This document shows, piece by piece, positions 1-64,000 of a stretch of 64,000 nt of DNA; the first letter of the stretch is position 1; each line of letters starts with the position of its first letter. The position numbers and the translations under genes are program-made. The notes below the pieces were generated by a model that did not search any database, was not told the origin of the DNA, and saw nothing but the letters and a program-made list of their open reading frames with translations. Source of the DNA: Pseudomonas putida (GTDB lineage: Bacteria > Pseudomonadota > Gammaproteobacteria > Pseudomonadales > Pseudomonadaceae); assembly GCA_041879295.1 (NCBI GenBank), contig CP047152.1, forward strand, positions 2,919,501 through 2,983,500, in the 5' to 3' direction.

Positions 1-1
1 C

Positions 2-2089
2 CACGACCACATGATGGATTTCACAGCGCAGAACGTCTACAAAGGCAACGCCGTGATGATGAACTACTACAGCGCCCTGGACCGCGGCAACGAGGCCCTG
101 CAGGACGGTGTCAACCTGCGTTTCCCAAGCGGTTCGGGCATGCCCTGGGGTAACCGTGACTATGACGTCAACCTGGTAATAGCCGACAAGGCCTGGGATG
201 CAAACGGCCAGCTGTGGTTCAACCCGTTCAACACTGACGGCTTCCTCGGTGACCAGATCCTGGTCAACTGGCAGTACCAGCCCAGGCTCAAGGTGCGTGC
301 GCGCAGTTACCGTTTTCGTATCCTCAACGGTTCGGTTTCACGCTACTTCAAGTTCGCCGTGGTGCGGGAAATTGCCGGTAACAGTGGTGAGTTCAAAGGC
401 CCGTCCGGCTCCAACGTGTCGTATGCGCGGGTGCCGTTCCACATGATCGCCAACGACGGCAACATCATGGAACACGCGGTGCCATTCGACGGCACGATGG
501 ACCTCAATGGTGACGGCAACCTGCAAGACAACAACGGCATCCTGCCACTGCAGGGCATTGCCGAGCGCTACGACATCATCATCAACTTCGCCAGGAATGG
601 CATCAAGGCAGGCGACAAGCTGTACTTCGTCAACCTGATGGAGCACGACTCCGGCAAAGGTCCGAAGCAAGCTATCCCGTTGGCCGACGTGCTGTCGGAA
701 AAATACAAGGCGGTAATCAAGCAGACCAGCAAAGGCCCGCAGTGGGACAACGGCGATCCGGCAGTCGGCAAGTTTCTGCAACTGTGGGTGCAACCGTACA
801 CCGGCCAGGACCTGAGCATGGACCCGGTAGCCTATGAGCCGGCCAAGCCAGGCAAGGCTGCAGGCCTGAAAATGCTGCCCCTGCCAATTGACCGCGATGC
901 CGCAGCCGACCAGGCCAAGCTCAAGGATGCCCGCCACCGCGAGTTCATCTTTGGCCGCTCCGACGGTACGGACACCACCCCGTGGACCATCAAGACCGAC
1001 GGCGGCTTTGGCTACAGCATGGACCCACGCCGCATCAGTGCAGCACCGCAACTGGCCAACCAGTCCACCGACGCTGGTTTCAGCGGCGACGGCACCCTGG
1101 AAGTGTGGAAAATCGTCAACGGCGGTAATGGCTGGAGCCACCCGGTACACGTGCACTTCGAGGAAGGCGTGATTCTTAGCCGCGACGGCAAGGCCCCACC
1201 AGAATGGGAAAAATGGGCGCGCAAGGATGTGTACCGAATCGGGCCGGATACTGATTCGTCCATCGAGGTGGAAATGGCCATTCGCTTCCGCGAGTTTGCT
1301 GGCACCTACATGGAGCACTGCCACAACACACAGCACGAGGACTCTTCGATGCTGCTGCGCTGGGATATTGAGCACCCAGGGCAGTTCCAGGTGATGCCGA
1401 CCCCGCTGCCGGGATGGGATGGTGTGCATTACATGGCCTCGGTAGGCCTGCCAACGTTCCGCACCAAAACCCACGACGACAATGACGACCCGGCCAACAA
1501 ACCACCCGTCGCGGCCAATGACAGTGCCGCAACGACGGCTGGCACGCCGATCACCCTGAACGTGCTGGCCAACGACAGCGACCCGGACGGCAATGTACCG
1601 CTCACGGTAACCGGCCTCAGCCAGCCGGACTCCGGCCAGGGTGCCGTCAGCACCGACGGTACCGCCGTAACGTACAGCCCGCCCGCTGCGGTCGCCACGC
1701 CATTCACGGCCAGCTTCAATTACACGGCGCGTGATACCAAGGGAGCCGAGTCGCTGGCCCCGGCCACGGTCAGCATCGCCGTTACCGCAGCAGCGGCGGC
1801 CGACGAACTCAAGGTCACCAGTGCCACGGTGCAGGAACGCAGCGGCAACCGTTTCACCTGGGATGTGCAGGGGACTACTACGGTGGCCACGGGCAACAGC
1901 ATCAGCGTGACTGCAGCAACCACCGGTGGTCCGGTAAGCCTGGGGAACGCGACGCTGACTGCCACGACTTCGGGGGCCCGTTGGCGGGTAGCGGTGACCA
2001 CCACCGGCTTTGGCCCGGCCACGCCAGCAACGGTCACGGTGAAATCGGCACTGGGCCAGACGGTGACAGCGCCAGTCAAATACAAGTGA
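2..2089 (+). CDS. Multicopper oxidase with C-terminal adhesin-like domains (5' end missing)
   Basis: This is the C-terminal part of a laccase/CotA-like multicopper oxidase; the reading frame is open at the left edge, so the first copper motif and any signal peptide lie outside. The first three residues, H-D-H, match the type 3 copper motif of the CotA/bilirubin oxidase group. HPVHVH (nt 1139-1156) and HCHNTQHEDSSM (nt 1316-1351) supply the remaining trinuclear and type 1 ligands, including the axial Met. After the oxidase core comes an Asp/Asn-rich linker and a VCBS/cadherin-like domain (about nt 1500-1790, with NDSDPDG), then a Thr/Ala/Val-rich beta domain. Such oxidases act outside the cytoplasm on metal ions or phenolics; the substrate here is not known. 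The ATG at nt 11 is internal and is not the start. Confidence 0.88.
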   Translation, partial: HDHMMDFTAQNVYKGNAVMMNYYSALDRGNEALQDGVNLRFPSGSGMPWGNRDYDVNLVIADKAWDANGQLWFNPFNTDGFLGDQILVNWQYQPRLKVRARSYRFRILNGSVSRYFKFAVVREIAGNSGEFKGPSGSNVSYARVPFHMIANDGNIMEHAVPFDGTMDLNGDGNLQDNNGILPLQGIAERYDIIINFARNGIKAGDKLYFVNLMEHDSGKGPKQAIPLADVLSEKYKAVIKQTSKGPQWDNGDPAVGKFLQLWVQPYTGQDLSMDPVAYEPAKPGKAAGLKMLPLPIDRDAAADQAKLKDARHREFIFGRSDGTDTTPWTIKTDGGFGYSMDPRRISAAPQLANQSTDAGFSGDGTLEVWKIVNGGNGWSHPVHVHFEEGVILSRDGKAPPEWEKWARKDVYRIGPDTDSSIEVEMAIRFREFAGTYMEHCHNTQHEDSSMLLRWDIEHPGQFQVMPTPLPGWDGVHYMASVGLPTFRTKTHDDNDDPANKPPVAANDSAATTAGTPITLNVLANDSDPDGNVPLTVTGLSQPDSGQGAVSTDGTAVTYSPPAAVATPFTASFNYTARDTKGAESLAPATVSIAVTAAAAADELKVTSATVQERSGNRFTWDVQGTTTVATGNSISVTAATTGGPVSLGNATLTATTSGARWRVAVTTTGFGPATPATVTVKSALGQTVTAPVKYK

Positions 2090-2096
2090 GTGCAAA

Positions 2097-2120
2097 GCGG
2101 GGGCCGCCATGCGGCCCCGC
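2097..2120. terminator. GC hairpin between oxidase and SCO gene
   Basis: GCGGGGGCCGC and GCGGCCCCGC flank a CAT loop, with one bulged G. There is no T-run, so attenuation or mRNA processing is as likely as full termination. The hairpin ends about 25 nt before the next start codon. Confidence 0.45.
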
Positions 2121-2145
2121 TCAGCCAACCCACGAGGACCGCATC

Positions 2146-3129
2146 ATGCCCGGCTCATGGCGTTTCCTGCTGGTACTCGCGTTGTTCGCCGCCAGCATTC
2201 CGTTCTGGCCACTGCCCCCCCAACAAAAGGTGGCCGAAGCAGCTGCCACTCCCTGGGGAGCCAACTACTTCCCCAACATCCCCCTGCTCACCCAGGATGG
2301 CGAAAAAGTGCATTTCTTCGACGACCTTATCAAGGACAAGGTGGTTGCCATCAACTTCATCTTTACCGGCTGCTCCGATTCCTGCCCAGTGGAAACCGCA
2401 CGCCTACGCCAGGTACAGAAAATCCTCGGTGGCCGGGTCGGCAAGGATATCTTCCTCTACTCCATCAGCATCGACCCCTATAACGACACCCCCGCCACCC
2501 TCAAGCGCTATGCCGAAAAGTTCGGCATCGGCCCAGGCTGGACCTTGCTGACCGGCGAACCTGACGATATCGAGCAACTACGCCGCAGCCTGGGGCTGTG
2601 GATCGATGGCCTGGAAAACGGCCGCTCCAAAGACCACAACCTGAGCCTCATTATCGGCAACCAGGCCACCGGCCGCTGGATGAAAGCCTCGCCTTTCGAA
2701 AGCCCGTACATCCTCGCCGACCGCCTCGGCAACAGCTTGCACAACTGGAAGCAGGCCAGCGCCATGACCAATGACTACGCTCAAGCGCCGCAGATGCGTG
2801 CACCCAGCAGCGGCGAGCAGATCTTCCGCACCCGTTGCTCGTCCTGCCACACCGTGGGCAATACCGAGCCAGGCCCGCCAGGCATCGGCCCCGACCTGCT
2901 GGGCGTGACCCGTCAGCGTGACGCAAACTGGCTGACCCGCTGGCTGAAAGCGCCCGACCAGATGCTGGCCGAGAAAGACCCCCTGGCCATGCTGCTGTTC
3001 GAGCAATACAACCGCCTGGCCATGCCCAACATGCGCTTGGGCGATGCCGAAGTCAGCGCATTGATAAGCTACCTCGAAGAAGAAACGGCACGCCTGCAGA
3101 CACCGGTGGCAAATAGGGGAACCCCCTAA
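2146..3129 (+). CDS. SCO1/SenC-cytochrome c fusion protein
   Basis: A 327-residue exported protein with two domains. An N-terminal hydrophobic segment (residues 6-22) is followed by a SCO1/SenC thioredoxin-fold domain with the copper ligands C76 and C80 (GCSDSCP) and H164 (KDHN). A cytochrome c domain then carries the haem motif CSSCH (231-235) and a likely axial Met in LAMPNM (293 or 296). SCO proteins deliver copper to cuproenzymes; the haem domain suggests electron transfer. The start was chosen at the ATG preceded by ACGAGGACC, because the upstream frame runs into the oxidase gene. It lies 56 nt behind the multicopper oxidase and probably serves it, as a copper chaperone or electron acceptor; that pairing is inferred from position. 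Confidence 0.9.
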   Translation: MPGSWRFLLVLALFAASIPFWPLPPQQKVAEAAATPWGANYFPNIPLLTQDGEKVHFFDDLIKDKVVAINFIFTGCSDSCPVETARLRQVQKILGGRVGKDIFLYSISIDPYNDTPATLKRYAEKFGIGPGWTLLTGEPDDIEQLRRSLGLWIDGLENGRSKDHNLSLIIGNQATGRWMKASPFESPYILADRLGNSLHNWKQASAMTNDYAQAPQMRAPSSGEQIFRTRCSSCHTVGNTEPGPPGIGPDLLGVTRQRDANWLTRWLKAPDQMLAEKDPLAMLLFEQYNRLAMPNMRLGDAEVSALISYLEEETARLQTPVANRGTP

Positions 3130-3210
3130 AGGCGATTAGCCATCATTCATCAGACTGTCATCTCGCTGTCGTATTTTTCGAGCATCACCCAGGGTCGGGA
3201 ACCATCAGCA

Positions 3211-5526
3211 GTGATTCGCCGTTCGCTTTCCTCCTCCAGCCTTCTGCGAGTGCTGATCCTGATGCTCTGTGCAGCGACCCTGGCCTTTCTCTGGGGGCTG
3301 CACGTCACGCAAAAAGCCGCCGCTCGCCAGGATGCACTGTTGGCCAAAGCCACCGAGCACCTGAACCTGGCCAACATCGTGGGCGAAAGCCTGCGACAGC
3401 TTGTCGACCGCGCCCAGGCGGTGGGCCGTGTTACCCAGGACGATATGAAAGGGCTGCGCAAGGGCAACTTCAGCCTGGCCGCAGACCCGGTGTTCAAGCG
3501 CACGAGCCTGTACGACCGACAAGGCCGGCTGCTGTCGGCCAACCATACCGATGAGGCCGCCGAGTTGCCGGCAGACTGGTTGCGCCAGCTGCAGCGGCAC
3601 ATTGACCGCTACGGTTTCAAACCTTTCCTGCCCAGCATTCAGCCCCTTGGCCAAACCTCGGCCCTGCCCACCAGGCACCTGACTTTCTTGCTGCCGTTGA
3701 CCAACTCGACCGGCCAGGAAGTCGACACCATTCTGGTGGTGCAACTGGACATCGGCTACCTGGCGGAGCTGTTTCAACATATCGACCTGGGCAACAGTGG
3801 CCTGGTGCGTCTGCTGCAGGATGACGGCCTGGAGCGGCTGCGCGTCGATACCCGCGGCGTGGCGATTGCCGGCGACCTATTGCAGCCCCCGCTGCCGGCA
3901 TTCGACAGCGAAGCGGGCAGGCTGACTCAATACGTAGCGGGTGATGCCTACCAAAGCCTGTACCGCCGTGTACCCGAGCGAGGCTTCAGCGTGGTGGTCA
4001 GCCAGCGCCAGGCAGAAATCCTCGCACCCTGGACGCAGGCCTATTCCCGGCAATTCTGGTTGAACCTGAGCATGACCCTGATGATCCTGGCCAGCCTGCT
4101 ATGGACCTTGCGCCTGCTGCGCAAGCGCCAGGAGGCCTTCGATGCGCTGGAACATGCCCAGCAGGTCAATCAGCAGCTGATCGTGCGCCTGGAGGACGAA
4201 CACCGGCGCAGCAGCCACGCCGCCGCCACCGACCACCTCAGCGGCCTGCACAACCGCCGCCAGTTCGTCGAGGTGGCCAGCCAGGCGTTGACTCGGCAAC
4301 GTGGCAAGCGCCGACTGATGGCGATCCTGTTCATCGACATGGACCGCTTCAAGTCTATCAACGACTCGCTCGGGCACAAGATTGGTGACCTGCTGCTACA
4401 GGCTGTGGCCGGGCGTATCCAGCGCCTGCTGGAGCCGGGCGATGAGGCTTCGCGTTTTGGCGGCGACGAGTTCGTGGTGTTGTTGGCCGGCGAGCGCAGC
4501 GAGGAGCAGATCAACGCCTGGGTCCACGAACTGGTGCAGAAACTGTCAGCCACCTACGCCCTGGATGGCCAAGAGGTCAACACCAGCCCCAGCGTAGGGG
4601 TGAGCATCTGCCCGCGCGACGGCCAGGACATCGACAGCCTGATACGCAGTGCCGATGCGGCAATGTACTCAGCCAAGCAGGCAGGGCGCGCGCAGTATCG
4701 CTTTTTCGACCCCTCGCTGAACCTGGCCGATATCCAGGCGTTCACCCTTGAACAGGCGTTCGGCAGCGCCTTGGCCGAACGCCAGTTCGTGCTGCACTAC
4801 CAGCCACAGATTCGCCTCGACACCCATCAGGTGCTCGGCTACGAGGCGCTGGTGCGCTGGGACCACCCCGAGTTCGGCCTGCTATACCCGGACCGCTTCA
4901 TCGACCTGGCCGAGCGCAGTGGCTTCATTGTCGAACTGGGTTGGGAGGTACTACGGCTGGCCTGTGAAGCCTTGTCGAGCTGGGATACTTCTGGTCGGGA
5001 AACACGTCTGGCGGTCAATGTCTCCGCATTGCAGCTGCGTCAGGCTGACTTCGCTGCCCGGCTGCTGCGCAAGTTGCAGCATCACGGGATCGCACCACAG
5101 CGGCTGGAGCTGGAAATTACAGAAACCACCATCCTCGACCCTGAAGGCATGGCGGTTACGCATCTGCATGCCTTGCGCGGGGCGGGCCTGGGCATCAGCC
5201 TGGACGATTTCGGCCGTGGCTACGCCGGTTTTGCCCACCTGCATTCGCTACCGTTGAGCAAGCTGAAGATCGACCGCTCGCTGATCGCGGCGCTGTCCAA
5301 CAGCCATGACGACAGCCCTATCGTGTCCTCCACCATCATCCTGGCCAAGCGCCTGGGCCTGCAAGTGGTGGCCGAGGGTGTGGAAACCCGTGAACAGGTG
5401 GTGTACCTGAAGCTGGCCGGATGCGATATCGCCCAGGGCTACCACTTCAGCCGGCCTCTGTCGCCGGCGCAGCTGTGCCACTACCCGCCTTTCAACGGCG
5501 TCGAGGACAAGGCATGCGTGTACTGA
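3211..5526 (+). CDS. Membrane GGDEF-EAL cyclic-di-GMP protein
   Basis: A 771-residue sensor that makes and/or breaks c-di-GMP. TM1 (about 11-32) and TM2 (about 275-300) bracket a periplasmic sensor region, then a short coiled segment leads to GGDEF (RFGGDEF, R415-F421) and EAL domains. The active-site GGDEF is intact. The product-inhibition I-site is not: the expected RxxD upstream reads EPGD, so feedback inhibition is probably lost. The EAL domain keeps YEALVRW (E545-L547), NVS, LEITET, LDDFG and VVAEGVE, so phosphodiesterase activity is expected. The start is GTG; no ATG would retain TM1, and the ribosome site is weak. It follows the SCO gene by 81 nt. The C-terminus ends abruptly at a recombinase-like remnant, so the original 3' end may have been altered. 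Confidence 0.92.
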   Translation: MIRRSLSSSSLLRVLILMLCAATLAFLWGLHVTQKAAARQDALLAKATEHLNLANIVGESLRQLVDRAQAVGRVTQDDMKGLRKGNFSLAADPVFKRTSLYDRQGRLLSANHTDEAAELPADWLRQLQRHIDRYGFKPFLPSIQPLGQTSALPTRHLTFLLPLTNSTGQEVDTILVVQLDIGYLAELFQHIDLGNSGLVRLLQDDGLERLRVDTRGVAIAGDLLQPPLPAFDSEAGRLTQYVAGDAYQSLYRRVPERGFSVVVSQRQAEILAPWTQAYSRQFWLNLSMTLMILASLLWTLRLLRKRQEAFDALEHAQQVNQQLIVRLEDEHRRSSHAAATDHLSGLHNRRQFVEVASQALTRQRGKRRLMAILFIDMDRFKSINDSLGHKIGDLLLQAVAGRIQRLLEPGDEASRFGGDEFVVLLAGERSEEQINAWVHELVQKLSATYALDGQEVNTSPSVGVSICPRDGQDIDSLIRSADAAMYSAKQAGRAQYRFFDPSLNLADIQAFTLEQAFGSALAERQFVLHYQPQIRLDTHQVLGYEALVRWDHPEFGLLYPDRFIDLAERSGFIVELGWEVLRLACEALSSWDTSGRETRLAVNVSALQLRQADFAARLLRKLQHHGIAPQRLELEITETTILDPEGMAVTHLHALRGAGLGISLDDFGRGYAGFAHLHSLPLSKLKIDRSLIAALSNSHDDSPIVSSTIILAKRLGLQVVAEGVETREQVVYLKLAGCDIAQGYHFSRPLSPAQLCHYPPFNGVEDKACVY

Positions 5527-5661
5527 GCGCCACGGCGGGTTTACCGGTGCTATACGGGCTGGAAAGACGCCAAGTCGGCGCTGCGCTACATCGACTCGGC
5601 GCGACGCTTTGGCGAACTGGCCGTGCTACCGGCCAGTCAGGTGCAACCGCTTATTCCTTGA
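5527..5661 (+). pseudogene. Possible remnant of a tyrosine recombinase C-terminus
   Basis: Directly after the GGDEF-EAL stop codon the same frame stays open for about 44 codons and encodes a segment with GWKDAKSALRYIDSA, ending in a stop at 5659-5661. This resembles the end of phage-type integrases, where the nucleophilic Tyr sits in a motif of the form ..K.A.RYI... There is no start codon and no upstream catalytic Arg/His boxes, so if real it is a fossil. Its last bases overlap the 3' end of the convergent SMP-30 gene. Chance similarity of a short segment cannot be excluded. Confidence 0.45.
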
Positions 5662-6691
5662 AGCTGTGCCTGGCAACGCCACCCGTTTCCGGGCGGATGG
5701 CATACAGGTCGCCAGCGTCCGGATAATGGTGCAGGTCTTCTGGCGTCATGTCGTAACGCGCGGTGCTGATGAACAAGGTGTTCATCCCGGGCCCGCCAAA
5801 GCAGCAGCTGGTGGGGCACGGTACTGGCATCAACACCTGGTCGGTCAGGTGCCCGTGGCGGTCGTAGCGCAGCAGGCAGCTGCCATGGTACTGGCACACC
5901 CACAGCCCGCCGTCGCGGTCCAGCGCCAGGCCATCCGGCCGGCCCAGTTCGGCGGGGGTTTCGGCAAACAGCGTAACAGCGCCCAGCCGGCCTTCGATGA
6001 GGTACTCGGCGCGGTAGATCGCACGCGCCGCCGAGTCGACGAAGTACACCGTGTGGCCGTCCTGAGACCAGGCAAGGCCGGTGGGCAAAGCCATGTCATC
6101 GTGGATCACCTGGTCGCTCAATTGCCAGTCAAAACGAAAGAGCGCCCCGGTATTGCCGCTGAGGGCCTCGTCCATCAGGCCGGTGACGAAGCGTCCCTGC
6201 GGGTCGCAGGCGCCGTCGTTAAAGCGGTAGGTCGAGCGCGGATGGACCGATGCCGAATGCTGGCTGACCTTGCGTGTTGGCACATCGAAGATGGCCACGC
6301 TGGCATCCTCGGTGAAAATCAGGTTACCCCGGTCGGTCAGCGCCAGGGCGCCAATACGCGCGGCAGACTCGTAAAGGCAATCGACTTCGCCATCGGGTGT
6401 CAGGCCGTTGATGCGCCCGCCAGAGATATCGACAAAGTACAGCACGCCACTGCGTTCATCCCAGACCAGGCTTTCACCAAGGTCCGCGCGCGTGTTGGCC
6501 ACTTTGACCGGCACGTAATTGCATTCCTTGATGCGGCGCCAGCGCTCGGTCACCTGCACACGGCCGAGGTCCCGAGGGTAGCTGACACTGCTGTATTCGT
6601 TGAAGCGCGTGGCGATGTGCTGGCTAATGCTGGTGCGCAAGGTGCAATCAGTGGGATGGCACAGCGCACCGGCCAGGTGAGTAACGGGCAT
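5651..6691 (-). CDS. SMP-30/gluconolactonase family protein
   Basis: A 346-residue six-bladed beta-propeller of the SMP-30/gluconolactonase/LRE family, which hydrolyses sugar lactones using a divalent metal. Visible family features are the N-terminal metal Glu in LGESLVWDE, RFNDGACDPQGRF, LPTGLAWSQDG and GRPDGLALDRDGGLWV. The frame begins about 55 residues before the usual family start. A GTG at 6553 would give a standard 300-residue protein, but the ATG at 6691 has GAAGG and AAGGAG upstream and was kept. It is divergent from a LysR gene, which probably regulates it, and adjoins glycerate/sugar-acid genes. The lactone substrate is unknown. Confidence 0.88.
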   Translation of the reverse strand: MPVTHLAGALCHPTDCTLRTSISQHIATRFNEYSSVSYPRDLGRVQVTERWRRIKECNYVPVKVANTRADLGESLVWDERSGVLYFVDISGGRINGLTPDGEVDCLYESAARIGALALTDRGNLIFTEDASVAIFDVPTRKVSQHSASVHPRSTYRFNDGACDPQGRFVTGLMDEALSGNTGALFRFDWQLSDQVIHDDMALPTGLAWSQDGHTVYFVDSAARAIYRAEYLIEGRLGAVTLFAETPAELGRPDGLALDRDGGLWVCQYHGSCLLRYDRHGHLTDQVLMPVPCPTSCCFGGPGMNTLFISTARYDMTPEDLHHYPDAGDLYAIRPETGGVARHSFKE

Positions 6692-6768
6692 TTCTGGCTA
6701 CCTTCAATTCTCCTTTCTTACGATATCAACAAAAAAATCAATGACTTAATATTAAAAGCATGCAACTT

Positions 6769-6787
6769 TGATATCCCATGGATATCA
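6769..6787. promoter_or_regulatory. LysR-type operator palindrome
   Basis: A perfect inverted repeat, TGATATCC-CAT-GGATATCA, lies in the AT-rich gap between the divergent lactonase and LysR genes, 32 nt before the LysR start. It contains a T-N11-A core (TATCCCATGGATA), the LysR-family consensus. A further GATATC occurs at 6722-6727 nearer the lactonase. It probably serves for autorepression and for activation of the lactonase gene. Confidence 0.65.
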
Positions 6788-6818
6788 CCGCTGAGTCGCC
6801 GCGCTGCAGGAATGCTGG

Positions 6819-7718
6819 ATGATCGAAACACGTTTGCTCAGGCAGTTCATCGCCGTGGCCGAAGAGCTGCACTTTCACAAGGCCGCCCAGCGCCTGCACA
6901 TGGCGCAACCGCCGCTGAGCCAGGCGATCAACCGGCTTGAGGAAAAGCTCGGCTTCGGCCTGCTTCTGCGCAACAAGCGCGGGGTGCGCCTGACCGCAGC
7001 GGGTGCAGCGTTTCTCGACACCGCCTACCGCACGCTTGCTGAACTGGAACAAGGGATCGAGTACGCGCGCAGCGTTTCGGCGGGGGTCAGCGGCAAATTG
7101 ACCATCACGGCCATTTCCATCGCCTATTACGACTCGCTGCTCAACCGCTTGCGCCGCTTTCGGGAGACTTATCCGAACGTGCAGCTGACCATCCGCGAGA
7201 TGCCATCCGCCTCCCAGGCCAAGGCCTTGCTGGCCGGTGAGGCGGATATCGGCTTCATGCGCAGGCTACCACTGCCGGCCGGCACCCTGGAGGCACGCTT
7301 GCTGCTTGACGAGCAGATCGTCATGGCGCTGCCCGCCAGCCATCCCAAGGCGCGGCACGAGGCCGTCGACTTGCGCGAATTTGCCGATGAGGACTTCGTG
7401 TTCACCCCGCAAGCGCTGGGCGGCGGCTACCACGCACAGTTGGTTGCGTTGTGCGAATCGGCCGGGTTCTACCCCAAGGTCGTGCAGGAGGCGGCGCAGA
7501 TCCACACCCTGCTGGGTCTGGTGGCCTGCGGCTTTGGCGTGGCCCTGGTGCCGGCGTCCTTCGTCCGCTCAACCCCGCGCGAACGCGTGCAGTTTTGCCC
7601 CATCCGCCCTATCGATGACCAGCCACCCCCAGGGCTTGGGCTGTACATGAAATGGAACGCCCAGAATGCTTCGCCAGCGCTGGCCAACTTCATTGCCATG
7701 TTCGAGACACAACAATAA
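6819..7718 (+). CDS. LysR-family transcriptional regulator
   Basis: A 299-residue LysR regulator of the CatR/BenM-like subgroup. The winged helix-turn-helix is at residues 1-60 (LRQFIAVAEELHFHKAAQRL), followed by an effector domain in which ISIAYYDSLL and CGFGVALVPASF are typical. The start is ATG with CAGGA nearby. It is divergent from the SMP-30 lactonase gene over a palindromic operator, the usual arrangement for a LysR gene and its target. The effector is probably a sugar acid or lactone, an inference from the neighbours. Confidence 0.92.
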   Translation: MIETRLLRQFIAVAEELHFHKAAQRLHMAQPPLSQAINRLEEKLGFGLLLRNKRGVRLTAAGAAFLDTAYRTLAELEQGIEYARSVSAGVSGKLTITAISIAYYDSLLNRLRRFRETYPNVQLTIREMPSASQAKALLAGEADIGFMRRLPLPAGTLEARLLLDEQIVMALPASHPKARHEAVDLREFADEDFVFTPQALGGGYHAQLVALCESAGFYPKVVQEAAQIHTLLGLVACGFGVALVPASFVRSTPRERVQFCPIRPIDDQPPPGLGLYMKWNAQNASPALANFIAMFETQQ

Positions 7719-7737
7719 GGCCATTTCTACAGGGTGT

Positions 7738-8877
7738 TCAGCCTCGCTTCGCGCAGCGCCACAGCCGACCGATATCACAAGCCCTGGCCTGCAACAGCTC
7801 GGCAGCATTTGCACACGCCTGCTCAAGGCTCATCGGTCCATTGGCCAGTGCAAATGCAGCGTCGACCCCATGGGCATACAACTGCTGATACCCCTCCCCC
7901 AAGGTCCCGGCCAGTACCACCACCGGCACGCCATGGCGCTTGGCAACCCGCGCCACCCCCATCGGCGTCTTGCCGCGCAGTGTCTGGGCATCGAAACGCC
8001 CCTCGCCCGTCACCACCAGATCTGCCCCTTGTGCCAGGGCGTCAAGGCCAGCCAGCTCAGCCACGACTTCCACCCCAGGGCGGAACTGCGCGTCCATGAA
8101 TGCCCGGGCAGCGAAGCCCATGCCACCGGCCGCACCACAACCAGGGTAATCGCGCACATCCGCGCCCAACAGCAGCGCACAATGGTCGGCAAAATGATTC
8201 AGCGCGTGGTCCAGCGCCTCCACTTGCTGCGGGTTGGCACCTTTCTGCGGGCCGAAGATCGCCGATGCGCCGTTGGCGCCACACAATGGGTTGTCGACAT
8301 CCGCCGCGACTTCAAACTGCACCCCGGCCAGGCGCGGGTCGAGACCGCTGGCGTCGATACGGGCCAGCTTGGCCAAGGCCAGGCCGCCCTCTTCCAGCGC
8401 TTGCCCGTCAGCATCCAGCAGGCGCAGGCCAAGCGCTCGCAACATGCCACTGCCGGCATCGTTGGTGGCGCTGCCACCGATGGCCAGCACCACACGCTGA
8501 GCGCCGGCGTCGAGGGCTGCGGCAATCAGCTCACCGGTCCCCCAGGTGCTGCTGCGGCAAGCATCGCGCTGGCCGGTTGGCACCCGTTGCAAGCCACTGG
8601 CCTGGGCCATTTCGATGATTGCGGTGCGACTTTGCGGCAACCAGCCCCAGCCGGCCTCGACGTGCTGCCCCAATGGCCCGCGCACGGCCTGGCGGCGCAG
8701 TTCACCCTGGCTGGCGGCCAGGATCGTCTCCATGGTGCCTTCGCCACCGTCGGCCATTGGGCACTCGACCAGTTCAGCCTCGGGCCACGCTTCGCTCAGG
8801 CCCGCAGCGATGGCGCGGGCGACACCGGCAGCGTCGAGGCTGTCCTTGAACGAGTCGGGGGCAATCACGATTTTCAT
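7738..8877 (-). CDS. glxK: Glycerate kinase (GarK/GlxK family)
   Basis: A 379-residue glycerate kinase, the usual family length, which phosphorylates D-glycerate with ATP to a phosphoglycerate for glycolysis. It begins MKIVIAPDSFKDSL, the signature N-terminus, and continues with ECPMADGGEGTM, AIGGSATNDAGSGML and VTGEGRFDAQTLRGKTP. The start at 8877 is preceded by CAGGAGAAAC; an upstream extension of the frame has no such site. Glycerate arises from glyoxylate (via tartronate semialdehyde) or from hexarate breakdown. A CdaR regulator gene lies just upstream on the same strand, fitting E. coli, where CdaR controls gar/gud genes. Confidence 0.95.
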   Translation of the reverse strand: MKIVIAPDSFKDSLDAAGVARAIAAGLSEAWPEAELVECPMADGGEGTMETILAASQGELRRQAVRGPLGQHVEAGWGWLPQSRTAIIEMAQASGLQRVPTGQRDACRSSTWGTGELIAAALDAGAQRVVLAIGGSATNDAGSGMLRALGLRLLDADGQALEEGGLALAKLARIDASGLDPRLAGVQFEVAADVDNPLCGANGASAIFGPQKGANPQQVEALDHALNHFADHCALLLGADVRDYPGCGAAGGMGFAARAFMDAQFRPGVEVVAELAGLDALAQGADLVVTGEGRFDAQTLRGKTPMGVARVAKRHGVPVVVLAGTLGEGYQQLYAHGVDAAFALANGPMSLEQACANAAELLQARACDIGRLWRCAKRG

Positions 8878-9018
8878 GGGGTTTCTCCTGTCCTGATGAG
8901 CGGCATGCTGACAGGTGGCTGCCCAGGTGGCCTCGGTCAAATGCACAAAACGCCGGCCGGGTTGTTTGGGCAGATGCCTTTTTGCCTGTTCTGGCCCAAT
9001 CGCCGGCAAGTGAATACT

Positions 9019-10116
9019 TCAGTCAGCTGGCAACAGCTGCAACCCCAGATACAAGCTAAGCATCCCTTCCAGGCGCAGCGGGTCGACGTCACCCAGCTCG
9101 GCTATTCGCTCCAGTCGATAGCGCAGGCTGTTGCGGTGGATGCCCAGGGCATCGGCACAGGACTGGCTTTGGCCGTCATGTGCACACCAGGCGCGCAGGG
9201 TGGTGAGTAACTGGCCACTGCTGTCCTTGGCGCGGATGCGCTGCAACGGCTCCAGCAGCTCGTCCAGCGCATCGTCGTTACGGTGGCGCCACAGCAGCGC
9301 CGGCAGCCGGTAGCGCTGCAGGCTGAGCAATCGTTCGCGGGGCAATACTTCGCGGCCATAGGCCAGCAAGTCACGCACCCGGCGGTAACCACGGCGTAAC
9401 TGCTCCAGGCTCTGCGCTTCACTGCCCAGGGCCAGTCGCTCAATGTCCCAGCCGTGGCGTTGCAGGCGTTCCAGCAGGCGCAGTTCATCCAGTGCCACGC
9501 CTGCCGGGCGGCACCACAGCAACGACTGGCGGGCCGGGCTGACGCACCAGCTATCCGGATAACGGCTCATCAACCATGCGGCCAGCGCCTCGGCAGGAGG
9601 CCCCGAAGTAATCTCGAACAGGCACGGTATCCGCGCCAGCTGAGGTTTCAAGCCCAACTGACGGGCTTCGTCCAGCAAGCGCGGGGCGTTACCGCTGCCG
9701 CCGAGCAATAGCGCCAGCAGGTCGTCACAGCGCTGCCTTCGCCATTGCTGGTCAGCCTGTAAATTGCGTTGGGCCAGCAGCATTTCGGCGGTCATGCGCA
9801 CCAGCTCGCCATAGGTGCGCACCTGCTGCGGGTCGCCGGTCAGGCCCAACACGCCCATCAGCCGCCCATCGAGCATCAATGGCAGGTTCACACCGGGCTG
9901 CACGCCCTTCAGGCACTTGGCCGCGTCGGTATCCAGCTCGACGATCCGGCCATTGGCCAAGACCAGCTGCGCCCCCTCGTGACGGGTGTTGATGCGCTCA
10001 GGCTCACCACTGCCCAGGATCAACCCTTGACTGTCCATGACATTGACGTTGCAAGGCAAGATGGCCATTGCCCGGTCAACGATATCCTGCGCCAGGTCAT
10101 GGTCGAGTTCGAACAT
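9019..10116 (-). CDS. cdaR: CdaR-type sugar diacid regulator
   Basis: A 365-residue regulator. The N-terminus, MFELDHDLAQDIVDRAM, opens the sugar-diacid recognition domain (Diacid_rec); a GGDEF-like middle segment and a PucR-type helix-turn-helix close to the C-terminus follow (DALGIHRNSLRYRLERIAEL). The start at 10116 has AAGGA upstream. CdaR proteins sense galactarate, glucarate or glycerate and activate their own gene and the catabolic genes. It lies between the glycerate kinase gene (same strand, downstream) and the divergent MFS gene, so both are likely targets. Confidence 0.93.
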   Translation of the reverse strand: MFELDHDLAQDIVDRAMAILPCNVNVMDSQGLILGSGEPERINTRHEGAQLVLANGRIVELDTDAAKCLKGVQPGVNLPLMLDGRLMGVLGLTGDPQQVRTYGELVRMTAEMLLAQRNLQADQQWRRQRCDDLLALLLGGSGNAPRLLDEARQLGLKPQLARIPCLFEITSGPPAEALAAWLMSRYPDSWCVSPARQSLLWCRPAGVALDELRLLERLQRHGWDIERLALGSEAQSLEQLRRGYRRVRDLLAYGREVLPRERLLSLQRYRLPALLWRHRNDDALDELLEPLQRIRAKDSSGQLLTTLRAWCAHDGQSQSCADALGIHRNSLRYRLERIAELGDVDPLRLEGMLSLYLGLQLLPAD

Positions 10117-10279
10117 TGCGGGGTCCTTTAGGTGTTTGGCTTTTGGGCTCGGGCACAGCAGCCTGGGCCAAGCGCTGTGCAAAAGCACAAAGACAGGCTA
10201 GCCGCAGTCCCCGAGACTCGTCAGGGCGAGCGCCGGAACAGGCGACGCGGCGAAAACCATAACAACAGAGAACCCGATC

Positions 10280-11608
10280 ATGGCACACAGCCCCGCCCCT
10301 GACCAAGGCACGGACACCACCCGCAACGCGCTGTACCGGCGCATCACCTTGCGGCTGATTCCGTTCATTTTCATCTGCTACCTGTTCAACTACCTGGACC
10401 GCGTCAACGTCGGCTTTGCCAAGCTGCAGATGCTCGACGCCCTTAAATTCAGCGAAACGGTGTACGGCCTTGGCGCCGGCATCTTCTTCATCGGCTATGT
10501 ACTGTGTGGCCTGCCAAGCAACCTGGCCCTCAATCGCTTCGGCCCACGGCGCTGGATCGCGCTAATGATGATCGCCTGGGGCAGCCTGTCCACCTGCCTG
10601 CTGTTCGTCACCACCCCTACCGAGTTCTACACCCTGCGCCTGCTCACCGGCGCTGCCGAAGCCGGCTTCTTCCCGGGTGTGGTGCTGTACCTCTCGCGCT
10701 GGTTCCCGGCGGCCCGGCGCGGCCGCATCATGGCCCTTTTCATGTCGGCGATCCCGGTATCGGGCCTGCTTGGCGGGCCGTTCTCCGGCTGGATCCTCGA
10801 ACATTTCGCCGCCGGCCAGCACGGCCTGGCCGGCTGGCAGTGGATGTTCCTGATCCAGGGCCTGCCGACCGTGGCCTTGGGCGTACTGGCGGTGTTCCTG
10901 CTCAGTGACGGCTACCAGAAAGCCGCCTGGCTGAGCCCGGCTGAACGTCAGCTGATCGCTGCCGACCTGCAGGCCGATGCTGCAAGCAAACCGAGCACCA
11001 CCAGCGACAGCGTGCTGGCCGTGTTGACCAACCCGCTGATCTGGACCTTCGGCTTTGTCTACTTCTGCATCCAGAGCGGCGTATACGCGATCAACTTCTG
11101 GCTACCCTCGATCATCAAGAGCATGGGCTTCGACAACCCGCTGCTGATCGGCTGGCTCAGCGCCATCCCGTACCTGCTGGCAGGTGTGTTCATGATTCTT
11201 TGCGGGCGCTCGGCCGACCTGCGCAACGAGCGCCGCTGGCACCTGGTGGTGCCAATGCTGATGGGCGCCGTCGGCCTGCTGATTGCGGTGAACTTCGCCG
11301 GCAACCCGAGCATTGCCATTCTTGGCTTGTCGATCGCCACCATGGGCGCGCTTACCGGTTTGCCGATGTTCTGGCCAATGCCGACTGCGCTGCTCAGTGC
11401 CGGAGCCGCCGTGGCAGGTCTGGCGATCATCAACTCGGTAGGCCAGATGGCGGGGTTTCTCAGCCCGTACCTGGTCGGGTTCATCAAGGACCAGACCGGT
11501 TCAACCGATGCCGCACTGTATTCGCTCGCGGCGTTGATCGTATTGGGTAGCCTGGTGGCCTTGCGTGTAACGCGAGCGGGTTCGCTGAGTACTGCACGGG
11601 TGAGTTGA
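10280..11608 (+). CDS. MFS transporter, anion:cation symporter type
   Basis: A 442-residue major facilitator of the ACS family (phthalate, tartrate, glucarate/galactarate carriers such as GarP/GudP). It has twelve predicted helices, an N-terminal LIPFIFICYLFNYLDRVNVG characteristic of the family, and the loop RWFPAARRGRIMALFMSAIP. It is divergent from cdaR, with 163 nt between the two starts, and is probably under its control. D-glycerate or a hexarate is the likely substrate, inferred from the kinase and regulator next door. The start is ATG in GATCATGGC. Confidence 0.9.
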   Translation: MAHSPAPDQGTDTTRNALYRRITLRLIPFIFICYLFNYLDRVNVGFAKLQMLDALKFSETVYGLGAGIFFIGYVLCGLPSNLALNRFGPRRWIALMMIAWGSLSTCLLFVTTPTEFYTLRLLTGAAEAGFFPGVVLYLSRWFPAARRGRIMALFMSAIPVSGLLGGPFSGWILEHFAAGQHGLAGWQWMFLIQGLPTVALGVLAVFLLSDGYQKAAWLSPAERQLIAADLQADAASKPSTTSDSVLAVLTNPLIWTFGFVYFCIQSGVYAINFWLPSIIKSMGFDNPLLIGWLSAIPYLLAGVFMILCGRSADLRNERRWHLVVPMLMGAVGLLIAVNFAGNPSIAILGLSIATMGALTGLPMFWPMPTALLSAGAAVAGLAIINSVGQMAGFLSPYLVGFIKDQTGSTDAALYSLAALIVLGSLVALRVTRAGSLSTARVS

Positions 11609-11615
11609 GGCATTC

Positions 11616-11668
11616 GCAGGCTTGCCCACGCCCACAAGTTTCAAGCCTGTGGGCGCGGGCAAGCCTGC
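11616..11668. repeat. REP-like inverted repeat downstream of the MFS gene
   Basis: Two 21-nt arms, starting GCAGGCTTGCCC and ending GGGCAAGCCTGC, pair with one mismatch around an 11-nt loop. It lies 7 nt after the MFS stop codon and may protect or terminate that transcript. Confidence 0.7.
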
Positions 11669-11783
11669 AATGAGGCCCACCCAAGCCGCACCAAATCCAC
11701 ACCCGCCACCGATCGTCAGCTCAACGCATCCCCTTCCCGCCCCAGGCGTCAAATGGTTCCAAAGGCCCCTTTGGAGAAGCCCC

Positions 11784-13304
11784 ATGACCCAGTACGCCGT
11801 GGCCCGCTTGGCCCAGCTCGACGAGCACCGCCCCCTGCGCGTCCAGGCCGGCAACGAAGAACTCATCCTCATCCGCCAGGGCGATCAGGTACACGCCTAC
11901 CAGGGCAACTGCCCCCACGCAGGCGCCCCCCTTGATGAAGGCGTGGTTTGCGGGGGTTTGCTGGTCTGCCCTTGGCACAAAGCTGCGTTCGCCGTTGACG
12001 ATGGCGTGGTTTGTGAGCCGCCTGCACTCGCCGACCTGCGCCGCTACAAGGCGTGGATCAAGGGCGATGAAGTCTGGGTCGATGACCAGCCCCTGCCGGC
12101 AAGCGAACCGCCCAGGCACAGCGATGCCCGCTGTTTCGTGGTGGTCGGCGCCGGTGCCGCCGGCAGCGCCGCCGTCGCCACCCTGCTGGCTCATGGCTTC
12201 GCGGGCAGGCTGGTATGGATCGATCAGGAGCGCCAGCCGGCCTACGATCGCACAGCACTGAGCAAATTCGTGATTGCCGGGCAGATGCCGCCCGATGAGG
12301 TCCCCGCGCTGCTCGAAGCCGACGCCCTGCGCAAGGGCCAACTGCAGCGCAAGCACGGCAAGGTGCGCACCTTGAACAGCCAGAAGCGCCAGGTCACCCT
12401 CGCCGATGGTCAGCAGATCGATTACGACGCCTGCCTGCTGGCAACCGGCGGTCAAGCACTGCGCCCAGACATTCCCGGTGCCGACCTGCCCGGGGTGTTC
12501 ACCCTCCGCTCACTGGAAGATGCTGCACAGTTGCTCGACGCAGCCGAGCCTGGCCAACCGGTGGTCATCGTCGGTGACGGCTTCATCGGCCTGGAGGCAG
12601 CCTCGGCATTGCGCAAGTATGGCGTGCAGGTGCACGTGGTCTCGCGCCACGAAGTCCCTCTGGCTCGACAGTTGGGCGAGCGTATTGGGCGCTGCATTCG
12701 CGCGCTGCATGAACGAAAAGGCATCACCTTCCACGGCCCCACCGAGGTCGAGCGGATCGAAGGCCTGGACAAGGTCGAAGTGGTGCAACTGGCCAATGGT
12801 GAACGGCTGCAGACCCCCTTGGTGCTGTTCGGCACCGGGGTAAAACCCGCCACCGCTTTCCTTCAAGGGGTGCCGCTTGGCGAAGACAAATCGGTGAGGG
12901 TCGACGCCGAAATGCGCGCAGCTGACGGTTTGTGGGCCGCAGGTGACATTGCCACCTTCCCGCTCACGGGGCGCCCGGTGCGCATCGAGCACTGGCGCCT
13001 GGCTCAGCAACACGGGGTTATCGCCGCCGCCAACATGCTTGGCGAACAACGCCGTTATGCCGATGTACCGTTTTTCTGGACCTACCAGCATGGCCGTACC
13101 TATGAAGTGCTAGGCCATGCCAGGGACTGGAACCGGATCGAATTCGTCGGTGAGCCGGAAAACGGCGATTTTGTTGCCCTGCAGTGTGTGGATGAACGCG
13201 TCGAGGCCGTTATCGCCAAGGGTTACTCCGATGCCATGGCGACGCTGTCGCAACGCCTGAAGCGCCCATTGAGCCTGCAGGAAGCTTTGGCGCTCATTGG
13301 CTAA
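11784..13304 (+). CDS. Rieske-FAD/NAD(P) oxidoreductase fusion (AIF-like)
   Basis: A 506-residue cytoplasmic flavoprotein. Residues 1-105 form a Rieske [2Fe-2S] domain with the ligand motifs CPHAGAPL and CPWHKAAF. Residues 115-500 form a pyridine nucleotide-disulfide type reductase with FAD motif GAGAAGSAA, NAD(P) motif GDGFIGLEAA and the FAD-contacting WAAGDIATF. This is the architecture of Rieske-containing apoptosis-inducing-factor-like reductases and of some ferredoxin reductases for ring hydroxylases. The start at 11784 has TTGGAGAAG upstream. It stands alone between an MFS gene and an aldo/keto reductase gene, with no oxygenase beside it, so the electron acceptor is unknown. Confidence 0.9.
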   Translation: MTQYAVARLAQLDEHRPLRVQAGNEELILIRQGDQVHAYQGNCPHAGAPLDEGVVCGGLLVCPWHKAAFAVDDGVVCEPPALADLRRYKAWIKGDEVWVDDQPLPASEPPRHSDARCFVVVGAGAAGSAAVATLLAHGFAGRLVWIDQERQPAYDRTALSKFVIAGQMPPDEVPALLEADALRKGQLQRKHGKVRTLNSQKRQVTLADGQQIDYDACLLATGGQALRPDIPGADLPGVFTLRSLEDAAQLLDAAEPGQPVVIVGDGFIGLEAASALRKYGVQVHVVSRHEVPLARQLGERIGRCIRALHERKGITFHGPTEVERIEGLDKVEVVQLANGERLQTPLVLFGTGVKPATAFLQGVPLGEDKSVRVDAEMRAADGLWAAGDIATFPLTGRPVRIEHWRLAQQHGVIAAANMLGEQRRYADVPFFWTYQHGRTYEVLGHARDWNRIEFVGEPENGDFVALQCVDERVEAVIAKGYSDAMATLSQRLKRPLSLQEALALIG

Positions 13305-13376
13305 GGGGTGCCTTTCAATGCATCCAGGTTGTGTGTAAAACAGGCAGGTCAGCTGACTGCATAAGGACCCACGCGC

Positions 13377-14387
13377 ATGATCTACCGCCCCCTCGGCCAC
13401 AGTGGCCTGCAGGTTTCCGCCCTTACCCTGGGCAGCATGATGTTCGGCGAGCAGACCCGTACCGAGGATGCCCTGCGCATCATCGACAAGGCCTGGGACC
13501 AAGGCATCAACTTCATCGACACCGCCGACGTTTACAACGCCGGGCGCTCGGAAGAAATCGTCGGTGAAGCCGTGGCGCGCCATCGCCATGACTGGGTCAT
13601 CGCCAGCAAGGTCGGCTTCGGCCCGGCCGACGGCCTGCCCAACCGCAGCGGGTTGTCGCGCAAGCACATCTTCAATGCCGTGGATGCCACACTGACCCGC
13701 ATGGGCATGGACTATCTGGACATCTATTACCTGCACCGCGAAGACCACAAGGTACCGCTGGAGGAGACCGTGCAGGCCATTGGCGACTTGTTGCGCCAGG
13801 GCAAGATCCGCTACTGGGGGGTGTCCAATTTCCGTGGTTGGCGCATTGCCGAGGTCTGCCATGTTGCCGAGCGCCTTGGTGTGCCCAGGCCGGTAGTCAG
13901 CCAGCCGCTGTACAACATCGTCAACCGCCAGGCCGAGCCCGAACAGCTCACGGCCGCCGCCGCCCATGGTCTGGGCGTCGTACCCTTCAGCCCGCTGGCC
14001 CGGGGCGTGCTCAGCGGCAAGTATGCGCCGGGCGCGGTGCCGGACGCCGGCAGCCGCGCAGGGCGGCAGGACAAACGCATCATGGAAGTGGAGTGGCGCC
14101 AGGAGTCGCTGACCATTGCCCGGCAGATTCAGACGTACGCAGAGGCCAAGGGGGTGGGTATTGTCGAATTCGCCATTGCCTGGGTGTTGAATAACCAATG
14201 GGTCAGTTCGGCGATTGTCGGGCCGCGGACCGAGGAACAGTGGGATACCTATGGCGGCGCATTGGCGGTGAAGATTACCGCGGAGGATGAGGCGTTCATC
14301 GATTCGTTGGTGACGCCAGGGCATGCGTCCACGCCGGGCTTCAATGACGTGGCGCATTATGTGAGTGGGCGGCTGGCGCGCAGCTGA
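13377..14387 (+). CDS. Aldo/keto reductase
   Basis: A 336-residue NADP(H)-dependent aldo/keto reductase of the YajO/Tas-like branch. It has the family tetrad Asp-Tyr-Lys-His: [11 protein letters not shown] carries Asp and Tyr, IASKVG the Lys, and [10 protein letters not shown] the His. GVSNFRGW and [12 protein letters not shown] are further AKR signatures. It reduces aldehydes or ketones; the substrate is not predictable. The ATG has ATAAGGACC upstream. It is probably a single gene, 72 nt behind the Rieske reductase. Confidence 0.93.
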
Positions 14388-14394
14388 CGCATTG

Positions 14395-14416
14395 GGGAGC
14401 CCTGAGCCGGGCTCCC
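14395..14416. terminator. Hairpin after the aldo/keto reductase gene
   Basis: A perfect 8-bp stem, GGGAGCCC / GGGCTCCC, with a 6-nt loop begins 7 nt after the stop codon. Only a C/T-rich tract follows, so termination may be weak. Confidence 0.5.
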
Positions 14417-14482
14417 GGTCCCCCCTTTCCCCAATCACCTCGGTATCGTGCGCACCATTGGTTTTCCACCTCTGGAGCTGCA

Positions 14483-15580
14483 ATGAAACTCTTGCAACCG
14501 CTGCAAATCGGCCCCCTCACCCTGCCCAACCGTGTATTCATGGCCCCCCTCACCCGCCTGCGCAGCCTGGAGCCGGGTGATGTACCCACCGCGCTGATGG
14601 CCGAGTACTACCGTCAGCGCGCCAGTGCTGGCCTGATTATCACTGAAGCCACGCAAATCTCCTTCCAGGCCAAGGGCTATTCTGGCTCGCCCGGCATTCA
14701 CAGCGCCGAACAGATCGCTGCCTGGAAGCACATCAACCAAGGCATCCATGCCGATGGCGGCCACAGCGCCGTGCAGGTGTGGCACACCGGGCGGGTGTCG
14801 CATACCTCGCTGCAACCTGGCGGCGAGGCCCCCGTGGCCCCTTCGGCGCTGCCGGCGGACGCACGCACCACCCTGCGTGATGCGCAAGGCAACCTGACGC
14901 GCGTGGAAACCTCCGCACCCCGGGCACTCAGCGAAGCGGAGATCGCTGGCATCGTCGCCGACTTTGGCCAGGCCGCGATCAACGCCTGTGAAGCCGGCTT
15001 CGACTTCATCGAGTTGCACGCCGCCCACGGTTACCTGCTGCACCAGTTCCTCACCCCCAGTGCCAACCAGCGCGAAGACCGCTACGGCGGCAGCGTTGAA
15101 AACCGTGCGCGCATTGTGCTGGAGGCGGTGGACGCGGCCATTGCCAACTGGAGCGCCGACCGGGTCGGTATTCGTGTGTTCCCGTTGGGTGGTTTCAATG
15201 GTGTGGACAATGGCGAAGACCAGGAGGCCGCCGGCCTGTACCTGATCCGCGAACTGGCCAAGCGCAACCTCGCCTACCTGCACCTGTCCGAGCCGGACTG
15301 GGCCGGCGGCAAGCCACTGCGTGACGAGTTCCGCCAGGCCATTCGCGCCGCCTACCCCGGGGTGATCATTGCGGCCGGTGCCTATACCGCCGAGAAAGGC
15401 GAAGACCTCATCGGGCGGGGTTTGATCGATGCCGTGGCGTTCGGGCGCGCCTACATTGCCAACCCCGACCTGGTGGAGCGTCTGCGGCTGCAAGCGCCGT
15501 TGAATGAGCACCGGGCGAAGTTCGATTATGCCAATGGGCCTGAAGGGTATACGGATTATCCGTTCCTGAAGCAGGCTTGA
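14483..15580 (+). CDS. Old yellow enzyme family NADH:flavin oxidoreductase
   Basis: A 365-residue FMN-dependent ene-reductase of the NemA/XenB branch. It starts with the typical [21 protein letters not shown], here cut to its first part [17 protein letters not shown]. The catalytic/ligand region [15 protein letters not shown] and the phosphate-binding [10 protein letters not shown] are present, as is the late [15 protein letters not shown]. It reduces activated alkenes, nitro compounds or nitrate esters with NAD(P)H. The ATG is preceded by CTGGAGCTGCA. A strong terminator follows. The physiological substrate is unknown. Confidence 0.94.
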
Positions 15581-15583
15581 TGC

Positions 15584-15618
15584 AAAAACGGGCGCTCTTG
15601 CGGGCGCCCGTTTTTTTT
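15584..15618. terminator. Strong bidirectional rho-independent terminator
   Basis: AAAAACGGGCGC pairs with GCGCCCGTTTTT around a short loop and is followed by eight T residues in the plus direction and five in the minus direction. It separates the convergent old-yellow-enzyme and luciferase-like genes. Confidence 0.92.
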
Positions 15619-15622
15619 CGTG

Positions 15623-16603
15623 TCAGCCCAGTTCAGCCAACGCCTGCGCTGCATAGGCATGTGACCGCTGCCGCGCCAGCGGGTCATGGATGCGGCAGTC
15701 GATCATCAGCTCGTCCGCCCCGGTCTGCTCAATCAGCGAGCGCAGCCCTTCCCTCACCCGTTCAGGCCCTCCGGCTACGGTGCAGGCCATCACCTGCTCG
15801 AGCACGGCGCGCTCGTGGTCCGGCAAGCGTTCGATGTAACCCTCTTGCGGCTTGGGCAGCAAGCCAAAGCGCCCGACATGCAGGTCCAGCATCCACTTGC
15901 GGTGGGAGCTGGCCAGGTAGTCCGCCTCAGCATCGCTGACAGCGGCGAACAGGTTCATGCCAACCATCACATACGGTTTGGCCAGTTGCGCGGAAGGCTG
16001 GAAGTTGGCGCGGTAATGGGCAATGGCCTGCAGCAGGTAACGCGGGGCAAAGTGCGAGGCGAAGGCATAAGGCAGGCCCAGCTTCGCCGCCAGGTCAGCA
16101 CCGAACAGGCTGGAACCGAGGATCCACACCGGCACATCGTGCGCACCCGGTACGCCGCGCACCCGGCGTTTGCCGTTGTCCGCCAGGTAATCACGCAGCT
16201 CGGCAATGTCCTGGCTGAAATCTCGCTCTGGCGCGGCGCCGCGCAATGCACGCACGGTCGGCCCGGACGTGCCTGGCGCACGGCCCAGGCCCAGGTCGAT
16301 ACGGCCCGGGTGCAATGTATCGAGGGTGCCAAACTGTTCGGCCACCACCAACGGCGCATGGTTGGGCAGCATGATGCCGCCAGCCCCAACACGAATGTGT
16401 CGGGTGGCATTGGCGATTTCGTTGATCACCAGCGAAGTGGCAGCCGAGCCAATGCCCGGCATGTCATGGTGCTCGGCGATCCAGTAGCGGCTGTAGTGCT
16501 GTTGCTCGACATGCCGCGCCAGCTGGCGGGATTCTTCGATCGCATCGGCGAAGGTCTTGCCTTCGCCGATCATGACCAGATCCAGTACGGACAGTGCAGT
16601 CAT
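15623..16603 (-). CDS. Luciferase-like flavin-dependent monooxygenase
   Basis: A 326-residue LLM-class oxidoreductase of the MsnO8-like group, using reduced flavin and oxygen. It begins [18 protein letters not shown] and contains [38 protein letters not shown] and LGRAPGTSG, all typical. The start at 16603 has CTGGAGACC in front. An in-frame extension upstream has no ribosome site and overlaps the LysR 3' end region. It lies 100 nt downstream of a LysR gene on the same strand, and read-through between them is possible. The substrate is unknown. Confidence 0.92.
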
Positions 16604-16703
16604 GGGGTCTCCAGAGGGATTATCAATGGCTGCCAGTTTCCATGCTGCGCCGCCAGCGATAAACCCAGTTTCAGGCCCGGCATAGGGGCCTGGCATTCCC
16701 CAA

Positions 16704-17615
16704 TCAGTATTCCCAAGGCACGCCCGGCTCCCAGCTGGCCACCAACAAGTCGATGAAGCCGCGTACCCGAGGGGACAGGTGGCGCTTGCTTGGGTAGACG
16801 ATGCGAATGGGGTCTGCCGGGGGGCGGTAGGCGTGCAGTACCTCCACCAGATTGCCAGCGCGCAGGTCGTCACCGGTGATATAGGTAGGCAGGTGAATCA
16901 GACCGAAACCGGCCCGGGCGCCGTCAAGCATGGCCTCGGAACTGTCGATGTTCAGCCGCCCGGGATCTTCGCACAGGTGCAGCCCCGCTTCTGTGTGAAA
17001 GCGCCAGGGCATGGCCTTCTCGCCCGCCAGGAAGGCAATCTTGTCATGGCCATAGAGGTCGCCGGGCATCTGCGGCACACCGCGCTTCTCCAGATACGCA
17101 GGCGATGCACAGGTCACGAACTGCTGCCAGGCGACGGTGCGCGTCAGCAATTGCGAGTCTTCCTTAGGTGCACCGATGCGCACGGCCACGTCCACGCCCT
17201 CTTCGACCAGATCAACGAAACGGTCGGTGAAGCGGATATCCGCCCGCAGTTCGGGCCATTGCTTGAGGTACTGGTCGAGGATAGGCAATACATGGCGCTG
17301 CCCGAGCGACAGCGGTGCGGTCAGGCGCAGGGTGCCAGTGGGCTTGCCGCGGCGCAGGGCCATGGTGCTTTCGACCTCGTCCAGGTCATCCAGAATCTGC
17401 CGCCAGCGCTCGAACGCCACCAGGCCTTCATCGGTCAGGCTCAGCTTGCGCGTAGTGCGGTTGAGCAGGCGCACCGCCATGCGGGCTTCCAGGCGGGCGA
17501 TGCTCTTGCCCACCGCTGAACGCGTCAGGCCCAGGCTGGCAGCCGCAGCTGTGAAGCTGCCGGCCTTCGCGGCGCTGACGAAAGCGGCGATGTCGCCGAA
17601 GCGGTTGGGTTCCAT
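16704..17615 (-). CDS. LysR-family transcriptional regulator
   Basis: A 303-residue LysR regulator of the large DhcR/PA-like group with an N-terminal [19 protein letters not shown]. The helix-turn-helix spans residues 18-37 ([19 protein letters not shown]), then comes the linker [23 protein letters not shown] precedes the ATG. No divergent partner is adjacent, because the next gene upstream runs in the same direction. The luciferase-like gene downstream is the nearest candidate target. Confidence 0.92.
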
Positions 17616-17683
17616 GGTGTTTTCCTGACGCTGATCGAACCGCCATAGATGGGTGCGATTTCAGGCAATGCAAGGTTCCTGAT

Positions 17684-18763
17684 CTAGTGGGGCTGCCTTG
17701 CAGCTTCCGTCTGCCCGAGGTAGCGATCGGTCCAGTTAGCCAGCGGCAGTGGCGGCTGCTGGTCGACAATGCGTCGCCAGATAAGCATCAGCTCTTGAGC
17801 GTTGAACAGCGAGCCAGGCCCGCTGCCTCGCCACGGCGAAGGTACACCGACCATCCACTGCCCTTGATGATCGCGCTGAGCCATGTTGAAACGGAAGGTG
17901 TAATTCCCCGGGATACCCATGCGCAGGTCGGTGACCACCAGTGCGTCGCCAATCTGGTCATAACGCAGCCAGTCATCGGTGAACCAGCGCAAGCGCTGGT
18001 GCAAAGGGTCATTGTTCAGTGCTTGCGCCAGTTCCAGATTGCGCGACAAGCGTTGCATTTCGGGGGGGTGCTGGTCGAGCACGCTGCTGATGCCTTCGTA
18101 ATAATCACCATCCGGGGTCTTGGCCAACACCCGCCAGACCAGGCTGTTGAATGCCATCGGCACGGCACGCACCTCGCTCACGACGATACCTTGCTGGTCC
18201 AGTGCCGACTGGAAACGCTGCTCGGCAGCCATGCGCCCCGCCAGGCCGAAACCCAGGTAGCAGGTACTGAACACCAGGGCCATGGTCAGCAGGCGGGTAG
18301 CCCTGCGGGTCACGCCCTTCATGAGGGTGAAGACCACCGCAGCCAGCAGCGGCACGGTGTAGACCGGGTCGATAATGAACACCGCCGCCCAGCTTTCAGG
18401 GGTGGTGTGCAAAGGCCAGAACAACTGCGTGCCGTAAACCGTGAAGGCGTCGAGCACCGGATGGGTTACCAATACCAGCCAGAACGCCAAAAAAAGCCTG
18501 GGCAAGGTATACCCCTTTCCGGGCCAGCGCTTGTTGACCAGCCAGGCCAACAGCAAGGCCAGGCCGGTGAGCACGAACAACGAGTGGGAGAAGCCGCGAT
18601 GATAAGTCATCTGCGACACCGGGTCGGCATAGCGAATGATCACATCCAGGTCCGGCAGCGTGCCCAGTGCTGCACCGTACAGCAGCGAGCGTCGGCCCTG
18701 GATGCGCCCGAGCACGGTCCCTTGCAGCGCCGCGCCAAGTACGGCTTGGGTGATGGAGTCCAA
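17684..18763 (-). CDS. Membrane-bound metal-dependent hydrolase (YdjM-like)
   Basis: A 359-residue protein of the LexA-binding, inner membrane-associated hydrolase family (YdjM, DUF457). It begins MDSITQAVLGAALQG from a TTG start preceded by CAGGA. The putative metal motifs are LPDLDVII and YHRGFSHSL, followed by four to five membrane helices and THPVLDAFTVYGTQLFWP. A soluble C-terminal half has no recognised domain. The family function is not firmly known. It sits between a LysR gene and the benF porin gene, with no obvious link to either. Confidence 0.85.
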   Translation of the reverse strand: MDSITQAVLGAALQGTVLGRIQGRRSLLYGAALGTLPDLDVIIRYADPVSQMTYHRGFSHSLFVLTGLALLLAWLVNKRWPGKGYTLPRLFLAFWLVLVTHPVLDAFTVYGTQLFWPLHTTPESWAAVFIIDPVYTVPLLAAVVFTLMKGVTRRATRLLTMALVFSTCYLGFGLAGRMAAEQRFQSALDQQGIVVSEVRAVPMAFNSLVWRVLAKTPDGDYYEGISSVLDQHPPEMQRLSRNLELAQALNNDPLHQRLRWFTDDWLRYDQIGDALVVTDLRMGIPGNYTFRFNMAQRDHQGQWMVGVPSPWRGSGPGSLFNAQELMLIWRRIVDQQPPLPLANWTDRYLGQTEAARQPH

Positions 18764-18837
18764 GGTGGGGATTCCTGAAAGAGTCGTTTCCGCACGCTAC
18801 CCCCATACACCCCTGATGCGCAATTCTCCTGAATGGC

Positions 18838-20088
18838 TCAGAACAGCTGCCAGGTGTACACCAGCGTCAGGCGGTTCTCGTCGATATCACTGCGGTAGTT
18901 GGAGCGCGCCATGGCATTCCTCACCCGAATCCCCAACCCTTTCAGTGCCCCGCTCTGCACCGCATAGCCGATATCCAGATCACGCTCGCGATCACGCCCC
19001 TCGTAACCCAGCCCGGTATCGACATTGTTACCGGTTATGTAGCGCACGGTCGCTGTCAGGCCCGGCACGCCCATGGCGGCGAAGTTGTAGTCGTAACGCA
19101 CCTGGTACGAGCGTTCGTCGGTGTAGGCAAACTCATAGGTCGGCACTTCGTTGCCCAGCGGCGAGATGTTGGCGAATACCCGTGGGAACGGGCTATCGCC
19201 ATAAATGCCCTGGTAGCCGGCATGGAAGCTGTGCCCGCCGTGCCGGGCAGTGAACAGCGAGAAGAACGCCTGGTTGTCGATGTTGCCCAGCAGCGCATCG
19301 CCTTGCTCACGCGCGGTGAAATAACCCAGGTTGGCGCTGAGTACCCAGTCCCCGACGGGTTTGCTGTGCTTCAGGCCAACGAAGCCTTGTTGGTAGATGT
19401 CCTCCAGCTGACCGTACCAAAGGCTGAGGCTGCTCTGGTTGGCATTGAACGCATAGTCCCCACCCACATAGTTGAACGCGTCGCTTTCGGCCTGCCGCAT
19501 CGGCACATGGCCAAGCATCGCGTTCATCTTGCCGTCGCCGCCTTCGTTGCGCAGGTGGGTGCTTTTCAAGTGCCCGGCCTGCACGGTCAGCCCGTCGATT
19601 TCAGACGAACTCAAACTCACGCCCTGATAGGTGGGTGGCAACAGGCGAATATCACTGAAGGTCAGCACCGGCAGGTTCGGTTGCAGTTCACCTGCACGCA
19701 GTTCGGTTTTTGATATCCGGGCCTTGAAGGTCGGCGCCAGGCGGCTGTACTCATCGGCAGCACGGCCGTCGCCATGCACCGGCAACAGGCCGGTATTGGC
19801 GCGGTCTGGACTGCTGTCCAGCTTGATCCCCAGCAACCCCAGGGCGTCCACGCCAAAGCCGACCGGGCCCGGGGTGTAGCCACTTTTGAAGTCGAGGATG
19901 AAACCCTGGGCCCACTCCTCGGCCTTGGACTGTTTGTTGGCCCCGACAATGTCGGAGAAATCGCGGCTGAAGTAGTAGTTACGGGCACTCAGGGTGGCCT
20001 TCGAATCCTCGAAGAAGCCGCCTTCGGCAGCCAGCAGTGGCTGGCTGAGCAATGTCAGGCCCAGGGCAACGCAAGGGGTGTGGTTCAT
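18838..20088 (-). CDS. benF: OprD-family outer-membrane porin, benzoate type
   Basis: A 416-residue OprD/Occ-family porin with a signal peptide ([16 protein letters not shown]) and the usual mature start [21 protein letters not shown]. It ends in an aromatic residue (VYTWQLF), as beta-barrels do for assembly by BAM. It is the last gene of the minus-strand benzoate block, 54 nt after benE, so a role in benzoate entry across the outer membrane is well supported by context. The start has AAGAGAG upstream. Confidence 0.93.
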
Positions 20089-20142
20089 TCCGAAGCTCTC
20101 TTGATCTTGTTTTTATGGGTAAAGCGTTGGAAACACGGCAGT

Positions 20143-21342
20143 TCATGGGGTACGGCGCAGCACCTCCCGGGCACGTGGTTGGCGCAGCCTCAGCAGCGCG
20201 TGCGCCAGCAGGCCGAACAGCAGCCCCCAGAACGCTGCCGACAGGCCCAGGAAAGCCACCCCCGAAGCGGTGACCAGGAAGGTGAACAGCCCGGCGTCGC
20301 GCTCGGCCGGTTCTGCCAGACTGCGGACCAAGGCTTCGCTGATGGCGCCATACAGGGCCAAACCGGCCAAGGCCGCGATCAGTACGGCGGGAAAGGCGGC
20401 GAACAGCGACATCAAGGTGGCCCCGGCAATGCCCAGCAGCAGATACAACACACTGCCAGCCACCGCTGCCACATAACGCCGTTGGGGGTTTTCATGGGCT
20501 TCCTGGCCGGTGCACAGGCTGGCGGTAACCGCCGCCAGGTTCAGCCCGTGGCAACCGAACGGCGCCAGTAGCGCCCCAGCCAGGGCACTGGCGCTGATCA
20601 GCGGGCTGGCCGGCGTGACGTAGCCAGCGTTGCGCAGTACCGCCATACCCGGCATGAATTGCCCGGTCAGCGCCACCAGCACCATCGGCAGCGCCAGACT
20701 GAATACCGCCGACAGGCTGAACTGGGGGGTGATCCACTGGGGTGAGGCCAGTTCCAGCACCAGTACTTCGCTGCGCAACGTACCGCTGGCCACGGTCACC
20801 AGCATGCCCACGCCCAGCACCGCAGCCACGGCATAGCGCGGCTGCACCCGACGCATCAGCACGTAGGTGACGAACATCGCCAGTACCAGCAGCGGTTGCA
20901 CCGGCAAGGCGCGGAACACCTCGATGCCAAAACTGAACAGGATCCCGGCCTGCATACCGGCAGCGATAGAACCCGGCAGGCGCGCGATGATGCGGTCGAA
21001 GGCCCCGCTGATGCCGATCAGCAGCAGGACCAGGTTGGCCACCAGGTAGGCGCCCACGGCCTGCGCCAGGCCCAGTTGCGGCAAGGCGGTGACCAACAGC
21101 GCCGACCCCGGGATCGACCAGGCGATCACTACCGGCACGCGGTAGCGCAGGCTGAGCAGCGCACCGAGTACGGCACTGCCCATGGACACGGCCCAAACCC
21201 AGGACGACAACTGCTGGTGCGACAGGCCGGCCGCTTCGGCGGCGTGGAAAATGATCACCAACGGGCCGGCGTAGGAGATCGTGGTGGCAATGCAGCCGGC
21301 GACAATGGCCGATACAGAGCAGTCTTTGATCAGCGTTTTCAT
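20143..21342 (-). CDS. benE: Benzoate/H+ symporter BenE
   Basis: A 399-residue inner-membrane benzoate symporter of the BenE family, with about twelve helices. It contains TTISYAGPLVIIFHAAEAAG, SIPGSALLVTALP and FGCHGLNLAAVTASLCTGQEAH, all family hallmarks. The chosen ATG at 21342 starts MKTLIKDCSVSAIVAG; an in-frame upstream stretch runs through a REP palindrome and is unlikely to be coding. It lies downstream of catA and upstream of benF and provides a second benzoate uptake route next to BenK. Confidence 0.95.
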   Translation of the reverse strand: MKTLIKDCSVSAIVAGCIATTISYAGPLVIIFHAAEAAGLSHQQLSSWVWAVSMGSAVLGALLSLRYRVPVVIAWSIPGSALLVTALPQLGLAQAVGAYLVANLVLLLIGISGAFDRIIARLPGSIAAGMQAGILFSFGIEVFRALPVQPLLVLAMFVTYVLMRRVQPRYAVAAVLGVGMLVTVASGTLRSEVLVLELASPQWITPQFSLSAVFSLALPMVLVALTGQFMPGMAVLRNAGYVTPASPLISASALAGALLAPFGCHGLNLAAVTASLCTGQEAHENPQRRYVAAVAGSVLYLLLGIAGATLMSLFAAFPAVLIAALAGLALYGAISEALVRSLAEPAERDAGLFTFLVTASGVAFLGLSAAFWGLLFGLLAHALLRLRQPRAREVLRRTP

Positions 21343-21397
21343 GAAGCGTCTCGCAAGGCAGCGGCCGGCCTTTGTGGCGGGCTCTTGTTTGGGTGTT

Positions 21398-21477
21398 GGC
21401 TGCTTCGCGGGCATGCCCGCTCCCACAGGTGAAGCCTGTGTAGTCGTTGTGGGAGCGGGCAAGCCCGCGAAACAGCC
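21398..21477. repeat. REP pair between catA and benE
   Basis: Two inverted REP elements: GGCTGCTTCGCGGGCATGCC at the left and GCGGGCAAGCCCGCGAAACA at the right, each extended by CTCCCACA/TGTGGGAG. Together they form a large palindrome that could end or stabilise the catA transcript. Confidence 0.88.
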
Positions 21478-21488
21478 CACTCGGTGGA

Positions 21489-22403
21489 TCAGGCCTCCTG
21501 CAAAGCCCGCGGCCGCCCGCTGCGCTGCTCATCGGCACCGCCCTGGGCCTGCTGCAACTGGAAGTCGAACTTCAGCTCGGCATGCCGACCCTCCGGCCCT
21601 TCGACGAACACCACCTCCCCGACCAGCCCGTCCCGTGTGGCATAGGCAAAGTCATCCCACAGGTACTTGTCCCCCGACAGGTTTATCTGCGTGGTCAGGT
21701 GCCGGTACCCTGGCGCCGATATAAAGAAGTGCACATGCGCCGGGCGCTGGCCATGACGGCCCAGCAGGTCCAGGCATTCCTGGGTTGGCCCCTGCGGGTC
21801 GCAGCCATAGCCCGATGGCACGATGGAGCGCGCGCGGTAGCGCCCCTGAGCATCGGTAACGATGCGCCGACGCAGGTTGTACGCCGACTGGCTTTGGTCG
21901 AAGAACGAATAGGTACCACGGGTGTTGGCATGCCACAGGTCGACCGTGGCACCCGGTAGCGGGTGTCCGTGCGGGTCCAGCACCTGGCCTTCCAGGAACA
22001 TCACCGTGGCGACGCCCTCCTCGCTGCCGTCGTCCATGCGCACTTCACCTTGGGCAATCGGTGCGCCAGCCACGTACAACGGGCCTTCGATGGTGCGTGG
22101 AGTACCGCCAACCCGCCCTGCCTCGTGGTCCTTGGCATCCTGCAGCAGGTCAAGGAAGTGTTCGAGGCCCAGCCCCGCCACCAGCAGCCCGGCCTCGCCG
22201 CGACCGCCCAGGCGGTTGAGGTAGTCGACGGCGTGCCAGAACTCGTCTTCGCTGATGTCCAGGTCTTCGATCAGCCGCGCGGTGTCCTGCAGCAGGCGCT
22301 GCACGATGCGTTTGAGGCGTGGGTTGCCGGCCGCATTACCAAAGCCTGCGGCCTCCTCGAAGAACTGCTGTATCTCGGCAGTATGGGAAATGTTCACGGT
22401 CAT
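21489..22403 (-). CDS. catA: Catechol 1,2-dioxygenase (second copy type, ben-linked)
   Basis: A 304-residue intradiol dioxygenase that cleaves catechol to cis,cis-muconate, the step after BenD. The N-terminal helical linker (residues 1-100) is followed by the catalytic beta domain with the four Fe(III) ligands Y165, Y199, H223 and H225 (GTYSFF, PSGYGC, PAHVHF). GAGGT precedes the ATG. It lies 28 nt after benK on the same strand. No catB or catC is present in the window, so muconate must be handled by genes elsewhere; this matches the ben-linked second catA known in P. putida. Confidence 0.97.
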   Translation of the reverse strand: MTVNISHTAEIQQFFEEAAGFGNAAGNPRLKRIVQRLLQDTARLIEDLDISEDEFWHAVDYLNRLGGRGEAGLLVAGLGLEHFLDLLQDAKDHEAGRVGGTPRTIEGPLYVAGAPIAQGEVRMDDGSEEGVATVMFLEGQVLDPHGHPLPGATVDLWHANTRGTYSFFDQSQSAYNLRRRIVTDAQGRYRARSIVPSGYGCDPQGPTQECLDLLGRHGQRPAHVHFFISAPGYRHLTTQINLSGDKYLWDDFAYATRDGLVGEVVFVEGPEGRHAELKFDFQLQQAQGGADEQRSGRPRALQEA

Positions 22404-22432
22404 GGGGGTTACCTCGTCTTGTTCTGTTCGGT

Positions 22433-23761
22433 TCAGGCCTGCGCCGCCAGGGCCTGGGCGTGGCGCCGACCACTGGCCAGGTGCACGGCCATGGCCAGCG
22501 CGGCGATGGCGCCAGGGATGGCAAAGGCAATGAAATTGAGTTGCAGTGGCAAGTTGATGCCCATCAACGCACCGCCCAGCAGCGGGCCGACGATGGCGCC
22601 ATTACGGCCGATGCCCGAGGCCCAGCCCAGACCGGTAGAGCGCACCGACAGGCCGTACATCTGCGCAGCGCCTGCATACAGCAGGATCTGCGTACCAATG
22701 GTGGTGGCGCCGGCAATGAAGATCAGCAGGTACAGCACCGGCATCGGGCTGTTCACCCCCAGCAGGCTGATCGACAGTGCGGCGGCAATGAAGAACGCCA
22801 CCTTCACCTTGACCAGGTTGTAGCGGTCGCCCAGCCAGCCGCCGAGGATTGCCCCGGCCATGCCGCCAAAGTTCAGTGCCAGCAGGAATGACAGGCTTGA
22901 GCCCAGGCTGTAGCCGGCGTTGGCCATCAGCTTGGGCAGCCAGGAGCTCAGGGCGTAGACCATCAGCAGGCAGCAGAAGAACGCAACCCACAGCGCCAGG
23001 GTGCGAATCGCCAGGCCATTGCGGAACAGTTCCAGCACCGAAGCGCTGCTGCCTTTGCGGTCGGCCGCCTGAAGCACATCATCGGCCTGGACATCGCAGT
23101 CCGGGTCCAGCCGCTTGAGTAGCGTGCGTGCTTCCTCGATACGGCCTTGGCGCACCAGGAAGCCGATGGATTCAGGCAGGTAGTAAAGAATCACCGGTAA
23201 CAGCAGCAGTGGCACAGCGGCGGCAAAGAACATCGACTCCCAGCCAAAACGCGGCAGCATGAAAATGCCGACACCTGCCGAAAGCATGCCGCCTAGCGAA
23301 TAGCCACTGAACATGATCGCCACCAGCGTGCTGCGCAGGCGCTTGGGCGCGTATTCGTTCATCAGTGCCACGGCGTTGGGCATCAGGCCGCCACAGCCCA
23401 GGCCGGCGATGAAGCGGTAGATGCCAAACTCGCTCGGGCTGCTGGCAAAGCCGTTGAGGATAGTCGCCCCCGAAAACAAGGCGAAACAGATGGCAATGCC
23501 CTTCTTGCGCCCGATACGGTCGGCCAGGCTGCCAAAGGCCAGGGCGCCGAACATCATGCCGAACAGCGCATAGCTGCCCAGTGCACCGGCCTGCAACGGG
23601 GTCAGCCCCCACTCTTTCATGATGACCGGCAGTACCACACCGTAGATGAACAGGTCATAGCCGTCGAAAATCAGTAGCAGGCCGCACCAGGCCATGACCA
23701 TCCAGTGAAACGAGGTAAAGCGCGCATTGTCGATGATCGGGTGTACGTCAAGGGTTCGCAT
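22433..23761 (-). CDS. benK: Benzoate MFS transporter BenK
   Basis: A 442-residue major facilitator of the aromatic acid:H+ symporter family, with twelve helices. Family signatures are MAWCGLLLIFDGYDLFIYGV near the N-terminus, FGSLADRIGRKKGIAI in the first cytoplasmic loop and GGWLGDRYN in the second half. The Asp residues of the DGYDL motif are those needed for aromatic acid transport in relatives such as PcaK. It lies between benD and catA. Confidence 0.96.
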   Translation of the reverse strand: MRTLDVHPIIDNARFTSFHWMVMAWCGLLLIFDGYDLFIYGVVLPVIMKEWGLTPLQAGALGSYALFGMMFGALAFGSLADRIGRKKGIAICFALFSGATILNGFASSPSEFGIYRFIAGLGCGGLMPNAVALMNEYAPKRLRSTLVAIMFSGYSLGGMLSAGVGIFMLPRFGWESMFFAAAVPLLLLPVILYYLPESIGFLVRQGRIEEARTLLKRLDPDCDVQADDVLQAADRKGSSASVLELFRNGLAIRTLALWVAFFCCLLMVYALSSWLPKLMANAGYSLGSSLSFLLALNFGGMAGAILGGWLGDRYNLVKVKVAFFIAAALSISLLGVNSPMPVLYLLIFIAGATTIGTQILLYAGAAQMYGLSVRSTGLGWASGIGRNGAIVGPLLGGALMGINLPLQLNFIAFAIPGAIAALAMAVHLASGRRHAQALAAQA

Positions 23762-23818
23762 GGCATCTGTCGCTCTTGTTTTTGTTGTGAAAGAAAGCTT
23801 TTGCCTTGAGGTTGCAGT

Positions 23819-24580
23819 TCAGCCGAGATCGCCGCCCCCTACCGGCAGGGTCACGCCGGTGATGTACGAGGCTTCGTCGGACGCGAGGAACAGAATGGCC
23901 CCCACCTGCTCGTCGATACTGCCGTAGCGGTGCATCAGACTGCTGTCGAGGGTCTGGTCGACGATCTGCTGGTACCAGTGCTTTTCCTGCTCGGTTTGCG
24001 CTGCACTGTTGCGCGGTACCCGCCGGGGTGGCGCTTCGGTGCCGCCGGGCGCGGTGGCGTTTACACGGATCCCACGGCCAGCCGTTTCGAAGGCCAGGCA
24101 GGCGGTGAGCGCATTGACGCCGCCTTTGGCCGCGCCATAGGGCACACGGTTGACGCCACGGGTGGCGATGGAAGAAACGTTGACGATGACGCCGCTGCCA
24201 CGTTCAAGCATGTAGGGCAGCGCGGCATGGCAGCACCACAGTGTCGGGAACAGCGAACGGCGCACTTCGGCCTCGATCTGCTCGACATCGTAGTGCTCGA
24301 AGGGCTTGGCCCAAATGGTCCCACCTACGTTGTTGACCAGAATGTCGAGGCGCCCAAAGGCTTCCACCGCGCTGGCCATGACCCGGGCGCAGTCGGTGTG
24401 TTGCTCCAGGTCGGCGGTGAGGGTAAGCATGCCTTCACCCGCCAGCTCGTGGACCAGTTCGGAACGGTCTACGGCCACCACTTGCGCACCTTCGGCCTTC
24501 AGCCGCCAGCACACGCCACGGCCGATGCCTTGTGCAGCACCGGTGACCAGGGCGACCTTGCCTTGGAATCTGTTGTTCAT
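23819..24580 (-). CDS. benD: Benzoate diol dehydrogenase BenD
   Basis: A 253-residue short-chain dehydrogenase that oxidises 1,6-dihydroxycyclohexa-2,4-diene-1-carboxylate to catechol with NAD+ and loss of CO2. The Rossmann motif is TGAAQGIG (13-20), NNVGG follows the fourth strand, and the catalytic Ser, Y148 and K152 are present (VSSIATRG, PYGAAKG). The ATG at 24580 follows CTGGAG. It is separated from benC by 194 nt that contain a REP pair. Confidence 0.96.
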   Translation of the reverse strand: MNNRFQGKVALVTGAAQGIGRGVCWRLKAEGAQVVAVDRSELVHELAGEGMLTLTADLEQHTDCARVMASAVEAFGRLDILVNNVGGTIWAKPFEHYDVEQIEAEVRRSLFPTLWCCHAALPYMLERGSGVIVNVSSIATRGVNRVPYGAAKGGVNALTACLAFETAGRGIRVNATAPGGTEAPPRRVPRNSAAQTEQEKHWYQQIVDQTLDSSLMHRYGSIDEQVGAILFLASDEASYITGVTLPVGGGDLG

Positions 24581-24654
24581 ATGCAAATCTCCAGTTCGCG
24601 AGAGACCCTGCGGCTGCAACTGTCTTGCTCAAAGCCTGAAAGGCTGCGCGATCA

Positions 24655-24741
24655 CTGTGGAAGCGGGCTTGCCCGCGAACACGGGCGAAGCCCGTGCCAT
24701 CCACCGCGCAACCTGCTTCGCGGGCTCGCCCGCTCCCACAG
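24655..24741. repeat. REP pair between benC and benD
   Basis: Inverted REP arms (CTGTGGAAGCGGGCTTGCCC and GGGCTCGCCCGCTCCCACAG) enclose a smaller hairpin, CACGGGC-GAA-GCCCGTG. It splits the dioxygenase genes benABC from benD and could set their relative mRNA levels. Confidence 0.88.
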
Positions 24742-24774
24742 GGTCGGCGTATTGCTTTGAATCAGAGGGGGCTG

Positions 24775-25785
24775 TCAGGCCGCAGCCGCAAACTTCTCGT
24801 AGTAGAAGTTGGCCGGGGTAATGCCCTGCTCGCGCACGTACTGGCTGACCGCTTCCACCATGGGTGGCGGCCCGCACAGGTATACGTCCACATCGCCGTC
24901 ATTGAGGTGGCGTGGCTCGATGTGCTGGGTGACATAGCCCTTCTGCGGGTACTGGCTGTCCGGGTTGGCGACGCAGGCGCTGTAGGTGAAGTTGGGGATA
25001 CGTGCCGCCAGCGCTTGCAGACGGTCGAGTTCGACCAGGTCGAAGTCGTTGGTCACGCCGTAGATCAGGTGCAGCGGATGCTCACTGCCCTGCTCGGCGA
25101 TCTTCTCCAGCATCGCAGTGAACGGCGCCAGCCCGGTACCACCGGCCAGCAGCAACAGCGGGCGCTGGATCGGCCGCAGGTAAAAGCTGCCCAACGGCCC
25201 GGCCAGGGTCAGGCTGTCGCCAGCCTTGGCAAGGTTGGTCAGGAAGCTGCTCATCAGCCCACCCGGTACGTTGCGGATCAGGAAGCTGACTTCGCCGTCC
25301 TTCTGCAGCGAGCTGAACGAATAGGCCCGGCTCTGCTCGCTGCCCGGCACCTTGAGGTTGACGTACTGCCCCGGCAGGAAGGCCAGACGGCTCAGGGCCT
25401 CGCCCTTGATCGACAGGGCAATGGTGCTGACCGACAGCTGGCGGACATCGCTGATGGCGGCCTCGAAACTGGCCTGCTCGGTCTTGCACAACTGCGACGA
25501 AGCCGGGATGCGGATGACGCAGTCGCTTTCAGCGCGCATCTGGCACGTCAGCACGTAGCCTTCGGCGATTTCGTCTTCGCTCAAGGCGTCTTCGATGAAG
25601 TTGTCGCCAAGGTCATAACGACCGGACTCAGCCTTGCACTTACAGGTCCCGCAAGCGCCGTCACGGCAGTCCAGCGGAATGTTTATGCCTTGGCGGTAAG
25701 CGGCGTCGGCCACGGTTTCTTGACCGGTGGCTTCAATGAAGCGGGTAACCCCGTCTTCGAAATTCAGTGCGATCTGGTAGCTCAT
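24775..25785 (-). CDS. benC: Benzoate 1,2-dioxygenase reductase BenC
   Basis: A 336-residue electron-transfer protein that passes electrons from NADH to the BenAB oxygenase. Residues 1-95 form a plant-type [2Fe-2S] ferredoxin with Cys 40, 45, 48 and 81. The FAD domain has RAYSFSS and the NAD domain GGTGLAPFTAML and CGPPPMVEAV. GAGGT precedes the start at 25785; the frame extends upstream into the benB-benC gap without a ribosome site. It is 72 nt behind benB. Confidence 0.97.
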   Translation of the reverse strand: MSYQIALNFEDGVTRFIEATGQETVADAAYRQGINIPLDCRDGACGTCKCKAESGRYDLGDNFIEDALSEDEIAEGYVLTCQMRAESDCVIRIPASSQLCKTEQASFEAAISDVRQLSVSTIALSIKGEALSRLAFLPGQYVNLKVPGSEQSRAYSFSSLQKDGEVSFLIRNVPGGLMSSFLTNLAKAGDSLTLAGPLGSFYLRPIQRPLLLLAGGTGLAPFTAMLEKIAEQGSEHPLHLIYGVTNDFDLVELDRLQALAARIPNFTYSACVANPDSQYPQKGYVTQHIEPRHLNDGDVDVYLCGPPPMVEAVSQYVREQGITPANFYYEKFAAAA

Positions 25786-25857
25786 GTTGCACCTCGCGGG
25801 CGAGCCGGGCCACGGCGCGTCACAAGACGCACCGGGCAATGCTCGCAAAACCCTGTA

Positions 25858-26343
25858 TCAGATGTGGTAGATGTCGATGACCTGGCGGACGTAGTCGTTC
25901 TTCAGCACCACCTTCTTGGCCTTGATCAGCGGCTGCTCGCCGCGCAGGTCGAGGGTGTAGAAGCTGGTGCCGAAGTAACTGTCGGTGGTCTTGTAGCGGA
26001 AGCTGAGGGTGTGCCAGTTGAAGCGCACCTGGCAGCTACCCTCGCCCTGCTCGACGATCTCGATGTTGCTGATGTTGTGCGAGGTGCGGGTGTCGGGCAC
26101 GGTCGCACTGGAGCGCTCGGTCTTGATGCGGAACACGCGGTCTTCCAGGCCGCCACGGTTGCCGTACCAGATCAGTGAGATTTCGCTTTGCGGGTCTTCG
26201 GTGAGGGTGTCGTCATCGTCCCAGCTCGGCATCCAGAAGCTGGCATCGCTGGCGTACAGTTCCAGCCACTGGTCCCACTGGGCATCGTCCAGATAGCGCG
26301 CTTCGCGGTACAGGAAGTCGCGCACGGTTTCATACAGGCTCAT
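25858..26343 (-). CDS. benB: Benzoate 1,2-dioxygenase small subunit BenB
   Basis: A 161-residue beta subunit of the ring-hydroxylating dioxygenase (SnoaL-like/scorpion fold). It opens [20 protein letters not shown], and [14 protein letters not shown] and [12 protein letters not shown] strands are recognisable. The subunit is structural and completes the alpha3beta3 enzyme with BenA. The ATG overlaps the benA stop codon in an ATGA, so translation is coupled. Confidence 0.97.
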
Positions 26344-27698
26344 TGCACGGCCTCCACGGGGATCAGCTGCTGTTCGTCCTTGAGGGCCTGGATCATGGTG
26401 TCCTGCCAGTACTTGTGCTGCAGCACGAACAGGCCTTCGTCCTCGGTGCGCACGCCCGACAGCAGGGGTTCGAGTTCAATCTCCTTGGCCGCCTCATCGG
26501 CACCTTCGACCCAGTGTTTGGCGCCGCGAGACATGTCGTTCCAGCCGGTACCGCCGCCGTAGCCGGTCTGGCACGAGCGGAATTCTTCCAGGTCGTCCGG
26601 GGTGGCCATGCCGCTGACGTTGAAGAAGTCTTCGTACTGGCGAATACGCTTTGCACGGGCATCGGCGCTCTCGCCTTTCGGCGCGATGCAGTAGATGGTG
26701 ATTTCGGTCTTGTTCACCGAAATCGGACGGGCAACGCGGATCTGCGAGCTGAACTGATCCATCAGGTACACGTTGGGGTACAGGCACAGGTTGCGCGAAT
26801 TTTCGATCATCCAGTCGGCGCGCGCCTGGCCGAAGTCGGCAGCCAATTGGTCGCGGCGTTCATAGGCCGGGCGGTCTTCCGGGTTGGCCCAACGGGTCCA
26901 CAGCAGCAGGTGGCCGTGGTCGAAGGAATAGAAACCGCCGCCCTGCTTGGCCCAGGCGCCAGCACTCATGGTCTTGATCTCGTCACCCGCCTCGCGCTGC
27001 TTGCGCTGGTTCTGGGTGGCAGCGTAGTTCCAGTGCACGGAGCTTACGTGGTAGCCGTCAGCGCCGTTTTCGGCGGTGAGCTTCCAGTTGCCTTCGTAAA
27101 TGTACGAGCTGGCACCGCGCAGCACTTCCAGGCCTTCAGGCGACTGATCGACGATCATGTCGATGATCTTCGCCGACTCGCCAAGGTGCTCGACCAGCGG
27201 CTTCACATCGGCGTTCAGGCTGCCGAACAAAAAACCCCGGTACGACTCGAAGCGTGCCACCTTGGTCAGGTCGTGGGAGCCGTCGCAGTTGAAGCTGTCG
27301 GGGTAGCCGGCGTTGCTGGGGTCTTTCACCTTCAGCAGTTTGCCGCTGTTGTTGAACGTCCAGCCGTGGAACGGGCAGGTATAGCTGGAACGGTTGCCGC
27401 GCTTGTGCCGGCACAGCATGGCACCGCGGTGGCTGCAGGCGTTGAGGAAGGCATTGAGCTCACCGTCCTTGTTGCGCGCGATGAAAATCGGCTGGCGCCC
27501 CATGGTCAGGGTGAGGAAGTCATTCTTCTCGGGGATCTGGCTTTCGTGGGCCAGGTAGATCCAGTTGCCCTCGAAGATGTGTTTCATCTCCAGGTCGAAC
27601 AGCCGTGGGTCGGTGAACATCTCGCGCTTGCAGCGGTAGATGCCCTTTTCACGGTCGTCCTCGAGCAAGGCATTGAGGTAGTCGAATCCCAGGGACAT
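26340..27698 (-). CDS. benA: Benzoate 1,2-dioxygenase large subunit BenA
   Basis: A 452-residue catalytic alpha subunit that converts benzoate to the cis-diol. The Rieske [2Fe-2S] ligands are C88, H90, C108 and H111 (CSHRGAM, CPFHGW). The mononuclear iron site is seen in [14 protein letters not shown] with H217 and H222 and the bridging Asp214. AGGGAGA stands in front of the ATG. It is the first gene of the operon and has two BenR-type half-sites 65-100 nt upstream. Confidence 0.98.
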
Positions 27699-27761
27699 GG
27701 CCAGGGTCTCCCTTGTTATTGTTTAGACCTGGTCAGGTTAGAGGCTGGGATTGGGTCGCAA

Positions 27762-27797
27762 TATCCGGTTTGTGCGGGGTGCTATCCGTTTTGTGCA
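27762..27797 (-). promoter_or_regulatory. BenR/XylS-type operator of the benA promoter
   Basis: Two direct half-sites read on the minus strand: TGCA-CAAAAC-GGATA (27797 to 27783) and CGCA-CAAACC-GGATA (27776 to 27762). Their starts are 21 nt apart. This fits the TGCA-N6-GGNTA half-site and spacing of XylS/BenR; the proximal site has C instead of T at its first base. The promoter proper must lie between here and benA. Confidence 0.88.
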
Positions 27798-27830
27798 GGT
27801 TGAGGTAACAGGTTCAAGCGTCTCTTCGCG

Positions 27831-27856
27831 GGCGTACCCGCGAGAGACCGGTACCG
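27831..27856. repeat. REP-like palindrome at the benR 3' end
   Basis: CGCGGG-CGTA-CCCGCG with imperfect TCTCTT/GAGAGA flanks sits just downstream of the benR stop codon and before the benA operator. It may act as the benR terminator. Confidence 0.6.
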
Positions 27857-27857
27857 T

Positions 27858-28814
27858 TTAACGCCGGTTGCGCAAGGTTTCGGACGGCAATTCGCCAAAC
27901 TGCTGTCGATACACCTCGGAGAAGCGCCCGAGGTGCAGAAAACCATAATCCATGGCCAGTTCGGTCACGCTACGTACCGAGCAACTGGCATCGCCCAGGC
28001 AGGCACGCACCTGTTCCAGCTTGCGTTGTCGCACGTACTGCTTGGGTGTGGTCTGCAGGTGCCGGTCGAACAGCGCATACAATGAGCGCAGGCTCATGCA
28101 CGCCTGCTCCGCCAGCGCCTCCGCTGTCAGTTCGAACTTAAGGTTGCGGTCGATGTAGTCGATGATCCGCTCCAGGCTTGCACCCGGTGAGCTGAGGCTC
28201 TCACGGCGAATATTGGTGCTCATCAGGGTCAGCAGCTTGCTGGCGACAATCTGGCTGTAATGGCCCTGCACCCTGGGCAGTGAATCGCCCACTTCCGCCT
28301 CATGGCAAACCATGGCCAGCAGGTTCACGAAGCCATCCAGCTCATCCAGCCGGTAATGATTGCGCAAGAACCGCACGCCCCCATCAGGCCGCTGCCAGCG
28401 CTGTTCATCGCAGATCGAATCCAGCAGCCGGGTTGGCACCTTGAGGATGAACTTCTCGCAGTCTTCCGAGTAAGTCAGGTCAACCGGGTCGTCTGGGTTG
28501 ATCAGCAGCAGCTCGCCCGGTACCAGGTGCTGCTCGCGCTTGTGCCCGCGCCACAGGCAGTTGCCATTGAGCAAGACTTGCAGGTGGTAGATGGTTTCCA
28601 GCGCGGGCGACGTCACGCGAACACTGCCGCCATAGCTGATACGGCACAGGTCGAGCTCGGCGAACTTGCGATGGCTGAGGCTGGCCTGGGGGTGGGTGGT
28701 GCGGGACAGACCGATGCAATGCTGGCCAACATGCTGGTTCACATAATCGGACACAGCGTAAGGGTCGGCGTGGTGAAACACGCTACTGCGCTCGCTCAGC
28801 AGGCGGCTTTCCAT
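27858..28814 (-). CDS. benR: BenR, AraC/XylS-family activator of the ben genes
   Basis: A 318-residue activator responding to benzoate. The N-terminal effector domain is followed by two C-terminal helix-turn-helix motifs: LTAEALAEQACMSLRSLYAL and the region VTELAMDYGFLHLGRFSEVY. The C-terminal PSETLRNRR matches the XylS family. ATG at 28814 gives the XylS-like start MESRLLSER; a TTG six bases upstream is in frame. It reads towards benA on the same strand, 159 nt away, and its predicted sites lie in that gap. Confidence 0.96.
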   Translation of the reverse strand: MESRLLSERSSVFHHADPYAVSDYVNQHVGQHCIGLSRTTHPQASLSHRKFAELDLCRISYGGSVRVTSPALETIYHLQVLLNGNCLWRGHKREQHLVPGELLLINPDDPVDLTYSEDCEKFILKVPTRLLDSICDEQRWQRPDGGVRFLRNHYRLDELDGFVNLLAMVCHEAEVGDSLPRVQGHYSQIVASKLLTLMSTNIRRESLSSPGASLERIIDYIDRNLKFELTAEALAEQACMSLRSLYALFDRHLQTTPKQYVRQRKLEQVRACLGDASCSVRSVTELAMDYGFLHLGRFSEVYRQQFGELPSETLRNRR

Positions 28815-29113
28815 AGGCAAGGCACTCGGTATCGTTATTGTTCTGGTCGCCGCGCCCTACCGTCTTGTCGGCTGTGGTTGCGGTCATCACGGTCATTCTA
28901 TCGGGCTGGCTGCGCGTCGCAGGGGCAGGCGACAGCCGGCAAACGGGGACACTACAGCAAAAAGGCGGGGGTTGGGCAATGCAACGATGGGATTGGCTGG
29001 GCGGATAGCGGACAGGTCCGGCGTCATGCTTGTTCGTTAATCGAACAGTATCTTGCGGTACTCGCGTGGCCTGCACATGGCGGCGGACCAAGCGCTCCTG
29101 CAACGACCGTCAT
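28815..29113. other. Intergenic region upstream of benR
   Basis: About 299 nt without a convincing gene. It should contain the benR promoter. The only structure I see is the 17-nt palindrome TGTTCG-TTAAT-CGAACA at 29031-29047. An open frame on the minus strand here (28783-29103) has no family resemblance or ribosome site. Confidence 0.6.
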
Positions 29114-29851
29114 TCACTGCACCGGCAGGAAGTTCATCAGCAACAGGCTCTGCGCGTAGTTCAAGCCTATGCGCCGATAACGCTCATCCAGCAACTCGGC
29201 CAGCAAGTCCAGCCGCGCGACGATCTTGCCGAACTCAACGGCAAAACTCAGGTTGCTGCCCTCCTCCGAGATCTCGTTCGAGAACAGCAACAGCACCCCG
29301 TTGGCATCTTGCCGCTGACTGAGCATCCATGTCGCCTTCTCGATATTGCGCGCAGCGTTGTTGATGAACAGGGGGTCGATGGTATCGGTCATGTAGAACT
29401 CGGTACGCCCGCCATGCGCGGTGATCAGCATGCTGCCAATGGCGTAGATGAAGGCGCCGACCCGGTCCCCGCGAAACTCCGGGCTCAGGGCGTAGCTCAA
29501 TGCCGCCAGGTCACGGCGGTTGCCCAGTTGTGGCAGCGGCCGGCGTTGTTCGATGGCAATGCGGATCTGTCGCTCGGCGGTGGCGGCATCAAGGTAGCCA
29601 GACACCTTCCACTGGTTGGGGTTGCGCAGGTACAGCTTGTTCATCAGCAGGTACAGGCTTTGCAAGTTGTCGCGCATCGACAGCGTGGCCAGGCGGTCGA
29701 CGCTGGTTTGAAACAGCTCGCTGGGTTTGCCGTCGCTGAACTGGCCGACGATGTCACGGCCTTGCTGCTGAGTACAGGCGCACAGGCATGCCAGGGCACC
29801 TGTCAGTAGCAGGCGGGGGAGGAAATTCGAGTAGCTTGCAACCATCGGCAC
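29114..29851 (-). CDS. Predicted lipoprotein of unknown function
   Basis: A 245-residue protein from a GTG start (an ATG two codons later is equally possible). The N-terminus has a hydrophobic segment, LLLTGALACLCACTQQQ, which resembles a lipobox (L-C-A-C), so a periplasmic lipoprotein is likely. The mature part is mainly helical and contains GAFIYAIGSMLITAHGG and a run of Leu/Asn-rich helices. I do not recognise a family function. It is a lone gene between benR and the HisN-like phosphatase gene, followed by an approximately 300-nt gap. Confidence 0.8.
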   Translation of the reverse strand: MPMVASYSNFLPRLLLTGALACLCACTQQQGRDIVGQFSDGKPSELFQTSVDRLATLSMRDNLQSLYLLMNKLYLRNPNQWKVSGYLDAATAERQIRIAIEQRRPLPQLGNRRDLAALSYALSPEFRGDRVGAFIYAIGSMLITAHGGRTEFYMTDTIDPLFINNAARNIEKATWMLSQRQDANGVLLLFSNEISEEGSNLSFAVEFGKIVARLDLLAELLDERYRRIGLNYAQSLLLMNFLPVQ

Positions 29852-29961
29852 CGGGTCGATATTCGGCGGCTGCGCCGGGAGTCAGCGCGGCCTGGCCAAG
29901 CATAGAGCCCGAAAATGGGAAAAAGTGCGGTGGCTGGAGAGAACGGAAAAAACCTGTGGCG

Positions 29962-30014
29962 GCCTCTTCGCGGGTGAACCCGCTCCCACAAGAAGGGACT
30001 CGCCCGCGAGAGGC
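29962..30014. repeat. REP element
   Basis: GCCTCTTCGCGGGTGAACCC with CGCTCCCACA pairs imperfectly with TCGCCCGCGAGAGGC. It is located between the phosphatase stop codon and the start of the upstream lipoprotein gene. Confidence 0.75.
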
Positions 30015-30033
30015 TAGGAGCGACGAACCCGGA

Positions 30034-30825
30034 TCACATGGCGTGGCGCAACATCTCCACCACCTGCGCATGCAGCGCCGGGTCACCGCAGGCCACCACA
30101 CACCCGCCATTCTGCGCCGAGCTGCCATCCCAGGCCGTGATCACGCCACCCGCCCCTTCGATGATCGGCATCAGCGCCTGTACGTCATACGGCTGAAGGC
30201 TCGCTTCAACAATCACGTCGACAAAGCCCGAGGCCAGCATGCAGTAGGCATAGCAATCACCGCCATAACGCATCAACCGCGCCTTGCTGGCGACCGCTTC
30301 GAATGCCGCCTTGCGCTCGGCGGTGTCGAACATGTCCGGCGTGGTGCACATCAGTGTGGCGGCAGACAGGCTGGCGCAGGCACGCGTCTTCAGGGGCGTG
30401 CCACTGCGCCAGGCGCCTGCCGGGGTACCCACGAAACGTTCGCCGGTGAACGGCTGGTTCATCACGCCCAGCACGGGGCGGGTGCCGTCATTCAGGGCAA
30501 TCAAGGTGCCCCACAGTGGCAAGCCGGTAATGAACGCCCGGGTGCCGTCGATCGGGTCGAGCACCCAGGTCAGCGGACTGCTGCCCACTGCAACACCGGC
30601 CTCTTCACCGAGAATGCCATGTTCGGGATAACGCGCCTGGATCAGCTCACGCATGGCGTCTTCGGCGGCCTTGTCGGCCACGGTCACCGGGTCGTACAGA
30701 CGCCCGCCCTTGTCCTCGACTTCCAGGCTGGCGCGGAAGTACGGCGCGATCGCTGCAGCGGCAGCATCGGCCATTTGCTCGGCAAAGGCGCGATACTCAA
30801 CGATCTGTTCAGCACTCAGGGACAT
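30034..30825 (-). CDS. hisN: HisN-type histidinol-phosphate/inositol phosphatase
   Basis: A 263-residue member of the inositol monophosphatase superfamily. The metal-binding motifs are GILGEEAG, the DPIDGTRAFITG loop and a C-terminal AWDGSSAQNGG. The DPIDGTRAF...LPLWGTLIAL pattern is that of the HisN histidinol-phosphatase branch rather than SuhB. It removes phosphate from histidinol phosphate or a related alcohol phosphate, with Mg2+. The start at 30825 has CGAGG in front. It is not in a his operon here, so the assignment to histidine synthesis rests on family resemblance. Confidence 0.88.
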   Translation of the reverse strand: MSLSAEQIVEYRAFAEQMADAAAAAIAPYFRASLEVEDKGGRLYDPVTVADKAAEDAMRELIQARYPEHGILGEEAGVAVGSSPLTWVLDPIDGTRAFITGLPLWGTLIALNDGTRPVLGVMNQPFTGERFVGTPAGAWRSGTPLKTRACASLSAATLMCTTPDMFDTAERKAAFEAVASKARLMRYGGDCYAYCMLASGFVDVIVEASLQPYDVQALMPIIEGAGGVITAWDGSSAQNGGCVVACGDPALHAQVVEMLRHAM

Positions 30826-30950
30826 GGGACGGGCCTCGTGACAATGATGGGGCACGCATCATACCCGACACATCGCCCCGGTGTACGCTGCGGCAGTCTA
30901 GACTGAACATGATCAGGTTACCGGGGGGCTGCCACACGTGGAGGTGTGCG

Positions 30951-31841
30951 ATGAGCCAGTTCAAACGTCTGTTCGTCATGCTGGGCCCGCAAATGCGTCA
31001 TACGCCTGCGCTGCAACGCGCGGCGGCGTTGGCGGAATCCAGTGGTGCCCTGCTGGATATCAATGTGTTCGTCGACGACGTCGACACCTTTGGCTTGATG
31101 AGCGATGGTCGTGAGCGTGAGCGGCTGCTCAGCGACAACCGCCAATGGCTGGCGGATGAGGCGGAACAACTGAGCGATGCCGGCGTGGACGTGTCCACCG
31201 AGCTGTTGTTGACCCGCGACCCGCTGGGCAGCGTACTGGAACGGGTCGAACGGCTGGGCTGCGACCTGCTGGTCAAGGACGTACAGCACGAACCCGTACT
31301 CAAACGCCTGCTGGTAACGCCGCTGGACTGGCAGTTGCTCAAGGACAGCCCGGTCGCCGTACACCTGGTCAGTGACATTCGCCTGCCCCTGCCACGGCAG
31401 ATCGCCGCCGCAGTGGACCTGAACAGCCACGGCGCTGGCGAACACCTGGACGAGCAGGTCATCCACTGCGCCCATGACCTGGCCCTGCAGTGCAACGCCG
31501 AGCTGCACCTGCTGCATGTGTGCGACGCGGCCAAGACCCACATCGCCGACTTCGGCGCCGGTACGGTCACCATGCCCGGCTTCGATGGCAGCGTGCGAAC
31601 CGCGCAGCGGGCGGCGTTCAACCGCCTGGGCGACCACCACCAAATTCCGCTGGAGCGCCGGCACTTCCTCGAAGGGGCCGCGATCAGGGCCATTGCCCAG
31701 TTCGTCGGCCACAACCGAGTGGACGTAATAGTCATGGGCAGTCATCGCCATGACGCCATGCAGACATTCCTGGGCGGGACAACAGCGCATGTGCTGGAAC
31801 ACCCGCTGTGCAATGTGTTGGCGATCAAGGCTGTTCGCTGA
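30951..31841 (+). CDS. Tandem universal stress protein
   Basis: A 296-residue protein with two UspA domains, like E. coli UspE. The first domain (1-145) has lost a clear nucleotide loop. The second (150-296) keeps the ATP-type loop, VIVMGSHRHDAMQTFLGG, followed by VLEHPLCNVLAIK. The start was set at the ATG after GTGGAGGTG; an upstream in-frame start is weaker. It is divergent from the hisN-like gene. Such proteins respond to oxygen or energy limitation and motility signals in other bacteria; the role here is not shown. Confidence 0.92.
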   Translation: MSQFKRLFVMLGPQMRHTPALQRAAALAESSGALLDINVFVDDVDTFGLMSDGRERERLLSDNRQWLADEAEQLSDAGVDVSTELLLTRDPLGSVLERVERLGCDLLVKDVQHEPVLKRLLVTPLDWQLLKDSPVAVHLVSDIRLPLPRQIAAAVDLNSHGAGEHLDEQVIHCAHDLALQCNAELHLLHVCDAAKTHIADFGAGTVTMPGFDGSVRTAQRAAFNRLGDHHQIPLERRHFLEGAAIRAIAQFVGHNRVDVIVMGSHRHDAMQTFLGGTTAHVLEHPLCNVLAIKAVR

Positions 31842-32022
31842 GCTTCAGCAGCCTGCCTTGGGGCCGGGCAGGAATAACCTTGTACATGTGAAGAGGCACT
31901 TCCAGCCACGGAGCAGCTTATAACCTGTCGGCCCCTCCGCAGTTCCTGCAGGCACTGTTGTCACTGACGCGTTATCTGCGTTGGTTTCTGGTACACCAGT
32001 GCCACTAAAAATGAATGCATTT

Positions 32023-32041
32023 GATAATGATTCGTAGTATG
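32023..32041 (+). promoter_or_regulatory. Fur box before the TonB receptor gene
   Basis: GATAATGATTCGTAGTATG matches 13 of 19 bases of the Fur consensus, including a perfect first nine (GATAATGAT). It lies 57 nt before the receptor start codon, as expected for iron-repressed genes. Confidence 0.75.
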
Positions 32042-32097
32042 TTCGCGGCATTTACCGACCTAGCCCCTCAGCGCCCTAATCAAGGATCGTACCGTCG

Positions 32098-34224
32098 ATG
32101 CGCCGCACGTTCGTTTCGCTTTGTGTGCTTCATGCTGTCTCCCCGCTGGCCTTTGCCGAGCCTGAACCGCTCAGCGACCCTGCCCAGATCGAACTCCAGG
32201 CCCTGAGCATCACCAGTACTGCCGACAGTGAGCGTGCGGACGGCCCGGTCGAAGGTTACAAGGCCAGCCGCTCGGCCAGTGCCACCCGCACCGACACGGC
32301 GCTGCACGAAACCCCGCAATCGGTCAGCGTGGTGCCCAAGGATGTGTTGGTAGACACGGGCGCCACGCGCCTGCAGGACGGCCTGGACTACGCCGGTGGT
32401 GTCGGCCGCGCCAACAACTTCGGCGGCCAGGGCCTGACAACCTTCACCGTGCGTGGCTTCACGACCGGTGAGTTCTACCGCAACGGCTTTCCGATCAACC
32501 GCGGCTACCCCAATGCCCCGGATGCCAACACCGTCGAGCGCCTGGAGGTCATCCGTGGCCCGGCCAGCAGCCTGTACGGCCGTGGCGACCCTGGCGGTAC
32601 GTTCAACGTGGTCAGCAAGCAGCCGTTGCCCGAGTCCAAGGTTACCCTTGGCAGCCAGTTCGACGACCAGGGCATGCACCGTGCCACCCTCGATGCCACC
32701 GGGCCGCTGAGCCAGGACGGCTCGCTGGCCTACCGCCTGAACATACTGGGTGAAGGTGGCGACAGCTTCCGCGACGATGTCGAAAGCGAACGCTACGATG
32801 TCGCCCCGGTCATCAGCTGGCAGGTCAATGACGCCACGAAGATCACCTTCGAAGGCGATTTCATGCGCAACAACCACCCCCTCGATCGCGGCCTGACCCG
32901 CTACCCCACCCAGACCGGCAGCGCCTCGCGCGATACCTATATCTGGGAAAAAGGCAGCGACAACCTGCTGCATAACGACAACAACATGGCGCAGCTGCGT
33001 TTCGAGCACCTGCTCAATGACGACTGGACTTTGGCAGGCGGGTTCCAGTTCCTTGATGGTTCGCTCAAGGGTAATGCAGTCGAGGGGAGCAATTTACTGC
33101 CAGACGGCCGCACCCTGCAGCGGAACTTCAACTACCGCAAGCTGGAATGGACCGACCGTGACTGGCAATTGAACCTGACCGGGCATTTCGATACCGGTAC
33201 GCTCAGCCACACTTTGCTGACCGGTGTCGAATACGAGAACTACGACTACAACTCGATCATCCAGCGTTCCTCGGCAGCCTACCCGATCGACATCTACAAC
33301 CCGGTACTGGGCCAGCCGCGCCCGGCACTGGACCGCACCACCACCTGGGACAAGGAAAACCTGCAGACGTGGGCGTTCTTCATTCAGGACCAGGTAGCGC
33401 TGACCGAGCGATTGAAGGCGCTGGCGGGTGTGCGCTTCGAGCGTTTCGAGCATGACTATGACAACAAGCTGAACAATGCCGGCGATTTCAGCAAGGGCGA
33501 AAACGGCGTTACACCCCGCCTTGGCTTGATCTACGACCTGACCGATACCCTGGCGGTCTACGCCAATACCGCACGTTCGTTCAAGCCCAATACGGGCACG
33601 CCGGCCAGTGGCGGCGGTTTCGACCCAGAGAAAGGCAAGTCCTACGAGCTGGGTGTGAAATGGGAGTCACTCGACCGCCAGTTGAGTGTCGACGCGGCGA
33701 TCTACCACATCGTCAAGGAAAACGTACTGGCCAACGACCCGAGCGACCTTACTGGTACTTACAAGATCGCGGCCGGCGAGGTGCGCAGCCGTGGCCTGGA
33801 CATCAACATCGCCGGCAACCTCACCCCCGAATGGCGCGTGATCGGTGGCTATGCCTACGTGGACGCCGAAGTCACCAAGGACACTACCCTGCCCAAGGGA
33901 ACGCGCCTGGCCAATATCCCGCGCAACACCTTCAGCCTGCTGAACACCTACGAGTTCCAGGATGGCCTGGCCAAAGGCCTTGGCCTGGGCGTAGGCGTGA
34001 AGTATGTCGACGACCGTGCGGGGCAGACATCGGCAGCCACTTACACGATGGAACGCTACAGCGTGGTCGACCTGTTGAGCTTCTACAAGGTCAACGAGCA
34101 TGTGCGGTTGAATCTGGACGTGAAAAACGTGTTCAACAAGGGGTATGACGAAGGGGCGTTCAACAGCTACGTATACCCCGGCGCACCGCGCACGGTGCAG
34201 GCCGGTGTTTCCTATACCTTCTGA
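32098..34224 (+). CDS. TonB-dependent siderophore receptor
   Basis: A 708-residue outer-membrane receptor for a ferric siderophore. After the signal peptide (LHAVSPLAFA), the plug begins with ALSITST and contains the family pattern HETPQSVSVVPKDVL and VERLEVIRGPASSLYGRGDP. The 22-stranded barrel ends with VQAGVSYTF, an aromatic C-terminus. There is no N-terminal signalling (secretin-like) domain, so it is not a FecA/FpvA-type transducer, and no ECF sigma gene is next to it. The siderophore is unknown. A Fur box precedes it. Confidence 0.95.
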   Translation: MRRTFVSLCVLHAVSPLAFAEPEPLSDPAQIELQALSITSTADSERADGPVEGYKASRSASATRTDTALHETPQSVSVVPKDVLVDTGATRLQDGLDYAGGVGRANNFGGQGLTTFTVRGFTTGEFYRNGFPINRGYPNAPDANTVERLEVIRGPASSLYGRGDPGGTFNVVSKQPLPESKVTLGSQFDDQGMHRATLDATGPLSQDGSLAYRLNILGEGGDSFRDDVESERYDVAPVISWQVNDATKITFEGDFMRNNHPLDRGLTRYPTQTGSASRDTYIWEKGSDNLLHNDNNMAQLRFEHLLNDDWTLAGGFQFLDGSLKGNAVEGSNLLPDGRTLQRNFNYRKLEWTDRDWQLNLTGHFDTGTLSHTLLTGVEYENYDYNSIIQRSSAAYPIDIYNPVLGQPRPALDRTTTWDKENLQTWAFFIQDQVALTERLKALAGVRFERFEHDYDNKLNNAGDFSKGENGVTPRLGLIYDLTDTLAVYANTARSFKPNTGTPASGGGFDPEKGKSYELGVKWESLDRQLSVDAAIYHIVKENVLANDPSDLTGTYKIAAGEVRSRGLDINIAGNLTPEWRVIGGYAYVDAEVTKDTTLPKGTRLANIPRNTFSLLNTYEFQDGLAKGLGLGVGVKYVDDRAGQTSAATYTMERYSVVDLLSFYKVNEHVRLNLDVKNVFNKGYDEGAFNSYVYPGAPRTVQAGVSYTF

Positions 34225-34227
34225 ATT

Positions 34228-34250
34228 GCCGGGGCCGCGCAGCGGCCCCG
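34228..34250. terminator. Hairpin between receptor and pagL genes
   Basis: CGGGGCCGC-GCA-GCGGCCCCG forms a stable stem between the two convergent stop codons, followed by TAATTT. It is probably a bidirectional terminator. Confidence 0.65.
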
Positions 34251-34255
34251 TAATT

Positions 34256-34777
34256 TCAGAAAGCTGTGCTGTAGAACAGCGAGTACGACTCGATGCCGTC
34301 GTTTGGCTGCTTTATCCCGGCGTTGGAGTAATGCATGGCACGGATGCCTACCTTCTGTTCTCCCGGCAACTTCAGGCCAAAGCCGATGCGGTCTTCGAAG
34401 TTGACCGACGACCCCAGGCGCTGGTCCCCTACGTCGGTCTTTGAAAACGCTGCCAGGCCAATACCTGCCTCGATGTAAGGCGTGTAGGTAAAGCCGCTGA
34501 ACTCATACGTGAACACCGGGCTGAACGACAGCGAATGCGCACCACTGGCATCGCCACCTTCCCAATAGGTGTAGGCCGCATCCCAGTACCCGCTCACATG
34601 GCCGGTGCTGCTTTCCAGCCATTTCTTGTCCCAGTCGAACGACATGCCGATACGGTAGGTCATGTCACCTTGGCTAGTTGCGCCCACGGCGCCTGATATC
34701 TGCGCAGCCTGGACCAGATCGGCCCCGGCAAAGGCCAGCACTGCAACGGCCAGCGAAGCTGCTAGACGGGTTTTCAT
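34256..34777 (-). CDS. pagL: Lipid A 3-O-deacylase PagL
   Basis: A 173-residue outer-membrane beta-barrel, the same length as the P. aeruginosa PagL precursor. The signal peptide is LAVAVLAFAGADLVQA. The catalytic triad fits by motif and position: H149 and S151 in AMHYSNAG and E163 in GIESYS. It removes the 3-linked acyl chain from lipid A and remodels the outer membrane. The C-terminal residue is Phe. AGGAGA precedes the ATG. A long palindrome lies about 100-130 nt upstream. Confidence 0.94.
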   Translation of the reverse strand: MKTRLAASLAVAVLAFAGADLVQAAQISGAVGATSQGDMTYRIGMSFDWDKKWLESSTGHVSGYWDAAYTYWEGGDASGAHSLSFSPVFTYEFSGFTYTPYIEAGIGLAAFSKTDVGDQRLGSSVNFEDRIGFGLKLPGEQKVGIRAMHYSNAGIKQPNDGIESYSLFYSTAF

Positions 34778-34876
34778 CTACGACTCTCCTGATGGTCTAC
34801 ACGGCAAGCGGGGGCTTGGGCCCCTCGACGTTATGCGCTGACCGGTGCATCCAGACCGGTCATGCGAAGTAATACT

Positions 34877-34905
34877 TTTCTGATTATTGTCCAGATAATC
34901 AGAAA
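34877..34905. promoter_or_regulatory. Long palindrome upstream of pagL
   Basis: Eleven-base perfect arms, TTTCTGATTAT and ATAATCAGAAA, with a 7-nt spacer, in an AT-rich stretch 100-128 nt before the pagL start. Its right arm contains CAGATAATCAG (34892-34902), which recurs upstream of the next minus-strand gene. It is probably an operator rather than a terminator, since no gene ends immediately before it. Confidence 0.55.
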
Positions 34906-34994
34906 GTTGGAAGTGTATTGCCACTATTGACTAAAACACTCGGTAAAGATGTGCCTGCCGGGCACAGGAATTCGCGAGACGTGATCTTAACCAA

Positions 34995-35020
34995 GGGAGG
35001 AGTACATCCGTACTCCTCCC
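34995..35020. terminator. Perfect hairpin after the small exported protein gene
   Basis: GGGAGGAGTAC-ATCC-GTACTCCTCCC, an 11-bp perfect stem, lies 11 nt downstream of the minus-strand stop codon at 35031. The T-run is poor on both sides. Confidence 0.65.
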
Positions 35021-35030
35021 CGTCTCTTCA

Positions 35031-35474
35031 TCAACGCCAATTAAGGTTAACGGTCGTGGGGGCCTTGCCCGTCACGGCCGCCCACTGCTGCACCGACTGA
35101 CCTTGGGCATTGCCAATGACCTTGTATTTGCCGGGAGGCAGTTGCACATACAGCAGTGGCCCGGCATCGCTGACGCTGAGTACGGGCTGGCCCTGGGCAT
35201 TCTGGATATCGACCGAAGCCCCGCTCTGGAACTTGCCTTCCGGACCGGTCGAAAGCTCTACGTGCAGGTCATAACCCGCGGTCTTGCGCAGGGCATTGGC
35301 CTCGTCCTGGCCGATACCGCCCTGCAGGTAGCGCACGCCATTCTGTTCTTGCGGTTGCAACTGCACGGCCTGCATGTCGATGGGGGCATTGAGGTCGGCG
35401 GCAGCGGCCAGCGTCCATGGCAAGGCCAGGGTAATCAGCAAGGCAGCGCCGAGCGCATAGTGATGGTTACGCAT
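35031..35474 (-). CDS. Small exported protein of unknown function
   Basis: A 147-residue protein with a clear signal peptide (LLITLALPWTLAAAADL). The mature part resembles a carboxypeptidase-regulatory-like beta sandwich: DLHVELSTGPEGKFQSG, then GPLLYVQLPPGKYKVIG, a pattern found in periplasmic proteins that bind or sense envelope components. AGGAGGG stands in front of the ATG. It is transcribed alone. It shares the CAGATAATCAG element with pagL, so the two may be co-regulated. I do not know its function. Confidence 0.85.
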   Translation of the reverse strand: MRNHHYALGAALLITLALPWTLAAAADLNAPIDMQAVQLQPQEQNGVRYLQGGIGQDEANALRKTAGYDLHVELSTGPEGKFQSGASVDIQNAQGQPVLSVSDAGPLLYVQLPPGKYKVIGNAQGQSVQQWAAVTGKAPTTVNLNWR

Positions 35475-35572
35475 GGTACGACCCTCCTTTTCGAGGATGG
35501 CTTACCTGTTATTTGATCCTCCCAGCGAAGGGGTGTTCGTGCTGATACCCGGTCATGTAGATGAATTCACTT

Positions 35573-35583
35573 CAGATAATCAG
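35573..35583. promoter_or_regulatory. CAGATAATCAG element, second copy
   Basis: The same 11-mer as in the pagL palindrome, here 99-109 nt before the start of the small exported protein. GATAA-TCAGG-TTATC forms a short inverted repeat around it. Confidence 0.4.
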
Positions 35584-35600
35584 GTTATCGAGCGAAAACA

Positions 35601-36467
35601 TCAGCTTGCACGACCTTCTTCAAGCAATTTCACGAACATGCTCAAACTGCGCGAGACTGTACCCCGTCGCCATACCAGCCAGGTTTTCAGGTAACGGAAG
35701 TCCTCCGACATTGGCCAGGCGCTGACGGTGCTGCACCCGGGCATATTGTCGAGCATGCTGCGCGGCAGCATGGCCAGGCCGGCGCCAGCGCTGACGCATG
35801 CCAACATGCCGTGGTACGACTCCATTTCGTGGATCTTGCCCGGTACCGCCTGGTCTTTTACGAACCAGTTTTCGAAGTGATGGCGGTATGAACAGTTGGC
35901 GCGGAAGGCGTAGATGCTTTCACCGTTCACGTCCTGGGCGCGGGTTACCGGTGTATGGTTGAGCGGCGCAATGACCATCATCTCTTCCTCGAACACCGGT
36001 ATGCCCTCCAGCGTCGGGTGCAGCACCGGGCCGTCGACGAACGCGGCCACCAGGCGGCCAGACAGCACGCCTTCGAGCATGGTCCCGGAGGGCCCGGTGG
36101 ACAGGTCAAGGTCAACCTTGGGGTAGCGCTGGTTATAGGCCGCCAGCAACGCGGGGATGCGCACCGCCGCCGTGCTTTCCAGCGATCCGAGGGCAAAGGT
36201 GCCCTGCGGGTCTTCACCCGCCACGGTCAGCCGCGCCTCATGGACCAGGTCGAGGATACGCCGGGTATATTCGAGGAAGTTCCAACCCGCAGGCGACAGG
36301 CGCAGGCGGCTCTTCTCACGAATGAACAGCTCTACCCCCAAGTCCTCCTCCAGTTGCTTGATGCGCGTGGTCAGGTTCGACGGCACCCGATGGATGTGCT
36401 GCGCGGCGGCGCTGATGCTGCCCTGCTCTGCCACGGCCTTGAAGATCTCCAGTTGCACCAGGTCCAC
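35601..36467 (-). CDS. LysR regulator, PtrR/YneJ-like
   Basis: A 288-residue LysR regulator starting (V/M)[18 protein letters not shown], with the recognition helix region [16 protein letters not shown], closely resembling E. coli YneJ/PtrR. GTG at 36467 was chosen because GGAG lies 7 nt before it; the ATG two codons upstream has almost no spacing to that site. It is divergent from the Sad-like dehydrogenase gene, the same pairing as ptrR-sad in E. coli, and probably controls it in response to putrescine or GABA breakdown products. Confidence 0.9.
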
Positions 36468-36574
36468 AGGCATTCTCCAAACGTGAATGTTTCGCTCATT
36501 ATTATTCAGTTTTCATTAAAGCCATAGCCCACTAGTCTGGCCTCATTGATTAACAACAACGAGAGTGTCCCGCC

Positions 36575-37960
36575 ATGAGCGCGATCAGCAGCCTGACCCA
36601 CGCCATCTCCCTCGACCCATACAGCGGCGAGCAGATCGGCGCCTACCCGTTCGACACCGACGCCGCACTGGAAGCGGCGCTGCAACGTGCCAAGGTCGGC
36701 TACCGCCAGTGGCGCCAGGTGTCGCTGGGTCAGCGCAGCGAGTACCTGCTGGCCCTGGCCGGCACCCTCGAAGCCAAGGCTGAAGCTTTCGCGCACATGA
36801 TCAGCCGCGAAATTGGCAAGCCGATCGCCCAGGCTCGCGGTGAAGTCAGCAAGTGTGTGGGCCTGTGCCGCTGGTACGCCGAGCACGGCCCGGCCATGCT
36901 CGCCGCCGAGCCGACCCAGGTCGAAAAAGCCCGTATCGAATACCGCCCGCTAGGCCCGATCCTGGCGGTGATGCCGTGGAACTTCCCGGTCTGGCAGGTG
37001 CTGCGCGGTGCCGTGCCGGCGATTCTGGCGGGTAACACCTACGTGCTCAAGCACGCACCGAACGTGATGGGCAGCGCCTACCTGATGGGTGAGCTGTTCA
37101 AGGATGCCGGCCTGCCGGAAGGCGTGTTCGAAGTGTTGAACGTGACCCCGGATGGCGTCACCCGCGCCATCAACGATCCGCGCATCGCCGCCGTGACCCT
37201 GACCGGCAGCGTGCGTGCAGGCATGGCGATTGGTGCACAGGCCGGTGCCGCGCTGAAGAAGTGCGTGTTGGAGCTGGGTGGCTCTGACCCGTTCATCGTC
37301 CTGGCCGACGCCGACCTGGATGCCGCCGTCCAGGCTGCGGTGATAGGCCGCTACCAGAATACCGGCCAGGTGTGCGCCGCCGCCAAGCGCCTGATCGTGG
37401 AAGCCAGCATCGTCGACGCGTTCACCCACAAGTTCGTTGAAGCCACTCGCCAGCTGAAAGTCGGCAACCCGCTGGAGGACGACACCTATATTGGCCCGAT
37501 GGCCCGCTACGACCTGCGCGACGAGTTGGACGACCAGGTTCAGGCGACGTTGGCCGAAGGCGCCACGTTGCTGCTGGGCGGCAACAAGGTCGAAGGCGTG
37601 GCCAACTTCTACGCGCCGACCGTGTTTGCCAATGTCACCCCGGACATGACCGCGTTCAAGCAGGAGCTGTTCGGCCCTGTCGCGGCGATCATCACTGCAC
37701 GCGATGCCGACCATGCCGTGGAACTGGCCAACGACAGCGAGTTCGGCCTGGCCTCGACCATCTACACAGCCGACTATGCGCTGGCCGAACGCATGACCGC
37801 TGCACTGGATACCGGTGGCGTGTTCATCAACGGCTACTGCGCTTCCGACCCCCGCGTGGCGTTTGGTGGCGTGAAGAAGAGCGGTTTCGGCCGTGAGCTG
37901 TCGCACTTTGGGGTGCGCGAGTTCACCAATGCCCAGACGGTGTGGCTGGACCGTAACTGA
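36575..37960 (+). CDS. sad: Succinate semialdehyde dehydrogenase, Sad-type
   Basis: A 461-residue aldehyde dehydrogenase of the YneI/Sad branch, oxidising succinate semialdehyde to succinate with NAD(P)+. The catalytic residues are E233 (LELGGSDPF) and C267 (NTGQVCAA); the oxyanion Asn is in MPWNFPVW. The cofactor region GNTYVLKHAPN has Lys then His, as in this group. It ends the GABA/putrescine pathway and is divergent from a PtrR-like regulator gene. The polyamine genes 5 kb away fit the same metabolism. Confidence 0.92.
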   Translation: MSAISSLTHAISLDPYSGEQIGAYPFDTDAALEAALQRAKVGYRQWRQVSLGQRSEYLLALAGTLEAKAEAFAHMISREIGKPIAQARGEVSKCVGLCRWYAEHGPAMLAAEPTQVEKARIEYRPLGPILAVMPWNFPVWQVLRGAVPAILAGNTYVLKHAPNVMGSAYLMGELFKDAGLPEGVFEVLNVTPDGVTRAINDPRIAAVTLTGSVRAGMAIGAQAGAALKKCVLELGGSDPFIVLADADLDAAVQAAVIGRYQNTGQVCAAAKRLIVEASIVDAFTHKFVEATRQLKVGNPLEDDTYIGPMARYDLRDELDDQVQATLAEGATLLLGGNKVEGVANFYAPTVFANVTPDMTAFKQELFGPVAAIITARDADHAVELANDSEFGLASTIYTADYALAERMTAALDTGGVFINGYCASDPRVAFGGVKKSGFGRELSHFGVREFTNAQTVWLDRN

Positions 37961-37968
37961 TTCATGAC

Positions 37969-37993
37969 CCTGGGGCTGCTTTGCAGCCCCAGG
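37969..37993. terminator. Bidirectional hairpin between sad and the helicase gene
   Basis: CCTGGGGCTGC-TTT-GCAGCCCCAGG, a perfect 11-bp stem, separates two convergent genes and begins 8 nt after the sad stop codon. The flanking T-runs are short. Confidence 0.65.
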
Positions 37994-37997
37994 CGCT

Positions 37998-39908
37998 TCA
38001 ATCCCGAACCTGGTCCTTGACCCAGTCCAGCATCCCCCCCGGCACGATCAATTCATGCCTTGCCCGCGAACAGGCGGTATACAACCCCGCCAGCATACGC
38101 GCCCGTTCATTGCGGTTACCCGCCACCTGTGGCGCTACCATCAGTTCCGGCGACACCATCACCCGGGCAAACTCCATGTTCTTCACATCCCGTACACGCC
38201 CCAGGAACAACTTCGGCGCCTTGTCCCAGCGGTAACGGCTCTTGGCCTTGGCAAAGTGCTCCGGCGTATAGCCCTTGCGCAGCATGTTGGCCACGGCGAC
38301 GAACGCTTTGTCATCGCCCTTGTCCTGCTCCAGCGCCTGCCAGCTGGCATAGCGGAACAGCATCGGGTGGCGCGGCCGCGTGCCGTAGCGGTACAGCTCG
38401 ATGCAGTCCTCGACGAACAGTTCAAAGTCCTTGCGAGCGCTTTTCAGCAACAAGAACGGCACCCCCTGATGCGTCAGGCGCTGGAACCAGCCAAACAGGC
38501 CCCATTCATCATCGACGATAAGCGCCGTGGGCTGTTCCGGCACCATCACCGTGTCGAAGAAGCTGACCCGGGTGTAGTGCTCGGCATTGCCACTGAAGGC
38601 TGCCTGGATCGTGGCCGGGTGCGCCTGGATCAGCGGGTTGAGCACATTGTCCATTGCCGGCCCGGCGCGCAGTGAGTGGTCAATGCAGCGTTGGCGGATG
38701 AAGCTGCCATGGTGCGGGCTGAGGCCGTTGAGGTTTTGCAGTTCGTCACCCAGGGTAATGATCGACTGCGGACTGCGATCGAGTACCGCCAGCATCGGTG
38801 CCGACAACTCGTGGGCCTCGTCGACGATGACATGGGTGTAACGGCTGTCGATCACATGTTCGGTCAGCGACAGCAGCTTGACCCGGTGGTAGTCACGCAC
38901 CGGCAGCTGAATGTCCCGCGCCGACGGGCGAATCAGCTCTTGCCAGTACAGGCGCGCCTTTTCCAGCAGCACCTCCTGATCCAGCGGCGAGGTGCCAGGC
39001 CCGGCCCAGGGCAAGTGGTGCAGTTGAAGCTGGGTATCGGCACTGTGGCAGAACGTGCGCACGGCGCGGATGCACAAGGCAACCACGTCACGCGCTGCGA
39101 GCGGGCCGATATCAGGGATGGCCAACCAGCGCACCACTTGCGCTTCCTGGGGGCGCCAGGACAGCTTGGTGCGATACGGATCGCGCAGTCGCCAGCCGTT
39201 GCTGGTGAGGTCGCGGTTGAGCAGTTCGTCAGCCAGTTGGCCGAAGGTCAGCGCGGTATAGGCGGCAGCGTCCTTGACCCGCGCCTGCAGTGCGCGCAAC
39301 TGCCCTTCGGTCAAGGCCAGCAGCAATGTGCGCTGCGGCTCCAGCAGCCGGGCGAACTGGTGAATCAGGAAGGTCTTGCCGGTGCCGGCGAAACCTTGCA
39401 CAGCCACAGACTCGTCGACGCCACTGAGGAATTCACGCAGCAGGCGGTTTTGCTGGTCGCTGAGCATCAAGTCGCTGGCCAGCGATGGCAGGTACACCGG
39501 GTGCAGCGGCGTGGCCCGTTGGCGGTAGCGGTCGGCGAACTGGAAGTTCCACTGGCCTTCGTCATCCAGCAACTCGTCCGCCTGGTACTCCACTTCGGCC
39601 GACAGCAGTGCAATGCCATTTTCGCCCAGCATGCCCAGGCCCATGGCGAATGCTTCGCGATCGAAGTGCTGCGCTACCTGGCCCTGGAAGCGCCCGGGGG
39701 CGACACCTTCGACTTGGTTGGCGATGCGCACGATTTCGGCGAAACGACGCTCCTGCGCGTCGGCCGAGGCGATGGCAGGCTGACGTGGCAGGTTTTGCAC
39801 GAACAGCACGGCGGCGGCATCGAGCACACTGGCAGTGGTGAAGAATTCGGTTACAGCCGCGCTGGCGAGGCGGTCAGCCTGGTCGCTGGACAAAGGCAGG
39901 TAGAACAT
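37998..39908 (-). CDS. UvrD-like SF1 ATPase/helicase
   Basis: A 636-residue protein with the SF1 helicase motifs Walker A GFAGTGKT (172-179), Walker B VIVDEAHEL, motif III-like ITLGDELQNLNG and a C-terminal GLYTACSRARHELIV (motif VI). The first 140 residues have no domain I recognise, and the accessory 1B/2B insertions of full UvrD are reduced. It may act on DNA or RNA; no nuclease motif is seen. The start at 39908 has CGAGG at proper distance; a GTG six bases upstream would overlap that site. It is a lone gene with a REP pair upstream and has no restriction, phage or toxin genes beside it. Confidence 0.85.
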   Translation of the reverse strand: MFYLPLSSDQADRLASAAVTEFFTTASVLDAAAVLFVQNLPRQPAIASADAQERRFAEIVRIANQVEGVAPGRFQGQVAQHFDREAFAMGLGMLGENGIALLSAEVEYQADELLDDEGQWNFQFADRYRQRATPLHPVYLPSLASDLMLSDQQNRLLREFLSGVDESVAVQGFAGTGKTFLIHQFARLLEPQRTLLLALTEGQLRALQARVKDAAAYTALTFGQLADELLNRDLTSNGWRLRDPYRTKLSWRPQEAQVVRWLAIPDIGPLAARDVVALCIRAVRTFCHSADTQLQLHHLPWAGPGTSPLDQEVLLEKARLYWQELIRPSARDIQLPVRDYHRVKLLSLTEHVIDSRYTHVIVDEAHELSAPMLAVLDRSPQSIITLGDELQNLNGLSPHHGSFIRQRCIDHSLRAGPAMDNVLNPLIQAHPATIQAAFSGNAEHYTRVSFFDTVMVPEQPTALIVDDEWGLFGWFQRLTHQGVPFLLLKSARKDFELFVEDCIELYRYGTRPRHPMLFRYASWQALEQDKGDDKAFVAVANMLRKGYTPEHFAKAKSRYRWDKAPKLFLGRVRDVKNMEFARVMVSPELMVAPQVAGNRNERARMLAGLYTACSRARHELIVPGGMLDWVKDQVRD

Positions 39909-39979
39909 CGGCACCTCGGGTGAAATCAGGGCGGCACGATAGCAACTTTTGGCGTGGAATGCTGGGTTCAGTGTTGCCT

Positions 39980-40079
39980 GGGCTGGCCGCTTCGCGGAAC
40001 CGCCCGCGCCCTAGGCAACGTGCGATTCACGAAACCATGCTGGTGCTGTGGGAGCGGGCGAGCCCGCGAAGAGGCCGGC
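39980..40079. repeat. REP pair upstream of the helicase gene
   Basis: A degenerate left element (GCTGGCCGCTTCGCGG) and a well-kept right element (CTGTGGGAGCGGGCGAGCCC, then GCGAAGAGGCCGGC) in inverted orientation. Confidence 0.75.
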
Positions 40080-40094
40080 AGCCCCGCCTCCACC

Positions 40095-40994
40095 TCAAAC
40101 CCTGCAGCGCTTCAATGTTTCACTGGGAAACTCCTTGAATAACTGCCGGTAACTCTCTGAAAACCTTCCTAAATGCCAGAAAGACCAGCGCATCGCCACC
40201 TCGGCCACGGTCACGCCGCCACCGCGCAACAGATCACGCCGCGCACCGTTGAGCCGGCGCAGGCGCAGCCAGTGCGCCGGCGGCATGCCGGTAAACGCCT
40301 TGAACGCTTGCTGCAACTGGCGCAGGGAAACCCCAGCCACGTCTGCCAGCTCAAGCAGGTTCAGCGTCTCTTCCGGGCAGTCGGCCGCCCATTCGCTGAC
40401 CCGGTGCATGATCGCCCTTTCCTCGTCCCGCCGCCCCAAGGCCACGCCCTGTAAACGCTGACTGGCGTTGTCGAGAATGAACAGACAGTCCTCCAGCAAC
40501 TGCTCAGCCAGGGCCTGCCCTTGCGACGGGCAACCCTCCTCGCCCAACCGGGTCAAGGTGGCGCTGAGCCAGCTGCCGAACAGCGCATTCTGGCCGCTAC
40601 CCAATGGCACCATGAACAACCCTTCCAGACGCTGCGGGTCTAGCCCATGGCGGGCCAGGAACGCCTGGTCGAACACGACCGCCACTTCGTGGTAGTTCTC
40701 TGGCGTAATCCAGATATTGCGGCTTTGTTCGTTCAGCAGGTACAGGCTGTTCTCACTGCGGTCGAAGCAAAACGCCAACGCGCCGCTTGGCGCGCGGAAA
40801 AACTGTTCCACCCGGGTGTTCAGGCGCTCTTCGTACACCTCCACGCCATCCAGCCCAAGGCAGCGCAGCTCACCGCTGAAGTACCCGGGCGACATCTGCC
40901 GGTACTGCTGCTGCCAGCCAGGGGTGGCGCGCACTTGCTCGGTGACGTCAGTGGTGTGGAAAGCCTGGACCTTCAACGCATTGGCGGTTGTCAC
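40095..40994 (-). CDS. AraC-family transcriptional regulator
   Basis: A 299-residue regulator with an AraC DNA-binding domain in the last 100 residues: LLELADVAGVSLRQLQQAFK for the first helix-turn-helix and VTVAEVAMRWSFWHLGRFSE for the second, ending PSETLKRCRV. The N-terminal domain resembles EutR/OruR-type sensors by its GYFSGEL region, but the ligand cannot be told. The GTG at 40994 has CAGGA in front; the frame goes further upstream without a ribosome site. It is divergent from the glutamine-synthetase-like gene, which is the likely target. Confidence 0.9.
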   Translation of the reverse strand: MTTANALKVQAFHTTDVTEQVRATPGWQQQYRQMSPGYFSGELRCLGLDGVEVYEERLNTRVEQFFRAPSGALAFCFDRSENSLYLLNEQSRNIWITPENYHEVAVVFDQAFLARHGLDPQRLEGLFMVPLGSGQNALFGSWLSATLTRLGEEGCPSQGQALAEQLLEDCLFILDNASQRLQGVALGRRDEERAIMHRVSEWAADCPEETLNLLELADVAGVSLRQLQQAFKAFTGMPPAHWLRLRRLNGARRDLLRGGGVTVAEVAMRWSFWHLGRFSESYRQLFKEFPSETLKRCRV

Positions 40995-41177
40995 ACATCG
41001 TCCTGTATGCACTCTTTTGGTGCATTCGATACTGAAGAAAGTGGATAGATTGCCCCGGGGGGCTGCGCCCAAGATAGTCTGCAGCGCGTCACCTGGGAAG
41101 CGTAACGCCTTCGCAACTGTTCAACGGTTTTCGCAAGCGCCCACGCTCCCCCACTAAAACCCAACCAAGAGGTCTGT

Positions 41178-43705
<2,528 letters not shown>

Positions 43706-43718
43706 GTCGAGAACGCTC

Positions 43719-45014
43719 ATGTCTTTCAATACCCAACACACCGCCTCGTACTACGCCGCTACAGCGCGCGACGCGGCACCCTACCCCAGCCTGGACAGTG
43801 AACTGACGGCCGACGTTTGCGTGATCGGCGGCGGGCTGACCGGGGTCAATACCGCCCTGGAGCTGGCCGAGCGCGGCCTCTCGGTGGTGCTGCTGGAAGC
43901 CCGTCGCATCGGCTGGGGCGCCAGTGGGCGCAATGGCGGCCAACTGATTCGCGGCATCGGCCATGATGTCAGCGGCTTTGCCCGGCATGTCGGCCAGGAA
44001 GGTGTGCGCTACCTGAAACAGGCCGGCATCGATTCAGTGGAACTGGTGGCCGACCGTATCGCCCGCTACGGCATTGCCTGCGATCTGCGCTGGGGCTTCT
44101 GCGAACTGGCCAACACCGAGGCGCAGTTCGCCGCCTTCAAGGATGAACAGGACGACCTGGCCGCCCTGGGCTATCGCCACGAAACACGCCTGGTCGGCGC
44201 CGGGCAGTTGAACGAGATCGTCGCCAGCGACCAGTACGCTGGCGGCCTGGTAGACATGGGCTCGGGCCACCTGCACCCGCTGGATCTGGTCCAGGGCGAA
44301 GCCCGCGCGGCCCACAGCCTGGGCGTGCGCATTTTCGAACAAAGCCCGGTGCTGCGTATTGAGCACGGGCCCAGGCTGACGCTGTACACGGCGCGCGGCA
44401 AGGTGCGTGCAAGCAGCCTGGTGCTGGGCTGCAACGCTCACCTCGATGAACTGGAGCCGCGCCTGAGTGGCAAGGTGCTCCCGGCCGGCAGCTATGTGGT
44501 GGCCACCGAACCCTTGCCCGAAGCGCTGGCCAGCAGCCTGATCCCGCAGAACATGGCGCTGTGCGACCAGAAGGTCGGCCTGGACTACTACCGTCTCACT
44601 GCAGACCGCCGCCTGCTGTTCGGTGGCGCCTGCCACTATTCCGGGCGTGACCCTAAAGACATCGGCGCGTACATGCGGCCAAAGGTATTGAAGGTGTTCC
44701 CGCAACTGGCCAACGTGCGCATCGACTACCAGTGGGGTGGCATGATCGGCATCACCGCCAACCGTTTCCCCCAGGTCGGGCGCCTTGGCCAGCACCCCAA
44801 CGTGTATTACGCCCAAGGCTATTCCGGGCACGGGCTGAACGTGACGCACTGGACGGCGAAACTGCTGGCCGAAAGCATCGCCCTCGGCCATAGCCAGGGC
44901 CTGGATGTGTTCAGTGCCGTGCCGCACCTGACCTTCCCCGGCGGCAAGGCCCTGCGCTCACCCCTGCTGGCACTGGGCATGTTGTGGTACCGCTTGCGTG
45001 AGGCCCTGGGTTGA
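43719..45014 (+). CDS. FAD-dependent amine oxidase (PuuB-like)
   Basis: A 431-residue flavoprotein of the DAO/PuuB family. The FAD motif is CVIGGGLTGVNTALELAERG (about 32-51), followed by GWGASGRNGGQL, which is typical of gamma-glutamylputrescine oxidase. The C-terminal GYSGHGLNVTHWTAKLLAE closes the FAD site. It probably oxidises the gamma-glutamyl-amine to an aldehyde with release of ammonia and H2O2. It is 13 nt after the binding-protein gene, so in one operon with the ligase. Confidence 0.93.
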   Translation: MSFNTQHTASYYAATARDAAPYPSLDSELTADVCVIGGGLTGVNTALELAERGLSVVLLEARRIGWGASGRNGGQLIRGIGHDVSGFARHVGQEGVRYLKQAGIDSVELVADRIARYGIACDLRWGFCELANTEAQFAAFKDEQDDLAALGYRHETRLVGAGQLNEIVASDQYAGGLVDMGSGHLHPLDLVQGEARAAHSLGVRIFEQSPVLRIEHGPRLTLYTARGKVRASSLVLGCNAHLDELEPRLSGKVLPAGSYVVATEPLPEALASSLIPQNMALCDQKVGLDYYRLTADRRLLFGGACHYSGRDPKDIGAYMRPKVLKVFPQLANVRIDYQWGGMIGITANRFPQVGRLGQHPNVYYAQGYSGHGLNVTHWTAKLLAESIALGHSQGLDVFSAVPHLTFPGGKALRSPLLALGMLWYRLREALG

Positions 45015-45164
45015 GTGGGCAACAACGTTTGCAGCGCCACTCAGGGCGAGCACGTCCCGGTCACGCATTCTGTACTTTTCAAAGAGGATTGCCCCGTCCA
45101 CTGGCCAAGCGCCTCGTACCTGCTAGCGTTGTTGAGGCCGACCTCTCATGGATGCCTTTTCATC

Positions 45165-45842
45165 ATGAAATCATTGCCTCGCATTACCCTGTTGTGCGCC
45201 GCGCTGCTTGCCGTGGCCGCCTGCTCCAGCAACCGCGTGGACCCCAAGGATTACTCCGGCTTCCTCAAAGACTACAGCCGGCTGCAAGAAGCCAAGAGCC
45301 CTTCGGGTGACCCGGTGATGCGCTGGATCGATCCTAAGGTCAATATCAACCAGTACAGCCAGGTATTCGTCGAGCCAAGCCAGTTCTACCCCAAGCCGCA
45401 GCCCACAGCGGTTATCTCGCAGCAGACGCTGCAGGAAATCACCCGCTACTTCAACGAGGCCCTGCGCCGGGAAATGAGCAGCGTGATGCCTCTGGCCAAG
45501 GGGCCTGGCCCGGGCGTGATAGTGGTACGCCCGGCGATCACGGCAGTGTCCACAAGTAACGAGGGCCTCAAGCCTTACGAGGTGATCCCTATCGCGCTAA
45601 TTGCGGCAGGTGTGAATACCGCCATGGGTGGACGTGACCAGGACGTGGATGTCGGTGTGGAGGCAGCGTTTCTGGACGGTGCCAGCCAGAAGGTGCTGGC
45701 CCAGGTGGTCCGCAAGGGCGCGGGCCAGGAACTGGAGAACGACACGCAGAAGCTGACCTTGAATGACGTCAAGCCGGTGCTCGATGGCTGGGCCAAGGAC
45801 ATGCGTGCGAGCTTCCTGGCAGCGAAGCAGAAAGGCCGATGA
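45165..45842 (+). CDS. DUF3313 lipoprotein
   Basis: A 225-residue lipoprotein; the signal is LLCAALLAVAAC with lipobox AVAAC, and Cys is the first mature residue. The body, FLKDYSRLQEAKSPSGDPVMRW and VFVEPSQFYPKPQP, is that of the DUF3313 family, whose function is unknown. It starts at the ATG after a poor ribosome site; the earlier in-frame stretch has no signal peptide and was not used. It stands apart from the polyamine genes (150 nt gap) and converges on the serine dehydratase gene. Confidence 0.88.
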   Translation: MKSLPRITLLCAALLAVAACSSNRVDPKDYSGFLKDYSRLQEAKSPSGDPVMRWIDPKVNINQYSQVFVEPSQFYPKPQPTAVISQQTLQEITRYFNEALRREMSSVMPLAKGPGPGVIVVRPAITAVSTSNEGLKPYEVIPIALIAAGVNTAMGGRDQDVDVGVEAAFLDGASQKVLAQVVRKGAGQELENDTQKLTLNDVKPVLDGWAKDMRASFLAAKQKGR

Positions 45843-45864
45843 GTCAGCGCTGACCCATCAGGTC

Positions 45865-45924
45865 AACGCGATCTGGTGAAGGAGCGGCCCATCGAGTCAC
45901 AAGGCCGCTCCAGTTGATCGCGTT
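45865..45924. terminator. Composite inverted repeat between convergent genes
   Basis: Two nested arm pairs: AACGCGATC (45865) with GATCGCGTT (45916), and GGAGCGGCC (45881) with GGCCGCTCC (45903). The right arm ends in GTTT. It is probably a bidirectional terminator for the lipoprotein and serine dehydratase genes. Confidence 0.65.
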
Positions 45925-45929
45925 TAACA

Positions 45930-47306
45930 TCAGCACTCGACAAAAGCGACCGCCAAACCGCCGCGCGAGGTTTCCTTGTAATTGGTATGCATGTCCGCCC
46001 CGGTATCACGCATGGTGCGGATCACCCGATCGAGCGAAATGAAGTGCTCGCCATCCCCCCGCAGCGCCATCTGCACGGCATTGATCGCTTTCACCGCAGC
46101 AATTGCATTGCGCTCGATGCAGGGCACCTGCACCAGGCCACCCACGGGGTCGCAAGTGAGCCCGAGGTTGTGCTCCAGGGCAATCTCGGCCGCGTTTTCC
46201 AGCTGCGGTGGCGTCGCCCCCAGCACCTGGGCCAAGCCGGCGGCAGCCATCGAGCAGGCCGAACCCACCTCGCCCTGGCAGCCTACCTCAGCCCCCGAGA
46301 TCGACGCATTTTTCTTGCACAAAATACCGACCGCCGCAGCCGCCAGCAGGAAATCGACGACATCGGCATCGCAAACGGTCGGGTTGAACTTCATGTAGTA
46401 ATGCAGTACAGCCGGGATAATGCCAGCGGCACCGTTGGTGGGCGCGGTAACCATGCGCCCGCCCGCGGCGTTCTCCTCATTGACCGCCAAGGCGAACAGG
46501 TTCACCCACTCCATGGCGCTGAGGGTTGAGCCGATCACGTTGGGCTTGCCCAACTCCTGCAGGCTGCGGTGCAACCGCGCGGCGCGGCGCTTGACCTGCA
46601 AGCCACCCGGTAGAACGCCCTCGTTGCGCAGGCCGTTCGCTACGCACTCACGCATGGCTGCCCAGATGCGCAGCAAGCCTTCGCGCACCTCTGCCTCCGG
46701 GCGCCAGGCGCATTCGTTGGCCATCATCAGTTGCGCCACGCTCAGGTTGTGGGCTTTGCACAAGGCCAGCAGTTGGGCACCACTGTCGAATTCATAAGGC
46801 AGCATCACGGCATTCGTTTCGCTTGCCGGCGCATCGATTTCGGCTTGCTCGACGATGAATCCGCCACCCACCGAAAAATAGGTCTGGCTCAACAGGCTGT
46901 GCTGCCCGTCGATGGCTTCCAGGCTCATGGCATTGGGGTGATAAGGCAGGCTCTCGTCGAGCAGCAGCATGTCACGGCCATAGTCGAAGGCCAGCGGATG
47001 GCTACCGTCGAGCATCAGGCAGTGTTCCTGCAGCACCTGGCCAATGCGCGACTCGATAGTGGCCGGGTCGATACGGTCTGGCCACTGGCCCATCAAGCCT
47101 AGCAGGCACGCGCGGTCGGTGGCATGGCCAACCCCGGTAGCCGACAGCGAGCCATACAGCCGCACTTCCACACGTGTTACCCGCGCCAGCAGCCCCTGCT
47201 CACGCAGGGCCTGGGCAAAGGTAGCCGCCGCCCGCATCGGGCCGACGGTGTGGGAGCTGGAAGGCCCGATGCCAATTTTGAAAAGGTCGAAAACACTGAT
47301 AGCCAT
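45930..47306 (-). CDS. sdaA: L-serine ammonia-lyase (single-chain, Fe-S)
   Basis: A 458-residue L-serine dehydratase converting serine to pyruvate and ammonia. The beta domain starts MAISVFDLFKIGIGPSSSHT, and the alpha domain carries the [4Fe-4S] cysteines in GCQGEVGSACSMA and LTCDPVGGLVQVPCIER. The length matches the fused SdaA type. The start at 47306 fits the conserved N-terminus; the longer frame adds about 40 unrelated residues. It is divergent from a LysR gene that probably responds to serine or glycine. Confidence 0.96.
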   Translation of the reverse strand: MAISVFDLFKIGIGPSSSHTVGPMRAAATFAQALREQGLLARVTRVEVRLYGSLSATGVGHATDRACLLGLMGQWPDRIDPATIESRIGQVLQEHCLMLDGSHPLAFDYGRDMLLLDESLPYHPNAMSLEAIDGQHSLLSQTYFSVGGGFIVEQAEIDAPASETNAVMLPYEFDSGAQLLALCKAHNLSVAQLMMANECAWRPEAEVREGLLRIWAAMRECVANGLRNEGVLPGGLQVKRRAARLHRSLQELGKPNVIGSTLSAMEWVNLFALAVNEENAAGGRMVTAPTNGAAGIIPAVLHYYMKFNPTVCDADVVDFLLAAAAVGILCKKNASISGAEVGCQGEVGSACSMAAAGLAQVLGATPPQLENAAEIALEHNLGLTCDPVGGLVQVPCIERNAIAAVKAINAVQMALRGDGEHFISLDRVIRTMRDTGADMHTNYKETSRGGLAVAFVEC

Positions 47307-47317
47307 GCTAATGCCTG

Positions 47318-47348
47318 ACCCTACCCTGACATGCATCCAAGGTAGGGT
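47318..47348. promoter_or_regulatory. Inverted repeat in the sdaA-lysR gap
   Basis: ACCCTACC and GGTAGGGT, 8-bp perfect arms separated by 15 nt, lie 12-42 nt before the sdaA start. They are a candidate binding site for the divergent LysR regulator. Confidence 0.5.
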
Positions 47349-47452
47349 TGTCTGAAGAAATTGAGCGTTATTGCGATTTTGCGCGATACTGACGCCCTGG
47401 CTCACGGATGACCAACGAAACTTTCTAAGCAAGGCTTTAGTGGTACTAAACG

Positions 47453-48394
47453 ATGCGACGACAACTCAATGGTCAGATGTTCGTCTGGCTACACGTATTT
47501 GCCTGCGCAGCCCGGCACTTGTCCTTCACCCGCTGTGCCGAAGAGCTGCACATCACCCCGGGCGCGGTCAGCCAGCAGATGCGCCAGCTGGAAGAGCGCC
47601 TGGGCTACCGGCTGTTCCTGCGCCGGGCGCGCGGCGTGGAGCTGAGCGCCGAGGGGCAACGCCTGGCTCAGACGGTGGCCGAGGCCTATGGCAGTATCGA
47701 GGCCGAGCTGCTGCGGCTGGACGCAGGGGAAATCCGCGGCACGTTGCGTGTGCGTTCGATCCCCTCGTTCCTGGCTAAATGGCTCACGCCGCGCTTGCCG
47801 CGTTTTCAACAACGCTACCCGGACATCGAGTTGCGCCTGGTGGCTGAAGACAGTGCCCAGGCGCTGACGCCGGGCGACTTCGACCTGGCCATCGACCTGA
47901 ACGATGGCAGCTACCCAGGCATGCTCTCGACGCCGCTACTGGACGAGCAGATCTTCCCGGTGTGCTCACCTGCCCTGCTGCGTGGGCGCCCACCCCTGCA
48001 CGGGCCAAGCGATCTGGTGCACTACCCGTTGCTGCATGACATCACCGCCTGGCGTGGCAGTTCGGAATATGCCGAGTGGGAGTTTTACCTGGAAGGCATC
48101 GGCGCCGCCGGCCTGGATGTGCGGCGCGGGCACACTTTCAACCGCAACCACCTGACCATCGAGGCGGCGATTGCCGGGATCGGCGTGGCCATTGCCCGGC
48201 GCACGCTGCTCAATGACGAACTGGAGCGCGGCGCACTGATCGTGCCCTTTGGTGTACCGATCGCCAACCACAAGCGTTATGTGGTGCATTACCCGCCAGG
48301 CGGCTTGAACCAGCCGGGTGCGCGGGCGGTGCATGACTGGCTGGTGGAAGAAGCGCGGGGGTTCAGGGCATTGCATCCGTTGAACAAGGACTGA
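47453..48394 (+). CDS. LysR regulator, GcvA/DsdC-like
   Basis: A 313-residue LysR regulator. The helix-turn-helix lies in LSFTRCAEELHITPGAVSQQ (about 23-42), followed by LEERLGYRLFLRRARGVELS. The GcvA/TrpI/DsdC subgroup is suggested by the opening LHVFACAARHLSFTRCAEEL pattern. It is divergent from sdaA. Serine- or glycine-responsive control is an inference from that pairing. Confidence 0.92.
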   Translation: MRRQLNGQMFVWLHVFACAARHLSFTRCAEELHITPGAVSQQMRQLEERLGYRLFLRRARGVELSAEGQRLAQTVAEAYGSIEAELLRLDAGEIRGTLRVRSIPSFLAKWLTPRLPRFQQRYPDIELRLVAEDSAQALTPGDFDLAIDLNDGSYPGMLSTPLLDEQIFPVCSPALLRGRPPLHGPSDLVHYPLLHDITAWRGSSEYAEWEFYLEGIGAAGLDVRRGHTFNRNHLTIEAAIAGIGVAIARRTLLNDELERGALIVPFGVPIANHKRYVVHYPPGGLNQPGARAVHDWLVEEARGFRALHPLNKD

Positions 48395-48428
48395 CTGGCG
48401 GTACACGGTCGATGCGGGCGTGCGTTGC

Positions 48429-49850
48429 TCAATAAGCCTGCTTACCCGTAAAGGCATTAAGCGTGCGCACCAGAATCACAAAGTCCAGCCACAACGACCA
48501 GTTGTTGATGTACTCGATGTCCGAGTCGACCCGCTGGATCATTTGCTCGATATCCTTGGTTTCCCCCCTGAACCCGCGCACCTGCGCCAAACCTGTCATG
48601 CCTGGCTTGATATTGTGGCGGGCAAAGTAGTCAACGATATCCTGCGAATACAAGGTGTCATGTTGCAGGGCGTGTGGCCGCGGCCCTACCAGGGACATTT
48701 CACCGGTCAGCACGTTGAACAATTGTGGCAGTTCATCAAGGCTTGTACGCCGGATAAAGGCACCGACCCGGGTCAGCCGTGGGTCATTCTTCTGCGCCTG
48801 TTTGACCACGCCCTCTTCCGGTTGGTGAACATGCATACTGCGAAACTTCCAGATACGGAACGATTCGCCTGTCCAGCCGGTACGTTCCTGGCGGAAGAAC
48901 ACCGGCCCGCGGCTATCGATCTTGATGGCCAGCGCAACAGCCAGCAATACAGGTGATGCAAACAGCAAAATCAACGCGGCCAGCACCCGGTCCTCAAGGT
49001 TTTTCAAGAACAGGCTCATGCCCGTCAAGGGTGTCTCCGACAAGGTCAGCACCGGAATGCCGGCAATTTCCCGCACGCTGTGGTTGATCAGGCGCAACGA
49101 GAAGATATCCGGCACCCAGTTCACCGCAATGCACTTGTCGAGCAACTTGAAATACACGTCGTTGATGACCTCGGAGCCACCCAGTGGCGTCACCAGGTAC
49201 ACCGTACGAATGCCGTGTTGGGCCACCAGCTCGTCGAGGTCGCCAATATGCCCCAGCACTGGCAGGCGCTGCTTGCCCTCGGCACTCTCCAACCCCTGCC
49301 CATCGCCTTTGTCGAGCAGCACGCAGCCCAGCACCCGCTCGCCAAACCATGGGTTGTTGCTGATTTTCTGATACAGGAAATTGGCCAGGTCACCGTTGCC
49401 GATGATCAGGGCATTGTCCAGGCGCGCATGCGCGCTAAAGCGTTTTTGCAGTTCGCGCACGGCAAAATGCAAGAATAACTGGGCGACATAACCAATGACG
49501 AACAGTTGCACCACCAATAGCCGTGAATAGGTTTCGCTCTGTTTGGTCAGGAACGCCATGACCACCAGGAAGCAAAATGTTGCCGACCAGGCCTTGAACA
49601 GGCGGAACGCCTTGATCGACAACCCGACGTTGGTGCGGTAGATCGCGTAATGATCATAAATGACTGCCAGTGCACCAATCAGCAACAGCAGCATGATCAC
49701 GTAATCGGATGTGATGTAGCCGAACTGGTCGTAGATCAGGTACCAGGCAATACCGGTGACGGCAATACCATCGAGGCCGGCCTGGATGGCGTTACTGACA
49801 CTGCTTCTTCTCTGGAGTAAGGAACGACTGCTTCTGGGTTCGAAAACCAT
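48429..49850 (-). CDS. Undecaprenyl-phosphate sugar phosphotransferase (WcaJ-type)
   Basis: A 473-residue initiating enzyme that links the first sugar phosphate (glucose or galactose type) to undecaprenyl phosphate. The N-terminal half has four membrane helices and a CoA-binding-like domain ([14 protein letters not shown]). The C-terminal catalytic domain is preceded by a membrane helix and has [32 protein letters not shown] and SLVGPRPHA. The start at 49850 has GAGGT 7 nt upstream. It is the last gene of the minus-strand EPS series, separated from the GT26 gene by 177 nt, so it may have its own promoter. Confidence 0.94.
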
Positions 49851-50027
49851 TTCAGACCTCATCAAGATGAGCGTAGCAAGTGCCTTCCATCAAACAGCGA
49901 GCCTTGAAAACAGACTTAAGCAAAAACCGTGCAGCAGGCGCGTGGCGCCCTCAAGCGATTGATATCACTGTAGCAGCCACCCGCTGCTGGCGTACCCGGA
50001 ATCACCGCTTTTGCAATTTTTGGCCGT

Positions 50028-50780
50028 TCATAGGGCCCGCCTGGCCGAAACCGCTGACCGCCGGTACAGCAGGGTGCGCAACAGGAATAGCGGATTGCCC
50101 ACCACATAACGCATGAACAGGCGCTTGGGCTCGCGCAGCAGGCGGTACAGCCATTCGCCCCCCAAACGCCGCAGCCATTCGGGGGCACGGCTGACCTTGC
50201 CGCCGAGAAAGTCCAGGATCGCCCCTCCGCACACGATCAGGCATGGCACGCCAATGGCTGCCAATTTTGCCGCCACCGCTTCCTGCTTGGGCATGCCCAT
50301 GCCCAGTACAATCAGCTCGGGTTGCTCCCTGCGGGCCAATTGTAAGTAGGTTTCTACGCTGGCAAAGCCATCGTGAACGGACACTGGCACAATGCCGAAC
50401 TCGGCTTTACAGCGCTGCGCGGCCTGGTCCAGGTAGGGTTGCCGGGTGCCCCAGAAGGCGACTTTACGCCCTCGGTAAGTAGCCATGAGCCTGGGAATGA
50501 AGTCAGTGCCATTCATGTTGAGCCCGGGTTCCAGGCCCAGACCGCGATACAGGATCGCCATGCCGGCACCATCGCGCAGCAGCACATCTGCGGCCGACAG
50601 TGCCTGGCAGTAGCCACCATCGCGCACCACCAGGTTCATGGCATGGGCATTGACGAAGCCCAGCACGGTGCCCGTATCCGGTGTAGCCAGGCGATCGAGC
50701 AGGTGCTGCACTGCGGCGGCGTCAGCGATCACTTCCATCTGGTCGATCACGCGCTTCCAGCGATTCTGCCACTGAGCCAT
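50028..50780 (-). CDS. WecB/TagA/CpsF glycosyltransferase (GT26)
   Basis: A 250-residue GT26 transferase, typically adding N-acetylmannosamine(-uronate) or glucose as the second sugar on the lipid carrier. VNAHAMNLVVRDGGYCQAL and LLRDGAGMAI carry the conserved Asp motif, and VVLGMGMPKQE appears as IVLGMGMPKQEAVAAKL. The C-terminal basic/amphipathic tail (LYRLLREPKRLFMRYVVGN) is the membrane-docking segment. Its start overlaps the preceding gene's stop in TGATG. Confidence 0.93.
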   Translation of the reverse strand: MAQWQNRWKRVIDQMEVIADAAAVQHLLDRLATPDTGTVLGFVNAHAMNLVVRDGGYCQALSAADVLLRDGAGMAILYRGLGLEPGLNMNGTDFIPRLMATYRGRKVAFWGTRQPYLDQAAQRCKAEFGIVPVSVHDGFASVETYLQLARREQPELIVLGMGMPKQEAVAAKLAAIGVPCLIVCGGAILDFLGGKVSRAPEWLRRLGGEWLYRLLREPKRLFMRYVVGNPLFLLRTLLYRRSAVSARRAL

Positions 50781-51967
50781 CAGTCGTCATCCCGTTTTGA
50801 ACGCACCCATTCAACCTGGCGCTTGATCAGGAAGCTCAGGTACAAGGGAATCTTCCTGGCCGCGTAAAACGGCGCGTACAGCAACACCGAGAACGGTATC
50901 ACTTCACGACAGAAGCGCGCCCAGGCCAACACCACGGCAAAGGCCAGCAAGGCCAAACCGGTAAAGGCGAGCCGCGCGGGCACCGCCAGGCCGAACAGCA
51001 GGTACGCCAGCCAGGTCACCAGATTAAGCCCGAGCAAGGCCAGCACCAGCAACGCCAGGGGTGGCACCAGCAAGTCCAGGGTCAAGGCCGCCAGGCTAGC
51101 ATTGCGCTGGGTGATTGCAGCCATCGCCCGTTTGGGTGCATCGGCGAGCATCAAGCCCAGATGGCCATGCTCCCAGCGGGTGCGCTGGCTGTTGAGGCCC
51201 TGCTCGCTGAGCGGGAACTGGCTAGTGACAAGTGCCTCGGGGCAGAAAGCAGGAGGCTTACCCTGCTGGCAAAGGTCCAAGCCCAGCTTCACATCCTCGA
51301 CCAGATGACCATTGGCCAGGTTGATCAGGCTCAGATCGTTCCAAGCGAACGCCATGCCCGCGCCCATCAGCTGGCATGGCAGGCCCAAGCGCGCCCAACC
51401 GCGCGGCCGCACCAGGTTCTTGACCCGCCAGGCAAACTCGGCAACCTGCACCTTCAACCCGGCACCTGCAGGTGCACGCATCAGGTACAGCGACTGTACC
51501 GGGCGGGCAAGTTCGTGGCAGCGGCGCGCCAGGCAGTCAATCGCCCCTTCGCCTACCTGACAGTCGGCATCCACCACAATTACAACCTCGGGCGGTCGTT
51601 GAGCCAGGTGGCGCACGCCGAAGTCCAATGCATACCCTTTGCCGCGCAACCGCGTATCGTGGCGCTCTACCACTTCGGCACCAGCCTCGTGTGCCAACTG
51701 GGCCGTGTCGTCAGAGCAGTTGTCCGCCACTACCAGCAAGCGATCGCCGTCCAGCAGTTGCGGCGTAACGCTGGCCAGCATCGCACGAATGACCAACGCC
51801 TCATCGTGGGCGGGCACCAACACCGCCACTCGCGGGCGCTCACCAATGCCGTTGGGCCTCGCCCGCGCTGGCAGGCACGCCAACAACACTTGCAGCACCA
51901 GGACCAACACCGGTACCAGGACGATGATCGCCAACAGGCCCAGTAACCAACCCAATACACTTATCAT
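50780..51967 (-). CDS. Membrane glycosyltransferase family 2
   Basis: A 395-residue processive-type GT2 enzyme. One N-terminal helix (LLGLLAIIVLVPVLVLVLQV) precedes the catalytic domain, with VLVPAHDEALVIR, VADNCSDDT, the DxD-like VVDADCQVG and the acceptor motif QRTRWEHGHLG (Q-x-x-R-W); three to four helices follow. The pattern resembles cellulose-synthase-like transferases, but it is short. It overlaps the upstream GT4 stop by ATGA, so the two are co-translated. Confidence 0.92.
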   Translation of the reverse strand: MISVLGWLLGLLAIIVLVPVLVLVLQVLLACLPARARPNGIGERPRVAVLVPAHDEALVIRAMLASVTPQLLDGDRLLVVADNCSDDTAQLAHEAGAEVVERHDTRLRGKGYALDFGVRHLAQRPPEVVIVVDADCQVGEGAIDCLARRCHELARPVQSLYLMRAPAGAGLKVQVAEFAWRVKNLVRPRGWARLGLPCQLMGAGMAFAWNDLSLINLANGHLVEDVKLGLDLCQQGKPPAFCPEALVTSQFPLSEQGLNSQRTRWEHGHLGLMLADAPKRAMAAITQRNASLAALTLDLLVPPLALLVLALLGLNLVTWLAYLLFGLAVPARLAFTGLALLAFAVVLAWARFCREVIPFSVLLYAPFYAARKIPLYLSFLIKRQVEWVRSKRDDD

Positions 51968-53166
51968 GCGTATGCCTTGAAATAGCCGGCCAGCCTGGCC
52001 GCCTCGGTGTCGATGTCATGCCGTTGCACTACACGCTGGTAGGCCACCTCGCCCATGTGCTGCAGTGCCTCGGTCGGTTGCGCCAGGCAGTCGGCCATGG
52101 CTGTTGCCAGCTCGTCAACGGCACCGGCAGGGAACAGCCAGCCGTTCTCGCCAGGCCGCACCAGCTCGGGGATACCCGCTACATAGGTGGTCAGCACTGG
52201 CCTGCGCAAGGCCATGGCCTCCATGATGACCACTGGCAAGCCCTCGGCAAAACTGGGTAGCACCAGCGCGCGGGCGGCCAGAATTTCCTTGCGTACCTGC
52301 GCACTGCTGATCCAGCCGGTGATATGCACTTGCTGCTGCAAGCCGTGCCGGGCAATCAAGGCCTCGATTTGCTCGCGCATTTCACCGTCACCCGCCAGCA
52401 CCAGCTCGAAGGCGATCGATTGGGCAGCGAGACAGCGCGCCGCTTCCAGCAACAGCAGCTGGCCCTTCTGCTCGCACAGGCGCCCGACACACACCAGCCG
52501 TGGCGCCGGCGGCACATTGACCGGCGCCACCTCATGAAACCCACGCTCCAGGCCACAATGCACCACCTTCACCTTGCCCCAGTGCTCGTGCGCCACCCAA
52601 CGGTACAGCTGGCTGCGCCCGTACGAGCTCACCGCCGCGACAAAGGCGGCGCGCCGCACCTTCTCACCCAGATGCAGAAACTGTGGTTTGTCGAATTCTT
52701 CGGGGCCGTGCACGGTAAAGCTGTATGCCGGCCCGCCCAGGACGTTGGCCAGCATGACCACCTCAGTAGAGTTGGTGCCGAAATGCGCGTGCACATGGGT
52801 CGCATCCCCTGCCAGCAACCACTGCAGCACTTGGCAGGCCTCGGCCAGGTAGACCAGATGATAGGGCCAGGCACGGTCGGCCCGCAGACCAAGGCGCATG
52901 GCCAGCCACAGCGCCTGGAAAAACCGCCGCGGCTGCGTACGCAGTACCTGCCACGTCGGTGCGAATAGCCCCTTGAGCCCACCTTGCAATACGTAGCGGG
53001 TCTTGCCCCGTTCGGTTGCGTCCTCGGCATCCTGCACCTCGGCGTCCCACCCACGCAGGGCTATACGTTGTACCTCAACCCCCTGACGCTCCAGCGCCAG
53101 AATTTCGCGACGGATGAAACTGTGGCTGACTTTCGGGTACTGATTGATGAAGTAAGCAATGCGCAT
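51964..53166 (-). CDS. Glycosyltransferase family 4
   Basis: A 400-residue GT-B enzyme beginning MRIAYFINQYPKVSHSFIRR, an opening seen in colanic-acid-type transferases. HVHAHFGTNSTE lies in the N-terminal acceptor domain; the donor domain has LVCVGRLCEQKGQLLLLEA and the E-x7-E motif in EGLPVVIMEAMALRRPV. The start at 53166 was preferred over an upstream frame extension because it begins at the conserved residues. It is 49 nt behind the VirK-like gene. Confidence 0.93.
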   Translation of the reverse strand: MRIAYFINQYPKVSHSFIRREILALERQGVEVQRIALRGWDAEVQDAEDATERGKTRYVLQGGLKGLFAPTWQVLRTQPRRFFQALWLAMRLGLRADRAWPYHLVYLAEACQVLQWLLAGDATHVHAHFGTNSTEVVMLANVLGGPAYSFTVHGPEEFDKPQFLHLGEKVRRAAFVAAVSSYGRSQLYRWVAHEHWGKVKVVHCGLERGFHEVAPVNVPPAPRLVCVGRLCEQKGQLLLLEAARCLAAQSIAFELVLAGDGEMREQIEALIARHGLQQQVHITGWISSAQVRKEILAARALVLPSFAEGLPVVIMEAMALRRPVLTTYVAGIPELVRPGENGWLFPAGAVDELATAMADCLAQPTEALQHMGEVAYQRVVQRHDIDTEAARLAGYFKAYA

Positions 53167-53215
53167 ACGAATCCAGATCCAAACCCGCTTGATGACCAAC
53201 CTTCCCTGGCAACCT

Positions 53216-54220
53216 TCACTTCAGGCTGTCGACTACGGGCGGTCCGTCTACTGCCGATGCACTCACAGCAAATGCATCCCCCTGTTTTCCTTGTAGTCCA
53301 AGGTTGTGATTGCTGCTTGGCAATGCTGCCTGCAAACGGGTGAAAACATCGTCAAGCAATGCCTGGCGGCGGCGGTACATCGCCCGTTTTTTGGCCGGGA
53401 TGTCGGCTTCCGCCCGTTGTGCCGGCGCTAACGGGAGGGTAAAAAAATCCTCACGGTCAGACGCTATGGCGCCGTGTTCTTGCCAGATAACGTCGTAGTT
53501 GGCCGCCAGGTCCTGGCCCTTGTCGTTGCCAAAATAGGGATGGCGATGGTGCCGGCAGGCGTCGCTGACGGCATACAGTTGCGTTACACCCAGGGTTCTG
53601 CCCAGGCATTTCAACGCTTCGAGCAACAGGCTGCGTGGCCGCAGCCCTTCGAAGTCCTTGGTCAGGTCACGGTAGATGGCCAGCGAGGTTTCGCTGTCGA
53701 TACCTTTGTGGATGCCCTGCACCGCACCGATGAACAGGCAGGTCTCACCCTGGCTGCGGCCCAGGGTGAAGGCCAGGGATGCCACACGCAGGTCGGCCTG
53801 GAACAGGTTCAACACCAGCTCGCCTTCGCGCTTGAACCAGATTGGCCGATCCAGAACCAGGCAGCAGCCCGGCGAATGGCTGGACAGGTCACACAGCCTC
53901 AGGTTTTCGTCGCGTCCCAGCAGCAGCAACGCCGGGAACTGCCCAGCCACCCGTTCAAAGTGTGAAGCCACCACATCCAGACGCTGTGGCGCCTCCCAGC
54001 ATCGGCTGATGTAAGGCCATTGCACGACACCGATACAATCCACACCCAGCCGCTGCAAACCATGCGGGCCCAGCGCCGCCGTCATGCGCTGCATGAACCC
54101 GTTCAGCTCAGGCCACTGCCTGGCGATCTGCCGTGCCAACTTGTACTTGTTGTGCAACGCCCGCAACGAGTAACCCGGTTGCAAGGTAAACACGCTTTTC
54201 ACGAGGGTGCCGAGCATCAT
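53216..54220 (-). CDS. VirK/YbjX family protein (DUF535)
   Basis: A 334-residue member of DUF535, known from Shigella VirK and Salmonella YbjX/SomA, where it affects envelope properties and peptide resistance. Recognisable parts are LRALHNKYKLARQI at the N-terminus, DLSSHSPGC, LFIGAVQGIHKG and VSDACRHHRHPYFG, the last being the family's best-kept block. No catalytic function is established. It is embedded between EPS transferase genes, 9 nt after a GT2 gene, so a role in EPS assembly or acyl transfer is a reasonable guess. Confidence 0.9.
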   Translation of the reverse strand: MMLGTLVKSVFTLQPGYSLRALHNKYKLARQIARQWPELNGFMQRMTAALGPHGLQRLGVDCIGVVQWPYISRCWEAPQRLDVVASHFERVAGQFPALLLLGRDENLRLCDLSSHSPGCCLVLDRPIWFKREGELVLNLFQADLRVASLAFTLGRSQGETCLFIGAVQGIHKGIDSETSLAIYRDLTKDFEGLRPRSLLLEALKCLGRTLGVTQLYAVSDACRHHRHPYFGNDKGQDLAANYDVIWQEHGAIASDREDFFTLPLAPAQRAEADIPAKKRAMYRRRQALLDDVFTRLQAALPSSNHNLGLQGKQGDAFAVSASAVDGPPVVDSLK

Positions 54221-54229
54221 GGGTTTCTC

Positions 54230-55207
54230 TCACTTATACTCGATCAAAGCCGATTTGCCAGCCGCAAGGCGGTGGCGCAGGAACTTCAGCTGGCCGAGCA
54301 TTTCCGGGAATTTGCCCAACACAAGAAACACAGCCTGCAGCCAGTTCTCGCGCGTCGACTTGCTGCCGCGGCGAGCCAGGCGCAAGGCCTGCAATGGGTA
54401 GATCAACAGCAAGAGCAAGCCCCAGCCGCCCAGCAGCAGGCAGGCCAGCGCGATCACCAAGGGTATGCCCAGGCCCCACAACCAGGCCCGACGTGACTCA
54501 CGCAGCCAATGCCGCTCGGGTGGCTGGCCATGCAGGTAGGCGCCCTCGGCATAGGCATGCCCAGCGCGCAGGCTACGCCGCCACCATTGGCTGAAACGGG
54601 TCATGCCGGCATCGTGCAGGGTCATCTCGGCAGCCAGTCGCCAGACTTTCCAGCCGTTGGCCCGTAAACGCACGCACAGTTCGGGCTCTTCTCCGGCTAT
54701 CAGGTCAGGGCGGAAGCCACCCACAGCAGCAAAGGCGTCTGCCCGCATCAGTGCATCGCCGCCACAGGCCTTGGCCTCACCGACCGGGGTATCCCACTCC
54801 AGGTCGCACAGCAAGTTGTACACCGAACGCTGCGGGAAGCGCTCACGCCGGCGACCACACACCACTGCCACGGCGGGGTGCTGCTCAAGAAAAGCCTGCG
54901 CAGTTGCCAGCCAGGTGGCATTCACCTCGCAGTCGCCATCGACGAACTGTACCAGTTGCATCGATGGCAACAGGCGCTGCAAGGCGGCAAAACCTTCATT
55001 GCGGGCGCGTGCGGCAGTGAACGGGATACCCATGTCCAGCGCCAGCACGTCCACGCCAAGGTTGGCGGCCAACTGCAGCGAACCATCGGTGGAACCCGAG
55101 TCGACGTACATGACTTTGTCCGCCCCGTGCGCCAGCGAACAAAGGCAGCGCTCGAGACGCTGGCCTTCATTGCGGCCGATCACCACCACGCCGATCACCG
55201 TTGCCAT
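54230..55207 (-). CDS. Glycosyltransferase family 2
   Basis: A 325-residue GT-A transferase. It has VVVIGRNEGQRLERCLCSL, VDSGSTDGS and the DxD-equivalent QFVDGDCEV; ACGGDALMRADAF and GEEPELCVRLRANGW follow, and two C-terminal helices lie near residues 240-275. The start is ambiguous. GTG at 55216 overlaps the preceding stop codon as GTGA, while the ATG at 55207 has GAGG just upstream and was chosen. The sugar is unknown. Confidence 0.91.
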   Translation of the reverse strand: MATVIGVVVIGRNEGQRLERCLCSLAHGADKVMYVDSGSTDGSLQLAANLGVDVLALDMGIPFTAARARNEGFAALQRLLPSMQLVQFVDGDCEVNATWLATAQAFLEQHPAVAVVCGRRRERFPQRSVYNLLCDLEWDTPVGEAKACGGDALMRADAFAAVGGFRPDLIAGEEPELCVRLRANGWKVWRLAAEMTLHDAGMTRFSQWWRRSLRAGHAYAEGAYLHGQPPERHWLRESRRAWLWGLGIPLVIALACLLLGGWGLLLLLIYPLQALRLARRGSKSTRENWLQAVFLVLGKFPEMLGQLKFLRHRLAAGKSALIEYK

Positions 55208-55212
55208 AGGCC

Positions 55213-55737
55213 TCACTCGACCGATGCCGTGGCGGCCGCTTGCCGGGCCTTGATGATGGCCGGCACCCCCACTGCCAGTGAGTTGTCAGGTACATCTACC
55301 AGCACGACGGCATTGGCGCCGATGATCACGTTGTTGCCGATGCGAATACTGCCCAGCACCTTGGCCCCGGTGCCGATGTCGACGTTATTGCCGAACACCG
55401 GGGCAATCGGCTCGTCGACATTCTTCAGGCCCACCACCACGCCGTTGCGGATACGGCAGTCATCGCCGAAGCGGGCATAACCGCTGACAACAATGCCGCC
55501 GAAATGATCGATGACGAAGTTGCGCCCGATCACCACCTCGCAAGGCAGTTCGATACCGGTGATGATCTGGACGAATTTGAACAGCACCTTGTAGATGAGC
55601 GAACACAGTTTGCGCAACAGTGCCGGGCGCAACGTATAACGCCAGCGGCCAAAGCGGTACACCAGCAATACCCAGAAGCCCTGGGCGCCCCAGTCCCCGC
55701 CATGGGCCCTCAGGTCGGCGCGAATATTCTCGAACAT
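55213..55737 (-). CDS. Serine acetyltransferase-like hexapeptide acyltransferase
   Basis: A 174-residue left-handed beta-helix enzyme similar to CysE-type transferases in EPS clusters. MFENIRADLRAHGG is the typical opening, and the repeats include CEVVIGRNFVIDHFGG (with the catalytic His), VFGNNVDIGTGAKVLG and IGNNVIIGANAVV. In such clusters these proteins acetylate a sugar. The start at 55737 has GGTGGAG in front. It is 8 nt behind a GT2 gene. Confidence 0.92.
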   Translation of the reverse strand: MFENIRADLRAHGGDWGAQGFWVLLVYRFGRWRYTLRPALLRKLCSLIYKVLFKFVQIITGIELPCEVVIGRNFVIDHFGGIVVSGYARFGDDCRIRNGVVVGLKNVDEPIAPVFGNNVDIGTGAKVLGSIRIGNNVIIGANAVVLVDVPDNSLAVGVPAIIKARQAAATASVE

Positions 55738-55745
55738 GGCTCCAC

Positions 55746-56702
55746 CTACCTTGTTGGTTGGCTGGCGTACCGGGTCTTGAACAGCAATGACCAGGTTGCC
55801 CGGCAATGACGCCAGCAGGCCTGAATGGCGCCCCAGCCGCGTCGTTTCAACAGCGCCTTGAGTGCCAGCACCAGGTCGCCCAGCGTGACCAGCAGCATGT
55901 GCAGGGCCAGCCCCGTCACGCCATGATGCTTGCGGAAGTACAGCAACTCGCTTTCGATCTGGTAGGACGAGATCTGCCGGCTGGCAGCCTCCAGTTCCGC
56001 CACCGACTTGGAGCTTTCGCCACCGATATGCACCACCGTGGTATGCGGGTAAAACACCACTTTCCAGCCCGCTTCCTTCACCCGCTTGCAGTGGTCCACC
56101 TCTTCGTAATAAAGGAAGTAGCGCGGGTCGAACAACCCCACCTTGTCGAGCACTTCGCGGCGCACCAGGTAGAAGCAGCCAGGCAACCAGTCACACTCGC
56201 GCACCGAGGCGTGGTCCCAGTTCATTTCGTCGACCATCTTCAGCCCTGGGAAGAACCGCCCCAGCCCGGTACGCCCGACGAACACATTGAGCGGCGTGGG
56301 GAAGTAGCGGCAACTGGGCTGCAGGTCACCATCGCGCCCCTCCAGGCGCACCCCCAGTACGCCGCACTCTGGGTGGGCCTCCATGTAGTCGAGTGTTTTT
56401 TGCAGAGAGTCGGCGGCAACGAAGGCATCGGTATTGAGTAGCAAGGCGTACTTGCCCTTGAGGTGCGCCAACAACTGGTTGTTGGCCCGGCCGAAACCCA
56501 CGTTCTGCTTGTTGCTCAGCAGCAGTGCCTCGGGGCACACCTGGGCCATGCGCTGCACCGAGTCATCGCGCGAGGCATTGTCCACCACCAGGTAACTGGC
56601 CAGCCGCTCGCTGTCGGCCCGGCGCAGTGCATCGAACATTGGCTGCAGCAGTCCAGCGGTATTGAAGTTCACCACCATGACATCCACAGGTTTGCTAGCC
56701 AT
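55746..56702 (-). CDS. Glycosyltransferase family 2, rhamnosyltransferase-like
   Basis: A 318-residue WbbL-type GT2 enzyme. VMVVNFNTAGLLQPMFDAL opens the donor domain, VDNASRDDSV and LLLNTDAFVA give the acidic metal site, and GCFYLVRREVLDKVGLFD and YEEVDHCKRVKEAGWKV lie in the acceptor side. The amphipathic C-terminus probably docks to the membrane. A rhamnose donor is common in this group but unproven. It begins 1 nt after the acyltransferase stop codon. Confidence 0.93.
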   Translation of the reverse strand: MASKPVDVMVVNFNTAGLLQPMFDALRRADSERLASYLVVDNASRDDSVQRMAQVCPEALLLSNKQNVGFGRANNQLLAHLKGKYALLLNTDAFVAADSLQKTLDYMEAHPECGVLGVRLEGRDGDLQPSCRYFPTPLNVFVGRTGLGRFFPGLKMVDEMNWDHASVRECDWLPGCFYLVRREVLDKVGLFDPRYFLYYEEVDHCKRVKEAGWKVVFYPHTTVVHIGGESSKSVAELEAASRQISSYQIESELLYFRKHHGVTGLALHMLLVTLGDLVLALKALLKRRGWGAIQACWRHCRATWSLLFKTRYASQPTR

Positions 56703-56703
56703 T

Positions 56704-57312
56704 TTAGCTGTCCCCGAAGAAATACTGGCGTCTTTGCGCCATCAACAGCGGTTCAACTTCCGGGTCGTAGGCCCCGTTGCGCTGTTTCACCAGGTCGATC
56801 CAAGGGTAAGCTTCGCAACGTGCCTCGACCCGTTGGATCAACTGCTCGGTGGTACAGATGAACACGGCCGGGTTGCCACCATAGACGGTGCCTGGCGGCA
56901 CGTCCTTGGTCACCACCGCCCCTGCGGCCACGATGGATTCAGGCCCGATGGTCACGCGAGGCATCACGATCGCACCATGGCCGATGAAGCAGTTGTCCTT
57001 GATGTCGATGAAACCGACCGAATCCAGGTGCTTGCCATAGCGATGCTCGATCAGCAATACCACCCCGTCATGACCGATCAACGTGCAGTCGGACAAGCCC
57101 ACGCTGTTGCCGATACGTACCAGCGACGGGTCGAGAAACTTGCAGCCTGTATTGACGTAGAAATTGCTGCCGACCGAGTGAAAGTTGCCCCATCGGGCCA
57201 GATAGGCCCCCCATTCAAGACCAGAGGGGTTGCAGAACCTCCTGTAGAATTTGCCCCCTCGCCCGGTTGCATGGGCGTAGTGCGCCACTGCCTTGCGTAT
57301 CCATCCCTTCAT
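56704..57312 (-). CDS. Hexapeptide acyltransferase (WcaF/LbH type)
   Basis: A 202-residue acyltransferase with left-handed beta-helix repeats: NTGCKFLDPSLVRIGNSVGL, IKDNCFIGHGAIVMPRVTIG and PESIVAAGAVVTKDVPPGTV. The last is the signature of CoA-dependent O-acetyltransferases such as WcaB/WcaF and NodL. It would decorate the EPS repeat. The start at 57312 (MKGWIRKAV) was chosen over a longer frame that runs through the intergenic gap. It is 103 nt after the GMC gene. Confidence 0.91.
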   Translation of the reverse strand: MKGWIRKAVAHYAHATGRGGKFYRRFCNPSGLEWGAYLARWGNFHSVGSNFYVNTGCKFLDPSLVRIGNSVGLSDCTLIGHDGVVLLIEHRYGKHLDSVGFIDIKDNCFIGHGAIVMPRVTIGPESIVAAGAVVTKDVPPGTVYGGNPAVFICTTEQLIQRVEARCEAYPWIDLVKQRNGAYDPEVEPLLMAQRRQYFFGDS

Positions 57313-57415
57313 ACTGCCTGGCCTCGCGATCTGAACAATCTGGAGTGTCCTGAGGCGTTCCGGTCTCGTTCTTCTAGGTGCTGACCGCATCGCTCTCACC
57401 CGTGTACAACCTGCA

Positions 57416-58882
57416 TCACGCTGCGGCGCTGCTGGCCGCTTTCATCTTGTTATCGAGGTGGTCGGCCAGCCGCAAGGCAAACTGCAACAGCGGCATGGTC
57501 GGGTTGGAGGCGCCGCCCTTGGCAAAAATGCTGCTGCCGGCGACATACAGGTTTTCGGTACCGAACACCTTGCAATTGGCATCGACTACACCGAACTGCG
57601 GCGAGGCGGCCATACGCGTGGTACCCATGTGATGGGCATGGGGTGCCATTTTCAGCGGAATCGAGGTGTCGTAGACGAAATCGTTGAGCTTGACGAACCC
57701 CAGCCCCATGTCAGCGAACTGCTTGGCCAGTTCGCTGCCAATGCACTTGATGGTGTGCCGGTCATCGGCACTAAGCACCCAATTGACATTGACCTTGGCC
57801 ACGCCCAATGCATCCTTCTCGTCCAGCAGCGAAATGCGGCTGTGCAGGTTGGGGAACTGCTCGATCATGGTGCTGAGCACGCCGTCACCGGGGCAGCTGA
57901 ACTTGGCAACGAAGGCGACCTTGCTGGCAAACCCCATGTCGCAGGCCAGGCTCTCGAGAAAATACTTGACCTCGGCAGTGCGGCCGTAGGTTTGCACATC
58001 GGCCAGTAAAACAGCGGTGACATTGCCTTTACCGGCCTTGTACTCGTCGATGAAAGCATCGGTGGTGTAGTACTGGCGCGGCTCCGGGTCCTGCCCGGAC
58101 TTGAGGATGAAAGTGCCCATTTCGATGTTCAGGTGCTCCATGAACCCCCCGCCCACCAGCCCTTCCTTGCTCACCACACCTGCGGCCACCAGGGACTCGC
58201 TGTTCAGCAACTGCCGGGCATTCTCGATGGCACCCGTGGCCAGAATGAAGTTGCTTGCTACCAGGCGCTGACGATTGCGTTGATAGTCGGACAACACCAC
58301 CGCAGCCAGGTGGCCGGAAGCCTTGTCGAACTCCAGGTCAACGCAATTACAGTGGATGAATACGTCCAGGCCTGGGGTCTGCTCCAGTGCTGTTGCGTAC
58401 TTTTGTGCAAAGCGTGTCGGCGTGCTGAGCAGAAAGCGGTCCGCCTCGAAGTCACCACCATCGAGACTGGTATTCATCGCGCGAAAATCCGCGCCAGGCG
58501 CCAGATCGACAATCTCCATCGCTGCCGGTAGAAAGCCTTCGATCTCCGAATAGGGAATGGGCCAACCCGGCAAGTCGCCTTGCGGGGCGACGGCAAAATC
58601 CGAAGGAGTGAATGGCCGGCACCGGCCAGCCCAGTGATTGGAGGTGCCCCCCAGGTAACGCAGGCGGGATTCCTCGGCATACAGCTCCAGGCCGGTGGAT
58701 GAGCACGCGTACAAGTCTTGCGAGTACGACGCATATTCGCGCCCCCCACCTTCGGCGATCATTACGCTCCAGCCGGCAGCAGCCAGGCGCAAGCCCAAGG
58801 TTATACCCGCCGGGCCGGCGCCGATGATGCAGAAATCGTAGTGGTCGCGCAGCGCCTTCTGCTGCTGAAAGTCCTTGATCAT
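57416..58882 (-). CDS. GMC-family FAD oxidoreductase
   Basis: A 488-residue flavoprotein of the glucose-methanol-choline family, in the subgroup of membrane-linked sugar/alcohol dehydrogenases (gluconate and fructose dehydrogenase large subunits). The FAD motif is FCIIGAGPAGITLGLRLA (18-35), with LGGTSNHWAGRCRPF, ATGAIENARQLL and the C-terminal catalytic region HAHHMGTTRM then GASNPTMPLLQFALRLAD. It has no signal peptide of its own. Its ATG overlaps the stop codon of the small Tat-signal gene (ATGA). Its presence between acyltransferase and flippase genes suggests oxidation of an EPS sugar. Confidence 0.92.
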   Translation of the reverse strand: MIKDFQQQKALRDHYDFCIIGAGPAGITLGLRLAAAGWSVMIAEGGGREYASYSQDLYACSSTGLELYAEESRLRYLGGTSNHWAGRCRPFTPSDFAVAPQGDLPGWPIPYSEIEGFLPAAMEIVDLAPGADFRAMNTSLDGGDFEADRFLLSTPTRFAQKYATALEQTPGLDVFIHCNCVDLEFDKASGHLAAVVLSDYQRNRQRLVASNFILATGAIENARQLLNSESLVAAGVVSKEGLVGGGFMEHLNIEMGTFILKSGQDPEPRQYYTTDAFIDEYKAGKGNVTAVLLADVQTYGRTAEVKYFLESLACDMGFASKVAFVAKFSCPGDGVLSTMIEQFPNLHSRISLLDEKDALGVAKVNVNWVLSADDRHTIKCIGSELAKQFADMGLGFVKLNDFVYDTSIPLKMAPHAHHMGTTRMAASPQFGVVDANCKVFGTENLYVAGSSIFAKGGASNPTMPLLQFALRLADHLDNKMKAASSAAA

Positions 58883-59073
58883 GCTGACGCGTTCCGGAAG
58901 TAACGGGACGGCAATACCCAACCATTGATTATCACGAACCCGGGCTTTTCGGCCGTCTTGCCAGCAACGGCCGCCGAGGCGCCGAATACCGCGCCCCCCA
59001 CGCCGAGCAAGACACAGCTCTGGAGAAAACCTCTACGACCCAACTGCGCAGTACAAAAAGTGAGCTTCTCCAT
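58879..59073 (-). CDS. Small Tat-signal protein paired with the GMC oxidoreductase
   Basis: A 64-residue protein made almost wholly of a twin-arginine signal: QLGRRGFLQS at residues 10-19, a hydrophobic stretch with many Gly/Ala, and an Ala-x-Ala-like end near ASAAVAGK. Only about 25 mature residues follow (GFVIINGWVLPS region). The ATG at 59073 fits; an ATG at 59094 adds seven residues and is also possible. Its stop codon overlaps the GMC start, so production is coupled. Small Tat subunits of gluconate/sorbitol dehydrogenases carry their large subunit across the membrane, and the same role is inferred here. It is much shorter than those partners. Confidence 0.75.
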   Translation of the reverse strand: MEKLTFCTAQLGRRGFLQSCVLLGVGGAVFGASAAVAGKTAEKPGFVIINGWVLPSRYFRNASA

Positions 59074-59118
59074 GATCCCGTGACCTGTAGCCATGAAAGT
59101 TACACCTGGCAAACTGCG

Positions 59119-60495
59119 TTACAGCCAGTTGAAGAAGGCCGTCAGCAGTGCCCCGCACAGCGCCCCGACCAGCAACATCGGCAGTACCACCAGCTCACGT
59201 TTGAGGCTGAAGATATCCAGTTTGCAGTTCACGTACACAACCAGCACCAGCGTTGGCACAGCATGCAGGGCAACCCCCCAGATAGCCCACTCCACCCCGC
59301 CAATCGCCAGCAGCAGCGGCAACAGTCCCCACAACGAGACCAGGCGGATGATGTTGTCCATGGCCTGGTACTTGGTCAGGCCCAAGGCAATCCACACCTG
59401 ATGAGCCAAGGTATAGCGCAATACGATGAACGATAGCGAGAGAATCGCCAGCATCGGCCCTGCTTCGCGGTAGCGATCGTCATACATCCAGCCAATCAGC
59501 AATGGGCTGGCGGTCAGGAACCCGCCACAAATGAACAGAACCAGCAGGTCGACCAGCAGCCGAAAGCGGAAATACAACGCTTTCAGGCGCTGCTTGTCGT
59601 CGGCCCGGGCCGCTTCACTGAAGGCAGGCAATGCCACCGCGCCGACAATTTTCATGAGCGCGGTCTGCACCGCACCCAGGATCAGCACGGCGATCGAATA
59701 CACACCCAGTTGCGCCGCCGACATGCTGGCGCCAAACCACATACGGTCGCCGTACATCGCCAGCACACCAACCATCGACGACAGCAGGATCCAGCGGCCA
59801 AACACAATCAGCTCGGTCAGCGCCGAACGGTCCCAGCGCAGGTGGTTGGTGGGCCCCTGCAGGGCGGTATGCCCCAGCACTGTCCAGACCACCGCCGAAA
59901 CCAGGCCTGATAACACTAGCGCCCAGATCGAATGGGTCAGCAAGCCCAGCACCAGCATCACCACCAGGCCGGCCACCTGCGAGGCAAGGTCGACCAGCAC
60001 CACGCGCTTTTGTTGGAAAGTTCGTACCGCCACATCTATCTTGGTGGACTGGAACCCCCAGATGGCCGCAGACAGGCCGGTCACCGCCAGCACCATCGGC
60101 AGTATGGGTGCGGCATAGGTTGAGTCTGCCGGCCACAGCTCGGCCAGTTGCGCCAACCAAGCCCCCAGGGCCAGCAGCAGAGTAAGCGCAAACAGCAGGA
60201 AACCGCGGATGATCTGCACGGTCCAGGCGGTATTGAGAAAGTCCGGATCGTCACCACGGTGGCTCTGGATGATGTTCTGGCGCAGGCCGACATCGGAAAG
60301 CAAATGCAGCAGTATCGAAACAGTGGTGGCAATGACCATCACCCCGAACATTTCCGGCAGCAGCAAGCGGGCCATGATCAGATTGCCGCCCAGGCGCATC
60401 ACCTGTGAAGCCACCTGCGAGACCAGGTTCCACGACCCGGCTCTCAGGGCCCGCTTGCGCAGGCTCGCGGCGGCTGACACATCAATCGACGGCAT
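59119..60495 (-). CDS. Wzx-like polysaccharide flippase
   Basis: A 458-residue inner-membrane protein of the MOP/polysaccharide-biosynthesis superfamily, with about twelve to fourteen helices. The opening RAGSWNLVSQVASQVMRLGG and LARLLLPEMFGVMVIATT are typical of Wzx/WzxC-type exporters. It flips lipid-linked EPS repeats to the periplasm. It is the first gene of the minus-strand EPS series; the divergent polymerase gene starts 96 nt away. Confidence 0.92.
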   Translation of the reverse strand: MPSIDVSAAASLRKRALRAGSWNLVSQVASQVMRLGGNLIMARLLLPEMFGVMVIATTVSILLHLLSDVGLRQNIIQSHRGDDPDFLNTAWTVQIIRGFLLFALTLLLALGAWLAQLAELWPADSTYAAPILPMVLAVTGLSAAIWGFQSTKIDVAVRTFQQKRVVLVDLASQVAGLVVMLVLGLLTHSIWALVLSGLVSAVVWTVLGHTALQGPTNHLRWDRSALTELIVFGRWILLSSMVGVLAMYGDRMWFGASMSAAQLGVYSIAVLILGAVQTALMKIVGAVALPAFSEAARADDKQRLKALYFRFRLLVDLLVLFICGGFLTASPLLIGWMYDDRYREAGPMLAILSLSFIVLRYTLAHQVWIALGLTKYQAMDNIIRLVSLWGLLPLLLAIGGVEWAIWGVALHAVPTLVLVVYVNCKLDIFSLKRELVVLPMLLVGALCGALLTAFFNWL

Positions 60496-60515
60496 GACTT
60501 CAATCTCTGACTGAT

Positions 60516-60547
60516 TGGCTAAAAGTCACTATAGTTTCAATTAGCCA
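60516..60547. promoter_or_regulatory. Divergent EPS promoter region with inverted repeat
   Basis: TGGCTAA (60516-60522) and TTAGCCA (60541-60547) flank 18 nt that include CTATAGT, a -10-like sequence. The repeat lies between the divergent flippase and polymerase genes and could bind one regulator controlling both. Confidence 0.5.
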
Positions 60548-60590
60548 CGATGCTAGCCGTTGCCCACCGAAGGAAAGGTGTACATAGCCG

Positions 60591-62117
60591 ATGCCTGAAC
60601 ATTTTCGAGCGTTGATCGTCATCCTGTTTTTGGCGAGCGTGGTCTTCGTGATGGCGCGGCGGCCTGCCACCGACCTGATTCCGCTCAGCGACTACAAGCG
60701 CCGGCGTAATCTGTGGTTCCTGCTGACCCTGCTGGCTTTTCTCTCGCACAGCTTCTGGCTGTATCTGGGTGTGGGTGCGGTCGTCCTTTTGCTGGCCGGG
60801 CGCCGCGAGCACAACCCCATGGCGCTGTTCTACATGCTGCTGTTCCTGATCCCGCCAGCGTCGGTCCAGGTGCCCGGGTTTGGCGTGGTCAATTACCTGG
60901 TCGACCTGAACCATATTCGCCTGCTGAGCCTGTGCGTGCTGTTGCCGGCTGCGCTGCACCTGCGCCGGCAAGGTGACACCCTTCGCTTTGGCCGCACCTG
61001 GGCCGATAAGTTGCTGGCCGCCGGCCTGCTGCTGCTGAGCGTGCTCTATTTGCGCGAAACCACCCCTACCGACACGCTGCGCCAGGCGCTGTACCTGTAT
61101 GTCGACGTACTCCTGCCGTACTACGTGGCCAGCCGTGGCCTGCGTCAGATCAGCGACTTCAAGGACACCCTGCTGGCCTTCGTTCTTGTCTCTTTCGTCA
61201 TGGCGCTGATCGCTGTGGCCGAGTATGTACGCCACTGGCTGCTATACAGCGCCCTGGTCGACGCCATGGGCGTGCCATGGAGCATGTCCGGCTACCTGAG
61301 CCGCGGTGGTGCGCTGCGGGCGAGCGTCACCACCGGCCAGGCGATTGTGCTGGGTTACGTGATGAGCGTGGCCATCGGCCTGTTCCTGTTCGTGCAAGGC
61401 TATGTGCAACGCCCGCTGCACAGGGCCATGGGCGCCCTGCTGCTGGCCGCCGGGCTGTTCGCGCCATTGTCACGCGGCCCGTGGATCGGCGCCGTGGTCA
61501 TCGTGGTGGTGTTCATTGCCCTGGGCAAAGGCGCCGTCAAGCGCCTGGCACTGCTGGGGGCGGCTGGCATGCTGGCGTTGCCCTTGCTGACCGTCGTGCC
61601 TGGTGGCGACAAGGTGCTGGACCTGCTGCCGTTCATCGGCAACCTCGAGAAAGAGAACATCACCTACCGCGAGCGGCTGATGGACAATTCCTGGATCGTC
61701 ATCCAGCGCAACCCATTGTTCGGTTCTTTCGACTTCCGCAACACACCCGAAATGCAGTCGATGATCCAGGGCGAAGGCATCATCGACATCGTCAACACCT
61801 ACATCAACCTGGCGCTGCGGGCCGGCCTGGTCGGGCTAGGCCTGTTCGTGGCGTTCTTTGCCGTGGTGGTGGTGGGTATCCGCAGGGCCATGCTCAGTTT
61901 TGCCGACAAGGATGATGAGCGACGACAGCTCGGCCGGGTGTTGCTGGCAACGCTGATCGGCATTCTGGTCATCATCTTCACAGTCAGCAGCATCACCTTC
62001 ATCCCGGTGGTGTACTGGTCTATCGCAGGTCTGGGCGTGGCCTACATCCAGATGGTTCGCCGGCTGCACAACAGCCAGGTGATGGAACTGGCAGAACCCG
62101 ACCTACAACCCAGGTAA
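60591..62117 (+). CDS. O-antigen ligase/Wzy-type EPS polymerase
   Basis: A 508-residue membrane protein with ten or more helices and a periplasmic loop in the second half, as in Wzy/WaaL proteins. APLSRGPWIGAVVIVVVFIA (about residues 290-310) is the conserved RGPW-type region, and ERLMDNSWIVIQRNPLFGSF matches the family's loop. It would join flipped repeats into the polymer. GAAGGAAAGG stands before the ATG. It is followed after 5 nt by the glycoside hydrolase gene. Confidence 0.92.
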   Translation: MPEHFRALIVILFLASVVFVMARRPATDLIPLSDYKRRRNLWFLLTLLAFLSHSFWLYLGVGAVVLLLAGRREHNPMALFYMLLFLIPPASVQVPGFGVVNYLVDLNHIRLLSLCVLLPAALHLRRQGDTLRFGRTWADKLLAAGLLLLSVLYLRETTPTDTLRQALYLYVDVLLPYYVASRGLRQISDFKDTLLAFVLVSFVMALIAVAEYVRHWLLYSALVDAMGVPWSMSGYLSRGGALRASVTTGQAIVLGYVMSVAIGLFLFVQGYVQRPLHRAMGALLLAAGLFAPLSRGPWIGAVVIVVVFIALGKGAVKRLALLGAAGMLALPLLTVVPGGDKVLDLLPFIGNLEKENITYRERLMDNSWIVIQRNPLFGSFDFRNTPEMQSMIQGEGIIDIVNTYINLALRAGLVGLGLFVAFFAVVVVGIRRAMLSFADKDDERRQLGRVLLATLIGILVIIFTVSSITFIPVVYWSIAGLGVAYIQMVRRLHNSQVMELAEPDLQPR

Positions 62118-62122
62118 TGTTC

Positions 62123-64000
62123 ATGAATAGGCTGTCCCTGCGTCATTACGTGCGCTTTTCGGCCATTGCCGGCCTGGCCCTTCTGCCGCTGGCCAGCTGG
62201 GCTTCAGACTGGCAGGTCAGTGTCGATGAGCAAAATGGCTTGCCTACCGTGACACACGGCGGCGGCCCGGTCATGAAGGCCAAATTCGATTTCTGGGCTG
62301 CCAACTGGAGCTGGACCGGTTTCTATACCGACTTCAAGGTCAATGGCCCTTACCACTACACGCTGCGGGGCAAGAACAAGGAACTGGACTTCGACCTGCA
62401 AGCTGACATCCGCAAGGAACAGGCGCAAACCCTGAGCTGGGCCTTCGACCTCGACGCCCACAGCCGCCAGAGCGGTGTCATGGGTGGCGGCCTGGTGTTC
62501 CAGTTCGACCCGGCGCAAATCGCCGGCGACATGGGCGCCCCGCAGTTGCTGCCCGACAACCGCGGCTGGACCTGGGGCAAGGCCGACCAGGGGCGACGCA
62601 TCGAAATGCGCTTCGACCCGCCACTGGCCAAGGTCTATTTCGAGCGCGGCAACCCGTCCGAGCTGCGTGCATTCCTCTACAAGGACCCGATCAGCGCCGG
62701 CCGCCAGCAGCTCAAGGCCGTGCTCAACGTGACCGGCGACATCGAACTCGGCCCTACCCCCAGCGAGCGCTTCGGCCTGGCAGACCCTGCCAGCTGGCCT
62801 GATGACCAACTGGACTGGCGCACCTCGCCGGTGGACCTGTCGTTCCTCAACGCAGCGGAGAAACCCGCCGGCAAGCGTGGCTTCGTGAAGGCGGTCGGCG
62901 ACCAGTTGATGTTCGCCGACAACACTCCAGTGCGCTTCTGGGGCACCAACCTGTCGGCCTACTCGTTGTTCAAAACCCCTGACGAAGAAATTCGCCTGCA
63001 GGCCAGACGCCTTTCGGCGCTGGGCTTCAACCTGGTGCGTCTGCATCACCACGACTCGCCCTGGGTCAGCCCCAACGTCTTTGGCGACGGCACCTTGGTG
63101 CATGATACCCAGCAGCTCAGCGCCGAATCGCTGCGCAAGCTCGACCTGTGGATCAAGTCACTCAAGGACGAAGGCATCTACATCTGGCTGGACATGCATG
63201 TGCAGCGTGCGTTCACCGCCAACGACAACATCGAAGACTTCAAGGAGCTTCCCGAGAAGGACGGTCGCGTCGACCTGAAGGGTTACGCCTACGTGAACGA
63301 CAGTATCCAGCAAGCGATGAAACGCTTCGCCGAGCAGTACCTGACCCATGTGAACGAATACACGGGCCTGGCCTACAAGGACGACCCGGCCATCGCCGCC
63401 GTGCTGATCACCAACGAGAATGACCTGACCCAGCATTACGGCAACGCCCTGATGCCAAACAAGGATGTACCGCGCCACAGTGCGCGCTACATGGCCGCAG
63501 CCAAGGCCTTTGCCAAACAGTTTGACCTCCCCGTCGACCTTACCTGGCGTGCCTGGGAGCATGGGCCGTCGAAGCTGTTGCTCAACGAGCTGGAACAGCG
63601 CTTCAATGCCGGCATGATCGCCCACCTGCGCAGCGTGGGCGTGAAAGTGCCCATTGCTACCACCAGTACCTGGGGCGGCAATGGGCTTAGCGCGCTTCCG
63701 GCACTGAGCGTTGGCGATGTCATCGACGCCCACAGCTACGGCGACGCAGGCCAACTGGAAAAGAACCCGCTGACCAGCGACGGCATGATCGACTGGATTG
63801 CTGCCGCCCAGGTCGTCGGCAAACCGCTGACTGTCACCGAGTGGAACGCCGAGCCCTTCCCGCTGCCGGACCGTCACTCGCTGCCGATTTACATCGCCGG
63901 CACCGCCAGCCACCAAGGCTGGGACGCCATGCTGCAATATGCCTACAGCCAACAGGCGTTCAACCCGGGTTGGCGCACAGCGGACAACTGGCACGCGTAC
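62123..64000 (+). CDS. Exported cellulase-like glycoside hydrolase (3' end missing)
   Basis: The first 626 residues of an exported enzyme; the frame is open at the window edge. The signal peptide is FSAIAGLALLPLASWA. Residues 18-260 form a beta-rich domain of unknown kind, with LRAFLYKDPISAGRQQLKAV. From about 265 follows a TIM barrel of clan GH-A (GH5-like): PVRFWGTNLSAYSLF, GFNLVRLHHHDSPWV, the acid/base E432 in LITNENDLT, and the nucleophile E573 in TVTEWNAEP. It is co-transcribed with the polymerase gene and probably cuts or trims the EPS. Known P. putida Pea polysaccharide is reported as cellulase-sensitive, which fits. Confidence 0.9.
   Translation, partial: MNRLSLRHYVRFSAIAGLALLPLASWASDWQVSVDEQNGLPTVTHGGGPVMKAKFDFWAANWSWTGFYTDFKVNGPYHYTLRGKNKELDFDLQADIRKEQAQTLSWAFDLDAHSRQSGVMGGGLVFQFDPAQIAGDMGAPQLLPDNRGWTWGKADQGRRIEMRFDPPLAKVYFERGNPSELRAFLYKDPISAGRQQLKAVLNVTGDIELGPTPSERFGLADPASWPDDQLDWRTSPVDLSFLNAAEKPAGKRGFVKAVGDQLMFADNTPVRFWGTNLSAYSLFKTPDEEIRLQARRLSALGFNLVRLHHHDSPWVSPNVFGDGTLVHDTQQLSAESLRKLDLWIKSLKDEGIYIWLDMHVQRAFTANDNIEDFKELPEKDGRVDLKGYAYVNDSIQQAMKRFAEQYLTHVNEYTGLAYKDDPAIAAVLITNENDLTQHYGNALMPNKDVPRHSARYMAAAKAFAKQFDLPVDLTWRAWEHGPSKLLLNELEQRFNAGMIAHLRSVGVKVPIATTSTWGGNGLSALPALSVGDVIDAHSYGDAGQLEKNPLTSDGMIDWIAAAQVVGKPLTVTEWNAEPFPLPDRHSLPIYIAGTASHQGWDAMLQYAYSQQAFNPGWRTADNWHAY

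Follow-up and report, generated by a model that had tools for sequence, protein, structure and literature searches.

A micro-subunit gene and a GMC gene in a pea-type cluster

The 64,000-nucleotide stretch of Pseudomonas putida DNA analyzed here (the window) carries a polysaccharide gene cluster in which a 64-codon open reading frame, hereafter the micro-subunit gene, lies directly upstream of a gene for a GMC oxidoreductase (Table 1). An earlier note on this DNA had described a twin-arginine protein whose gene overlaps that of a signal-less flavoprotein by ATGA, the two lying between flippase and acyltransferase genes, and the coordinates confirm both statements. Read from 60495 to 48429, the products are the flippase, the micro-subunit, the GMC protein, a hexapeptide transferase, a GT2, a Ser O-acetyltransferase-like hexapeptide protein, a second GT2, a DUF535/VirK protein, a GT4, a third GT2, a WecG/TagA protein and a WcaJ-like protein. 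The pea operon of strain KT2440 (PP_3132-3142) is given in a table passage of PMC4287175 as polysaccharide transporter, PP_3133 ('Oxidoreductase, putative'), conserved domain protein, GT, Ser O-acetyltransferase, GT2, VirK, GT1 and GT2. Gene order and annotations in the window match that passage in a comparison of order, made without sequence alignment to KT2440, and the EPS system is thus one already described in P. putida, whereas the earlier note had known of no described EPS system with a periplasmic oxidation of this kind. The micro-subunit gene does not appear in that passage of the published table; judging from its relatives, KT2440 presumably carries it. In the available sections of two further papers, PP_3133 is the end point of a deletion (PMC13104614) and Pea is one of 'two less characterized polysaccharides' (PMC6120874). 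We found no study of the micro-subunit family or of PP_3133 function in the accessible passages of the open-licence PMC literature.

Table 1. Positions of the genes and protein features discussed in the text, numbered from the first base of the window.
Feature	Position	Strand	Remarks
Rest of pea-type cluster	48429..56702	minus	WcaJ-like sugar transferase, WecG/TagA GT, GT2, GT4, DUF535/VirK, GT2, hexapeptide (Ser O-acetyltransferase-like), GT2
Hexapeptide acyltransferase	56704..57399	minus	Missing jointly with micro-subunit and GMC genes in G079
GMC oxidoreductase P0001, 488 aa	57416..58882	minus	No signal peptide
GMC His83 of GGTSNHW	58634..58636	minus	Aligned with His105 of B. cepacia GDH
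ATGA shared by micro-subunit stop and GMC start	58879..58882	minus	4 bases
Micro-subunit gene P0002, 64 aa	58879..59073	minus	Translation, co-occurrence, selection
Micro-subunit residues 46-55, FVIINGWVLP	58909..58938	minus	Conserved predicted docking tail, NG turn then Trp52
Micro-subunit residues 1-37, twin-arginine signal region	58963..59073	minus	AVA cleavage set by eye
Micro-subunit Arg13-Arg14	59032..59037	minus	Twin arginine, invariant in aligned rows
pea flippase	59119..60495	minus	Pfam Polysacc_synt_3
Wzy-like polymerase/ligase	60591..62117	plus	Pfam Wzy_C; divergent from cluster

In translation, the N-terminal region of the micro-subunit has GRRGFLQ, a hydrophobic stretch and then AVA, after which about 27 residues remain, among them GFVIINGWVLPSRYFR. 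No Pfam model matched the protein at E<=0.01, and in NCBIfam only generic Tat models came up, each scoring under its cut-off: TIGR01409 TAT_signal_seq (E 0.08) and TIGR02811 formate_TAT (E 0.051), with 13.3 of 16.7 and 13.9 of 48.45 bits. The GMC protein (Pfam GMC_oxred_C, E 4.7e-19) begins almost at its Rossmann GxGxxG with no visible signal, and an alternative TTG start at 58921 adds 12 residues, still without a signal. Its relatives are mostly 487-488 residues long among the 120 matches listed; one of 520 residues (P0089) has its extra length at the C-terminus and is not a fusion. The His of HHMG and Asn460 of NPT correspond, by alignment only, to the His/Asn catalytic pair. Against the pyranose 2-oxidase model TIGR02462 the protein scored 54.5 of 544.9 bits, far under the family cut-off.

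Co-occurrence and conservation of the pair

In a sample of 199 genomes assigned to Pseudomonas by name, the micro-subunit was matched in 35 (E<=0.01) and the GMC protein in 33 (E<=1e-100), and all 33 GMC genomes fall within the 35. The two matches to the micro-subunit alone are weak, one having two internal stops (G021, E 7e-4) and one being partial (G119, E 0.007), and neither genome has a GMC match at E<=1e-100. Adjacency of the two genes was read directly in 32 genomes and taken from coordinates in the 33rd (G159); six further rows repeat genomes already in this count and were left out. Of the 32 genomes read, 31 retain the ATGA overlap, and G193 has a 2-base gap instead. Co-occurrence on this scale indicates that the pairing is not due to chance. 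A sequencing error or a single split gene was ruled out by the separate reading frames kept in the 32 genomes read; no natural fusion of the two was present among the loci read.

Codon differences were compared among 23 micro-subunit genes of equal length (253 pairs; 30 were read and seven of unequal length dropped), from the residue before the twin arginine through the end. Mean pS was 0.595 and mean pN 0.247; within the ten FVIINGWVLP codons pN fell to 0.064 with pS unchanged. Since pN is well under pS, the protein itself is constrained, and on this codon comparison it is under purifying selection that is strongest in the tail. R13, R14 and W52 are invariant in an alignment of 34 hand-chosen micro-subunits.

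Outside the genus, a narrow micro-subunit profile (A2) run on 299 genomes of the phylum returned its own genome and two weak matches (E 3.8e-4 and 6.6e-4); it missed distant micro-subunits, which came to light only when the DNA upstream of distant GMC genes was read. Run on 398 genomes of the phylum, the GMC profile (E<=1e-60) detected eight more genomes, with nine GMC places, and upstream of eight of these lies a small reading frame ending in NGW/AGW[VIL]L. The ninth (L068) has no partner directly upstream, but L076, with which it forms a tandem, does. From named GTDB genomes we kept the best 80 of 587 GMC relatives, corresponding to 79 loci (29 titled Mesorhizobium), and a small partner, in most cases showing both an RR signal and a tail of the form W-[VIL]-L, lies directly upstream in 77 by eye; the automatic search gave 75, its matches in L130 and L139 not being the partner. 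The exceptions are L147, with no visible partner, and L130, where the partner precedes a first GMC copy. Only the tail part is visible in the partners of L120, L140 and L164. An automatic partner pattern occurred with 68 of the 79 GMC genes versus 19 of the 472 remaining genes of these loci, and, at the start tried, did not occur with any of the five further GMC genes in the genome of the window. The tail recurs across phyla, also where the two genes do not overlap. The pairing is broader than first noted, and the small partners look like a family of near-minimal Tat hitchhikers that would serve FDH-like GMC enzymes.

Several loci depart from the common arrangement. Two GMC copies accompany one visible micro-subunit gene in L130 (5760-8842) and L081 (6612-13682), and variant tails (IYRNGVI / IYRDGWIV) lie upstream of the GMC genes of L129 and L158, that of L129 lacking Trp. 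Seven partners are longer (L154, L159-L163 and L165) and carry GW[VIL]L close to their C-terminal end; where their start is clear they measure 120-137 residues, and they come from Bacteroidota, Gemmatimonadota, Thioploca and Acidiferrobacteraceae records. Six of them were scanned against Pfam and NCBIfam, with matches at chance level only. In a GMC tree built by a quick method, the seven GMC proteins with longer partners cluster together (SH-aLRT 100). The Pea GMC proteins group with L143, L146-L148, L150 and L151 (91) and, within narrower company, with L146 and L148 (82). The tree has open forks and long outgroup branches, and with its root unsettled it gives no direction for partner length.

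Export signal, structural models and known two-subunit enzymes

Two TatC genes are present in the genome of the window. When that genome was searched with the family profile, 11 further weak matches were obtained (E 0.005 to 0.76), and the best four, those that were examined, fall in the signal regions of a formate dehydrogenase, PvdP and two CopA proteins; counterparts of PvdP and CopA stand in the portion consulted of a P. aeruginosa Tat list (PMC6085387). An AlphaFold model of the window's GMC protein, made with 12 close rows, had a pLDDT of 45 and was not used. A relative was modeled by reading through the intervening stop, and in this covalent construct, whose GMC part is 36% identical to that of the window and which comes without a contact list or a disrupted control, the tail is ordered and the signal is not. 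The equivalents of micro-subunit residues 46-55 form two strands in the model, and its best structural matches are the large subunits of 6a2u and 7w2j. The fold class and an ordered tail are thus predicted in a relative.

These two structures, the gamma-alpha complex of B. cepacia FAD-GDH (6a2u) and Gluconobacter FDH (7w2j), likewise combine a GMC large subunit with a small hitchhiker. According to the sections of PMC6719666 available to us, the small subunit of the B. cepacia enzyme is a hitchhiker with five helices, which compares with 64 residues in the window, and FAD is bound covalently at His105. This His aligns with His83 of the window's GMC protein, and NHW, a simple pattern for the FAD-linking residue, occurs in 56 of 64 GMC rows. 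In contrast to the FDH and FAD-GDH large subunits, the 3Fe-4S cysteine patterns CC-x4-C-x3-C and C-x5-C-x3-C are both absent from P0001 and from all 64 rows; the alignment of P0001 with GDH omits GDH residues 150-242, which hold Cys212-222. Also unlike those systems, the cluster has no multihaem cytochrome c gene, and Pfam found no cytochrome domain in its other 11 proteins (48429-62117). The proposal of the earlier note that electrons are fed to the respiratory chain is therefore not supported. Gluconate 2-dehydrogenase, too, pairs a GMC flavoprotein with a small Tat subunit. We take PA2264-2266 to be genes of this type. In the part seen of the P. aeruginosa Tat list, the PA2264 signal is included and the protein is given as 26.4 kDa (PMC6085387), against 64 residues and no Pfam match for the micro-subunit. 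Bacterial pyranose 2-oxidase / C-glycoside oxidase differs in carrying the signal on the enzyme itself. The idea of a Tat-type small partner far shorter than the known ones accordingly held up, on the strength of co-occurrence, the invariant RR and W, the TatC genes and the structural match to FDH/GDH.

The micro-subunit is best read as a near-minimal Tat hitchhiker, made up of a signal and a docking hairpin. We consider it likely that the pair forms a two-subunit flavin oxidoreductase exported in this way, which in Pseudomonas would most likely act on Pea; docking, Tat export, cleavage and a sugar substrate are the parts that we infer. The GMC subunit would fold around FAD in the cytoplasm, and the C-terminal tail of the micro-subunit, a hairpin of a strand, an NG/DG turn and a W[VIL]L strand, would dock on it. 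The twin-arginine signal would then carry the folded pair through Tat, so that a GMC protein lacking its own signal may reach the periplasm, and the micro-subunit would after cleavage be left as a second subunit of about 27 residues. Once exported, the enzyme would in Pseudomonas most likely oxidize a hydroxyl group of Pea, either in the repeat unit or in the polymer, at the membrane face where the flippase product lies.

Substrate and alternative readings

The pea flippase (E<=1e-80) was found in 34 of the Pseudomonas genomes, namely the 33 with the pair and G079. In 28 of the 33 it is next to the pair; in the other five (G015, G045, G065, G072 and G077) its match is elsewhere, yet the rest of the cluster surrounds the pair, with no DUF535 match in G015 and no hexapeptide match in G072. 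The pea locus of G079 has the flippase, polymerase and glycosyltransferases and lacks the micro-subunit, GMC and hexapeptide genes; the stretch retrieved did not show the WcaJ-like gene. At that locus (L171, 9004-9129) the flippase and GT2 matches are just about 125 bases apart. Two flippase matches each were recorded in G107, G156 and G159, and in G107 (L174, 7876-13601) two flippase copies flank the pair and an extra glycosyltransferase-like reading frame, which suggests a duplicated or inserted segment.

Co-occurrence of the two genes in EPS loci thus held for all 33 Pseudomonas GMC genomes, but elsewhere the pair is often outside polysaccharide loci. Its Mesorhizobium and Halomonas/Vreelandella copies sit among unrelated genes, indicating that it is not intrinsically an EPS device, and in L131 it neighbors a GMP-synthase gene. 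Relatives of pea proteins lie near the pair at two or more per locus in 4 of 87 loci and at one or more in 12 of 87, in a test of low sensitivity in which some loci are near-duplicates. Polysaccharide-type neighbors do occur. The pair stands among UDP-sugar dehydrogenase, epimerase, aminotransferase and sulfotransferase genes in L148, adjoins an acyltransferase and an epimerase in L121 and a GT87 in L125, and is near glycosyltransferases and a flippase in L138; the two GMC copies of L081 are in a nucleotide-sugar/acyltransferase locus, as read from the sequence without a profile search. In L148, a Nitrospirae-titled polysaccharide-type locus, an arylsulfotransferase-like gene adjoins the pair (9500-11128).

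This distribution bears on the alternative that export by the micro-subunit holds and the substrate is a free periplasmic sugar or alcohol, the pair being in the pea operon for expression only. Such a reading is compatible with the export part of our explanation, and would fit the relatives outside polysaccharide loci (Mesorhizobium, Halomonas, L131), the pea locus of G079 without the cassette, and the free sugars that are the substrates of FDH and GDH. It is possible but rather doubtful given the pea context of all 33 Pseudomonas copies, the joint loss of the pair with the acyltransferase in G079 and the polysaccharide-type neighbors in the five loci named above. Periplasmic oxidation of the EPS in the pea operon remains plausible.

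Alternatively, the micro-subunit may be a membrane tether, an uncleaved twin-arginine anchor whose tail holds the GMC protein for electron transfer to quinone, either on the periplasmic face after Tat export or even on the cytoplasmic face. Several micro-subunits have no obvious AxA site by eye (L076 and SAR11-type rows), and the lack of a cytochrome partner in the cluster makes direct quinone contact attractive. However, AVA/ANA-type sites are seen in many Pseudomonas rows, and a plain anchor would not need the twin arginine that is invariant in the 34 aligned rows. We therefore regard the tether as unlikely.

The frequent ATGA overlap would also suit a leader or coupling frame that only sets translation of the GMC gene, without any function of its protein; purifying selection at the protein level, the near-frozen tail and its recurrence in distant loci with no gene overlap make this very improbable. 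Equally improbable is a RiPP-like peptide oxidized by the GMC protein, as in mycofactocin-type clusters: a small peptide with a conserved C-terminal Trp does adjoin a GMC gene, and the GMC protein has a weak MftG-type match (45.9 of 387 bits), but a twin-arginine signal with a hydrophobic segment is untypical of a RiPP leader, no maturase or protease domain was found among the cluster proteins scanned, and some partners are longer.

Returning to the Tat hitchhiker, we tentatively extend it to a widespread and previously undescribed class, minimal in consisting of a signal and a Trp hairpin of about 10 residues, that would serve a large clade of FDH-like GMC enzymes without an Fe-S cluster or a cytochrome partner, with Pseudomonas Pea gaining a keto or carboxyl sugar after flipping. 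If true, this would represent a very small natural co-export adaptor, and a portable Tat tag acting in trans. It would provide a periplasmic route for many signal-less GMC enzymes, including those of records titled Pelagibacteraceae, and would correct the natural reading of such enzymes as cytoplasmic. A chemical step in Pea would also become directly testable, with G079 as a natural cassette-free pea locus for comparison.
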